Shown here piece after piece: positions 1-64,000 of a stretch of 64,000 nucleotides of DNA (the stretch's first letter is position 1; each line of letters opens with the position of its first letter). Origin of the DNA: Loxodes magnus. Lineage: Eukaryota; Ciliophora; Karyorelictea; Loxodida; Loxodidae. Location of the stretch: the NCBI GenBank assembly GCA_946699065.1, contig CAMPDV010002457.1:1-64000 (forward strand). The letters run 5' to 3'. A program made the position numbers and the translations under genes. Under the pieces are notes generated by a model. The model searched no databases. It was not told the DNA's origin and saw only the letters and a program-made list of their open reading frames with translations.

Positions 1-1484
1 GATAGCAATTACTTCAAATATTTTTGCTTCCTTATTTGAAAATAGGAAGAATATTAACTTTTTTCAAGTCTTTTTGTATATTAAATGTTCTAAACATATT
101 ATTAATAAAGCAACCAATTATTTTATATAATTCTTACTATCAAGATTTTAAGTTCAGCTTTAAGACTATCATATCCTTAGAGTTTTTTTTTTGCTAATTA
201 AGAGAATTATTTTTTTAATTCCAATCTCCAGAAAAAGAATTAATTTTTAAAGATGACTCAACTCCTATCTTTTGATAAAAGATTCATTTTTTCCATATTC
301 CATCATTCTATTATTGAAAAATTCTATTTCTTCTTAACTAAGATTTGAATGCTTATTAAAAACTTGAACTTCTAAACTGTTAATAAATAGTTACTGCTAG
401 TATTAATTATAATTTATTTAATTACAAATTTTTTGGTTTATTATATACTTTTTCTTAGCTTTTTATTGTTTTCATTTTCAAATTTAGTATAAATAATGCC
501 TATAGGATTTATTTTTAATTAGAATAGCTTGCTAACCTTTTAATTATCCTTCCATACAAAAACAAGCTATTCTAATATGAAATATTGTCTTTTTTAACTT
601 AGATGAAATAATTAAGTTTTATAGCTTGGAAATTTATAATAATTACTTTTTTAATTTTGCAATCCAATAGCAATCTCAGTATTATAAGTAATTAAGTCTT
701 TAATAAAATTATACTAACTCTCAAAATAATCTTGATAATCAATTAAAACTACTAATATTATCCTATAAATAGACTTTAGTAGTATTTTTTTGTATTTAGA
801 TCCTAAAATTTTAAATTTTAAACAGCATTGCTGCTCCTATTATTAATCAAATGTTTTTAAATCTAATTTCATAGTAATACTTGAAGGAAGATGATCAGAG
901 TGTAGACATTAATCTAGCATAGCCTAAAATAAGTGAGGTCATCAAATTTTAAATGTTATGCTACTAAGAAATAGTAATTACAATATTTTTAATTATTTAC
1001 CCTATGAATAAAAATATTGGCTTACTAATCATTAAAAACTAATAATCATTTGCTTCTATCAAATACATTAGCCTTTAGGTATTATCATTGATTCGTAATT
1101 AATTATTGACATAATTAGGAATTAAAGCATTAAATTCGCCACAGAGAATAGTAGGATTTTGATTATTTAATTTATGATATTGTTTAGATATTCATATGCA
1201 ATACTCTTACTTATATTTAATTTTTCATTTTTGGACAAATAGCATGATGCAATTGTTAATTTCTCAACACTTATACATTAAAATATCCAGGAAGATTTGA
1301 AAAAATAAATATAGTTTTGACAAAAGTAAAGCTATCTTTTGACTAATAAGCATACTTTTCCTGCTCTAGTATTTCCATTTTTAAAATAAGTTCAATATTA
1401 TTGCAGGATTATGGGCCTATAAGGATTTTGTGTTCAAGTTTTATTAATAGAAATATATCAAAATAATTTAGTGTTATAGATTCA
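1..1484. other. AT-rich stretch, nothing supported
   Basis: No RNA gene, repeat family member or convincing protein motif was found on either strand. With all three stop codons reassigned, open frames mean nothing here, so hidden coding sequence cannot be excluded. Confidence 0.4.
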
Positions 1485-1486
1485 TT

Positions 1487-2346
1487 TTTAAGTAACAGAA
1501 AGAGGAATCTAAGACCTATTCAAGATCTAGTTCAAGCCAAGCAGAAAAATTTACAAGAAAATAATATTTTAACCCTAAAGGAAAATGGAGTAGAATATCT
1601 GTCTTTCTAATTATTAAAAAAGAAAAGCAAGAAACAAACGACTAACCAGAAGCTAAAAGCAAAGACAGAATCGAGAGTCTAACTCATCTTCAGAGGACAA
1701 AGTAATGGTTGGTTTTATCGAATAAGTTAATCCTGGAATGTAAAATAACAAATTACTCTAAAATTAAATTTAAAATAAATTGCAAAATATGAAGAAACTT
1801 TCTTTAAGCAAGAAGAAAAATCCGGGAGCTAATGAACTGTATAGAAGATCAAAAATAACAAATTGTTAATTCTTAAACGTTAAACTGATAAAAACAATTT
1901 AATAACAGAAAATTAACTTTACGAAAATTCTAAATTCAATTTCAAATAATCACTAAGAATGATTATAGAAGAATATCAACATTAACAAAAGCTTTAAGAA
2001 CAAATCGATGCAAACCTAAGCAAAAGAATTGAAATTTTAGAAAGAAAGATTTATCCAAAGAAGGAAAGTTGAGAAGCAATATAAAAATTGTTGGTACTGT
2101 TAATCTAAATCTCACCTACTAAGATATTAAAAAAATGAAGGCTACTTAAGTACAATAAAGAGCGAAGAACCTGAGAAAATCTAAATAAGTTTTGAATACT
2201 GAATGAAGCGTTTATAAATAAAAATTACTCGTAAGAAACTAAGAGGTTCCTTTGTGGTAACTATCCAATTATAAAAGGTCGTGGAATACAGCCACTAAAA
2301 AATTTGTCCGCTGATACTTGATTGAAACCCAGGATACGCAAATCTT
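1487..2346 (+). pseudogene. Degenerate copy of coiled-coil ORF family A (ORF1-like)
   Basis: Read with TAA/TAG as Gln and TGA as Trp, this gives a hydrophilic, Gln/Lys/Glu-rich protein with heptad-like stretches (for example QKNLQENNILTLKENG near the start). It matches the ORF at 54084-54920 in the right arm over most of its length, including the last 60 bases before the (AAT)n tail. Several frameshifts relative to that copy suggest decay. There is no clear start codon. The combination of coiled coil and simple-repeat 3' tail recalls ORF1 of non-LTR retrotransposons; that is an inference, since no reverse transcriptase follows. Confidence 0.45.
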
Positions 2347-2364
2347 TATTTTACATTTAGTATA

Positions 2365-2389
2365 AATAATAATAATAATAATAATAATA
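2365..2389 (+). repeat. (AAT)n simple-repeat tail of family A element
   Basis: About eight AAT units directly follow the conserved end of the family A ORF. The right-arm relative has a shorter AAT run at the same point, so the repeat belongs to the element's 3' end. Some non-LTR retrotransposons end in such repeats. Confidence 0.6.
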
Positions 2390-2752
2390 TTTTAACCATT
2401 CTTAGAATCCCAAAAATCTAAGATGCCTTGAGACAACACGAAAGATGACAAATAGGATTGGACATTACAAGCAAGAAGAGAAAAAAAGGAAGTTATAAGG
2501 ATTATGATCCAAAAAATCCAGAAGAATATAAATTCGAGACCTATAGCTTTATATTAATCTCTATAAACTCTAATTCGTGGTAAACCAAACAAAGGCGAAG
2601 CTACGTTAAAATATTATTATTAATAATTATATCATTTTTAATGAAATTTTTTCCTTAAAGAATTTTAACCCCTTTCTTTATTAAATAATTTTTATAATAT
2701 TTAAATTTAAAATTTAGATAATAATGGTTCTTTATAAAATTCCTAAAAATAT

Positions 2753-3678
2753 TTAACTTTCATCAGAGATTTAATCCACTTTTCGCTTCTTAAATTGAAA
2801 CTTAATAGTTAATCATCACTTCTGTATTAATTAAACTAGATTCCCACTTCACACTGGCTAAGTAAAATCACTACAACTACTTGTTGGATATTTTTAACCT
2901 TAAACTTTTTATTGTTTTTAAAATCGAATATCTAAGTTTCTATAGGAGTAAGATTAGAATAAATAAGATAAGACTATATTTAAGGAATAAAAATAGCTGA
3001 AGTCGCTACCTTTCTTGTTATTACTTGATCACATATATTCCATTCGTTTCTTCTTTAATCAAATATCTATATTGTATTTTGGGCCTTTTTTTTTAAAACT
3101 TCAACCTCCAAAAATATAAATTTTTTAATAGCTTAAACCGCATCCAAAACGATTTACTGGGTTTTGAATTGATTAAATGTTTCTAAAAACTTTTACTGCT
3201 TATATCGAAAACTTCGCACTCGATTATATCGTAGTCGTATCTTCCTGATAATATGTAAATTAAGTTTCTTCTTATTGTATTTAGTTTTGTGGAAGTATCT
3301 TTGATACTACATCTAATATTTTTCAATTTTATCTTTGGAATATATATCAAATCTCTTTTAGTCTATTTTTTATGATCCAGATATGATTATAGTATTTGAG
3401 GTTATTTATTCAATTGAAGTGGTATGATAATAAATGCTTTGTACATCAATTTTCTCTTCTTAGATCTGTTTGGCTTTAATGTTATAGTTCTTCTATATTT
3501 GAATTATAGTTAAAAGTAATTATATTTGCAAATTTATATTATCGTAGGTTTGAACAGATTTCATATTTAATATTCAAATTCCAAACTTAGATAGAACTTA
3601 GATATCTTGTTTGCATTAGATTGATCTTAAAAGTTTTCTAAGGTAAAGAATTTTAATGCACTAGTTGTGACTAAGCAT
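2753..3678 (-). pseudogene. Kelch-repeat protein, copy K1 (frameshifted)
   Basis: This is one of at least eleven copies of a roughly 307-codon kelch gene in the window. The start ATG and the terminal TAA line up with the intact copy at 52789-53709, but the length of 926 is not a multiple of three, so at least one frameshift is present. Kelch blades form beta-propellers that bind partner proteins. Its mirror would lie beyond the right edge of the window. Confidence 0.6.
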
Positions 3679-4022
3679 TTTATTTATAATTTTAAAAGTA
3701 AATAATAATTTAAAATAAAATCCAAGTAATAATACATCATTTATATTGCTATGCAAAATAGAAGCAGTAATTTAAACTTAGTTTATACTTATTATTCTTA
3801 AAGAGAAATATCCTAATATTCAAATGAAATAAAGAAATGAATTTACTATTAAATAGTTTCTAAATTAAAAGTTAAATTTGTTTAGGGAGAGCTAATGCTA
3901 TAAGAAAATAGTTGCATCTGCTGTAGAATCTTATTGCCTATTCTGACTTTTGATTAATAATTTATATTTAATAATACATTATTTAAATGAATAAAAGATA
4001 AATTATTATATTAATATTTTAA

Positions 4023-4455
4023 TAGTGTGGAAAGCCCTTTCCTTCGGATGCTGCTTAGAGGTCCAGAAAAGCAACTAAAAAATGAGCGCGGAGGGAGAAT
4101 AAATCGTAGAAAAGAGAAATCAAATAACAAGAGAAGGAAGATTTGACAAGCTGGAGAACCTCTGAATGCCTAGGAGAAAACTTTCTTCATCATAGGTTGG
4201 GGAAAGATGTACCGAAGAAAAAAGTAAAAATACTGACAAGAGCTAAAAAGGACAATATTGGAGGCATCAAATAGAGTTATTATAAAAGATGCATGATGAT
4301 AAGGTTTCTTAGGGTGGCATTCTGTCACGGTCTTATAGAAGACTGAACTTTCAAGGGAATTCGAGCACTAATGGAGATTTTTTGAACGTTTTTAATCTTT
4401 AAAAACTTTAATTAAAATAACTGCATACAATTAAGGTGCTTCGTTCTTATAATCT
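4023..4455 (+). mobile_element. SINE-like element, family 1 (long variant)
   Basis: The middle (about 4265-4330) matches the other family 1 copies at 12891, 34477 and 59752 in a block reading GAGGCATCAAATAG then TTTCTTAGGGTGGCATT. It ends in a degenerate form of the shared 3' hairpin (about 4419-4454) followed by ATAATC. It is richer in G+C than its surroundings. Non-coding, short, dispersed and sharing its 3' end with a LINE, it fits a SINE. Confidence 0.6.
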
Positions 4456-4490
4456 GATTATTTTATAGGTTAATAGTAAGTTACATTTAA

Positions 4491-4515
4491 GCGGGGTTCG
4501 ATTTCCCGGCTTGGA
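4491..4515 (+). other. tRNA-like T-arm / Pol III B-box fragment
   Basis: A stretch reading GGTTCGATTTCCC between GC-rich stem halves matches a tRNA T-arm and B box. No D-arm, anticodon arm or acceptor partner is visible upstream, so this is at most a 3' fragment. Confidence 0.3.
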
Positions 4516-4699
4516 AACATTAAAAATAAATATGTCAAATCTCAAAAGTAAGTGATAGTTTGAGGGATAAAAATACTAAAAATAGATTAAAAAACTATTT
4601 AAAATTAAATATAATAATACTATAAATTTAAATATAAATGATTTTTAGCTTTACTTATAAATCTATATAACTAAAATAGTTATAATTTTTAATTGCAGG

Positions 4700-4930
4700 A
4701 GAAAGATTTTGCTGTAATTTATAATCTTTTTGAAGGTAAATAGCTAGATATAAGACCTTGAAGTAAATGAATCTAGAGATTATCTGGCCTTGGAGACATA
4801 AATCGATGATTTTAGAATATGCATTCAATACTTATGCTGTCACTTTTTAGAAAATGATCAGCAAAATATCCACATTGTGTTTGTCTAGAGGCTGTTCAGA
4901 GAAAGTAGCAATGCGAAAGTTTAGATTTTC
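4700..4930 (+). mobile_element. SINE-like repeat, family 2 (diverged copy)
   Basis: It resembles the copy at 26605-26860: a rising series of short matches ending in CAGAGAAAGTAGCA near a CGAAAG motif, in the same order and spacing. It has no coding character. Divergence is high, so the assignment is tentative. Confidence 0.4.
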
Positions 4931-5608
4931 TTAAGCATTCAAAGCTTATAAGTAATAAATTAATTAAAATACTTTATGCTATAAAAGTTTCTGCTTTTAA
5001 ATTTATTTAGAGAAATACTTTGAGCTTTATACAATTAATCATTAATTTTTTATCATATTAAAAGTCTAATTTTTATCTAAATGTCTAAAGAAACTGAATT
5101 ATTTCAGAAGAGAATAAGTGTAATCTTAATTTTTTCCTATTTTTCTGCTTTATTTCACAATTTTAATTTGATAAGATATTACTTTAATATCGCAATTATT
5201 ATTGAGGTTTTTATATAAATTATATGAGTAAGTTTTTCAGTTTACAAATGGAAATTATTTGCTAAATAAGTTTTTTATTCTATTATATTATATTATATTA
5301 TATAGTAAAACTAATGTTGGATTATAGTGGCGCTACCATTATTAAGGTACTTTTCTTCCTCTTCTATCTGCAAATCCTTTTAAATATTTACCTCGTTATT
5401 CTATTGATTGTTTCCGTCATTGATTCATGTAAATTCATTTTTTGATAGTAATTTCTTCTATAAATTTAACCTTTTTGTGTACATATATTTTACTCAGTTT
5501 TCTTCAAAGTCTTTTTTCTTCTATTCTCACTTAATCTTAAACTGATAGTATTTCCTTGTTTATTTCTTTTTCTCTTGCAAAATCTGCATCTTATTATATA
5601 TAAACAAA

Positions 5609-6130
5609 ATGGCACCTAAAAATGAAAATCTCCAAACTAGACTAATAAAATATATTAAGAACTATAAATTTATCTTTAACATCAACAAAACGGAAATTAA
5701 ACTCTAGTAGTCTAAGAATTTTCAAACAAAGTATATGTTATAATTAGCTATTGATTAACTGAAACAGGAAAAAAATGGATTCAAATAAGATATCGTAAGT
5801 AAATCTTCTGATCGGCAAATATACTCATTAATCCAACAAACTTAATAAAAATTATAAAGAATAAATTATGAAAGGAATCAGGGAATGCAAAATAAGATAA
5901 ACTATGATCTTAAAGTGCTGATACTACAAGAAGCGAGGTCCACAAGATGAAAAAAAATTTACATCAGATTAATAAGGAAGAAAATAATTTAATTTTGAGA
6001 AAATGATAAAAGAAGCTAAAAAAAATATAATCTAAAGCAGAAAGAAGAGAACTGAGCTGAAGAGAAAAATATGAAGAAAGTTATCAGCAATTTAGGATGC
6101 TGCATGAAAGATTTTATAAGTAATAATTCA
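5609..6130 (+). CDS. Unrecognised basic coiled-coil protein, starts MAPKNENLQ
   Basis: The frame from the ATG stays protein-like for about 172 codons under the reassigned code. It is rich in Lys, Gln, Ile and Asn, with amphipathic stretches. TGA appears where Trp is natural (for example STRWKK, QFWEN, ENWAEE) and TAA/TAG where Gln is. No family was recognised. It is followed at 6325 by an AAT simple repeat and faces a convergent ORF at 6385-7084, a layout also seen around 46.2-47.7 kb. It could be the ORF1-like part of a short retroelement. The end is uncertain because no codon is a dedicated stop. Confidence 0.5.
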
Positions 6131-6324
6131 ATTATACTTTTTAAAACCATAATGTTCTTATTAAAGAAGAAATCAATCTAATCTGTCATCATTCTTATTT
6201 TTCGAAAATATTTCAAATTTTTCAATAATAAGAAAAAAACGATTTAACAATAAGCAAAATGAAATGAATTGAAGAAATAAAATAAATGATTAACAAGTTT
6301 AAGATTGGCTATTTTTAAAAGATA

Positions 6325-6347
6325 AATAATAATAATAATAATAATAA
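6325..6347 (+). repeat. (AAT)n simple repeat
   Basis: Seven to eight AAT units lie about 200 bases downstream of the ORF at 5609-6130, as in the family A element at 2365. It may be the 3' tail of a retroelement on the + strand. Confidence 0.55.
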
Positions 6348-6384
6348 ATTTTACGTGATTTCACCTTTATTTGGTTAATCATAA

Positions 6385-7084
6385 ATCAAGAGTTTAATTT
6401 TAAATAAAAGATACTTCATATTTGCTTGGATCTTGTTTATCATAAGTCCTGAGGATTTTAATTTGTTTTTTCTGAGAGTTTCTGATAGGTCGATTCTCAT
6501 TCATTTCTTATTTAATTCGTTAATTACATGCTGTATATTTGGAGCTTCTTTGTTTAGTTGGAGTATTTTTTCCGATAGAATAAACCTTCGCTTGTACAGT
6601 ATATTCTAAATATATCTTACCATTTATTTTATATTAGTTTCTTTTTTTTTATTAAAACTGTTACCAATTTCTTTCTCTACGTCCTGAACGCTTGCAATAT
6701 CAGCACATCATTATTTTCCTATAGGGTATATATTTTGATACAAGTTTGTTATTCTATTTCCATTGGGTTTATTTTGTATTTAGGATTGTTCTGGTTTACA
6801 TATTTTCGAGTTTTAAATTTCTCTTAGTTGTTCTGTCTGTAAAATTCTACCCTAAATTTTGTTGTAAATACAGGTTTAAAGCTAATTTCTATCGTAGTGT
6901 TAAATTTTCCCTATTTTAGAATTTCCATAGAGTTTAATAATTCATTAGTTCGTTGATAAAGATCTTTAATAGCATTGACTAATTCTTAATTCTCTATATA
7001 AAGGAAGGTAGAGGATTATTGGCTACATCCTGCTAATGTGTTATTAGATTTTGTTGGTTAATTCTATTACTTCTTAGGTGCTAT
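6385..7084 (-). CDS. Unrecognised ORF, paralogue of the 46.2-kb ORF, one frameshift
   Basis: Two adjoining frames look strongly coding on the minus strand. The first runs from about 7084 and contains LVNAIKDLYQRTNELL, a coiled coil, then PVFTTKFRVEFYRQNN. The second contains GKQWCADIASVQD and continues to about 6385. The motif K-Q-W-x-(D)-D-I-x-S is shared with the ORF at 46175-46672, so the two are paralogues. The junction near 6740 needs a frameshift or an unrecognised short intron. The codon at 7084 aligned with the likely start is ATA-GCA-CCT, one base from ATG-GCA-CCT. Function unknown. Confidence 0.45.
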
Positions 7085-7089
7085 TTTTA

Positions 7090-8104
7090 TTAAAATTTAT
7101 ATTGCATGGTTTCAACTTTTTAATATAATAAAAATAAAACTTATTAGAAAGTAATAAACAACTAATTACTAAAACTGATATATTAAACTTAAGTTATTAA
7201 AATATAGTTATGGATTTTTAGGTGAAAATGTGAATAATATGCCAAGGAAAACTTTATATTAGCCTTATAATTGCCAATTTTCTTAATTAAATTTAAAGTT
7301 GAAAGGAGTAAATATTTTCAAAAGTTGGGTCTTATACATCCAGTAATCTTAAAAATGTCTTCTCTTTAACTAAAGGAAGGTTTAGTACTTCACTAATCTG
7401 CCATATTTATTTATAATATAGACTTTACAGCTGAGCCTAATTCATCAAAAGTTGTATAAAATTTGCTAAATTTGTCTTCATAAAATTTTTTCCCTACATA
7501 TTAAGCCTGAATAAATTGGCTATATTTAAAATAAATATTTAATTACTTTTTTTATTCTTTCGTAATCTTAATTTCTAAACGGCAATTTTTGCAATTTATT
7601 TTTCTAATATATATAGTAACGTATTTTTTCTTATGCATCATTAAAAATAATTATATTCTATGTCATAAATTCATATCCTTATTATCATAGGTCCTTTGGA
7701 TAGTTTCCTATTATATTATCTGCTTTTCCTATATTTCTTTTATTTAATATTAGATATCGAAAATCAAAATGGAAACATTTGATTTGGCTATGTTGTTAAT
7801 TAATCTCAGTTTTATATTTGTTCCATTTGAGATTAAATCTTATTGATAACCTCCTTTATAGACGGAAATAAATGTTTAAACTATTCACCTAATTTATCTA
7901 TTATTTATTCATATTTTTCAATTTTAATTCTTATTATTGATTTTATATTCTTTAATGTACTAATTATTCAAACAACTCTAAGATTCATTTTGCTCTTCTT
8001 ATTAAGATTTTCGCTACATCTGAATGTTTTATATTCTTATTTTTTAAGACTTTCATTAAGAAAGGTTTATCTTCTTAGTTGTCATTTTTTATATAATAGA
8101 TTCT
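7090..8104. other. AT-rich stretch, nothing supported
   Basis: No recognisable repeat or motif was seen. A standard-code ORF at 7843-8154 is low-complexity Leu/Phe/Tyr-rich sequence with no support. Confidence 0.4.
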
Positions 8105-8300
8105 TACTTAAAGTTTTTGAGATACCTAAGTTCTCGCCGCGCTGTTTTCTTTGAAAGTTTCTTAATATGCATAAATGAGATATTTTACTGATGTGGCTCT
8201 TCATACTGGTTCCACAATAAATAATGAATGCATATTCCATAAATATAGTTAATAAGCTCTTATTAAAGCTGGATAATCGTACAGATGTATTCCCTTTAGA
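8105..8300 (-). mobile_element. SINE-like repeat, family 2 (partial)
   Basis: It shares an ordered set of short matches with other family 2 copies: CTCGCCGCGCTG near one end (compare 45600), ATAATGAATGCATATTCC in the middle, and GGATAATC...ATTCCCTTT at the other end (compare 9290). It is diverged and probably truncated. Confidence 0.35.
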
Positions 8301-9110
8301 CTAAAAAAGTTATTTCTTTAAGTGATAGAAAGAAATAAGTATTTAATAAAGATATCTTGCAGATGTAAATTAATGCAGATTATACAAATAGAAAAAAGGA
8401 TGATGGTACGAAGTTATTATCTGAGACTTTAATTCTCAGTAAGAGAGAACATTACAAAAAACTGAAGGAAATAAAACTTATTAAATATAAGACTAGTATT
8501 GACTTAATTAACCTTAAAATGAAGAAAAAATCAGAGAAATTATGGATTCTAACTATGAATACTTATTTTGTAAGAACTTAAGAGTAAATAAATATACCTA
8601 TATATCAAGAACTTTACCAAAATATTATTAGAAAAAAGCAAAAATTGGATGTATAAGCAAAGTAATAGCTAAGATTAAAAGAAGATAAATAATTTAAATC
8701 AGAATCAAACGAGAACATTTTGATCTATAAAGAATTGCCTAAAAAGAAAATTTTAATTAAAAAAATTATAGTGAAATTTAATTGATTAATTATATTGAAA
8801 AAAATAAGTTACCTCAAAATAATTATATAGAACAAATGAAAAATAAAAGATGAGTGAAAGAAAAGACACTAAAAATAAATAAAAATGTACTTTCAAATAT
8901 TAAAAGACAATTTATTAGGAAAAAATTGAAATAGGTTAAATAAATTAGTAGCTAAAATTTTAAGGAAAAAGTTTATGAAGTAGCTTAAAAAAATGTATTT
9001 GAAACTTTCAAAGGAACTATATCGAATATTTTATAGATAATTTTTCAATAGACTAAAACTGTTGATATCCTTTTTAAGAAAAATTAAATTGATTTATAAT
9101 AATGATAATG
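8275..9110 (+). CDS. Unrecognised long ORF with Trp-rich start
   Basis: One frame stays protein-like for roughly 270 codons. It holds a Trp/aromatic-rich stretch (GWWYEVIIWDF near codon 40), then a long Lys/Gln/Ile-rich helical part (NVLSNIKRQFIRKKLK, then FKEKVYEVAQKNVF). TGA gives Trp at several sites and TAA/TAG give Gln throughout. No start ATG is secure. Only its 3' part is mirrored inside the window, because 64000 pairs with 8965. No family was recognised. Confidence 0.4.
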
Positions 9111-9129
9111 ACTAACTTTAATTGCTTGA

Positions 9130-9315
9130 GGAAAGCTAATTCTTGCTATATTTATTTCTCTGAACACTCTTTTAATGAAAATAGCGGAGATATGATGATA
9201 TCAATCTCTGTAAACAGGGATACCCATAAATAATGAAAGAAAATTCAAAATAATAGACTTCTAGCCCCTACCAAGACCGTATAATCTTTCAGACGCGTTC
9301 CCTTTAAAATCTAAT
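9130..9315 (-). mobile_element. SINE-like repeat, family 2 (left arm)
   Basis: It contains the family marker CCCCTACCAAGA followed by a GTATAATC block, and at the other end TCTCTGAACACT. It mirrors 63650-63835. No coding character. Confidence 0.5.
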
Positions 9316-9737
9316 AATCGAATAAATATTCCTAAGATTAGATGTATATTCATACAATTAAAAATCTTATTTTAATTATCTTTTGATTACTTTAAATATG
9401 ATTTTTATTTTATAAATTATAAATTATTAAATGTTTTATTTTTCTTAATTTTATTTGAAGTATATAAATAAGTTTATTTCAAAGTATTTAGTAACTATCT
9501 TTTATATATTATAATTATTTTAAAATTATATTGTCCGAAATTTCTAGTAAGAAGCTTGTGATTGTTAAATTTTTAATTTAAATGGAATTAAATTTCTTAA
9601 AAGTATATTTATAATTTTTAAAGAAGTTAGAAATAGAAAATATTAGTCATAACTATAAAATGCTGATTGCACTGTTTTATTAAATCACTATAGATTAAGT
9701 ATCACATATAAATTTATTTTTTATATAGTTATTAAGT

Positions 9738-10295
9738 ATGGCTTCCTCGGACGAAAAACTACCTCTTGTCTTATTATACAAATAACTCGGGTAGAAGGTA
9801 ATTAGACAATAGAACAATGGCAAAGAGGAGTCAATTTTAAGCTTCCAAGAATCTAATTTACACCGAAATCCACTACTCTAGTATTTACTCTAGCAAGTGG
9901 ACTACTACTTTGACAAAAGTAATTAAGTAGCACAAAAAGAGGAAATATCGTTGATATCTTATAGGCCAGTCTGCATAGAAGAGTGACTGGTATTGAAAAA
10001 GTAATAAAACCTTGAACTATTAGAGGCATCTAATATGAAAAAAAATGATAATCAGAATTAATATCTCAATACTTAAATTCAAGAAAATATATGGATATTT
10101 AAGGACTAATTATTTACTCACTTTAGTTAAAAGATATTTGGTTAAAAAAAAGGAACAAAGTGAAACAGATTAATTAATTGATAATTAAATCTTATGAAGA
10201 AGAAATGGAAATCAAAAATTCCAATTCAAACCTGTCAAAGATAAATCAGACTCAGGCTTTTATATTAACATTTTTTTATGTTTAAAATCTTTATG
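9738..10295 (+). CDS. Unrecognised protein, starts MASSDEK (left arm copy)
   Basis: From ATG the frame gives a soluble protein of about 185 residues beginning MASSDEKLPLVLLYKQLG. It carries in-frame TAA and TAG at Gln-like sites and TGA at Trp-like sites (CIEEWL, TKWNR). The first 100 residues contain few low-complexity runs, which argues for real coding. After about codon 145 other frames become equally plausible, so the C-terminus is uncertain. The mirror is 62669-63226. No domain was recognised. A kelch copy follows on the opposite strand. Confidence 0.55.
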
Positions 10296-10467
10296 ATCCA
10301 ATTAAAAGAAGACTCATGTTAATTTACTATTATTATTATATCTTATTATAACTATTCTTAAGAATATTTTCTCTTAATAAATTATTATATTTTTTATATA
10401 AATAAATTCGATAAAAGTTAAATTAAATTTAGATTAATAATGTTCTTTATTAAAGTTCTAAATATAT

Positions 10468-11394
10468 TTAATTTTCTCAAAGATTTATCCATTTTTCACT
10501 TCTTATATCGTAACTTAATAGTTAATCATCACTTCTGTATTAATAAACTAGATTTCCACTTCACACTGGCTAAGTAAAATCACTATAATTTTTTATTGGA
10601 TAGTTTTACCCTTAAACTTTTATTATTTTAAAATCGAATATTTAAATATCTATATAGTTAAGATTAGAATAAATAAGATAAGACTTTATTTATGGAATGA
10701 AAATAGTAGAAGTTTATACCTTTCTTGTTATTACTTAATCGCATATATTTCATTCGTTTCTTCTTTAATCGAATATTTATATTGTATCTTAACCTCCTTT
10801 TTTATTATTTCAACCTCCGAAAATACAAATTTTTTAATAACTGTAATCGCATCCAAATAGATTTACTGGATTTATTATAGGCTAAATATTTCTAAAACTT
10901 TTAAAATTTATATCAAAAACTTCACATTCAAATATATCATAGTCGTCGTATATTCCAGATAATATATAAATTAAGTTTCTCTTATTGAATTTAGTTTTGT
11001 GGAAGTATCTTTGATATTGCATCTAATATTTTTCAATTTTAGCTTTTTAGTATATAATAAATCTCTTTTATTCAATACTATATGCTCCAGATATAACTAA
11101 ATCGTTTGAATTCATTTATTCTATTTAAGTAGTTCGATTATAAAGACTCTAAATTTTAGTTTATTCTTCTTAAAATTGTTTGGTTTTAATATTATAGCTC
11201 TTTCTTATACTTGAATTGCATTTAAAAGTAATTATATCGTTAAAGTTCTAAAGATAGCGTAGATTTGAACAGATTTCATATTTAACAATTCCTATTCCAA
11301 ACTTAGATAGAAGTTAGTTATCTTGCTTATATTAGATTGATCTTAAAATTTTTCTAAGGTAAAGAATTTTAATGCATTAGTTATCACTTAGCAT
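10468..11394 (-). CDS. Kelch-repeat protein, copy K2 (left arm)
   Basis: It aligns with the intact kelch copy from start ATG to terminal TAA. The length is 927 bases (309 codons), so the frame may be open throughout, unlike its right-arm partner at 61562-62492, which is 931 bases. Conserved marks are an I/F-x-G-G motif followed by TGA (Trp), and a blade ending N-E-W written with TGA. Predicted soluble beta-propeller protein; partner unknown. Confidence 0.65.
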
Positions 11395-11554
11395 TTTATT
11401 TATAATTTTAAAAGTTAATAATCATTTAAATAAAATCCAAGTAGTAACACATCATTTATATGAAAAAATAGAAATTGTAATTTAAAATTATTTAAGTTAA
11501 TTTAAATTTCTTTTTTATTTCATTAATTAATTAATTTCAAATCCAAATATTTTG

Positions 11555-11825
11555 GACCGGAAACTCCTTTCCGATTGCCCGACCCGACGCTCTCGTTTTA
11601 TGGAATAATGGGGATATCCTGTTGTGCTCCAGACACAGCTGACTAGGGAGCTCCATCGCTATGAGCAGCCAGGCTTCAAGCCCCTACCAAGAGGGAAAAT
11701 CTCAAAGACAACATTCTCTTCAAAAAATGACTCTGACCAAGGACTTTCTCAGCGACAAGAAAGGAACTTGTTCCTAGCTATAAAACCAGAAAGTTAGTCA
11801 CGAAGGTCATTCTCAGCTCCCACAT
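11555..11825 (-). mobile_element. SINE-like repeat, family 2 (best-defined left copy)
   Basis: This island is much richer in G+C than its flanks. It contains GGATATCC, a CCCCTACCAAGAG block and GAGCTCC. It shares the order of these blocks with copies at 9130, 12525 and 26605. It mirrors 61135-61405. No protein frame persists. Confidence 0.6.
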
Positions 11826-12524
11826 TTTTTAATTATTTTCTTTTTTATTTCATATATAAGCAATTTCTTCCTTTTTAAATACAGTAAAAATGTTGTTGAA
11901 ATGTTTGGTAGATTAGAAATAAAAAAATAATAAAACTAATAAAAAATTTATTAGGAACATTATTTTTCTCTTGTTATGGATAGAATGCTACATTCAAGAA
12001 TCATAATCCTACCTATTATTTTATTTTTATTTCGTGAGATAGTAAATTGAGCATTTTTTACTATTGAAAAATAATCTAAAGTAAAAGCTTATATTAATGA
12101 GGAGGATATATTTGCTTTATTAAAATAGAAAATGTGTTGTAGAGGTTAACTACTACTTTTAATTTGGGATTTCTCTTTCAAAATTTATATTTAATTCACT
12201 AAAATATACTCTATTATATATTTTAAATTTGATGCTATATTTTAAATTATTTAATTCATTCTAAATTATAAAAAAGGCAATTTAATTTATTCTAAAGCAA
12301 TAATAAAAATTTAATTTTACTTATTTCTTTAATTTATAATAGAGATATAAACTAGTTCTTAGTATAAAATATTAACTAATTATCATTATTTATTTGATTT
12401 TATAAACATTTCTATTTTTAAGTTATTAGAGAAACATTTTTAACTTTATACAACTAATTATTTTATTTATGCTATAAATATCCTAATTTTACTCTAAATA
12501 TCAAAAACAAACTAAAATTTCTCA

Positions 12525-12775
12525 CCCAGAGCACTCTCTTAATACACATAGTGTAGATATCCTGTTGCTTAATTAAATAAGCTCGGTCAGGGAGTTCTAT
12601 ATCTATGTGCCAACAAGTTTCAAGTTGCTAGCAAGCGTGGATAATCTGATAGATTTTGTTTACTTACTGAGATTTATTCTAATCAGAGACTTTCGTAGCA
12701 GATAAGAATTTGACCTTATCCATAAGACTAGAAAGTTTTATCAGAGATTCAGCCTCAGCTTTTGTTATCTTAAAA
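12525..12775 (-). mobile_element. SINE-like repeat, family 2 (left arm)
   Basis: It contains GATATCCTGTTG, a GTGGATAATC block and a tail of GATTCAGCCTCAGCTTTT matching the tail of the copy at 11555-11825. It lies 700 bases from that copy in the same orientation. It mirrors 60178-60425. Confidence 0.55.
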
Positions 12776-12890
12776 TTATTCTTTTTTAAATAAATCGTGC
12801 ATATTTTTATTATAACTATACATATCATATAAAACATTTTAAATTCCATAGAACAAATTTTTATTTTACTATTATTTAATAAATAATTGA

Positions 12891-13190
12891 GATTATAGAG
12901 CGCATAGCACCTCTATGGAGCGTAACTCTTTAATAAAGATTTTTAAAATTAAAAAAATTCTTGCTGAAGTCTTTCCACAGTACTAGCATTCCCTTGTGAA
13001 TTTGTCTTTTATAGGGCCGCGATCGGAATGCTACCCTAAGAGATCTTAGTATCTGGCATCTTTCATCATCATTAAAGCTACTTGGTGCCTCTTCGACCTT
13101 GTCTTCTCTTGGCTGGTTCTTCACCTCTGGGGTACTTCCTGGTACCAGATTTTAAGTCAGTTTCAGTTGGAGGATTGTCTCCCTATTTAT
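12891..13190 (-). mobile_element. SINE-like element, family 1, with LINE-type 3' hairpin (left arm)
   Basis: On the minus strand it starts near TCCTCCAACTGAAACTGA, carries GAGGCACCAAGTAG and TCTCTTAGGGTAGCATTCCG, and ends in the hairpin AGAGTTACGCTCC...GGTGCTATGCGCTCT followed by ATAATC. The same tail closes the LINE at 39998. It is closely related to the copy at 34477-34800 and mirrors 59752-60050. Standard-code ORFs here lie inside this non-coding repeat. Confidence 0.7.
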
Positions 13191-13199
13191 TTTATATAA

Positions 13200-15480
13200 T
13201 AATAAGAAAAAAGATATAAAATTTGATGATAAATGAAATTTCTTCAATAAATCTGTTAAAGCAATGCCATATTTCTTATTTCTAGATGAATTTACCAAAT
13301 AATAAATTTATTTTTAGTTTAATTTGAGCAAACATTTTTTGCATCTATGGTTTTTGGATTACAATATTTAGATATTAACTGTAATATTTCTGCTCTTAAA
13401 TTCTTGCACAACTTTAATTGATCTCTTATAAAATTTCTTTTTGTTTTATAAATCTGTTTATTAAAACTATAATTTCACCTTATCTCTGTTTATCTTATAA
13501 AACAATTTTTTAAGAGTTAAGTTTTTATCTTTAAATAATCTAGCAACTTTTCAGTTTATATCAGACATTATAAATAAATATAATTACAATCTTTATAAAA
13601 TAAATCAAATAGATTAATGAGCAAAAAAAAGGAGTATTTTTAATAAGAAAAGGAATATGAAAATATTTTAATTAAATTTCTTGATAAAATCTTTTAAATT
13701 GAAATAAGTGTTTTTTCTTTTTAAAATTTAGTTTAAATAAAGCATTTTAAATATTATTATGTTTATGAATATATAGTATTTATATTAAAAAATACTATAT
13801 AGTATATTAAATCAAACAATTATTAAAAGAATGCTTAAATTAAAAATTATAATTTAAGTGTATAATATTTAGAATAGAGCGAAAATAGCTCTTTTTTAAT
13901 GTTATTTATGAAAATGTGAGTTAGCTTTATTGGCTTTTTAAAAGCTTTGCTTTTTATCATGTTATATATGTTTTCTTTTTAAATTGTAAGAAATATTTCA
14001 CATTGCTTATAGATATAAATCTAATATTTTTTACTTACGCTTCGTATATGATTTTAATTAATACAAAATATTAAAGCTTTTTTAACCTTTTTTGATAAAA
14101 TGAAAATTATATTGATTTCTTAATTGTTTACACTTTCATTTGCTAATCTGCATTATTTAAATTAGAATATAATTTTATTCTTATTTTAGATGGAATTAAA
14201 AGACAATTTTACAAGAAAGAAAATATTTTTATAATTTTGCCTATATTCAAATTATTAAATAGTTTACTAGCAATGTTTTTATATGATAATCAATCAATTT
14301 TTTCAAAAGCTTCCAATTTTAATAAAATAGTCTCATTAAAAATTCAAATTTTAAGGTTAATAAATAAAATTAATTTTCTACTTACATAATAAACATATTC
14401 AAGTTGCTTAAATCAGAAAGCTTATCTTTAAAACTATTCTTTTTAATATTACGAAATGAGAAAAAATTTTAAGAGAAAAAATACTTAATAAAGCAATTTT
14501 TCTTAAATACTCATTTTTCTCTTCTAAATTAACATCTTTTCGCAAACTAAAAAACAGATAAATTAGTCGTAGTAAGCTCTTTTCAAAACACTTTCACTCA
14601 TCTTTAAAAAAAAAAATTTTCTTCTTATTATTATAATAAAGAAGTTTTTTTAAACTTGATTAATTAGTTTTTATTTGTATATTATATAGTTAAGCTAGAT
14701 ATATTATTAAGATCCTTGATTAACTATTTTCTTGGATTATATGTAGATTGGCCTAAAATTTAGATGCATTATAGCTCATTTTTTCTATTTGATTGATAAT
14801 ATTTTTATAAAGAGATTTTTAAACTCTTTTTAGATTAATTATTTTAACAACTCGCAATACCTATTATAAAGGGAAGCTTTAAGCACTCTTATTGAGTTAT
14901 TTTTTTACTAGTTTTGTTAGTCCTAAAATTGCCATTTTTTTTAATCTTTATTTCTTAAAAATAATTTTTAAAAGCTTTTCATATCTTTTAAAACACTATC
15001 CCTTTTTAATTTATCCATTGCGAAAATCTTCTGTTAATGTAAGACTCGGAGCTAAAAAATAAATATTTATTTTACACTATTTCATCATTTACTTTCTTAT
15101 CTCTCCTTTTTCTTGAGATCCTTTTCAATTAAATAAATCTTATAAAATTAAAAAATTTTAATTCTAAATAAAAAAGTTTATTTTATCAAAAGTATAATCA
15201 GTAACTTTTGTTTTATTCCTTTCCAAAAATCTATGGTAGTATAAATCGTTGAGCAAATGATTTTTATTTACATGAAATATATGCTTTGAAATTGAAAGAT
15301 AATGATAAAAAAACTTACTATCAGAAAAAAATGTTTAATCTGAAACGTAACATGTTAAACATAAAAATTAAAATTTAATAATTATAAAATTAATTAATTA
15401 AATTAGCGTTGTTCTACCGTTGTTTGATTCACCACGAAAAAAATAAAGACACCAAATTTAATTATTAATAATACGCTAAA
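13200..15480. other. AT-rich stretch, nothing supported (left arm)
   Basis: No motif, RNA gene or repeat family member was seen in over 2 kb. It is faithfully mirrored at about 57450-59740. Confidence 0.45.
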
Positions 15481-15493
15481 GTTGTTTCTAACT

Positions 15494-15796
15494 TCATCTG
15501 GTTTCTTTGATTCTTATCTTCTTCCCTCCGTTTTTATAATCGAAATTATTGCCTTCAGTCTTTAAATTCTTGTAATTCTTCCAAAGGCTGGAGTTAGAGA
15601 ACGTTCCAATATTTGTGGCAATTAGGTTAAATTCTTTTAAATAATAATTATTTGTGATCTCAGTTATCCCTTTGTTTTTTCTAAATTTCTGATCAGAATA
15701 GCGACACATAAAATCAAGATCTGAATTTCGCTTCGCTCTAATCGACTTCTTGTACCGATAGAGAGAACCCTCAAACAAGTAAGGTTTATCATACAA
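15494..15796 (-). CDS. Unrecognised 100-residue ORF (left arm)
   Basis: It encodes about 100 residues rich in Lys, Asn, Tyr and Arg. None of the reassigned codons occurs inside it, which is unusual here. The protein is identical in both arms (57143-57445). Local base composition is less extreme than its flanks. No ATG opens it; the frame begins at a TTG and continues upstream, and the two arms differ by one A about ten bases before that TTG, so the true start is unclear. No family was recognised. Confidence 0.45.
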   Translation of the reverse strand: MYDKPYLFEGSLYRYKKSIRAKRNSDLDFMCRYSDQKFRKNKGITEITNNYYLKEFNLIATNIGTFSNSSLWKNYKNLKTEGNNFDYKNGGKKIRIKETR

Positions 15797-15829
15797 TGAG
15801 CCCGTTCTTACTTATTTGTGGTGGCATCT

Positions 15830-16490
15830 ATTGGAAGAGTACTTGCAGTGCAGACATTACTGCACCGGATTGCCTACTCGGTCGACTAGAAACCAGAATC
15901 AATTTTAAAAATGAATATATTAATAATTATAACAATAATAAAAAAAACAAATAATAATAATTAAATTTAGAAATAATTAAAAGAAAAATTTAATTTATAA
16001 TAAAATAACTAAAATAAAATGAAACACTTAATAAACAAATTTTAGTTGATACATAAGATTACAATTTTACTTTGACAGTACAAATAAATTTTAGCTACTT
16101 CGCAAAAAAATTGAAAATTTTAACGGAATTTAAAACTTTTATTTAATTTGAATTTTTACGAAACATTAAATTTAATCAATCGAAAAATTTTGATGAAATA
16201 AAAGAAAATTCCTTTTATTATGTATTTTTAAATACTAATAATTAAGTTAGACATTACCATTCTTAAATCACGTGCACATTTCACAAAATTTTAAAACCTT
16301 TAAATATAACCTACATAATAATCTTTACTTTAAAGAATATATAATTTTTAATTACTAAAAATCATATACATTTAGTAAACACTCTTTAAACCAGCAAATA
16401 GTTAACTCACCTAAAGCATTCATTTAAATGACTTTGCCTTACCAATAATCTTTAAAATTAAAATTAAAATTAAATTAAGTCTAAATAAAG
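15830..16490. other. AT-rich stretch, nothing supported (left arm)
   Basis: Spacer between the 100-residue ORF and the WD40 gene. Only a short run near 15840-15890 is less AT-rich. It mirrors about 56450-57110. Confidence 0.4.
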
Positions 16491-16496
16491 TTATTC

Positions 16497-17309
16497 AACT
16501 TCATCTCGAAATCCTCCACTTTCTCACAATATTGTCAAGTCCTCCCGATATCATTATCTATTGTCAACACTCAATATATTGGAAGATATTGCTTCTGTAT
16601 GCCCTTATAAAGTTTGTATACACTCGCCCTTATCAAAGTTCCATATCTTGGTTGCTCTGTCATATGAACCAGAAAATAAAACACTTGAATCAGCACTTAA
16701 CTAAATACTACGTACAATATCTGTATGATCTTGAAGAGTACGAATACACTAAACAGTTGAGAAGTCCCATATCTTAACTGAATTGTCACAAGAACATGAT
16801 ATGATATATCTATTATTCTTAAATACTATTACCGGCAAAACATTGTTTGAATGTCCAGAAAGAGTTCGCACAAGTTGACCAGTTTGGAAATTTCAGATCT
16901 TTATGGTTTCGTCAGCAGATGCTGATATAATATAGCTAGAGTCCGGGGAGATTACTACCGAGTAAATTGAAGAAATATGTCTCATTAAGATTCTTTAGAG
17001 AGAACCATTGTGGAAATTTCAGATCTTTATCAAATATTCAGAATATCCTGAACCTGATACAATTCAATTCAGGTTACTTGATATAACTATCGATAAAGCA
17101 TCTGAGGCGTGACCAGTGATGACTTAGTCTAAAAGTATTAAAGAAATACCTTTACTTTGGTCATAACTGATCTAATTTATAAGTTTTTAGTAACATAAAT
17201 TGGTCAGAATTTCATACTTAAAATGAAGAAGAGATATTTTCCCTAGGATGTGGTTTTTTGCTCTAAGAAGTTTTCTTAAAAAAATACTTTTAGTACATTA
17301 CTTTTCTTT
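16497..17309 (-). CDS. WD40-repeat protein (left arm copy)
   Basis: Mirror of the right-arm gene at 55630-56442, where the domain evidence is given. The WD40 blades are readable at about 16500-17130 on the minus strand. Substitutions between the arms are few in the region compared. As in the right arm, neither a start ATG nor a dedicated stop can be fixed. Predicted beta-propeller scaffold. Confidence 0.75.
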
Positions 17310-17640
17310 TTTCTACATTTTTATTTTTATAACTTACTTCAATTCACTATTTAATTAAAATAACTCCACTTAATAATTTCCCTTACTTAATTTAGATACA
17401 ATTAAACAATCAAATTATTTATTAAGTATACTTATAAATATCTTATTTCTAAAACATTTATTTGAAAGTTCAATTTTTATCTTAAAACAAGACAGAAATA
17501 AAACTAATTTTAAATAGTACAGTGTACAAGCTTTTATAATTTAATTATTTTATATCTTTTTATTTTTAAATCAAAGTATAAATTATTATATCAAAAGTTT
17601 TACAATGAAGAATTTATATCCTTATTATAAAAAAAACTTA

Positions 17641-17972
17641 GATTATAAAGCACGTACCACTCTAGTTGGTACGCAGCTCTTTAAAAAATGTTTCATACTG
17701 ACAAGAATGTTTATTACTGATAAAATTATCAGATACTGATAAACCTTGTTCAATACTGGTATAATTATTCAGTAATGGTAAAAATGTTCAATAATGATAT
17801 AATTTCAGAATACTCGTAATCTTTAATACTTGTTGGAGGTTCAAGGACATGCAGGGTTGCGTCTCATTGCATCACCAAAGCAGAAGATGACATGTGTCAA
17901 TTATGGGTACTTAAATTCCCCACCTCTGATGAAGCTGTCCCTTGTTGTTCACCTTCGAACAATTATGTCGAT
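17641..17972 (-). mobile_element. SINE-like element with internal tandem array (left arm)
   Basis: Mirror of 54967-55298. It ends in the LINE-type hairpin (17641-17680) and contains a short tandem array at about 17683-17809. Confidence 0.65.
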
Positions 17973-18018
17973 TTAATAATAATATATATTATTATTATTA
18001 TTTTAACTAAATGTAAAA

Positions 18019-18855
18019 TTAAAGTTTGCATATCCTGGGTTTTTCAATCAGGTTTCTGCTGACAAGTTTTTTTCCGTAGTTGTTTTCCACGACCTTTTTT
18101 TAAAGTGGAAGGCTACCACGAAGGATTCTCTTAGCTTCTTGTTCATAGTTTCTATTTATATATTCCTTACTTAGTAATCCAAAGTTTGTTTAAGTTTCTT
18201 CAGGTCCTTTATTCTTCATTGTATTTGAGTTATCTTCATTTCTTACAATGTCTTAGTAAATCATATCCAGTTTAGCAGTACCAACAATTTTTATATCGTT
18301 TTTCTAATTTCTATTTTTAAAAACTTTTTTCTCCAGCATCTCAATTTTTTTGTTTATGTTTGCATCATTTTTTTCTTAATTTTACTTTTCTTAATGTTGT
18401 ATTTTGTGCTAATCTTCTTCTATTATCATTCTTTGTGATTAATTGAAGTTAGTTTACGACATTTCATAAAGTTTATTTTCTGTTACTACTGAGTTTTTAA
18501 TCCGTTAACTTTTGAGAATTAGCAGTTCGTTATTTTAGTCTTCTATGTAATTCATTAGCTCCCGGATTTTTTCTCCTTGATTAAAAAATATCTATTCATA
18601 TTTTGCAATTTTTTCTTTCATTTTTTCGATTTCGCTTTGGAGTAAATTGTTATTTTTGGTTTCAGGGTTTTATTGTTCATTCGGATCAATCATTACTTTT
18701 CCCTCTGAAGACGAGCTAGATTCTCTATCCTGTTTTTGCTTTTTTAGCTCCTCGTTCGTCACTTCTTTTCTTGTTTTTCTTTGTTATTTCTTAGAAAGAC
18801 AATATTCTTCTCCATTTTTAGCTCCTATCGAAGAATAATATATGACGAGCTACAA
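18019..18855 (-). CDS. Coiled-coil ORF family A (left arm copy)
   Basis: Mirror of 54084-54920. A standard-code ORF on the plus strand here is only its antisense shadow. Confidence 0.5.
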
Positions 18856-19228
18856 GTGGACAAATATAAAGTATTAAGTTGCTACCAATTTTAATAAAAA
18901 TAAAAGAGAATAATATAAAAGTAATAGTAAGATATATTTTAATATAATACAAAAGTAAAAGTTTACTCTAAAGAAAAAAATAGCCAAGTAAAACAAAGAA
19001 TTTCCCTATTTCTAATAAGTTAATAATGAATTCAATGGAAAATAGTTGGGATTTGACTTAAAGAAATAAATCAAGAAAAGTAATCTTAGTTTCATCAATA
19101 CTAAACTAAAGACATTGAAGATTCAAACAAGTTTGAAGTAATTACTCTTTTTATATAAATAATTTTGATAAAACTTATTCTTAAATATTTAGAGTAAATA
19201 TATTCTTTATTAAAATCTCTAAATGTAC

Positions 19229-20149
19229 TTAACATTCTCAAAGTTTAGTCCACTTTTCACTTCTTAAATCATAACTTAATAGTTAATCATCACTTCTGTA
19301 TTAATAAACTTGATTTCCACTTCATATTGGCTAAGTAAAATCACTATAAGTACTCACTGGATATTTTTAACCTTAAACCTATATTTTTTTAAAATCGAAT
19401 ATCTAAGTATCTATAGAATTTAGATTAGAGAAAATAAAATAAGACTATATTTAAGGAATGAAAATAGCAGAAGTTTATACCTTTTTTGTTATTACTTAAT
19501 TACATAATTTTCATTCGTTTCTTCTTTAATCGAACACCTATATTGTATTTTGGCCTCCTTTTTTATTACTTCAACCTCCGAAAATATAAATTTTTTAATA
19601 ACTGTAATCGCATCCAAATAGATTTACTGGATTTATTATAGGCTAAATATTTCTAAAACTTTTAAAATTTATATCAAAAACTTCACATTAAATTATGTCA
19701 TCGTCGTATATTCCAGATAATATATAAATTAAGTTTCTTTTATTTAATTTTGTTTTATGAAAGTATCTTTGAAATTACATCTAATAATTCTCAATTTTAT
19801 CTTTAGAATATATAATAAATCTCTTTTATTCAATATTTTTTGATCCTGATATAACTAAATCGTTTGAAGTCATTTATTCTATCGAAGTGGTATTATAAAA
19901 AAGTCTCTAAATATCAGTTTATTCTTCTTAAAATTATTTGGCTTTAATGTTATAGTTCTTTCTTATATTTGAATTATATTTAAAAGTAATTATATTTGCA
20001 AAGTTATATTAATGTAGATTAGAGCAGATTTCATATTTAACAACTCCTATTCCAAACTTAGATAGAACTTAGTTATCTTGTTTGCATTAGATTGATCTTA
20101 AAAGTTTTCTAAGGTAAATAATTTTAATGCACTAGTTGTGACTAAGCAT
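19229..20149 (-). CDS. Kelch-repeat protein, copy K3 (left arm, intact frame)
   Basis: Exactly the same 921-base length as the intact right-arm copy at 52789-53709, from ATG to the terminal TAA. Small substitutions occur between the arms (for example the codons after the L-S-G motif differ), but no indel breaks the frame. Confidence 0.7.
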
Positions 20150-20159
20150 TTTATTTATA

Positions 20160-21015
20160 ATTTTAAAAGTTAATAATAATTTAAATAAAATCCACGTAAT
20201 AAAACATCATTTAAAATGCTAAGTAAAATAGAAATAGTAATTTAAATTTTGGTTCAAAAATATGATTTTTAATTCTCCTGTAAATACTTTCTTATTTTTT
20301 AATCCTTGCAAAATAGAAAAATAGAGTGCAATTCTTTTGGATTAAAAATAAATAAATACAAAAATAAATAAATTAGATTATTATAAACATTTTGTTTATA
20401 TTGCTAGAATATTACATTTAAAAACTATAATCTTAATTCTTTTTTCATTTTTTATAAATATAATAGAAATATTAAATAATAAATAAAACAAACTTTTTAT
20501 TGAAGAATCTTAACAAAAATTTATATTATTGAGGAGGATTTATTTGTTATAAGGAAATAAAATATGTGTAGTATAAACTATTTACTATTTTTATTGCGAT
20601 TCATCTTCCATTCCAAAAAATAAATGATTTAATTTACTAAAAGATATTCTATTAAATATATTTTAAACTTAATTGATACTTAAAATTACTTAATTTATAT
20701 TAAATTTTATAAATGTAAATTAAGTAATATTTTCTAAAGCTTAAATTAAGAAATTTATTTCTTTAATTTATAATAGAGATATAATTTAGTTCTCAGTATA
20801 AAACTTTAAAAATTATAATTATTTATTAATTCTAGATTTAGCAGTCTTTCAAAAATTAATATAATAATATTAAAAATTTAAATGTTAATAATCTAACTTT
20901 ATTTGTAAATCTATATATTTAAAAGCTTTATTTTATGCTCACTCCATTTTAAATTATTAGAGAAAAGTATTGAACTTTATATATTTTATTATTCTATTTA
21001 TTTATAAATAAAATA
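20160..21015. other. AT-rich stretch, nothing supported (left arm)
   Basis: No motif or repeat member was seen. It mirrors about 51920-52780. Confidence 0.4.
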
Positions 21016-21019
21016 TAAA

Positions 21020-21365
21020 ATGGCTGGCTTTTGAAAGGGCTTTTTTAGTATTTCTTTATAGTAAGAGAGAATACCAGAAATAAACACTACAATGTCAGTT
21101 ATCTTCTTCTTCGAGTTAAAATTCTTCTTAGCAAATTTAACTTAAACATTCCGATAAAACGAATTATTCAAGAATAATGTATATCTATAAAAATTAGAAT
21201 AAAGAGGTTCTCCCCCATCAAAAAGTAAAATATAAGATAAAATTCCGAACTAAAAAGTTAGCAAAGTTCTCAACGCCTCCATTTAAAACTGAAAAAAGAG
21301 ACCTCTCAACTGTATTATTGCAAAAAATGAATAAGAAATAAAAAAGAAACGAATAAGGCAAAGTT
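21020..21365 (+). pseudogene. Truncated copy of the MAGF-type ORF1 element (left arm)
   Basis: It starts ATGGCTGGCTT and follows the ORF1-like element at 24747 for about 340 bases, including an AAAACTGAAAAAAGAGACC block, then stops matching. The reading frame is damaged. It mirrors 51572-51917. Confidence 0.5.
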
Positions 21366-22396
21366 TTTCTTCTTTATACATTGCATTGAAAAAATATCAT
21401 TAAAACCTTAAATTATAAAAATTTTAAATATTATCCTTTTTTATAAAAAATTTCTGATTTAAGGAAAAAATGATATAAATCTTTATGCTAGAAATATCAT
21501 TTCTTGTTCTTAATTATAGTATCTTTTATATTTCTATACTTTTAGAAAATTCATAAAATTTAATCAATCTCGCTTTTTATTATCTTTTAATTTGATATTT
21601 TATTTTTTATTTATATTTCTAATCCTTAAGATAATATTTTTTTAATTCAAGATTTTATTTTATTTACTCTCTTTTAAATTTTCTCTATAATAATTTAGCT
21701 ATTAATTAATTTTCCTAAGTGTAATCACTAATCATATTAAATTGTTATTTGAATCAATTATTATTATTTTACTTATGTAACAATATATGTTAATTTTTTG
21801 CAGAACCTTTTTAACCTATTTATGTCCTTTCCTCTGTAATGGGAGTTGATTTTTAAAAGAAATCTTTTATCAAACACTGTTCACTTGATCATCTTTTTTT
21901 AACATTTATTTAAATATTTAAAATATAAATAAATATTCTACTAGAATCTCATTTTATTTATACGCAATATCTGATTATAATATAATTTAAAATAATATAT
22001 ATAAAAATGTGTGATTATAACTTTATAATAATATGAAAGTTTAAAATTTTATTTTATTTAGTCTAACTAATAATTATTCTTCTTTATGGTAGTATACTAA
22101 ATATATATACATAGATACTTTATTAATTTTAATAAATATACAGATCCTAATAATTATATTAGTTTTGGTATGGATTTATTTTATTAATATATGCTTAAAA
22201 TTTATTATCAATATAACCTATAACTATTTTCTATATAATCAAATACTTAAAAATTTAAAATTACGAATATATTTAAATTCTTTATAAGTTAAATAATCAA
22301 ATTATTATATTTACATTTTTCTTTAGTAGATAAACTTTTATAAAGTATATAAATAAACAAAAGATATTATATCAAACTTTTATAAGCAAAACTTAT
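21366..22396. other. AT-rich stretch, nothing supported (left arm)
   Basis: No supported feature. It mirrors about 50523-51571. Confidence 0.4.
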
Positions 22397-22704
22397 ATTA
22401 TAGAGCGTGTTGCACTTCATTAAAGCATAGTTCTTTAAAAAACGTTTTTAAATTATTAAATGCCCTTCGGAAATCTCCTGTGTGCTAACGTTCCCTTTAA
22501 TTACCATATCTTCAAAGAGTGTAATAGGAATATTTGCCCCAGATATCTTAGAATCTGAACATCTTTCAACTATTGTTACTTGATGCGTTATTCTTAAACT
22601 AATTTTTGACACCTGCCAAGATATTAAGCGGTTCTTCACACCACAAGGTACTTACTGGTATCAAAGTTCTTGTCTATTTTAGTGAGAGAATTATCTAAGT
22701 TTTT
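22397..22704 (-). mobile_element. SINE-like element, family 1, diverged (left arm)
   Basis: Mirror of 50215-50522. It ends in a weaker version of the LINE-type hairpin. The head shares GATACCAGTAAGTACC and GTGAAGAACC-like blocks with the other family 1 copies. Confidence 0.55.
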
Positions 22705-24334
22705 CATTATATTTTAATTGACATTTAGTCTTAGAATTAGCATATTTATTTTATAAACAGCTAACTCAGAAGAAACTAATTAATCTCTTATTATTGAAAA
22801 ATAATGAAATTATTTATAAAATAAAATTAATTTAAAACATTAAGATTACTTCTATAATTATTTAATCTTAAAATAATTGTTATAAAGTACATAATTTTTA
22901 TTTAATATTTATTTTTTTTATAATTTATTTTAATGTGTTAGAATTTAGAAAAAATTACATAGTTTCATTTTAGGTATATAGTAGAATTTAAATATTTAAA
23001 TATTTAAAAAAGTAAATATTAATATAAAATTTATCTTTAAATTAACTTATTGTCACTAGAGCAAAAAATGCAAAATAAATATAATTTTTTAATTTATAGA
23101 ATATTTTAATCTTTATAAAGCGAATTAATTAAACAGATTTTAAACTTGGGTAATTATTTTTTGGTATGATTGCTTTAAATATAAATTTTTAATGATATAA
23201 ACCTTAAAAATATAGTTATACATAGATCAAGTGAAAGATGTAATAACTTAATACTTTGATTGCTAAAATAAAGATAAAATTTTAGAAAATCTTAAATTAA
23301 AAATAAAATATTGTAATAAGATTGATACTACTAAATAAATATTTATTTTATTATTTTTCAGTTTTAATTTAGCTTTTTTAATAAAATTTAAAACTTAGTT
23401 TTACTTTTTACTTAAAAATTTATTAATTCCAGATTTAAGTTATCAAAATAATAAATTTGATTCGTTTTCAATTTCAAAAACAAAAAATTTAAACATTAAC
23501 TCAAGTATTTTAAATAATAAAAGTAAAATAATTAGTTAAAGATTAAAGTAATATATATGCACTATTTACTTACTTAAAGATTAAATTATTCTTTTAATAT
23601 TTATTATTTTATTTTTAAGCAAATGTTTAAAATGGTAAGATATTTATAAAACTTAATAATATATTAAAATAAAACTTTAGTACTAACTATCTCTGTTAAT
23701 TGTTTTTAAAAAATAAATAAAATACAATTTATTTGATAATACTTTAGAATATTTAAAATAAAAATAATAATATAAATATTTTAGATTACTATAAAAGTGT
23801 AGGTATTTATAAAATCTAAATTTTAAAATTATTTATTTAATTTTATTAAAAATATAAAGTAGAAAATGTTTATAACTTAAGTTTTAAAAGAATTAAATCT
23901 AGTTCATAAGTCAATAATTTTTATAAATTAAAATGAGATAATTTTAATTTTCTTTTATCATTAAAATAAAATTATTAAAAATTATCTATTTAAATAGAAA
24001 TTAGCATTATTAAGTATAATCTAACATAGAATATTTTCTAATTAAGTAATATTTTATAAATAAATAAAAATAAAGTTACTATATGAAAAATTAAATAATT
24101 TAGGTTCCAACAATAACTAAATATATAAAATTTTTTCTAATATTTAGTAAATATTAAGAAAGAAAAAGCAAGATTATTAATCTATTTCTAAAACTAAGAA
24201 TCTTTTTTATTCTACTTTTAAATATTATTTTTAATTAAATTAAATTTTAAATTTCTTTATGAAAATTGTAACTATTTGGGGTTTTAGTTTATAAGTTAAA
24301 TGATATAAAAAGGGGAAAAATACTTCAATCATAT
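22705..24334. other. AT-rich stretch holding the empty site of a right-arm insertion
   Basis: Featureless apart from 23642-23654, the unoccupied 13-bp target that is duplicated around the insertion at 48791-49264 in the other arm. Confidence 0.5.
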
Positions 24335-24740
24335 AAATTCTTTTATAAGTAGTTATTAAAGTCACTCTAGATAACTAATTCAAACTAAATTTTTCGGAAA
24401 TTTTGCATAGGAATTATGTAATATTAAATTTTTCTGACCTTCCCCATCCACCATAATTTTCAAAAGTACTTACCTTTAAGAAAAAACTAAAATATTACAA
24501 GGATTTATAATACTACCATTAAAAAGCAAAAAGAAGAACTTTCAAATATGAAATAGATTGATGAACATTTTACTTCTATAGAATAAATAGATGATGAAAG
24601 TTTAATAATTTCAGGAGCTATAATAAAGATTAAAAAATATTTAATTTAAGGAAATAAAATAGAAAATTATAAAATTAAAGAAAAAAGATTCTTTCATAGA
24701 ACAAAATTTAATAGATTAAATTTTATTTATATTTTATCTT
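24335..24740 (+). pseudogene. Truncated kelch copy K6, cut by ORF1-like element (left arm)
   Basis: Under the reassigned code it gives an N-terminal kelch-family segment (for example ESLIISGA, KRFFHRTKFNRLNFIYILS). The intact copies continue at this point into the next blade. Similarity stops at about 24740, seven bases before the ATG of the MAGF-type element, and no continuation of the kelch gene was found after it. It mirrors 47693-48098. Confidence 0.55.
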
Positions 24741-24746
24741 TAAAAA

Positions 24747-25755
24747 ATGGCTGGCTTCAAGAAGGGTTTTCTTAACACCTCCTTAGAACAGGAGAGAAAA
24801 CCAGAAGCAAATACTCTCACCACATCTTCTTCAACTTAACGCTCTTCTTAATAAAAATAACCGGAACTTTCTATTAGATTAGAAGAACTTATAAAAAATA
24901 CTAACTCCTACAATTAAAATAAAGCGGATCCCTTCCATCAAAAGACAAATAAGAACTGAGATAAAAATTCAGAACAGAAAAATTAACACAACTCTCAACA
25001 CCTCCATTGAAAACTGAAAAAAGAGACCATTCAACTGAATCGATAAAAATAATAACGAAAAAATAAAAAATAAACGAAGAAGGTAAAGTACGATAATTCA
25101 ATATAGATCCTATTACCTTTGATTTAGACAATACCGAAATAGAACAAATGGACTCTGAGTAGATGAAACAGCTGATTCATCAATTTATTAGAAACATAAA
25201 AAAACTTGAAGAGGAAATAAATTCCCAGAAGGAAGAGATGTTTGTATTAAGTCAAGATTTAATAAATCATGAAGATGATGATGAAGCCCATATGGTAGAC
25301 TGAAGAGCTAAAGCCGGAGTTTATGAGCAAATGACAAGTTTAAAGAATGATATCTGAGTAATGCAAGAGCAAGACGAGAAAACTGAGTAAAATTAGATTC
25401 TAGACTCAAATTAATGAAGAAAACCTGTAGAAGCCTTCATAAGGAACTCCAATGGAAATAGAGAAACAAGAAAAGACATTTCCGAGAGTAAGAAAAAGAT
25501 GTTATATTTGCAACAGCACTTGACATTTATGGAGGAAATGTCCCCAATAGAAAAAGATAAGAATGAATATCTGGAGAAATATTAAATAATAGCAACTGAA
25601 GTAGCGAGCGATGAAATTCTTCCCATCGGGAAATGGTAAAATCTGAAAAAAAATTCTCAACTCCGATTATTCAAAAGAGAGAAGTCAAGGAAAAGGAACA
25701 ATGCAAGGAACGAACATGCAGGAAAGGAGATCATATATATTTAAAACTTCAATTA
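24747..25755 (+). CDS. Gag/ORF1-like protein with CCHC zinc knuckle (left arm)
   Basis: It begins MAGFKKGFLNTSLEQ, is followed by Ser/Thr/Gln-rich sequence and a long coiled coil (IRNIKKLEEEINSQKEEM), then a zinc knuckle at 25500-25541 with spacing C-x2-C-x4-H-x4-C. The residue before the His is Trp encoded by TGA. The coiled coil and the knuckle lie in different frames, so at least one frameshift is present. Zinc knuckles of this spacing bind nucleic acid and are typical of retroelement Gag/ORF1 proteins. Two partial copies (21020, 34280) show it is a repeated element. It interrupts a kelch gene. It mirrors 46678-47686. Confidence 0.6.
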
Positions 25756-25760
25756 AGTCG

Positions 25761-26258
25761 GAAGGCGAACATTTATTTTAATGTTTTAATGATTTAATAT
25801 TTTATCTTGGCATGAAACTTATCAAACAGGTTAATGTGAAGTTTATGATATCAGAACTAAAGCCCTAATAATATCTCATCTATATTAGGATCAGTATCTC
25901 TTTTCGAATGTGCAGCAAATTTTCCCTTTATGGTCTGGTCACTTACAATATCATCATATCATTGTTTTACGATAGTGAATATAATTTAATAGGTTTTTGC
26001 TCTACGTTCATAGAGTCTTTCATTCACATATTTGTAAGAAATATGTTTTCCCTCAGCTCCGTGAATTAATTAAATTTAGTTTCTAATTGCTTTATTCTCT
26101 TACTTCTGAATATTCATTTTCATTTTTTATCCTTAAGTGTTAGAAATCAGGTATGTATTTTTCCTTCGAGTTCTTGTTCATATCTTTAAAGTCTAAAATT
26201 TTCTCTTGCATATTCTTAAGTTCTCGAAGTATAGTTTGCTAATTTTAGTTTGGTTAAA
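25761..26258 (-). CDS. Unrecognised ORF, paralogue of 6385-7084 (left arm)
   Basis: Mirror of 46175-46672. It lies tail-to-tail with the ORF1-like gene at 24747-25755. Confidence 0.4.
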
Positions 26259-26604
26259 TAAATACAATTTAGAAGAAACTTTCCGCAAGAACATTTCCAT
26301 AATGTTCTAATAGATGAAAACTAAAATAGCTTATATTTTATAATTATGATATTTTCTTCACTAGCTCTAAAATTATAACTAATATTTTTTGAGAAATCTA
26401 ATTAAATTAAAAAACCTTGTCAATCTTAAAATATTTAATATATATATTTATTAAGGCAGTTTCTATTAAAAATTATTACAAAAGATAATCTCTTTGTACT
26501 TTTAAATCAATTTATTTATTTATTTCTAAGAAATGCTATGATAAAATAAATATTATGAATTTCCTAGTTAATCTTAATTTACTCAAAAAAATCATATTTG
26601 TAAT

Positions 26605-26860
26605 CACCAAAAGAATGGTGGCAGCAAGATTTTTAATTGTCTGATTATATCTCTAATCTAAGAGAGTCCACTAGTTGGATCTAAGATCTTGAAGCCAAAT
26701 TCGGTAGGAATTTGAGGCCTACGATTTTGAAGTATATATTCATTATTAATGATAGCCCCTTGTTTCAAAACTTGATGTTCAAAATATCCCCGTCAAGTCC
26801 ACAAGAGACCATTTAGAGAAAGCAGCACGGCGAGAGCTTAGTTATCATAAAAGATTGAAA
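26605..26860 (+). mobile_element. SINE-like repeat, family 2 (left arm)
   Basis: An island of raised G+C containing CTTGAAGCC...TCGGTAG, AAATATCCCCGTC and TTTAGAGAAAGCAGC blocks that recur in the same order in other family 2 copies. It mirrors 45573-45828, with some substitutions near its edge. Confidence 0.5.
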
Positions 26861-26864
26861 GGTA

Positions 26865-27848
26865 ATAATTAATAATAAATTTCATATAATAGCTAAATTA
26901 AAAGGATTAGAACTTTATTAATTTTCTCTCTAAAGAACATTGAATTTCCAAACTCTGATAATCTTTAGTACTAAGGAAATAAGTATAAAATAATTTAAAT
27001 AATAGCTTTAAATATCTTCTACCATATCTATATTAAATAGAGTAAATACTATTTTAATATACTAAATATATATCTAATTAAACTATTCTAATATTATATA
27101 ATACAAAATATTAAACATACATTAAATCTCTTATCTATATTTTAAAATAAAACATACTTTAATTATATTAAAACTTATCTTATTATTTTATGCTTTTATA
27201 TATACTTTTAATATAATCAAAAAACCCTAAAGAAATACAAAGAAAATATAATAAAAGGAGTAAAGAAAGAAAATAGTAAGAATGTACTCGTAAAGGATCA
27301 CTTCTATAGCAGATTCTACTCATTTACTCCAATCTAGGAAGATGATTAACGCCCTTTTCCCAGCAGGAGGTTTCGATGACGCTTCGGAAAGAAGTGGTTC
27401 TGACTAGATAATTATCAAAAATAAACAAAAGAAACAAAATTATAAATAAAATGTAATAAAAATAGTATAAATTAAAATTAATCCTAAAATAAGATAATTT
27501 ATTATTTATAGTATTTATAATAAATATCTTTACTGAATGTATTATATGTAGTAGAAAAATTACTAATTTATTTAGCATACTTTTTAAGATACAAAACTAA
27601 TTAATAAAAATAAACTTTATCAATCAAAATTACACCTTAAATATATTTAAGAATTGCTAGGCCTCACTTTTAAACTATTTCTATGAGTTTTGGGTCACTG
27701 AGTTCTTAATTGACTCTGACTTATTAAATACAATACTGTAAATAGGTTTTAACTTTCTATTGGTTTCAAAGTGTCGAAAACCTATTTTTTCATCTCTTAA
27801 GAAAAAATTAATTAAAAGCATGAATTTTGTCTAAATTCAGCATAAAAA
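26865..27848. other. AT-rich stretch with a short less AT-rich patch (left arm)
   Basis: Mostly featureless. A patch at about 27325-27410 is richer in G+C and nearly identical in both arms, but I could not identify it. The standard-code ORF over it is low-complexity. Confidence 0.4.
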
Positions 27849-28762
27849 ATGCAAGCAGAAAATAATTTAATAAGTTCTCTTTTTCTTAGAAAGATCTTAA
27901 GGTAACTTCCATTTATTAAATTTTGGCAAAGCTTGGTATTGGAATTGATAAATATGAAATATGTTATAATCTTAGTAATTAAATTAATTTAGCAAGTTTA
28001 ACTACAATGTGCTTAAATACTAAGGTAAAAAATAAATATAGTGATAATAAGTAAAAATTTACAGAAGAGCCAATCGATATCAAGGAGATTGGTATTTATA
28101 ATACTTTTATAGAGCAAACTTCAGAAGATACTTTAATAATATGAGGAGTTTAGAATGTACAATAATAAAGGTTTATTATTCACTCTAATAATAAAATTGG
28201 AAATTATGAGATGTAACATAAAAGATATTTTTCATAAGACTAGATTCAATAAAAGTTGCTTATATTTTATCAAAAGTACAATAATAAGGTGATAGAGAAG
28301 AATGTGAGATCTTCAACACAAGTACTAAATCTTTTAGAAATATTTAGAAGATTAAAGAGCCAGTGTTTATTTTTAGATGAGACTAAGCTAATTAAAATAT
28401 TTTTACTTTTGGAGGATGAAATTTTGAAAAATATGATTGAAATTTAATTTAAATGTATGATTAATTAAGAAAAGAGTGAAATATAAGTAACTAAGTAATA
28501 ACTAGAAAGGTTTAGACTTTTGCTATTTTTATTCCTAAACTATAATCCTTTCTCATATACTCTAATAACAATGCTATTGATACTACTATATTTGATTTTA
28601 AGGAAATTAAAATTAAAGGAGAGAATTATTTAGTAAATAGATATGTTGATTATACTTAGCCATTATTAAGCAGAAGTATAGTTTTCTAATATAAAAGTGA
28701 TAATGGATTATTTGGTTGCTATTTAAGTAGTGAAAGATGGATTGAACTTTGAGAGCGTAATA
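27849..28762 (+). pseudogene. Diverged kelch copy K5 (left arm)
   Basis: The start region (MQAENNLISSLFLRKIL) and segments such as KLGIGIDKYEIC and the blade with IENYxMQ-like spacing align with the kelch family, at clearly lower similarity than the other copies. Frame changes are needed to follow the alignment. Unlike K1-K4 its orientation in the left arm is plus. It mirrors 43669-44582. A long coil-rich stretch follows immediately and may have been part of the same gene. Confidence 0.5.
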
Positions 28763-28931
28763 TCAAATAACTCTTATATTCCTATTAATGAATTAATTCT
28801 GAAATAGATATAGATATAGTTTCATATGAAGGTATGTATATTAAAGCATCTCTTTATAATTTACAAAGCTAATTTTTTAGTTTGATTAGCTAGGTTTTGC
28901 TAATGTAAAGTTATTTTGCGTGATTAAGCAA

Positions 28932-29970
28932 TTATTTGCATATGGAAGAAGTTTAAAAGCTAAGCACTGATAATCTTTATTTTATTAATCTTGCAAAGCC
29001 TTGAAAGTTAGTTGAAGGATTTTAAATTTATATAGTGATCGTCTAGAATTAATTGGATCATAAGAAGATAGAAAAAGGTTATTTAAACTGGATCTATTAG
29101 ATATTAGAATAAGAGTTGAATTATTGAGAGAGGAGTTTGAATATAGTAGATAGAAAGTGCATATAAAATAAAACTTAAAATACTTATTAAAGATGTAACT
29201 AATCAAATTAGTGAAAAGTATAAGGAAGAATAAAGGATTCATCTATCTTCAAAGAAATAGGATTAAATGGAATAATTAATTATTAACAACAAAAGCATCT
29301 TTACATAGGCATATTCTACCTCAGAAGAAAACTTCGAAAATAGGTAAAGTCAGATTTCCATTAGCAAGCATTTGAGATCTTTAAAAATGAAAAATTGAAC
29401 TTTAAGCAGATAATAAAATTAATATTAAAATTGCAAGAAGAGATCAAGAATTTAAAGGAAAATGTAAGATATATGGAATACTTTAGCAAATAGAAAGAAA
29501 TAAATATATGTCTTAGGAAGATATTTAAAAGTCTTATGAAGTAAGCAATAAAACAAAATAGTCAATCTATATCCAACCTTAGAAGATAGAATTACAAATT
29601 TTATAAATAAATAGAAAATTAAACATTAAAAAGAAATATCTTATTAATTGAAGGACAAGTCAATCTAATATATATAGAATGTAATTAATTTCTAAATTAG
29701 AAAAGGAGGAAGAAATAATTCTAAAAATGTAATTTAGCGAAAATACCTATATAGGAGATACAAAGAGTTTTTTATATTCAATAATAAATCATTATAAAGA
29801 CTAGAAAAAGTAAAAAACATTAAAAGATAATAATGAAGAAGAATGAGAAGAGAATAAGAACAGCTTTACTGCAATAATCTAGGAGAAGTTTATAGAAATA
29901 AAACATTTAATTAAAAATAAAAATAATAAAGACTTAAAGAATGATTTAATCTATAAGTAAGCATAATAAA
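28932..29970 (+). CDS. Coil-rich coding stretch of unknown function (left arm)
   Basis: Two overlapping frames both look protein-like for hundreds of codons. One contains KLEKEEEIILKMQFSE and ENKNSFTAIIQEKF. The other contains MEEVQKLSTDNLYFINLAKP, then KLILKLQEEIKNLKENV. Both use TAA/TAG as Gln and TGA as Trp. Base composition alone cannot decide which is real. It follows kelch copy K5 on the same strand, so a kelch protein with a C-terminal coiled coil is possible. It mirrors 42461-43499. Confidence 0.35.
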
Positions 29971-30054
29971 ATTAACGAAGGAAAGCTAATTATCAAAAGA
30001 ACTAAATAAGATTTTAAAATATTGGAAAAAGATTTATTAAATTTTTATTTTGAT

Positions 30055-30130
30055 TTCAGACAATGGAATTTGGTCTAAACGAAGTGGAAATTCCTTCAAG
30101 CAGAAATACTAGCCACTATACTACCTAGGA
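30055..30130 (-). tRNA. tRNA-Glu-like sequence, probably pseudo (left arm)
   Basis: Mirror of 42301-42376, with more differences between arms than their surroundings. The 5' half keeps the D-arm/A-box pattern GTATAGTGGCTAGTAT, but the T-arm does not fold. Confidence 0.35.
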
Positions 30131-30233
30131 TCTTATAATATATTCTATAAAAAGTTTAAATATAACTTAAGTTTATAAAATGTAATAAAAAAGTTTATAA
30201 GATATAAATAATAATTTAATATATATATTATAA

Positions 30234-30307
30234 GCCTCCGTAGCTCAATAGGTTAGAGCGTTTGGCTGTTAACCAAAAGGTCGGTGGTTCAAGTCCACCC
30301 GGTGGCG
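30234..30307 (+). tRNA. tRNA-Asn (GTT), left arm copy
   Basis: A 74-base cloverleaf. Acceptor GCCTCCG pairs with CGGTGGC (one U-U mismatch at 4-69). The D-arm is GCTC/GAGC. The anticodon stem TTTGG/CCAAA holds loop CTGTTAA with anticodon GTT. The T-arm is GGTGG-TTCAAGT-CCACC, and the discriminator is G. A and B boxes are intact, no CCA is encoded and no intron is present. It is identical to the copy at 42124-42197 on the opposite strand. A T-run follows within ten bases, suitable as a Pol III terminator. Confidence 0.95.
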
Positions 30308-30467
30308 TTTTTTAGATATCATTTAAAAGTTTTGATGTAAAAATATTTATTTTAGATAAAGAAATATGTGAGTAATAAGGTTGATGTAGAAAAGTCTCAT
30401 AAATATTTTTGCAATAATGACTTAAGATTTTTGTATTGTTTAAATATCGGAAAAATAAAAGAAAAAT

Positions 30468-30535
30468 TCAGAGGCCGGGGATTGAAACTGGGTCGTCTGG
30501 GAGACAGGCAAGTTCTAGTTGTTCAATTTCCATCA
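30468..30535 (-). tRNA. tRNA-Glu-like sequence with B box, probably pseudo (left arm)
   Basis: Mirror of 41896-41963. It has a B-box-like GTTTCAATCCC. The anticodon loop reads TCTCCC here against TCTCAC in the right arm, so position 37 is changed. Confidence 0.3.
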
Positions 30536-30815
30536 TTATTGGTGCTTATTATTGATTCGCTTCTTTTCGATCTTATTATTTATGAACAAAAATGCATTTT
30601 TCATTTTAAAAACTTCCTTCTTTTGCTGTTCTCCTAGGATTTCTATACCCCCATTGATCTTTAAAAGTTACTCTTGTTTAATCTATGATTCTTTATGGGG
30701 ATAGTCAACATTTATCCCTTGAAAAATTTTAACTCTTTCTATATAAATAATTTTGATAAAATTTATATTTAAAATATTTAGAGTAAATATGTTCTTTATT
30801 AAAGTCTAAATGTAC

Positions 30816-31736
30816 TTAACTTTCTCAAAGTTTAGTCCAATTTTCACTTCTTAAATCGTAACTTAACAGTGAATCATCACTTCTGTATTAATAAACTAGA
30901 TTTAAACTTCTTATTGGCTAAGTATTATCACTATGAGTACTCACTGGATATTTTTAACCTTTAACTTATATTGTTTTAAAATCGAATATTTAAGTATCTA
31001 TAGAGTTAAGATTAGAATAAATAAGATAAGACTTTATTTAAGGAATAAAAATAGCTGAAGTTTATATCTTTCTTGTTATTACTTAATCACATATAATCCA
31101 TTCGTTTCTTCTTTAATCGAATATTTATATTGTATCTTGGCCTCCTTTTTTATTATTTCAACCTCCGAAAATATAAATTTTTAAATAACTTTAATCACAT
31201 CCAAACAGATTTACTGGGTTTTTAATTGGCTAAATGTTTCTAAAATTTTTACTGCTTATATCGAAAACTTCGCACTCAATTATGTCATCGTCATATGTTC
31301 CAGATAGAATGTAAATTAAGTTTCTTTTATTGAATTTAGTTTTGTGGAAGTATCTTTAGAATTGCATCTAATAATTCTCAATTTTATCTTTGGAGTATAT
31401 ATCAAATCTCTTTTAGTCAATTTACTATGTACCTGATAAGATTAAAGCATTTGAGGTTATTTATTCTATTGAAGTGGTATGATAATAAAGGCTCTAAATA
31501 TCAGTCTATTCTTCTGAAAATTGTTAGGCTTTAATGTTATAATTCTTTCTTATATTTGAATTATATTTAAAAGTAACTATATTTCCAAAGTTTTATTAAT
31601 GTAGATTAGAGCAAATTTCATATTTAACAATTCCTATTCCAAACTTAGATAGAATTTAGCTATCTTGACTGCATTAGATTGATCTTAAAAGTTTTCTAAG
31701 GTAAAGAATTTTAATGCATTAGTTTTCGCTTAGCAT
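30816..31736 (-). CDS. Kelch-repeat protein, copy K4 (spacer, left side)
   Basis: 921 bases from ATG to terminal TAA, exactly the length of intact copies K3, so the frame is probably open throughout. It lies just inside the inner edge of the left arm. The same 3' flank (ATATAAATAATTTTGATAAA type) as K3 follows it. Confidence 0.65.
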
Positions 31737-31809
31737 TTTATTTATAATTTTAAAACTTAATAATCACTTAAATAAAATCCACGTAATAATACATCATTTA
31801 TAGTTCAGA

Positions 31810-32765
31810 ATAATTAGAAATATTAAATTAAACTTAGTTTAATTAATTTTTTTTCTAATATAAACATTTACTTTCTTTTTAATTTTTAACACTTTTCTAG
31901 CTTTATTTTAAAAGAACAGTATAATTTTTCTGTAATATAGTGCCAAATTAAATATAATAAAAACTAATTAATAAAGCTTAAAATTGAATATTTATATATT
32001 CTTTTAAAGCTCATTAAATCTTTTTACTACTCTTAAATTTTAAACCTTTTAAATAATAATAAATAAAATAATTATTATCTAAGTATTTTAATTAAATCTA
32101 ATTGTCTTTAAAAATTACTATTTAGCTATTATAAACATAACTGCTTTTAGTAATTATATAATATAGATAATATATTATAATAATAGTAAGTAATTATTAT
32201 TATCTTATAACTTTTTATTTTATACATTATTTATTTATTTTTTATATATTTCATAAGTAGAAATTAATTTATTTCTATTCACTCTAATATAGAAAAGTTA
32301 TATTCAAGTTATAATTACAAGATTAAGTATTTCCTAAATATGCATAAATCTTTAAGTATTTAGAACTTTAAAATAGTTTTACTATTTTGTTATTGCTTAT
32401 TCAGTTAAGTAAATTACTAAATAAACCCTATGTTTTTGCATAAGCAATATAGTTATATTAATAAATAAAGTTTATTTAAATATGTAAAACTAGATGAAGT
32501 TAGGTTTACTTATTTTGTTAGTTTATTTTAACTTTTATTTATTTACTTTTAGTTTAATTTCTAAATTCTCTAATATATAAATAAATATTTAAAGGTTTAA
32601 ATAAAGAAATTAATTTTAGATTAGTATCTTAATTATAATATATATCTAATTTAATTCTTAATAAAATATTACAAAATTATAATTATTTATTTTACTTTTA
32701 TAATCCTTTTGGAAATTAATATAATACCATTAAACATTTTAATAAACAGTAATTTAACTTTATTT
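31810..32765. other. AT-rich stretch, nothing supported
   Basis: No motif or repeat member recognised in the spacer between kelch copy K4 and the next SINE. Confidence 0.4.
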
Positions 32766-32769
32766 ATAA

Positions 32770-33058
32770 TTTAAATAGGGTGCACCTTATCTTTTAAGGT
32801 TGAGAGAAGAATTCCCCAGAGTTGAACTGACTGAGAACCAACCTCTTCTAAATGTTGGACCTGACTAATTTCTTCATCATGGGTTGGAAATTTCCTGTAA
32901 TCGCCTGTTGGCATCCTGTTCTTTGGTGATTTTGAACCGCAACCTTGCCCACAATTAGAAGAGAGAATGCTTTGGGAATATTGGAGACTGAAGAGACTTA
33001 TAAATTGACTTTTTTAAAGAGATGTGTCCTATTATAGGGCTACGCACCCTTAAATATA
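32770..33058 (+). mobile_element. SINE-like element with LINE-type 3' hairpin
   Basis: An island of raised G+C ending AAAGAGATGTGTCC...GGGCTACGCACCC followed by ATATAATT, a form of the shared hairpin. It contains TTTGGTGAT...CGCAACC...GC, in common with the element at 54967-55298. Confidence 0.6.
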
Positions 33059-33284
33059 ATTTTTTAATATAAATCTAAGCATTTAAATTTTTAATTTTAT
33101 TAACTTAAAAATAAGCCTAAATATTTTATTAATATCAGAAAAAAGTAACACTGATATTGTAGAAAATTTGGTTATACTAAAAATAGTTTTAAAAAAGATA
33201 ATAACAAGAAAATTAAATTTATACAATCAATTAGTAATAATATATAATATAATATTTTACTTAAAGCTTTAAAAAAGCGTTTTG

Positions 33285-33965
33285 ATTTCCCCAGAATTTT
33301 CAAACTGTTTGAAGCAGCCCAGATTTATACATGGTTGATTTCCACAGTCTTTTTGATGAGGAAGACTATCTAGAAACTTATTTTCGTATGAGATTCATTA
33401 AAAAAAATTTCTTTTATACACTTCTTATTTTGTAAGGTATATTCTTATTATTTCTTTTAATGTTTTTGCTTCCTCCTATTTTTATTATTGTAATAAGGGT
33501 ATCTAATCTAAATTGATCTCTTATAAATCTTGATATTAAAGAGCTAGTACGTGTGATAATTAATTTAAATTAGCTTCTATTTCCATTTTTACATATTAAG
33601 ATGGTGGAAGTTAATTCTGAAATCAGATTTATTCTCGTAATACGATTTCATTTTATTAATAAATCTTTAATTTAATCAATTTCAATGTTTAGTTGAACAT
33701 AATTGGCTAAAATTTCTCTTGTCTAATTGGAAAGATTAAAGATTGTTTCCTCTTGTTTAAATATTACTTATTTAAAGTTTTCAATTTTTTCCTTTTCTAG
33801 ATTATCAGGTTCGATGTTTGCTAGTTTGCTTGCCTTAAGAAGATGATGCAGATCTTGATTAATCAATAGCCTACAGTTTTTATTTTTAGATCTTAAGGGT
33901 TTTTCTTCTAACCTTCTTGATTTATCCTTTGGTATGATATTATCTTATATTAAATTCCATTTTTT
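33285..33965 (-). CDS. Coiled-coil ORF of unknown function
   Basis: About 225 codons in one frame, hydrophilic, with PKDKSRRLEEKPLRSK near the start and an amphipathic helix (QTREILANYVQLNIEIDQIK) near the middle. TGA occurs once at a Trp-like place (LLIKWNR). No ATG is clearly the start. Its composition resembles the coiled-coil ORF family A and the ORF at 6385-7084. It may be another ORF1-like remnant. Confidence 0.4.
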
Positions 33966-34279
33966 AATCAATTAGTTATTATTGTACTCCAAGCGGAATA
34001 TTATTAGAAAGAAAGCGTGTAGAAGGGATTAAATTTTGAAAAACATAGCATTTGCATAATAAAGTAGGAATGAATAAATGCTAGACAGTGAACTTGACTG
34101 AAGCAAGATTCCAATAATAAAAAAATGTTAAATAAGAACGAATAGATATTACTTTAAGGAAAGCGATTAAGACAAAGACTTGAAATTAAAAATCTGTCAA
34201 AACAATTAAACTTCAATGCAGTGATATCTTTTTAAAGGCGGAATAGCAATAATTAATTATTACTATAAAAAAATAAAAA

Positions 34280-34460
34280 ATGATTAACTTCAAGAAAGGC
34301 TTTATACCACCTCCTCAAAGTAGATGAAAAAATCTGAAGCACTTTCTTCTACCACTTCTTAATTTTAATTAGTCCAAGCTTCTTTATTACGAATGGAAAT
34401 TAGACTCATAACACAAGCACTCAGACTACACAGAACCAAATTCACAGATGAATGAACATG
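34280..34460 (+). pseudogene. 5' fragment of MAGF-type ORF1 element
   Basis: It starts ATGATTAACTTCAAGAAAGG, matching the start of the element at 24747 (F-K-K-G-F kept), and continues about 150 bases with Ser/Thr-rich similarity before stopping at a SINE. Confidence 0.45.
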
Positions 34461-34476
34461 ATATAAATAAATAATG

Positions 34477-34800
34477 AGATTATTGAGGGCGTAGCACCTC
34501 AATCACGCCCAGCTCTTTAATAAAGATTTTTAAAGTTAAAAAAATTCTTTGCTGAAATCTTCTACAGTGCTAGCATTCCCTTGTGAGTTTTTTCTTCTAT
34601 AGGGCCACGATCGTAATGCTACCCTAAGAGACCTTAGTATCTGGCATCTTTTATCATGAATGCTATTTGATGCCTCTTCAATCTTGGCTTTTCTTCTCTA
34701 TCTCCTACAAAGATTTTTGATTGGTTCTTCGTCCATGGTTACTTCCTGGTGCTAGAGTATAAGTCAGCTTCAGTTGGAAGAAGCTCCTCCTTATTTATTT
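34477..34800 (-). mobile_element. SINE-like element, family 1, with LINE-type 3' hairpin
   Basis: Closely related to 12891-13190 and 59752-60050. On the minus strand it begins near CTTCCAACTGAAGCTGAC, carries GAGGCATCAAATAG and TCTCTTAGGGTAGCATTACG, and ends AGAGCTGGGCGTG...GAGGTGCTACGCCCTC then AATAATC. It sits head-to-head with the LINE. Confidence 0.7.
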
Positions 34801-34977
34801 ATATATAATAATACACTCAACGGGAAAAGGATATCATTTTATCTATAATTGGATAGACTTCAATAAAAGGAAGAGCATAAAATAAGAAAAGAATGAAATG
34901 GTAAAAAAAATCACAACCTAAGCAATAATTTAACAAAAAGTGAACAAACTATTTCAGCTAACGTACCTGAAGACTAA

Positions 34978-35635
34978 ATGGTAAGAATCTACTAAAATGA
35001 ATATGATGATCTATCAGATATGACGACCGTAGTTTATTTTAACCACTATCTGGAATATACTGATTTAGTAGAGAAAAAAGTCAAAGACGAAGAAGTGACT
35101 TAGGAATCAAATATGGAGCGAGTATGGACAAGCATGGCCAAATTAATTGCTACAAAAAACGGAATAGTATATTTGGACTTCAATGATGAAAAAGACACTA
35201 GCAATTCGTTTAATTCAGGAAATGAACATTCAAAGGTGTTAGATTTTTCCTATTCAAGCAAGAAACTAATTAGAAAACTTTGGCATTCATAACTACCCAG
35301 TTTACTTCAAAATAAACGAATATTTAAGCACGAAGGAAGTAATGGAGAAAATGAGGTAATATGAAAAACCTAGAGGTATAGCATACATATCCAAGCACAA
35401 AAATGCTAACAGGTAATAGTGTAGTGTACTTAGATTTACAGGATATAGATGAAGTAAAGAGGATATCAGAAGTAATAGACCTGAATGGAAACAAAATGAA
35501 AAAGCACCCAGTAAATTTTATCTGCTATCTATGCAAATTGAAAAGGCACACCGACCAACAATGTAGAAGGGTGGAAGCTGCAAAAACGAAAATACTACAT
35601 GCAAGAGAATTAGAGATGCATGAAAGATAAAATTA
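34978..35635 (+). pseudogene. LINE ORF1 (Gag-like, CCHC zinc knuckle)
   Basis: From ATG at 34978 the frame reads MVRIYQNEYDDLSDM and on to about 35280. Two frameshifts later (NYPVYFKINEYLSTKEV, then SVVYLDLQDIDEV) it reaches a zinc knuckle C-x2-C-x4-H-x4-C at about 35520-35565. The knuckle binds nucleic acid in retroelement ORF1/Gag proteins. Gln codons include TAA and TAG. Confidence 0.75.
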
Positions 35636-36409
35636 ACAATAAAAAAGCCAGATTTAAAAGCAAATAAGAGGATAATTGAAGAAGGAGAATAAATGATTAT
35701 AGAGGAAGCAAGGGAAGAAGAGAAGAAAATAATTTGAGGAGAATAGAAAAATTATTAAAACAACTAAACAATCAAATAATAAAAATAATTTTTATGCTAA
35801 ATGAATAAATAATTATTATTTTTCATCAAAAATGGAATTGGACATATGTAAGGTAGAAGAATAAAGAAATATTCAAAAACTAAACGAAATAGAAAGCAAT
35901 CAACTATATAATAAGATATAATATAAAAAATCAGAGAAAAGGATAGGATAAGTGATGGTAAAAACGCTAAACCCTAATAGAAGAAATAAGAAACAAAAAA
36001 ATAGGGTAATGGAGTATGTAAGGAAAAGCTTAAATAAAGAAAAAAAGTAAAAAGAAATAGAACAAGTTTAAGAAGAAAAATAATAAAATACAAGATAAAA
36101 TTGAGTAAGAAGCAAACTGAAACAAACTTTAATTAGAATTTACTATGATAAGAAAATAAAATAAACAATTATCCAACAACAATTAATTAATAGGAAAAGG
36201 CAAAAGAAGAAGACTAGAATAAATAAGAAGAAGGAAAAGATAGATAATAAGTGGAAAAAGATAAAAAAGGGGAAAGAATTAATAATGAAAATAATATAGA
36301 AGCAGAGAATGATAGATAGGATGAAAGAAAGGTGGAGAAGGAAGATGAATAAAATGAAGAAAGTGGTGATGAATCAGCAGAGGAGATGAGTGAAAAAAGA
36401 AGAATAAGA

Positions 36410-39400
36410 ATAAGTCATAAAAATAGGGACAGTAAATGTTAGGGGAGTTAGAAGTGCAAATGGGGCACATATCAAATTCATTGATTCAAAAAATCATCGT
36501 ATAATGGCAATTTAAGAGATTTAGATTAAAGATTAAAAGATATGTGTAATATAGCAGGATATAGAAATAAATATATTCTATATTAGAAACGACATATTTA
36601 AGGAGATTAGAGAAATGTAGAATGAAATCAACCAAATGACGCTTTTTAGAGGAGCGAGAGTGATGGTCATTGAAATAATGAAAAAACTGACAGTAATAAA
36701 TATATATACACCTGTGGCAAGAGACAGCTAATAATATGAGACATTCTATAACTTAGTGATCGAATTCAAACTATAAGCAACAGAAAAAAGACTTAATGTA
36801 ATGATCATAGGAGATTAAAATGTGCACATAGAGTAATGGTTACCGAAGAAAACAAACTCACCTGGTAAGAGAATGCTACAGTTCATGGAACAGAATAATT
36901 TAATGTGCCTAGACCCATTGAAATAGGTACTTTTGTACACTAAAACAATGAATATAGAATAGATTACTTTTTAAATGAAGATATAATGAGAAAAATTGTG
37001 ATAAAAAGTGATTTTTATTATTCATACGTAATAGGAGATTATAGACCCGGTATAATAAAGGAAAAGATTGCTAAAGAAGTTAGAAAACCATTAAAAATAA
37101 CAAAAATAAATTACCTCTATTAAAGAAAAAGAGATCTACAAAAAATTTGAAAGATTTATGCAAGAAATGTCATAGAAGAAGAAATTGATAACTACTAAAC
37201 GGTACATAGACTTATAAATGATGAAAGAAAAAGACATAAGATATAAGATATAAGAAGGAGTTTAAATGGTATGTACAACAGTTAAAATATAAAATTTAGG
37301 ATATTTAAATACTCAGAAGCAACAAAATAATGTAATAAAAAATTCAGAAAACGTAGCAAACAAATAAAATAAAGGATAAAGAACAACGAAGAAATAAATG
37401 AAAATCAATAAAGCTAGAAATATAGAGAATATCAAAGAGTAAGACAAAAATAATTTAATCAAGAAAAAAAGATAAAAAAACTAACTTAACCTATTTATGG
37501 ACAACGTAAATAAAGGAATCCTGAAAGAAATGTGGAAGAAACTAAAAAGCCTGCTTAATAGAAAAAATAATTAGTGAGTACCCTTATCAAAAGAAGATGT
37601 TAAGACTTTCAGGGACGAATGATAGCAGTTATATGAAGATGGCGATAATATGATACTAAATAAATTATAAAGCAAGAGACAAATAATGATAAATGAATAT
37701 GAAATTTGAGAAAACATTAACTAATTGGAGAAATAAAAGCACCAGGACCTGATGAAATATAAGTAGGAGCAATTTTAATAGGCGGGAAAAAATCAATTGA
37801 AGTAACTCGAAAAATAATAGCTAAGAAGATTTAAGAGGGAGTAATACCTTAGGAGATGAAATAATAATACATAAAATTAATATAAAAAAAAGGAGGATAG
37901 ACGAACCCGATAAACTATAGACCAATCTCTTATTGAATCATGCTTTAAAAATTGTAGACACTTGAGTTTTCTAGTCAATTGTAAGGATATCTACATAATG
38001 ATGAAAGCGAATATTAATATGGTTTCAAAAAAGGTAAGTCATGAGACTATGAATCTTCAATCTAAGAACAGTATAGGAATAATCAATGCGGAACAAAAAA
38101 GATGTTTTCGTAATGTTTGTTAATATTAAGAAAGATTATGAATCAGTGTAAAGAAGAAATATGAGAAATCCTAAACAATCTAAAAGTACAGGAATAGATA
38201 ATTAAACTTCTAGAAAACTTCTTCAGCGAAGAAGAAATTAAACTGAAATTTAATGATTAAATAGCAAAATCATTCGCGACAAATAAAGGGCTAAAACAGG
38301 GAAGCATAGCGTCGATGAGATTATTTAGCTTGATAATAGCAAACTTTTCCATAGCTTGGAAGATTAAAAGCTAGGAATTACGATAGACTATAAAAATGAA
38401 GAGGGATGAACATAAGAAATATATGTAGGATGTTTTGCATATGCAGATAACCTACCCTTAATAAGTGAATGGGAATAATTAGAGGAAGTAATAGAAAATT
38501 TAACCTAATGGGCAGAAAAGATAAATTGGAAATTGCAGATAAAGCAAAATGAATAGTGTGAAAATCAGCAGAAAATAGTAACTGAGAAAGTATTGGAAAT
38601 ACTATTGAGATGGGAAATTTATGGATCGAAAGAGTTACGACCTTTTAGTACCTAGGTCATATAATAGAAGAGAACATCAGTTTTGAAAAACACATGGAGC
38701 TAGACTAGAAGCAGCATAAAAATGCATGAATATTGGAAAAAATAACAATGAATAAGGGATTAACACCATATAATGAAGAATAATGATAAAATCCTTCGTA
38801 AGCTCAGTTTTCAGTTATGGGACAGAAGTGATCTCATATTGCGAATAATTTGTAGGAAAATAAATAATGGAGAAATTAGAAATATTATAGAGAAGGTCTT
38901 TACGAATAATCATAGATACCCCTTTTTAAGTGCAAAATGAGATGTTAGAACATGAATTGCAGTTTATGAAATTTAAACATTATCTATGACAAAAAATGTT
39001 GAGATTAAGAGGCAAATTAATAGGAAACTAAAGAAAAAAGTAGACGGAATAATGATCGACCTAATTAAAGAAGAGAATTTTATATATGAAAAATATTGCA
39101 CAGCAATAAAATTAGAATTAAAAGTTGAAGACAAAGAAATATTTATAGATGATGCAGCAATTAAAAAGGAAAGAAAAACACTAATCGTGTAATATGAGAA
39201 TATAGAGTATACGTAGAAGATAGAGAAAGAATGGAGTAAATGATAGCAACATTACAATATAGAAAAATATATTTTGATGAATATGTAGTAGGACCACCCT
39301 ACTACCCAAGATAGAATAAAAATAGAGAAGAAGAAATAAGTTACATATTTAGAATAAGAACGAGATGTAATAGAAGATAGGATTGCTTAAAGAAAAACAT

Positions 39401-39980
39401 CTTGTGTGGCAAGTCAATGCCCTTTCTGTAATGAGGCAAGAGAAAATGAAAGGCATATCATAGAAAAATGTGCAGAATACAAAGAAGGAAGATAAATATG
39501 TTTTGAAATCTAAGAGCTATAGGAGTAGAGAGATAAGGAATGGAACTATTTGATATAATATGAGGTACGGCCAAATTCAAAAAATTCATTAGAACCTAAA
39601 AAGAGTTCAGCTGACTTGATAATAAAAGATTATATAAAAAATATATTAGAAAAAAGGATAAATAGAAAGAAAATTGAATGAATAAAGAAATAGTAAAAGA
39701 TTATAGAGCAGGAAAAGGATAATTATTATGAATGTATAAAAGCTTGATCAAGAAGAAAAGAATTAGAAATGAAAATTAGTAAGATATATAAGAAAAAGTA
39801 AATTAAGCTTGCAATAAAGATATAATAAAGCTTAATAGATAGAAGAAAGAAGAATAAGAGATAATGTTGAGGAAAATGAGGAAGATATGTAACTAATAAG
39901 GAAAGAATTTTTATTATCTGAAAGCTTACTTGAAGAAACGGTCATATATTAAGATATGGAAAGAGCTACTCACCAACGAG
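36410..39980 (+). pseudogene. LINE ORF2: endonuclease plus reverse transcriptase
   Basis: The endonuclease part starts KIGTVNVRGVRS (36416) and has the Q-E pair (Q is TAA), the V-I-N-I-Y-T-P strand, I-I-G-D-x-N and, after a frameshift, R-I-D-Y near 36960. The reverse transcriptase part has K-A-P-G-P-D-E (37735), N-Y-R-P-I-S (37910), F-V-N-I-K-K-D-Y-E-S-V (38115), E-I-W-E-I-L with TGA as Trp, G-L-K-Q-G-S (38287) and Y-A-D-N (38440-38451). The usual Y/F-A-D-D catalytic pair has lost its second Asp. A Cys/His motif C-x2-C-x8-H-x4-C lies at 39418-39471. Frameshifts separate the blocks. Confidence 0.85.
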
Positions 39981-39998
39981 GTGCTACACACTCTATAA
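39962..39998 (+). promoter_or_regulatory. 3' hairpin shared by LINE and SINE-like elements
   Basis: AGAG(C) pairs with the last (C)TCT, then an internal loop, then an upper stem CACC/GGTG. The same pattern, with compensating or tolerated changes, ends the elements at 4419, 12891, 17641, 22397, 33010, 34477 and their mirrors. In known LINE/SINE pairs the shared 3' end is the recognition site for the LINE reverse transcriptase; that role is inferred here. Confidence 0.6.
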
Positions 39999-40061
39999 TT
40001 AAGTTTATTTATTACGTGGATTTTATTTAAATGATTATTAACTTTTAAAATTATAAATAAA

Positions 40062-40984
40062 ATGCTAAGTGAAAACTAGTGCATTAAAATCCTTTACCTT
40101 AGAAAAATTTTAAGATCAATCTAATGAATTAAGATAGCTAAATTCTATCTAAATTTGGAATAGGAGTTGTTAAATATGAAGTCTGCTCAAATCTAAGCTA
40201 TCTAAAAAACTTTACAGATATAGTTACTTTTAAATATAATTCAAGTATAAGAAAGAACTATAACATTAAAGCCAAACAATTTTAAGAAGAGAAAATTGAT
40301 GCACAAAGCCTTTATTATCATGCCACTTCAATAGAATAAATAACTTCGAATACTTTAGTAATATCTGGCTCACATAGTATAGAATGAAAGAGATTCGATA
40401 TAAACTCCAAAGATAAAATTGAGAATTATTAGATGTAATTCCAAAGATACTTCCACAAAACTAAATTCAATAAAAGAAACTTAATTTACATTCTATCTGG
40501 AACATATGACGATGACATAATTGAGTGTGAAGTTTTTGATATAAAAAGCAAAAATTTTAAAAGCATTTAGCCAATTAAAAACCCAGTAAATCTTTTTGGA
40601 TGCGATTACAGTTATTAAAAAATTTATATTTTTGGAGGTTGAAATATTAAAAAAGGAGGTCAAGATACAATATAGGTGTTCGATTAAAGAAGAAACGAAT
40701 GAATTATATGTGATCAAGTAATAACAAGAAAGGTATAAACTTCTGCTATTTTCAATCCTTAAATAAAATCTTATCTTATTTATTCTAATCTAAATCCTAT
40801 AGATACTTAGATATTCGATTTTAAAACAATATAGGTTAAAGGTTAAAAATATCCAGTGAGTACTTATAATGATAATACTTAGCCAATATGAAGTGGGAAT
40901 CTAGTTTACTAATACAGAAGTGATGATTCACTGTTAAGTTACGATTTAAGAAGTGAAATGTGGACTAAACTTTGAGAAAGATAA
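40062..40984 (+). pseudogene. Kelch-repeat protein, copy K4' (spacer, right side, frameshifted)
   Basis: It aligns with the intact copies from ATG to terminal TAA but is 923 bases long, and one base is missing near codon 25 where the others read AATGCAAACAAG-like sequence. The C-terminal blades are well kept (for example NEW, QPIWSGN and SEMWTKLW, with several Trp as TGA). It lies inside the right inner edge of the palindrome. Confidence 0.6.
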
Positions 40985-41269
40985 ATACATTTAGACTTTA
41001 ATAAAGAACATTATTAATCTAAAATTTTAAATTTAAATATTATAAACATTTTTATGGAAGAAATAGTTAAAATGTTAAAAGGGAGAATATCATTAAAAAT
41101 GGTTCAATAAATGTGTTTATATGTGATAATTTAATATAAAATGATTTAATAATTTAAAATTAAAGTAGTTTTATAATTATTTTATAATTAGGCTTAATCT
41201 TTTTAATGATAGAATGTTTCAAAAAGTGCAAATCTGTATAACGTTAATTAGAAACTGTAAAGACTTTAA

Positions 41270-41721
41270 AAATCTTCAAATAAAAGAAGAAAAAAAACGC
41301 TAAGATAGATCTCAAGACTTTCTTTTACATCACCTTAAGAAAAAGATGGGGAAGAAAAATGAAGAAAAATACCACAACTTTCTTATTAATGTCTTCTTTT
41401 AAAATAGATTCTTCAATTAAAGTCACATAAGAGTAATTACAAATAATCACTCCTAGATAATCTAAGAAGATTAACATGCAACTGCATCAGCTGAGAACCT
41501 GCTATAAAAGAAGAAGGATAGTGACAGCCAAGAATCACAACATTAAATTCTTACATATATCTTGGGGATCTCATCAAGGAACTGATTTTAGGAATGACTA
41601 GGGAAGATATGGCGAGAGTAATTCCTGCGCTCACTTGGTTACTTGCAAGATGAAAGGAAAAGCATATAAAGAATGGGTGACTAAAGCATATAAGGGCAGA
41701 AAGTTGTAGGATCATTTCGAA
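41270..41721 (+). other. Possible coding remnant next to the right-arm edge
   Basis: Two frames look protein-like: MGKKNEEKYHNFLINVFF near 41345, and then MTREDMARVIPALTWLLAR near 41600. No family was recognised. It is the unique part beside the inner palindrome edge and has no mirror in the left side. Confidence 0.3.
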
Positions 41722-41895
41722 GTTGATTTTCCCCATAAAGAATCATAGATTAAACAAGAGTAACTTTTAAAGATCAATGGGGATATAGAAATCCTAGGAG
41801 AACAACAAAAGAAGGAAGTTTTTAAAATGAAAAATGCAATTTTGTTCATAAATAACAAGATCGAAAAGAAGCGAATCAATAATAAGCACCAATAA

Positions 41896-41963
41896 TGATG
41901 GAAATTGAACGACTAGAACTTGCCTGTCTCACAGACGACCCAGTTTCAATCCCCGGCCTCTGA
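41896..41963 (+). tRNA. tRNA-Glu-like sequence (CTC), probably pseudo (right arm)
   Basis: It has a B-box-like GTTTCAATCCC (ten of eleven consensus positions), an anticodon arm with loop GTCTCAC (anticodon CTC, U33 present), and a D-arm remnant GACTAG. The acceptor 3' side CCTCTGA finds no good partner upstream, and the anticodon stem has a mismatch. It is likely a decayed tRNA or a tRNA-derived repeat. Confidence 0.35.
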
Positions 41964-42123
41964 ATTTTTCTTTTATTTTTCCGATATTTAAACAATACAA
42001 AAATCTTAAGTCATTATTGCAAAAATATTTATGAAACTTTTCTACATCAACCTTATTACTCACATATTTCTTTATCTAAAATAAATATTTTTACATCAAA
42101 ACTTTTAAATGATATCTAAAAAA

Positions 42124-42197
42124 CGCCACCGGGTGGACTTGAACCACCGACCTTTTGGTTAACAGCCAAACGCTCTAACCTATTGAGCTACGGAGGC
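42124..42197 (-). tRNA. tRNA-Asn (GTT), right arm copy
   Basis: Exact reverse complement of 30234-30307, so the same 74-base cloverleaf with anticodon GTT. Both copies point toward the spacer. Confidence 0.95.
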
Positions 42198-42300
42198 TTA
42201 TAATATATATATTAAATTATTATTTATATCTTATAAACTTTTTTATTACATTTTATAAACTTAAGTTATATTTAAACTTTTTATAGAATATATTATAAGA

Positions 42301-42376
42301 TCCGAGGTAGTATAGTGGCTAGTATTTCTGTTTGAAGGAACTTTTACTTCGTTTAAACCAAACTCCATTGTCTGGA
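42301..42376 (+). tRNA. tRNA-Glu-like sequence, probably pseudo (right arm)
   Basis: The 5' half TCCGAGGTAGTATAGTGG is very close to eukaryotic tRNA-Glu (acceptor, linker and D-arm with A box). From the anticodon stem on the resemblance is lost: the loop could be GTTTGAA, and the T-arm and acceptor 3' side do not pair well. The 76-base length is tRNA-like. Confidence 0.4.
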
Positions 42377-42460
42377 GGCAAAATAAATGTTTAAAAAGTC
42401 TTTTTCCAATATTTTAAAATCTTATTTAGTTCTCTTGATAATTAGCTTTCCTTTGTTAAT

Positions 42461-43499
42461 TTTATTATACTTACTTATATATTAAATTATTCTTTTAATC
42501 TTTATTATTTTTATTTTTAAGTAAATGTTTTATTTCTATAAACTTCTCCTAGATTATTGCAGTAAAGCTGTTCTTGTTCTCTCCTTGTTCTTCTTCATTA
42601 TTATCTTTTAATGTTTTTTACTTTTTCTAGTCTTTATAATGATTTATTATTGAATGTCAAAAACTGTTTGTATCTCCTATATAGATATTTTCGCTAAATT
42701 ACATTTTTAGAATTATTTCTTCCTCCTTTTCTAATTTAGAAATTAATTACCTTCTATATATATTAGATTGACTTGTCCTTCAATTAGTAAGATATTTCTT
42801 TTTAATGTTTAATTTTCTATTTATTTATAAAATTTGTAATTCTATCTTCTAAGGTTGGATATAGATTGACTATTTTGTTTTATTGCTTACTTCATAAGAC
42901 TTTTAAATATCTTCCTAAGACATATATTTATTTCTTTCTATTTGCTAAAGTATTCCATATATCTTACATTTTCCTTTAAATTCTTGATCTCTTCTTGCAA
43001 TTTTAATATTAATTTTATTATCTGCTTAAAGTTCAATTTTTCATTTGTAAAGATCTCAAATGCTTGCTAATGGAAATCTGACTTTACCTATTTTCGAAGT
43101 TTTATTCTGAGGTAGAATATGCCTATGTAAAGATGCTTTTGTTGTTAATAATTAATTATTCCATTTAATCCTATTTCTTTGAAGATAGATGAATCCTTTA
43201 TTCTTCCTTATACTTTTCACTAATTTGATTAGTTACATCTTTAATAAGTATTTTAAGTTTTATTTTATATGCACTTTCTATCTACTGTATTCAAACTCCT
43301 CTCTCAATAATTTAACTCTTATTCTAATATCTAATAAATCCATTATAGATAACCTTTTTCTATCTTCCTATGATCCAATTAATTCTAGACGATCATTATA
43401 TAAATTTAAAATCCTTCAACTAACTTTCAAGGCTTTGCAAGATTAATAAAATAAAGATTATCAGTGCTTAGCTTTTAAACTTCTTCCATATGCAAATAA
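42461..43499 (-). CDS. Coil-rich coding stretch of unknown function (right arm)
   Basis: Mirror of 28932-29970 with a few substitutions; see that entry for the competing frames. Confidence 0.35.
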
Positions 43500-43668
43500 T
43501 TGCTTAATCACGCAAAATATGTTTACATTAGCAAAACTTAGCTAATCAAACTAAAAAATTAGCTTTGTAAATTATAAAGAGATGCTTTAATATATATACC
43601 TTCATATGAAACTATGGTTATATCTATTTCAGAATAATTCATTAATAGGAATATAAGAGTTATTTGAT

Positions 43669-44582
43669 ATAAAGCTCTCAAAGTTCAATCCATCTTTCTA
43701 TACTTAAATCGTAGCCAAATAATCCATTATCGCTTTTATATTAGAAAACTATACTTCTACTTAGCCATTGCTAAGTATAATCAACATGTCTACTTACTAA
43801 ATAATTCTCTTCTTTAATTTTTATTTCCTTAAAATCAAATATAGTAGTATCAATAGAATTGTTATTAGAGTATATGAGAAAGGATCATAGTTTAGGAATA
43901 AAAATAGCAGAAGTTTAAACCTTTTTAGTTATTACTTAGTTACTTATATTTCACTCTTTTCTTAATTAATCATACATTTAAATTAAATTTTAATCATATT
44001 TTTTCAAAATTTCATCCTCCAAAAGTAAAAATATTTTAATTAGCTTAGTCTCATCTAAAAATAAACACTGGCTCTTTAATCTTCTAAATATTTCTAAAAG
44101 ATTTAGTACTTTTGTTGAAGATCTCACATTCTTCTCTATCACCTTATTATTGTACTTTTGATAAAATATAAGTAACTTTTATTGAATCTAGTCTTATGAA
44201 AAATATTTTTTATGTTACATCTCATAATTTCCAATTTTATTATTAGAGTGAATAATAAACCTTTATTATTGTACATTCTAAACTCCTCATATTATTAAAG
44301 TATCTTCTGAAGTTTGCTCTATAAAAATATTATAAATACCAATCTCCTTGATATAGATTGGCTCTTCTGTAAATTTTTACTTATTATCACTATATTTGTT
44401 TTTTACCTTAGTATTTAAGCACATTGTAGTTAAACTTGCTAAATTCATTTAATTACTAAGATTATAACATATTTCATATTTATCAATTCCAATACCAAGC
44501 TTTGCCAAAATTTAGTAAATGGAAGTTACCTTAAGATCTTTCTAAGATAAAGAGAACTTATTAAATTATTTTCTGCTTGCAT
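43669..44582 (-). pseudogene. Diverged kelch copy K5 (right arm)
   Basis: Mirror of 27849-28762; start ATG at 44582 on the minus strand. Confidence 0.5.
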
Positions 44583-44584
44583 TT

Positions 44585-45572
44585 TTTATGCTGAATTTAG
44601 ACAAAATTCATGCTTTTAATTAATTTTTTCTTAAGAGATTGAAAAAATAGGTTTTCGACACTTTGAAACCAATAGAAAGTTAAAACCTATTTACAGTATT
44701 GTATTTAATAAGTCAGAGTCAATTAAGAACTCAGTGACCCAAAACTCATAGAAATAGTTTAAAAGTGAGGCCTAGCAATTCTTAAATATATTTAAGGTGT
44801 AATTTTGATTGATAAAGTTTATTTTTATTAATTAGTTTTGTATCTTAAAAAGTATGCTAAATAAATTAGTAATTTTTCTACTACATATAATACATTCAGT
44901 AAAGATATTTATTATAAATACTATAAATAATAAATTATCTTATTTTAGGATTAATTTTAATTTATACTATTTTTATTACATTTTATTTATAATTTTGTTT
45001 CTTTTGTTTATTTTTGATAATTATCTAGTCAGAACCACTTCTTTCCGAAGCGTCATCGAAACCTCCTGCTGGGAAAAGGGCGTTAATCATCTTCCTAGAT
45101 TGGAGTAAATGAGTAGAATCTGCTATAGAAGTGATCCTTTACGAGTACATTCTTACTATTTTCTTTCTTTACTCCTTTTATTATATTTTCTTTGTATTTC
45201 TTTAGGGTTTTTTGATTATATTAAAAGTATATATAAAAGCATAAAATAATAAGATAAGTTTTAATATAATTAAAGTATGTTTTATTTTAAAATATAGATA
45301 AGAGATTTAATGTATGTTTAATATTTTGTATTATATAATATTAGAATAGTTTAATTAGATATATATTTAGTATATTAAAATAGTATTTACTCTATTTAAT
45401 ATAGATATGGTAGAAGATATTTAAAGCTATTATTTAAATTATTTTATACTTATTTCCTTAGTACTAAAGATTATCAGAGTTTGGAAATTCAATGTTCTTT
45501 AGAGAGAAAATTAATAAAGTTCTAATCCTTTTAATTTAGCTATTATATGAAATTTATTATTAATTATTACCT
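44585..45572. other. AT-rich stretch (right arm)
   Basis: Mirror of about 26860-27847, with the less AT-rich patch at about 45020-45105. Confidence 0.4.
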
Positions 45573-45828
45573 TTCAATCTTTTATGATAACTAAGCTCTC
45601 GCCGTGCTGCTTTCTCTAAATGGTCTCTTGTGGACTTGACGGGGATATTTTGAACATCAAGTTTTGAAACAAGGGGCTATCATTAATAATGAATATATAC
45701 TTCAAAATCGTAGGCCTCAAATTCCTACCGAATTTGGCTTCAAGATCTTAGATCCAACTAGTGGATTCTCTTAGATTAGAGGTATAATCAGACAATTAAG
45801 ATCTTGCTACCGCCATTCTTTTGGTGAT
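45573..45828 (-). mobile_element. SINE-like repeat, family 2 (right arm)
   Basis: Mirror of 26605-26860; block order kept. Confidence 0.5.
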
Positions 45829-46174
45829 TACAAATATGATTTTTTTGAGTAAATTAAGATTAACTAGGAAATTCATAATATTTATTTTATCATAGCATTT
45901 CTTAGAAATAAATAAATAAATTGATTTAAAAGTACAAAGAGATTATCTTTTGTAATAATTTTTAATAGAAACTGCCTTAATAAATATATATATTAAATAT
46001 TTTAAGATTGACAAGGTTTTTTAATTTAATTAGATTTCTCAAAAAATATTAGTTATAATTTTAGAGCTAGTGAAGAAAATATCATAATTATAAAATATAA
46101 GCTATTTTAGTTTTCATCTATTAGAACATTATGGAAATGTTCTTGCGGAAAGTTTCTTCTAAATTGTATTTATT

Positions 46175-46672
46175 TAACCAAACTAAAATTAGCAAACTAT
46201 ACTTCGAGAACTTAAGAATATGCAAGATAAAATTTTAGACTTTAAAGATATGAACAAGAACTCGAAGGAAAAATACATACCTGATTTCTAACACTTAAGG
46301 ATAAAAAATGAAAATGAATATTCAGAAGTAAGAGAATAAAGCAATTAGAAACTAAATTTAATTAATTCACGGAGCTGAGGGAAAACATATTTCTTACAAA
46401 TATGTGAATGAAAGACTCTATGAACGTAGAGCAAAAACCTATTAAATTATATTCACTATCGTAAAACAATGATATGATGATATTGTAAGTGACCAGACCA
46501 TAAAGGGAAAATTTGCTGCACATTCGAAAAGAGATACTGATCCTAATATAGATGAGATATTATTAGGGCTTTAGTTCTGATATCATAAACTTCACATTAA
46601 CCTGTTTGATAAGTTTCATGCCAAGATAAAATATTAAATCATTAAAACATTAAAATAAATGTTCGCCTTCCG
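46175..46672 (+). CDS. Unrecognised ORF, paralogue of 6385-7084 (right arm)
   Basis: The first part reads LRELKNMQDKILDFKDMN (helical). After a frame change it reads AEGKHISYKYVNERLY, then VKQWYDDIVSDQTIKGKF and GLQFWYHKL, with both Trp codons being TGA. The K-Q-W-x-D-D-I-x-S block links it to the ORF at 6385-7084. It runs tail-to-tail into the ORF1-like gene at 46678. Function unknown. Confidence 0.45.
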
Positions 46673-46677
46673 ACTTA

Positions 46678-47686
46678 ATTGAAGTTTTAAATATATATGA
46701 TCTCCTTTCCTGCATGTTCGTTCCTTGCATTGTTCCTTTTCCTTGACTTCTCTCTTTTGAATAATCGGAGTTGAGAATTTTTTTTCAGATTTTACCATTT
46801 CCCGATGGGAAGAATTTCATCGCTCGCTACTTCAGTTGCTATTATTTAATATTTCTCCAGATATTCATTCTTATCTTTTTCTATTGGGGACATTTCCTCC
46901 ATAAATGTCAAGTGCTGTTGCAAATATAACATCTTTTTCTTACTCTCGGAAATGTCTTTTCTTGTTTCTCTATTTCCATTGGAGTTCCTTATGAAGGCTT
47001 CTACAGGTTTTCTTCTATTAATTTGAGTCTAGAATCTAATTTTACTCACTTTTTCTCGTTTTGCTCTTGTATTACTCAGATATCATTCTTTAAACTTGTC
47101 ATTTACACATAAACTCCGGTTTTAGCTCTTCAGTCTACCATATGGGCTTCATCATCATCTTCATGATTTATTAAATCTTGACTTAATACAAACATCTCTT
47201 CCTTCTGGGAATTTATTTCCTCTTCAAGTTTTTTTATGTTTCTAATAAATTGATGAATCAGCTGTTTCATCTACTCAGAGTCCATTTGTTCTATTTCGGT
47301 ATTGTCTAAATCAAAGGTAATAGGATCTATATTGAATTATCGTACTTTACCTTCTTCGTTTATTTTTTATTTTTTCGTTATTATTTTTATCGATTCAGTT
47401 GAATGGTCTCTTTTTTCAGTTTTCAATGGAGGTGTTGAGAGTTGTGTTAATTTTTCTGTTCTGAATTTTTATCTCAGTTCTTATTTGTCTTTTGATGGAA
47501 GGGATCCGCTTTATTTTAATTGTAGGAGTTAGTATTTTTTATAAGTTCTTCTAATCTAATAGAAAGTTCCGGTTATTTTTATTAAGAAGAGCGTTAAGTT
47601 GAAGAAGACGTGGTGAGAGTATGTGCTTCTGGTTTTCTCTCCTGTTCTGAGGAGGTGTTAAAAAAACCTTTCTTGAAGGCAGCCAT
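46678..47686 (-). CDS. Gag/ORF1-like protein with CCHC zinc knuckle (right arm)
   Basis: Mirror of 24747-25755; it begins MAAFKKG because one base differs. The zinc knuckle lies at about 46890-46935. Small indels between the arms fall inside the coiled-coil part (for example near 47020), so the frames of the two copies differ. Confidence 0.55.
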
Positions 47687-47692
47687 TTTTTA

Positions 47693-48098
47693 AAGATAAA
47701 ATATAAATAAAATTTAATCTATTAAATTTTGTTCTATGAAAGAATTTTTTTTCTTTAATTTTATAATTTTCTATTTTATTTCCTTAAATTAAATATTTTT
47801 TAATCTTTATTATAGCTCCTGAAATTATTAAACTTTCATCATCTATTTATTCTATAGAAGTAAAATGTTCATCAATCTATTTCATATTTAAAAGTTCTTC
47901 TTTTGCTTTTTAATGGTAGTATTATAAATCCTTGTAATATTTTAGTTTTTTCTTAAAGGTAAGTATTCTTGAAAATTATGGCGGATGGGGAAGGTTAGAA
48001 AAATTTAATATTACACAATTCCTATGCAAAATTTCTGAAAAATTTAGTTTGAATTAGTTATCTAGAGTGACCTTAATAACTACTTATAAAAGAATTTA
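47693..48098 (-). pseudogene. Truncated kelch copy K6 (right arm)
   Basis: Mirror of 24335-24740, again ending next to the ORF1-like element, so that insertion predates the palindrome. Confidence 0.5.
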
Positions 48099-48099
48099 T

Positions 48100-48777
48100 A
48101 TGATTTAAGTATTTTTCCCCTTTTTATATCATTTAACTTATAAACTAAAACCCCAAATAGTTACAATTTTCATAAAGAAATTTAAAATTTAATTTAATTA
48201 AAAATAATATTTAAAAGTAGAATAAAAAAGATTCTTAGTTTTAGAAATAGATTAATAATCTTGCTTTTTCTTTCTTAATATTTACTAAATATTAGAAAAA
48301 ATTTTATATATTTAGTTATTGTTGGAACCTAAATTATTTAATTTTTCATATAGTAACTTTATTTTTATTTATTTATAAAATATTACTTAATTAGAAAATA
48401 TTCTATGTTAGATTATACTTAATAATGCTAATTTCTATTTAAATAGATAATTTTTAATAATTTTATTTTAATGATAAAAGAAAATTAAAATTATCTCATT
48501 TTAATTTATAAAAATTATTGGCTTATGAACTAGATTTAATTCTTTTAAAACTTAAGTTATAAACATTTTCTACTTTATATTTTTAATAAAATTAAATAAA
48601 TAATTTTAAAATTTAGATTTTATAAATATCCACACTTTTATAGTAATCTAAAATATTTATATTATTATTTTTATTTTAAATATTCTAAAGTATTATCAAA
48701 TAAATTGTATTTTATTTATTTTTTAAAAACAATTAACAGAGATAGTAAGTACTAAAGTTTTATTTTAATATATTATT
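48100..48777. other. AT-rich stretch (right arm)
   Basis: No supported feature; mirror of about 23655-24333. Confidence 0.4.
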
Positions 48778-48790
48778 AAGTTTTATAAAT
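48778..48790. repeat. Target-site duplication, left copy
   Basis: AAGTTTTATAAAT, repeated directly at 49265-49277 and present once in the left arm at 23642-23654. Confidence 0.85.
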
Positions 48791-49264
48791 ATATAATTGA
48801 AATTAAAGAGGGTGTAAATGGGACCTGAGATGCACAAGGGACCTTCAGCAGGTTTAAAGGGATTTGCGATGAAGATGCAATCCTCTGTGGTGAGAAATAA
48901 GCCGCAGAAAGGCTTAGATACCTTCCCTCAACAACTTGTGCATTCTGTGGTGCATTCATCCTTGGACTTCGCAACTAAGGGACTCAATTACACCTCCTAC
49001 TAACTCAGACCGAGGTGCCGCCTTGGAGTGATCTCTCCACCTCTTAGGAGCTACCTAGGCAGATCGGCGGTTTCTGCCAGTTGAAGACGGACTGGATGGC
49101 GATATTCGCCTATAAAGCCGAGAAATGGGTCCATGCGAGACGATAGGAAAGCCCAAAAAGACATACACAAGAAGAAAAGATTAGTGATGATGTGCACTTA
49201 ACACACATCAGGTAGGCGTCTATTAAGATAACAGTCCCATCCTTAACACTTAATTTACATTTAC
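48791..49264. mobile_element. Right-arm-specific insertion, possible SINE or retroposed RNA
   Basis: 474 bases, far richer in G+C than the flanks, flanked by a perfect 13-bp direct repeat and absent from the mirror position. Its ends are AT-rich and not inverted, and no terminal repeats or transposase frame is visible. It has stem-forming stretches (CCGAGGTGCCGCCTTGG and CAGATCGGCGGTTTCTGCC). A 13-bp duplication without terminal repeats fits retroposition. I could not match it to tRNA, 5S, SRP, RNase P or spliceosomal RNA by eye. Two short standard-code ORFs on opposite strands inside it have no support. Confidence 0.75.
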
Positions 49265-49277
49265 AAGTTTTATAAAT
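49265..49277. repeat. Target-site duplication, right copy
   Basis: Second copy of AAGTTTTATAAAT flanking the insertion. Confidence 0.85.
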
Positions 49278-50214
49278 GTCTTACCATTTTAAACATTTGC
49301 TTAAAAATAAAATAATAAATATTAAAAGAATAATTTAATCTTTAAGTAAGTAAATAATGCATATATATTACTTTAATCTTTAACTAATTATTTTACTTTT
49401 ATTATTTAAAATACTTGAGTTAATGTTTAAATTTTTTGTTTTTGAAATTGAAAACGAATCAAATTTATTATTTTGATAACTTAAATCTGGAATTAATAAA
49501 TTTTTAAGTAAAAAGTAAAACTAAGTTTTAAATTTTATTAAAAAAGCTAAATTAAAACTGAAAAATAATAAAATAAATATTTATTTAGTAGTATCAATCT
49601 TATTACAATATTTTATTTTTAATTTAAGATTTTCTAAAATTTTATCTTTATTTTAGCAATCAAAGTATTAAGTTATTACATCTTTCACTTGATCTATGTA
49701 TAACTATATTTTTAAGGTTTATATAATTAAAAATTTATATTTAAAGCAATCATACCAAAAAATAATTACCCAAGTTTAAAATCTGTTTAATTAATTCGCT
49801 TTATAAAGATTAAAATATTCTATAAATTAAAAAATTATATTTATTTTGCATTTTTTGCTCTAGTGACAATAAGTTAATTTAAAGATAAATTTTATATTAA
49901 TATTTACTTTTTTAAATATTTAAATATTTAAATTCTACTATATACCTAAAATGAAACTATGTAATTTTTTCTAAATTCTAACACATTAAAATAAATTATA
50001 AAAAAAATAAATATTAAATAAAAATTATGTACTTTATAACAATTATTTTAAGATTAAATAATTATAGAAGTAATCTTAATGTTTTAAATTTATTTTATTT
50101 TATAAATAATGAAATTATTTTTCAATAATAAGAGATTAATTAGTTTCTTCTGAGTTAGCTGTTTATAAAATAAATATGCTAAGTCTAAGACTAAATGTCA
50201 ATTAAAATATAATG
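49278..50214. other. AT-rich stretch (right arm)
   Basis: No supported feature; mirror of about 22705-23641. Confidence 0.4.
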
Positions 50215-50522
50215 AAAAACTTAGATAATTCTCACACTAAAATAGACAAGAACTTTGATACCAGTAAGTACCTTGTGGTGTGAAGAACCGCTTAATATCT
50301 TGGCAGGTGTCAAAAATTAGTTTAAGAATAACGCATCAAGTAACAATAGTTGAAAGATGTTCAGATTCTAAGATATCTGGGGCAGATATTCCTATTACAC
50401 TCTTTGAAGATATGGTAATTAAAGGGAACGTTAGCACACAGGAGATTTCCGAAGGGCATTTAATAATTTAAAAACGTTTTTTAAAGAACTATGCTTTAAT
50501 GAAGTGCAACACGCTCTATAAT
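50215..50522 (+). mobile_element. SINE-like element, family 1, diverged (right arm)
   Basis: The head has GATACCAGTAAGTACC and GAAGAACC, as in family 1. The tail AAAGAACTATGCTTT...AAGTGCAACACGCTCT then ATAAT is a weakened form of the LINE-type hairpin. A 63-codon standard ORF inside differs by one residue between the arms but has no protein family support. Confidence 0.55.
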
Positions 50523-51571
50523 ATAAGTTTTGCTTATAAAAGTTTGATATAATATATTTTGTTTATTTATATACTTTATAAAAGTTGATCTACTAAAGAA
50601 AAATGTAAATATAATAATTTGATTATTTAACTTATAAAGAATTTAAATATATTCGTAATTTTAAATTTTTAAGTATTTGATTATATAGAAAATAGTTATA
50701 GGTTATATTGATAATAAATTTTAAGCATATATTAATAAAATAAATCCATACCAAAACTAATATAATTATTAGGATCTGTATATTTATTAAAATTAATAAA
50801 GTATCTATGTATATATATTTAGTATACTACCATAAAGAAGAATAATTATTAGTTAGACTAAATAAAATAAAATTTTAAACTTTCATATTATTATAAAGTT
50901 ATAATCACACATTTTTATATATATTATTTTAAATTATATTATAATCAGATATTGCGTATAAATAAAATGAGATTCTAGTAGAATATTTATTTATATTTTA
51001 AATATTTAAATAAATGTTAAAAAAAGATGATCAAGTGAACAGTGTTTGATAAAAGATTTCTTTTAAAAATCAACTCCCATTACAGAGGAAAGGACATAAA
51101 TAGGTTAAAAAGGTTCTGCAAAATAATTAACGTGGGTTATTACATAAAGTAAAATAATAATAATTGATTCAAATAACAATTTAATATGATTAGTGATTAC
51201 ACTTAGGAAAATTAATTAAAAGCTAAATTATTATAGAGAAAATTTAAAAGAGAGTAAATAAAATAAAATCTTGAATTAAAAAAATATTATCTTAAGGATT
51301 AGAAATATAAATAAATATTAATAATAAAATAAAATATCAAATAAAAAAATAATAAGATAACAAAAAATAAGATTGATTAAATTTTATGAATTTACTAAAA
51401 GTATAGAAATATAAAAGATACTGTAATTAAGAACAAGAAATAGATGTTTCTAGCGCAAAGATTTATATCATTTTTTCCTTAAATCAGAAATTTTTTATAA
51501 AAAAAGATAATATTTAAAATTTTTATAATTTAAGGTTTTAATGATATTTTTTCAATGCAATGTATAAAGAA
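50523..51571. other. AT-rich stretch (right arm)
   Basis: No supported feature; mirror of about 21366-22396. Confidence 0.4.
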
Positions 51572-51917
51572 GAAAAACTTTGCCTTATTCGTTTCTTTTT
51601 TATTTCTTATCCATTTTTTGCAATAATACAGTTGAGAGGTCTCTTTTTTCAGTTTTAAATGGAGGCGTTGAGAACTTTGCTAACTTTTTAGTTCGGAATT
51701 TTATCTTATATTTTACTTTTTGATGGGGGAGAACCTCTTTATTCTAATTTTTATAGATATACATTATTCTTGAATAATTCGTTTTATCGGAATGTTTAAG
51801 TTAAATTTGCTAAGAAGAATTTTAACTCGAAGAAGAAGATAACTGACATTGTAGTGTTGCTTCTGGTTTTCTCTTACTATAAAGAAATACTAAAAAAGCC
51901 CTTTAAAAGCCAGCCAT
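51572..51917 (-). pseudogene. Truncated copy of the MAGF-type ORF1 element (right arm)
   Basis: Mirror of 21020-21365; start ATG at 51917 on the minus strand. Confidence 0.5.
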
Positions 51918-51919
51918 TT

Positions 51920-52780
51920 TATATTTTATTTATAAATAAATAGAATAATAAAATATATAAAGTTCAATACTTTTCTCTAATAATTTAAAATGGAATTATC
52001 ATAAAATAAAGCTTTTAAATATATAGATTTACAAATAAAGTTAGATAATTAACATTTAAATTTTTAATATTATTATATTAATTTTTGAAAGACTGCTAAA
52101 TCTAGAATTAATAAATAATTATAATTTTTAAAGTTTTATACTGAGAACTTTATTATATCTCTATTATAAATTAAAGAAATAAATTTCTTAATTTAAGCTT
52201 TAGAAAATATTACTTAATTTACATTTATAAAATTTAATATAAATTAAGTAGTTTTAAGTATCAATTAAGTTTAAAATATATTTAATAGAATATCTTTTAG
52301 TAAATTAAATCATTAATTTTTTGGAATGGAAGATTAATCGCAATAAAAATAGTAAATAGTTTATACTACACATATTTTATTTCCTTATAACAAATAAATC
52401 CTCCTCAATAATATAAATTTTTGTTAAGATTCTTCAATAAAAAGTTTGTTTTATTTATTATTTAATATTTCTATTATATTTATAAAAAATGAAAAAAGAA
52501 TTAAGATTATAGTTTTTAAATGTAATATTCTAGCAATATAAACAAAATGTTTATAATAATCTAATTTATTTATTTTTGTATTTATTTATTTTTAATCCAA
52601 AAGAATTGCACTCTATTTTTCTATTTTGCAAGGATTAAAAAATAAGAAAGTATTTACAGGAGAATTAAAAATCATATTTTTGAACCAAAATATAAATTAC
52701 TATTTCTATTTTACTTAGCATTTTAAATGATGTTTTATTACGTGGATTTTATTTAAATTATTATTTAACTTTTAAAATTA
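51920..52780. other. AT-rich stretch (right arm)
   Basis: No supported feature; upstream flank of kelch copy K3. Confidence 0.4.
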
Positions 52781-52788
52781 TAAATAAA

Positions 52789-53709
52789 ATGCTTAGTCAC
52801 AACTAGTGCATTAAAATCCTTTACCTTAGAAAACTTTTAAGATCAATCTAATGCAAACAAGATAACTAAGTTCTATCTAAGTTTGGAATAGGAGTTGTTA
52901 AATATGAAATCTGCTCTAATCTACATTAATATAACTTTGCAAATATAATTACTTTTAAATATAATTCAAATATAAGAAAGAACTATAACATTAAAGCCAA
53001 ATAATTTTAAGAAGAATAAACTGATATTTAGAGACTTTTTTATAATACCACTTCGATAGAATAAATGACTTCAAACGATTTAGTTATATCAGGATCAAAA
53101 AATATTGAATAAAAGAGATTTATTATATATTCTAAAGATAAAATTGAGAATTATTAGATGTAATTTCAAAGATACTTTCATAAAACAAAATTAAATAAAA
53201 GAAACTTAATTTATATATTATCTGGGAGATACGACGATGACATAATTTAATGTGAAGTTTTTGATATAAATTTTAAAAGTTTTAGAAATATTTAGCCTAT
53301 AATAAATCCAGTAAATCTATTTGGATGCGATTACAGTTATTAAAAAATTTATATTTTCGGAGGTTGAAGTAATAAAAAAGGAGGCCAAAATACAATATAG
53401 GTGTTCGATTAAAGAAGAAACGAATGAAAATTATGTAATTAAGTAATAACAAAAAAGGTATAAACTTCTGCTATTTTCATTCCTTAAATATAGTCTTATT
53501 TTATTTTCTCTAATCTAAATTCTATAGATACTTAGATATTCGATTTTAAAAAAATATAGGTTTAAGGTTAAAAATATCCAGTGAGTACTTATAGTGATTT
53601 TACTTAGCCAATATGAAGTGGAAATCAAGTTTATTAATACAGAAGTGATGATTAACTATTAAGTTATGATTTAAGAAGTGAAAAGTGGACTAAACTTTGA
53701 GAATGTTAA
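52789..53709 (+). CDS. Kelch-repeat protein, copy K3 (right arm, intact reference copy)
   Basis: A single frame of 307 codons from ATG (MLSHNQCIKILYLRK) to a TAA followed by an AATAAAGAA signal. Kelch marks: I-Y-I-L-S-G near residue 155; I-Y-I-F-G-G-W then N-T-I-Q-V-F-D-Q-R-R-N-E-W near residues 200-222; a strand ending T-Q-I-F-D-F near 260; and L-L-S-Y-D-L-R-S-E-K-W-T-K-L-W at the end. The Trp of G-G-W, N-E-W and Q-P-I-W are TGA, exactly where kelch blades prefer Trp. No BTB or F-box domain is visible. Beta-propellers of this kind bind protein partners; the partner is unknown. Downstream flank about 80 bases is shared with other copies. Confidence 0.8.
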
Positions 53710-53719
53710 GTACATTTAG

Positions 53720-54080
53720 AGATTTTAATAAAGAATATATTTACTCTAAATATTTAAGAATAAGTTTTATCAAAATTATTTATATAAAAAGAGTAATTAC
53801 TTCAAACTTGTTTGAATCTTCAATGTCTTTAGTTTAGTATTGATGAAACTAAGATTATTTTTCTTGATTTATTTCTTTAAGTCAAATCCCAACTATTTTC
53901 CATTGAATTCATTATTAACTTATTAGAAATAGGGAAATTCTTTGTTTTACTTGGCTTATTTTTTTCTTTAGAGTAAACTTTCACTTTTGCAGTATATTAA
54001 AATATATCTTACTATTACTTTTATATTATTCTCTTTTATTTTTATTAAAATTGGTAGCAACTTAATACTTCATATTTATC
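53720..54080. other. Intergenic stretch (right arm)
   Basis: Contains the shared kelch 3' flank to about 53790, then nothing I can support; mirror of about 18860-19220. Confidence 0.4.
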
Positions 54081-54083
54081 CAC

Positions 54084-54920
54084 TTGTAGCCCGTCATATA
54101 TTATTCTTCGATAGGAGCTAAAAATGGAGAAGAATATTGTCTTTCTAAGAAATAACAAAGAAAAACAAGAAAAGAAGTGACGAACGAGGAGCTAAAAAAG
54201 CAAAAACAGGATAGAGAATCTAGCTCGTCTTCAGAGGGAAAAGTAATGATTGATCCGAATGAACAATAAAACCCTGAAACCAAAAATAACAATTTACTCC
54301 AAAGCGAAATCGAAAAAATGAAAGAAAAAATTGCAAAATATGAATAGATATTTTTTAATCAAGGAGAAAAAATCCGGGAGCTAATGAATTACATAGAAGA
54401 CTAAAATAACGAACTGCTAATTCTCAAAAGTTAACGGATTAAAAACTCAGTAGTAACAGAAAATAAACTTTATGAAATGTCGTAAACTAACTTCAATTAA
54501 TCACAAAGAATGATAATAGAAGAAGATTAGCACAAAATACAACATTAAGAAAAGTAAAATTAAGAAAAAAATGATGCAAACATAAACAAAAAAATTGAGA
54601 TGCTGGAGAAAAAAGTTTTTAAAAATAGAAATTAGAAAAACGATATAAAAATTGTTGGTACTGCTAAACTGGATATGATTTACTAAGACATTGTAAGAAA
54701 TGAAGATAACTCAAATACAATGAAGAATAAAGGACCTGAAGAAACTTAAACAAACTTTGGATTACTAAGTAAGGAATATATAAATAGAAACTATGAACAA
54801 GAAGCTAAGAGAATCCTTCGTGGTAGCCTTCCACTTTAAAAAAAGGTCGTGGAAAACAACTACGGAAAAAAACTTGTCAGCAGAAACCTGATTGAAAAAC
54901 CCAGGATATGCAAACTTTAA
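54084..54920 (+). CDS. Coiled-coil ORF family A (right arm reference copy)
   Basis: About 279 codons in one frame with few low-complexity runs. A charged start (NEELKKQKQDRESSSSSEGK) is followed by a strong coiled coil (EIEKMKEKIAKYEQIF, IRELMNYIEDQNNELL), more helix, and a basic end (NYEQEAKRILRG, KKVVENNYGKKLVSR). Gln is often TAA or TAG. The first in-frame ATG is near 54246; upstream start unclear. Directly after it lies an AAT repeat, then a SINE-like tail. The layout resembles ORF1 of a non-LTR element. The left-arm mirror is 18019-18855 and a decayed relative lies at 1487-2346. Confidence 0.55.
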
Positions 54921-54966
54921 TTTTACATTTAGTTAAAATAATAATAATAATATATATTATTATTAA

Positions 54967-55298
54967 ATCGACATAATTGTTCGAAGGTGAACAACAAGGG
55001 ACAGCTTCATCAGAGGTGGGGAATTTAAGTACCCATAATTGACACATGTCATCTTCTGCTTTGGTGATGCAATGAGACGCAACCCTGCATGTCCTTGAAC
55101 CTCCAACAAGTATTAAAGATTACGAGTATTCTGAAATTATATCATTATTGAACATTTTTACCATTACTGAATAATTATACCAGTATTAAACAAGGTTTAT
55201 CAGTATCTGATAATTTTATCAGTAATAAACATTCTTGTCAGTATGAAACATTTTTTAAAGAGCTGTGCACCAACTAGAGTGCTACGCGCTTTATAATC
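54967..55298 (+). mobile_element. SINE-like element with internal tandem array (right arm)
   Basis: The head contains TTTGGTGATGCAATGAGACGCAACC-type sequence shared with 32770-33058 and a palindromic GGGGAATTTAAGTACCC stretch. The tail is a clear LINE-type hairpin (AGAGCTGTGCACC...GTGCTACGCGCTTT then ATAATC). Between them lies a short-unit tandem array (55130-55256). Confidence 0.65.
55130..55256 (+). repeat. Tandem array of about 21-bp units (CAGTATT-AAACA type)
   Basis: About six imperfect units, each with an AGTATT or AGTAAT core followed by RAACA and a T-rich link. It occurs in both arms (17683-17809) and in no other copy of the SINE families. Confidence 0.6.
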
Positions 55299-55629
55299 TA
55301 AGTTTTTTTTATAATAAGGATATAAATTCTTCATTGTAAAACTTTTGATATAATAATTTATACTTTGATTTAAAAATAAAAAGATATAAAATAATTAAAT
55401 TATAAAAGCTTGTACACTGTACTATTTAAAATTAGTTTTATTTCTGTCTTGTTTTAAGATAAAAATTGAACTTTCAAATCAATGTTTTAGAAATAAGATA
55501 TTTATAAGTATACTTAATAAATAATTTGATTGTTTAATTGTATCTAAATTAAGTAAGGGAAATTATTAAGTGGAGTTATTTTAATTAAATAGTGAATTGA
55601 AGTAAGTTATAAAAATAAAAATGTAGAAG

Positions 55630-56442
55630 AAAGAAAAGTAATGTACTAAAAGTATTTTTTTAAGAAAACTTCTTAGAGCAAAAAACCACATCCTAGGGAA
55701 AATATCTCTTCTTCATTTTAAGTATGAAATTCTGACCAATTTATGTTACTAAAAACTTATAAATTAGATCAGTTATGACCAAAGTAAAGGTATTTCTTTA
55801 ATACTTTTAGACTAAGTCATCACTGGTCACGCCTCAGATATTTTATCGATAGTTATATCAAGTAACCTGAATTGAATTGTATCAGGTTCAGGATATTCTG
55901 AATATTTGATAAAGATCTGAAATTTCCACAATGGTTCTCTCTAAAGAATCTTAATGAGACATATTTCTTCAATTTACTCGGTAGTAATCTCCCCGGACTC
56001 TAGCTATATTATATCAGCATCTGCTGACGAAACCATAAAGATCTGAAATTTCCAAACTGGTCAACTTGTGCGAACTCTTTCTGGACATTCAAACAATGTT
56101 TTGCCGGTAATAGTATTTAAGAATAATAGATATATCATATCATGTTATTGTGACAATTCAGTTAAGATATGGGACTTCTCAACTGGTTAGTGTATTCGTA
56201 CTCTACAAGATCATACAGATATTGTACGTAGTATTTAGTTAAGTGCTGATTCAAGTGTTTTATTTTCTGGTTCATATTACAGAGCAATCAAGATATGGAA
56301 CTTTGATAAGGGCGAGTGTATACAAACTTTATAAGGGCATACAGAAGCAATATCTTCCAATATATTGAGTGTTGACAATAGATAATGATATCGGGAGGAC
56401 TTGACAATATTGTGAGAAAGTGGAGGATTTCGAGATGAAGTT
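55630..56442 (+). CDS. WD40-repeat protein (right arm copy)
   Basis: At least five WD40 blades from about 55808: ITGHASDILSIV...LIKIWNF, HISSIYSVVISPDSS...TIKIWNF, LSGHSNNVLPVIVF...SVKIWDF, LQDHTDIVRSI...AIKIWNF, and LQGHTEAISSN. The W of the first two K-I-W motifs is TGA, of the next two TGG. T-G-Q-C and T-L-Q-G-H use TAG and TAA for Gln. The frame stays open upstream to about 55630 with plausible sequence (NFLEQKTTSQGKISLL) but no ATG. The last blade looks broken off. A beta-propeller scaffold; catalytic or signalling partners unknown. Confidence 0.85.
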
Positions 56443-56449
56443 GAATAAC

Positions 56450-57110
56450 TTTATTTAGACTTAATTTAATTTTAATTTTAATTTTAAAGATTATTGGTAA
56501 GGCAAAGTCATTTAAATGAATGCTTTAGGTGAGTTAACTATTTGCTGGTTTAAAGAGTGTTTACTAAATGTATATGATTTTTAGTAATTAAAATTATATA
56601 TTCTTTAAAGTAAAGATTATTATGTAGGTTATATTTAAAGGTTTTAAAATTTTGTGAAATGTGCACGTGATTTAAGAATGGTAATGTCTAACTTAATTAT
56701 TAGTATTTAAAAATACATAATAAAAGGAATTTCTTTTATTTCATCAAAATTTTTCGATTGATTAAATTTAATGTTTCGTAAAAATTCAAATTAAATAAAA
56801 GTTTTAAATTCCGTTAAAATTTTCAATTTTTTTGCGAAGTAGGCTAAAATTTATTTGTACTGTCAAAGTAAAATTGTAATCTTATGTATCAACTAAATTT
56901 GTTTATTAAGTGTTTCATTTTATTTTAGTTATTTTATTATAAATTAAATTTTTCTTTTAATTATTTCTAATTTAATTATTATTATTTGTTTTTTTTATTA
57001 TTGTTATAATTATTAATATATTCATTTTTAAAATTGATTCTGGTTTCTAGTCGACCGAGTAGGCAATCCGGTGCAGTAATGTCTGCACTGCAAGTACTCT
57101 TCCAATAGAT
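56450..57110. other. AT-rich stretch (right arm)
   Basis: No supported feature; mirror of about 15830-16490. Confidence 0.4.
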
Positions 57111-57142
57111 TGCCACCCACAAATAAGTAAGAAACGGGCTCA

Positions 57143-57445
57143 TTGTATGATAAACCTTACTTGTTTGAGGGTTCTCTCTATCGGTACAAGAAGTCGATTA
57201 GAGCGAAGCGAAATTCAGATCTTGATTTTATGTGTCGCTATTCTGATCAGAAATTTAGAAAAAACAAAGGGATAACTGAGATCACAAATAATTATTATTT
57301 AAAAGAATTTAACCTAATTGCCACAAATATTGGAACGTTCTCTAACTCCAGCCTTTGGAAGAATTACAAGAATTTAAAGACTGAAGGCAATAATTTCGAT
57401 TATAAAAACGGAGGGAAGAAGATAAGAATCAAAGAAACCAGATGA
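57143..57445 (+). CDS. Unrecognised 100-residue ORF (right arm)
   Basis: Identical protein to the left-arm copy at 15494-15796. Lys/Asn/Tyr-rich, no reassigned codon inside, TTG at the apparent start. Confidence 0.45.
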   Translation: MYDKPYLFEGSLYRYKKSIRAKRNSDLDFMCRYSDQKFRKNKGITEITNNYYLKEFNLIATNIGTFSNSSLWKNYKNLKTEGNNFDYKNGGKKIRIKETR

Positions 57446-57449
57446 AGTT

Positions 57450-59745
57450 AGAAACAACTTTAGCGTATTATTAATAATTAAATTTGGTGTCTTTATTTTT
57501 TTCGTGGTGAATCAAACAACGGTTAGAACAACGCTAATTTAATTAATTAATTTTATAATTATTAAATTTTAATTTTTATGTTTAACATGTTACGTTTCAG
57601 ATTAAACATTTTTTTCTGATAGTAAGTTTTTTTATCATTATCTTTCAATTTCAAAGCATATATTTCATGTAAATAAAAATCATTTGCTCAACGATTTATA
57701 CTACCATAGATTTTTGGAAAGGAATAAAACAAAAGTTACTGATTATACTTTTGATAAAATAAACTTTTTTATTTAGAATTAAAATTTTTTAATTTTATAA
57801 GATTTATTTAATTGAAAAGGATCTCAAGAAAAAGGAGAGATAAGAAAGTAAATGATGAAATAGTGTAAAATAAATATTTATTTTTAGCTCCGAGTCTTAC
57901 ATTAACAGAAGATTTTCGCAATGGATAAATTAAAAAGGGATAGTGTTTTAAAAGATATGAAAAGCTTTTAAAAATTATTTTTAAGAAATAAAGATTAAAA
58001 AAAATGGCAATTTTAGGACTAACAAAACTAGTAAAAAAATAACTCAATAAGAGTGCTTAAAGCTTCCCTTTATAATAGGTATTGCGAGTTGTTAAAATAA
58101 TTAATCTAAAAAGAGTTTAAAAATCTCTTTATAAAAATATTATCAATCAAATAGAAAAAATGAGCTATAATGCATCTAAATTTTAGGCCAATCTACATAT
58201 AATCCAAGAAAATAGTTAATCAAGGATCTTAATAATATATCTAGCTTAACTATATAATATACAAATAAAAACTAATTAATCAAGTTTAAAAAAAACTTCT
58301 TTATTATAATAATAAGAAGAAAATTTTTTTTTTTAAAGATGAGTGAAAGTGTTTTGAAAAGAGCTTACTACGACTAATTTATCTGTTTTTTAGTTTGCGA
58401 AAAGATGTTAATTTAGAAGAGAAAATGAGTATTTAAGAAAAATTGCTTTATTAAGTATTTTTTCTCTTAAATTTTTTCTCATTTCGTAATATTAAAAAGA
58501 ATAGTTTTAAAGATAAGCTTTCTGATTTAAGCAACTTGAATATGTTTATTATGTAAGTAGAAAATTAATTTTATTTATTAACCTTAAAATTTGAATTTTT
58601 AATGAGGACTATTTTATTAAAATTGGAAGCTTTTGAAAAAATTGATTGATTATCATATAAAAACATTGCTAGTAAACTATTTAATAATTTGAATATAGGC
58701 AAAATTATAAAAATATTTTCTTTCTTGTAAAATTGTCTTTTTAATTCCATCTAAAATAAGAATAAAATTATATTCTAATTTAAATAATGCAGATTAGCAA
58801 ATGAAAGTGTAAACAATTAAGAAATCAATATAATTTTCATTTTATCAAAAAAGGTTAAAAAAGCTTTATATTTTGTATTAATTAAAATCATATACGAAGC
58901 GTAAGTAAAAAAATATTAGATTTATATCTATAAGCAATGTGAAATATTTCTTACAATTTAAAAAGAAAACATATATAACATGATAAAAAGCAAAGCTTTA
59001 AAAAGCCAATAAAGCTAACTCACATTTTCATAAATAACATTAAAAAAGAGCTATTTTCGCTCTATTCTAAATATTATACACTTAAATTATAATTTTTAAT
59101 TTAAGCATTCTTTTAATAATTGTTTGATTTAATATACTATATAGTATTTTTTATATAAATACTATATATTCATAAACATAATAATATTTAAAATGCTTTA
59201 TTTAAACTAAATTTTAAAAAGAAAAAACACTTATTTCAATTTAAAAGATTTTATCAAGAAATTTAATTAAAATATTTTCATATTCCTTTTCTTATTAAAA
59301 ATACTCCTTTTTTTTTGCTCATTAATCTATTTGATTTATTTTATAAAGATTGTAATTATATTTATTTATAATGTCTGATATAAACTGAAAAGTTGCTAGA
59401 TTATTTAAAGATAAAAACTTAACTCTTAAAAAATTGTTTTATAAGATAAACAGAGATAAGGTGAAATTATAGTTTTAATAAACAGATTTATAAAACAAAA
59501 AGAAATTTTATAAGAGATCAATTAAAGTTGTGCAAGAATTTAAGAGCAGAAATATTACAGTTAATATCTAAATATTGTAATCCAAAAACCATAGATGCAA
59601 AAAATGTTTGCTCAAATTAAACTAAAAATAAATTTATTATTTGGGTAAATTCATCTAGAAATAAGAAATATGGCATTGCTTTAACAGATTTATTGAAGAA
59701 ATTTCATTTATCATCAAATTTTATATCTTTTTTCTTATTATTATA
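57450..59745. other. AT-rich stretch, nothing supported (right arm)
   Basis: Mirror of about 13200-15480. A standard-code ORF at 57808-58047 is low-complexity Phe/Leu-rich and unsupported. Confidence 0.45.
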
Positions 59746-59751
59746 TAAAAT

Positions 59752-60050
59752 AAATAGGGAGACAATCCTCCAACTGAAACTGACTTAAAATCTGGTACCA
59801 GGAAGTACCCCAGAGGTGAAGAACCAGCCAAGAGAAGACAAGGTCGAAGAGGCACCAAGTAGCTTTAATGATGATGAAAGATGCCAGATACTAAGATCTC
59901 TTAGGGTAGCATTCCGATCGCGGCCCTATAAAAGACAAATTCCACAAGGGAATGCTAGTACTGTGGAAAGACTTCAGCAAGAATTTTTTTAATTTTAAAA
60001 ATCTTTATTAAAGAGTTACGCTCCATAGAGGTGCTATGCGCTCTATAATC
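59752..60050 (+). mobile_element. SINE-like element, family 1, with LINE-type 3' hairpin (right arm)
   Basis: Mirror of 12891-13190 with small indels. The tail reads AGAGTTACGCTCC...GGTGCTATGCGCTCT then ATAATC. Confidence 0.7.
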
Positions 60051-60177
60051 TCAATTATTTATTAAATAATAGTAAAATAAAAATTTGTTCTATGGAATTT
60101 AAAATGTTTTATATGATATGTATAGTTATAATAAAAATATGCACGATTTATTTAAAAAAGTATAATTTTAAGATAAC

Positions 60178-60425
60178 AAAAGCTGAGGCTGAATCTCTGA
60201 TAAAACTTTCTAGTCTTATGGATAAGGTCAAATTCTTATCTGCTACGAAAGTCTCTGATTAGAATAAATCTCAGTAAGTAAACAAAATCTATCAGATTAT
60301 CCACGCTTGCTAGCAACTTGAAACTTGTTTGGCACATAGATATAGAACTCCCTGACCGAGCTTATTTAATTAAGCAACAGGATAACTACACTATGTGTAT
60401 TAAGAGAGTGCTCTGGGTGAGAAAT
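60178..60425 (+). mobile_element. SINE-like repeat, family 2 (right arm)
   Basis: Mirror of 12525-12775; begins AGCTGAGGCTGAATC like the copy at 61135. Confidence 0.55.
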
Positions 60426-60429
60426 TTTA

Positions 60430-61130
60430 GTTTGTTTTTGATATTTAGAGTAAAATTATAGGATATTTATAGCATAAATAAAATAATTAGTTGTATAAAG
60501 TTAAAATGTTCTCTAATAACTTAAACAATAGAAATGTCTTATAAAATCAAATAAATAATGATAATTACGTTAACTATTTTTATACTAATAACTAGTTTAT
60601 ATCTCTATTATCAAATTAAAGAAATAAGTAAAAATAAATTTTTATTATCTTTTGATCTAGAATATTAAATTGCCTTTTTTATAATTTACGAATGAATTAA
60701 ATAATTTAAAATATAGCATCAAATTTAAAATATATAATAGAGTATATTTTAGTGAATTAAATATAAATTTTGAAAGAGAAATCCCAAATTAAAAGTAGTA
60801 GTTAACCTCTACAACACATTTTCTATTTAATAAAGCAAATATATCCTCCTCATTATATAAGCTTTTACTTTAGATATATTTTTTCAATAGTAAAAAATGC
60901 TCAATTTACTATCTCACGAAATAAAAATAAAATAATAGGTAGGATTATGATTCTTGAATGTAGCATTCTATCCATAACAAGAGAAAAATAATGTTCCTAA
61001 TAAATTTTTTATTAGTTTTATTATTTTTTTTATTTCTAATCTACCAAACATTTCAACAACATTTTTACTGTATTTAAAAAGGAAGAAAATTGCTTATATA
61101 TGAAATAAAAAAGAAAATAATTAAAAAATG
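60430..61130. other. AT-rich stretch between two family 2 SINEs
   Basis: No supported feature; mirror of about 11830-12520. Confidence 0.4.
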
Positions 61131-61134
61131 TGGG

Positions 61135-61405
61135 AGCTGAGAATGACCTTCGTGACTAACTTTCTGGTTTTATAGCTAGGAACAAGTTCCTTTCTTGTCG
61201 CTGAGAAAGTCCTTGGTCAGAGTCATTTTTTGAAGAGAATGTTGTCTTTGAGATTTTCCCTCTTGGTAGGGGCTTGAAGCCTGGCTGCTCATAGCGATGG
61301 AGCTCCCTAGTCAGCTGTGTCTGGAGCACAACAGGATATCCCCATTATTCCATAAAACGAGAGCGGTCGGGGTCGGGCAATCGGAAAGGAGTTTCCGGTC
61401 CAAAA
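61135..61405 (+). mobile_element. SINE-like repeat, family 2 (best-defined right copy)
   Basis: Mirror of 11555-11825. It reads GGGAGCTGAGAATGACC at its start, GGTAGGGGCTTGAAGCC in the middle and CAGGATATCCCC toward its end. A few GC-rich bases differ between the arms near 61365. Confidence 0.6.
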
Positions 61406-61561
61406 TATTTGGATTTGAAATTAATTAATTAATGAAATAAAAAAGAAATTTAAATTAACTTAAATAATTTTAAATTACAATTTCTATTTTTTCATATAAA
61501 TGATGTGTTACTACTTGGATTTTATTTAAAATGATTATTAACTTTTAAAATTATAAATAAA

Positions 61562-62492
61562 ATGCTAAGTGATAACTAATGCATTAAAATTCTTTACCTT
61601 AGAAAAATTTAAGATCAATCTAATATAAGCAAGATAACTAACTTCTATCTAAGTTTGGAATAGGAATTGTTAAATATGAAATCTGTTTCAAATCTACGCT
61701 ATCTTTAGAACTTTAACGAGTATAATTACTTTTAAATGCAATTCAAGTATAAGAAAGAGCTATAATATTAAAACCAAACAATTTTAAGAAGAATAAACTA
61801 AAATTTAGAGTCTTTATAATCGAACTACTTAAATAGAATAAATGAATTCAAACGATTTTAGTTATATCTGGGAGCATATAGTATTGAAGTAAAAGAGATT
61901 TATTATATACTAAAAAGCTAAAATTGAAAAATATTAGATGCAATATCAAAGATACTTCCACAAAACTAAATTCAATAAGAGAAACTTAATTTATATATTA
62001 TCTGGAATATACGACGACTATGATATATTTGAATGTGAAGTTTTTGATATAAATTTTAAAAGTTTTAGAAATATTTAGCCTATAATAAATCCAGTAAATC
62101 TATTTGGATGCGATTACAGTTATTAAAAAATTTGTATTTTCGGAGGTTGAAATAATAAAAAAGGAGGTTAAGATACAATATAAATATTCGATTAAAGAAG
62201 AAACGAATGAAATATATGCGATTAAGTAATAACAAGAAAGGTATAAACTTCTACTATTTTCATTCCATAAATAAAGTCTTATCTTATTTATTCTAATCTT
62301 AACTATATAGATATTTAAATATTCGATTTTAAAATAATAAAAGTTTAAGGGTAAAACTATCCAATAAAAAATTATAGTGATTTTACTTAGCCAGTGTGAA
62401 GTGGAAATCTAGTTTATTAATACAGAAGTGATGATTAACTATTAAGTTACGATATAAGAAGTGAAAAATGGATAAATCTTTGAGAAAATTAA
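61562..62492 (+). pseudogene. Kelch-repeat protein, copy K2 (right arm, frameshifted)
   Basis: Same gene as 10468-11394 but 931 bases long, so out of frame, while the left copy is 927. Blades such as I-F-G-G-W-N-N-K-K-G-G and R-R-N-E-W, with Trp as TGA, are clear. Confidence 0.6.
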
Positions 62493-62668
62493 ATATATTT
62501 AGAACTTTAATAAAGAACATTATTAATCCTAAATTTAATTTAACTTTTATCGATTTATTTATATAAAAAATATAATAATTTATTAAGAGAAAAATATTCT
62601 TAAGAATAGTTATAATAAGATATAATAATAATAGTAAATTAACATGAGTCTTCTTTTAATTGGATCAT

Positions 62669-63226
62669 AAAGATTTTAAACATAAAAAAATGTTAATATA
62701 AAAGCCTGAGTCTGATTTATCTTTGACAGGTTTGAATTGGAATTTTTGATTTCCATTTCATCTTCATAAGATTAATTATCAATTAATTAATCTGTTTCAT
62801 CTTTGTTCCTTTTTTTTAACCAAATATCTTTTAACTAAAGTGAGTAAATAATTAGTCCTTAAATATCCATATATTTTCTTGAATTTAAGTATTGAGATAT
62901 TAATTCTGATTATCATTTTTTTTTCATATTAGATGCCTCTAATAGTTCAAGGTTTTATTACTTTTTCAATACCAGTCACTCTTCTATGCAGACTGGCCTA
63001 TAAGATATCAACGATATTTCCTCTTTTTGTGCTACTTAATTACTTTTGTCAAAGTAGTAGTCCACTTGCTAGAGTAAATACTAGAGTAGTGGATTTCGGT
63101 GTAAATTAGATTTCTTGGAAGCTTAAAATTGACTCCTCTTTGCCATTGTTCTATTGTCCTAATTACCTTCTACCCGAGTTATTTGTATAATAAGACAAGA
63201 GGTAGTTTTTCGTCCGAGGAAGCCAT
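62669..63226 (-). CDS. Unrecognised protein, starts MASSDEK (right arm copy)
   Basis: Mirror of 9738-10295; ATG at 63226 on the minus strand, same use of all three reassigned codons. Confidence 0.55.
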
Positions 63227-63649
63227 ACTTAATAACTATATAAAAAATAAATTTATATGTGATACTTAATCTATAGTGATTTAATAAAACAGTGCAATCA
63301 GCATTTTATAGTTATGACTAATATTTTCTATTTCTAACTTCTTTAAAAATTATAAATATACTTTTAAGAAATTAATTCCATTTAAATTAAAAATTTAACA
63401 ATCACAAGCTTCTTACTAGAAATTTCGGACAATATAATTTTAAAATAATTATAATATATAAAAGATAGTTACTAAATACTTTGAAATAAACTTATTTATA
63501 TACTTCAAATAAAATTAAGAAAAATAAACATTTAATAATTTATAATTTATAAAATAAAAATCATATTTAAAGTAATCAAAAGATAATTAAAATAAGATTT
63601 TTAATTGTTATGAATATACATCTAATCTATAGGAATATTTATTCGATTA

Positions 63650-63835
63650 TTAGATTTTAAAGGGAACGCGTCTGAAAGATTATACGGTCTTGGTAGGGGC
63701 TAGAAGTCTATTATTTTGATTTTCTTTCATTATTTATGGGTATCCCTGTTTACAGAGATTGATATCATCATATCTCCGCTATTTTCATTAAAAGAGTGTT
63801 CAGAGAAATAAATATAGCAAGAATTAGCTTTCCTC
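63650..63835 (+). mobile_element. SINE-like repeat, family 2 (right arm)
   Basis: Mirror of 9130-9315. Contains TTGGTAGGGGCTAGAAG and GTGTTCAGAGAAA blocks. Confidence 0.5.
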
Positions 63836-63839
63836 AAGC

Positions 63840-64000
63840 AATTAAAGTTAGTCATTATCATTATTATAAATCAATTTAATTTTTCTTAAAAAGGATATCA
63901 ACAGTTTTAGTCTATTGAAAAAATTATCTATAAAATATTACGATATAGTTCCTTTGAAAGTTTCAAATACATTTTTTTAAGCTACTTCATAAACTTTTTC
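63840..64000 (-). CDS. 3' part of unrecognised long ORF (right arm, cut by window)
   Basis: Mirror of the last part of the ORF at 8275-9110; the rest lies beyond the window. Confidence 0.35.

Follow-up and report, generated by a model that had tools for sequence, protein, structure and literature searches.

How are the three codons that ordinarily end translation read in the genome of Loxodes magnus, a karyorelict ciliate? The question is raised by the window, by which we mean the whole 64,000-nucleotide stretch of DNA analysed here, where WD40, kelch and LINE sequences carry such codons in frame. The original prediction, made from the letters of the window, held that all three stop codons have been reassigned, TAA and TAG to Gln and TGA to Trp. 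These amino-acid meanings are borne out below by two conserved proteins, Prp8 and dynein. One refinement is needed: TGA also terminates in the Prp8 and WD40 families and is therefore dual rather than fully reassigned. The genome containing the window comprises 705,730,643 bases on 7843 contigs.

Under table 27, blades 1-4 of the WD40 gene run in a single frame on the forward strand (55810..56370) that includes TGA at 55873, 55918 and 56044 and TAA or TAG at 55813, 55942, 56188, 56236 and 56332. The Trp of the blade motif K-I-W-N/D-F had been described as TGA in one pair of blades and TGG in another, and this is what the forward strand carries: TGA in blade 1 (55918..55920) and blade 2 (56044..56046), TGG in blade 3 (56170..56172) and blade 4 (56296..56298). 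The last blade (SGGLDNIVRKWRISR; 56391..56435, forward strand) is frameshifted with respect to blades 1-4, and directly after it on the same strand stands a TGA (56436..56438) that would be the stop. A second copy of the gene, identical at 629 of 636 bases, is found on the reverse strand (16494..17129) in the opposite arm of an inverted duplication. Both window copies have the frameshift in the last blade, which is absent from related copies on contigs C324 and C132, and we reject the idea that the window gene is intact. The inverted duplication is large, with two arms of about 22 kb (8965-30709 and 41722-64000) that are 98-99% identical, one of them reaching the window end; the LINE sits in the central part, about 11 kb long.

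The WD40 gene lies in a high-copy repeat, present at 16494-17129 and 55810-56445 of the window and at at least 17 other sites in the genome. Genome-wide, at least 62 pieces match the gene: 19 are 97-100% identical to it, a number that includes both window copies and thereby the query, and 43 are more distant; these counts come from 40 scored candidates and are lower bounds. Four lineages were compared, namely the window and three diverged copies on C324, C1545 and C132. At the four K-I-W sites the codon is TGA or TGG in 16/16 cases (7 TGA, 9 TGG): blade 1 has TGA and blade 3 TGG in all four lineages, blade 2 has TGA or TGG in the related copies, and blade 4 has TGA in one related copy. Upstream of the frameshift, TAA/TAG alternate with CAA/CAG in five of the eight variable columns. 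The diverged copies hold two more TGAs, in one copy each, at variable columns 54 and 96, which are without Trp. In C324 and C132 the last blade is in frame and the reading frame stays open to its end, whereas C1545 carries a separate frameshift; a TGA right after the last blade is present in all four lineages. With TGA and TGG at the K-I-W sites and TGA behind the last blade, it follows that the WD40 family uses TGA in both meanings, and the family with its diverged copies is better evidence than the window copies alone. Crude dN/dS values under table 27 range from 0.44 to 0.76 in four comparisons among diverged copies and reach 1.76 between the two window copies, the latter from 7 differences; constraint on the paralogues is thus weak. 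Long arrays of WD40 repeats also occur on G000:C1503, C119, C620, C9, C272 and C1832, where many spacings are multiples of 126 bases and some repeats have an in-frame TGA.

Scoring the window gene against the Pfam WD40 model (PF00400) with 9 of the 20 residues, plus X, entered at TGA places Trp on top at 115.1 bits, followed by Y (112.0), F (110.4), L (105.3), R (104.5), Q (103.8), X (102.6), C (102.5), S (100.6) and G (100.5). Of 20 propeller models that were listed whichever of W, Y and F was entered, 11 score highest with W and 9 with Y, F or G, and PF25172 gives Y 148.2 vs W 107.2. Since W tops just 11/20 models, we do not accept this score test as proof. In an alignment with solved WD40 proteins, the three codons being masked as X, the TGAs at 55918 and 56044 stand opposite Trp, the TAG at 56188 opposite Gln and the TAA at 55942 opposite Leu, and the codons at 56236 and 56332 face Ala or Thr in one solved protein and Gln in another.

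The kelch genes present the same codon usage. The motif on the forward strand at 53359..53427 reads GG-TGA and N-E-TGA, and other copies are found near 40634, 62142, 19571, 10810, 31158 and 3101. The claim that the Trp of these motifs is TGA in copy after copy is confirmed for the Trp following GG, which is TGA in 7/7 copies with N-E-W, and largely for N-E-W itself, which has TGA in five and TGG in two. Two further GGW occurrences of similar look (28411 and 44012) also use TGA; three other GG-W matches, in differing context, use TGG. When six copies are aligned (the seventh, at 3 kb, being frameshifted, was omitted), TGA is exchanged for TGG in one variable column, for AGA in another and for TAA in a third, and four columns have both TAA and CAA. 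The variable TGA columns are weak evidence for TGA as Trp, and with a single TGA/TGG column the kelch genes are rejected as proof of the code.

The LINE, too, has the codons that had been reported for it, TAA GAG at the endonuclease Gln-Glu (36513..36518, forward strand) and TGA at 38162 as the Trp of the reverse-transcriptase motif E-I-W-E-I-L (38156..38173, forward strand). This TGA is kept in 19 of 20 other genomic copies sampled from the 149 listed, yet when the three TGAs of this LINE stretch are entered as W and aligned with human L1 ORF2p they stand opposite Leu (the E-I-W-E-I-L site), Trp and Met, and a protein search with the LINE returns no relative at E <= 0.001. The motif cannot serve as proof on these grounds. 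The window LINE moreover has a frameshift that separates its endonuclease part from its reverse transcriptase. Alignment of all three families with homologues had been proposed as a check on the code; it gives Trp at the two K-I-W TGAs and Gln at one TAG of the WD40 gene, and Leu at the LINE site in human L1, and the kelch signal, from six aligned copies, is weak. The agreement of the three window families had also been offered as an argument for the code. The TGA and TAA sites are as claimed, but their strength as proof is not: taken by themselves the genes of the window argue weakly, since frameshifts affect the LINE, one kelch copy and both copies of the WD40 gene.

The decisive test lies outside the window, in Prp8 and a dynein heavy-chain stretch. 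Prp8 is an essential gene. It was located by Pfam PROCN on G000:C59 (L085, 654-7517), where its 2288 codons, among them 19 TGA, 61 TAA and 20 TAG, run in one frame with no break, and its product is 69-74% identical to the 120 proteins listed. The three codons were masked as X, and we considered columns identical in 9 non-ciliate proteins; a dynein heavy-chain stretch (L086, 1290 codons) was treated with columns identical in 10. Both reference sets were hand-picked to span a wide range of taxa, out of 120 listed proteins in each case, ciliates being excluded. At the invariant columns of Prp8, TGA corresponds to Trp in 16/18 (2 Tyr), TAA to Gln in 29/33 (2 Leu, 1 Asp, 1 Arg) and TAG to Gln in 7/8 (1 Ser). 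Ordinary codons agree with the invariant residue in 1236 of 1410 columns; because these sense codons also disagree, in 174/1410, we read the two Tyr and the five Leu, Leu, Asp, Arg and Ser exceptions as real substitutions or misalignment. The dynein stretch gives TGA as Trp in 2/2, TAA as Gln in 4/4 and TAG as Gln in 1/1, with ordinary codons agreeing at 296 of 311 invariant columns. Pooled, the two proteins assign TGA to Trp in 18/20 columns, TAA to Gln in 33/37 and TAG to Gln in 8/9 (41/46 for TAA/TAG together), and Glu occurs at none of the 66 invariant TGA, TAA or TAG columns. Comparison of these two genes with their homologues thus agrees with the original prediction, and each of the three codons has the within-gene meaning given by table 27.

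The codon after the last residue of Prp8 is TGA. As judged from sequence, TGA would thus also act as a stop in two gene families, one being Prp8, from one gene, and the other WD40, from 4/4 lineages. The last coding TGA of Prp8 is codon 2208 of 2288, one gene being too few to judge depletion.

Genome pattern searches, complemented by ARAGORN on fetched loci, revealed tRNA genes that match these meanings. Genes with UUA and CUA anticodons, which had been named as something to look for, are both present, and each has a Gln-like body, although ARAGORN labels the former 'Stop' and the latter 'Pyl'; the CUA pattern has 80 matches, 78 of which carry that anticodon. A tRNA-Gln(UUG) gene is present as well. 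The reading of TAA/TAG as Gln and of TGA as Trp thus holds in unrelated conserved genes of this genome, which also has the matching tRNA genes.

For tryptophan, a tRNA-Trp(CCA) with a 4-bp anticodon stem has 124 genomic matches; among the 100 listed, 48 are on C67 and 52 on C148. In these 100, bases 27 and 43 of this main form are unpaired (A-C or U-C); in the usual tRNA numbering these positions make the top pair of the anticodon stem. The C67 copies are tRNA-Trp(cca) according to ARAGORN, and the C148 copies are known from the 32-base arm alone. The arms form tandem arrays at G000:C67:482309-491189 and from G000:C148:155450 onwards, with spacings of about 187 and 241 bases. The 5-bp form is rare, with four matches, of which three are on C110 and the fourth, an altered one, is on C7736; one sampled copy, L042 (G000:C110), looks intact. 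It lies near a tRNA-Met gene whose acceptor and T arms are nearly identical to its own, a likeness that suggests shared ancestry or conversion. A UCA anticodon was seen in 0/129 matches of the Trp pattern (the 124 CCA 4-bp matches and five others), a pattern that accepts CCA and UCA with one mismatch and may miss other forms of tRNA-Trp. We tentatively raise the idea, to which we would give somewhat less than an even chance, that the ordinary tRNA-Trp has almost wholly given way to the short-stem form (four vs 124 matches), which would be the main Trp tRNA for both UGG and UGA.

Tandem arrays are also formed by tRNA(UUA) genes (G000:C214:232607-237600, spacing about 275), tRNA(CUA) genes (G000:C130:557655-566500, spacing 588) and tRNA-Asn genes (G000:C55:902385-907109, spacing 261). 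Because tRNA-Asn, with 243 pattern matches, is arrayed too, such arrays are general in this genome, and we reject the notion that they are a special feature of the tRNAs that read the code.

Three loci carry eRF1 domains. L010 is eRF1 itself (NCBIfam TIGR03676, 396.9 bits; three eRF1 domains), L009 is pelota, and L011, about 35 kb from L010 on G000:C196, is nearly identical to it. L010 retains the NIKS motif, preceded by RAQ with the Q itself a TAA codon, and the YxCxxxF motif reads FLCENTF. Human eRF1 has TAS ahead of NIKS.

Other codes could be read into parts of these data. If only TAA and TAG were reassigned (to Gln, table 6), TGA would simply be a stop and its in-frame occurrences would represent pseudogene decay, with which the frameshifts of the window WD40 and LINE copies and the WD40 dN/dS values (0.44 to 0.76, and 1.76 from 7 differences) are in keeping; but Prp8 keeps its frame over 2288 codons despite 19 TGAs, and at 16 of the 18 invariant columns where TGA occurs the residue is Trp. 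This shows that TGA is not a stop only, and this code is scarcely credible. We give equally little credence to a code like that of Blastocrithidia (table 31), with TAA/TAG as Glu and TGA as Trp. It can draw on one variable kelch column in which TAA alternates with GAA/GAG, and has against it the invariant TAA/TAG columns of Prp8 and dynein, where Glu occurs in 0/46 and Gln in 41/46, as well as the resemblance of the UUA and CUA tRNAs to the tRNA-Gln(UUG) of the same genome. A Condylostoma-type code (table 28), in which each of the three codons is sense and also stop, is a shade less remote and still highly improbable: no observation here favours it, both families with placed ends, Prp8 and WD40, end at TGA, no TAA or TAG terminator was seen in these two, and PMC11441545 describes UGA as the sole stop.

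Based on the above data, we consider it nearly certain that the Loxodes magnus genome uses NCBI table 27, in which UAA and UAG encode Gln and UGA encodes Trp or stop. We infer which tRNA reads each codon and how context decides as follows. UAA and UAG would be read as Gln by the Gln-like tRNAs with UUA and CUA anticodons. Inside a gene, UGA would be read as Trp by the tRNA-Trp(CCA) with its 4-bp anticodon stem, as published work on this type of tRNA leads us to propose. Close to the transcript end, eRF1 would win over the tRNA and termination would ensue, as has been published for karyorelicts.

That one codon should stand for an amino acid and for stop was unexpected when first described, and the window provides an independent confirmation of the published case from raw sequence. 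Its main importance is for annotation, because only table 27 allows the genes studied here to be translated in full. Our modest addition is an inventory of tRNA genes, in which the short-stem tRNA-Trp far outnumbers the ordinary ones found. Should the proposed replacement prove true, a 'suppressor' would be the cell's main tryptophan tRNA, serving UGG and UGA. The code was thus correctly seen and interpreted, and is already known.

Seah et al. 2022 is reportedly a primary source for the karyorelict code. A 706-Mbp macronuclear assembly of Loxodes magnus has been published (PMC11441545), and that paper gives table 27 as the code of Loxodes, UGA being the sole stop and also Trp when far from the poly-A tail, and reports that coding TGA is depleted just upstream of the stop. 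According to PMC4967479, UGA is the ambiguous codon in Parduczia, and TAA and TAG terminate too in Condylostoma. Of the two likenesses that the original prediction had drawn, to karyorelicts and to Condylostoma, the former therefore stands (table 27, PMC11441545) and the latter needs refining, Condylostoma also stopping at TAA/TAG (PMC4967479). PMC13092985 and PMC12005148 describe TGA as Trp in Blastocrithidia with a tRNA-Trp(CCA) whose anticodon stem has 4 bp, and cite Swart et al. for a 4-bp-stem tRNA-Trp(CCA) in Loxodes; PMC12153298 gives TAA/TAG as Glu in Blastocrithidia, with TAA also a stop. Copy numbers of the two tRNA-Trp forms in Loxodes were not found in the portions of the open-licence literature covered, supplements excluded.

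Compared with these systems, the code described here has TGA as Trp and a tRNA-Trp(CCA) with a 4-bp anticodon stem in common with Blastocrithidia (table 31), and differs from it in that TAA/TAG there are Glu and TAA is a stop. It is alike to Condylostoma (table 28) in the sense meanings Gln, Gln and Trp; TAA/TAG also terminate in Condylostoma, whereas here TGA alone was seen to do so, in two gene families. The short-stem tRNA-Trp(CCA) of Condylostoma, Blepharisma and Loxodes has the same 27/43 mismatch as that seen in the 100 matches listed here, with no UCA in 129, and in the present genome it amounts to 124 matches, those listed all being in two arrays. With the karyorelict code (table 27) of Loxodes and Parduczia we found no difference: in both, TAA and TAG are Gln, and TGA is Trp or stop.
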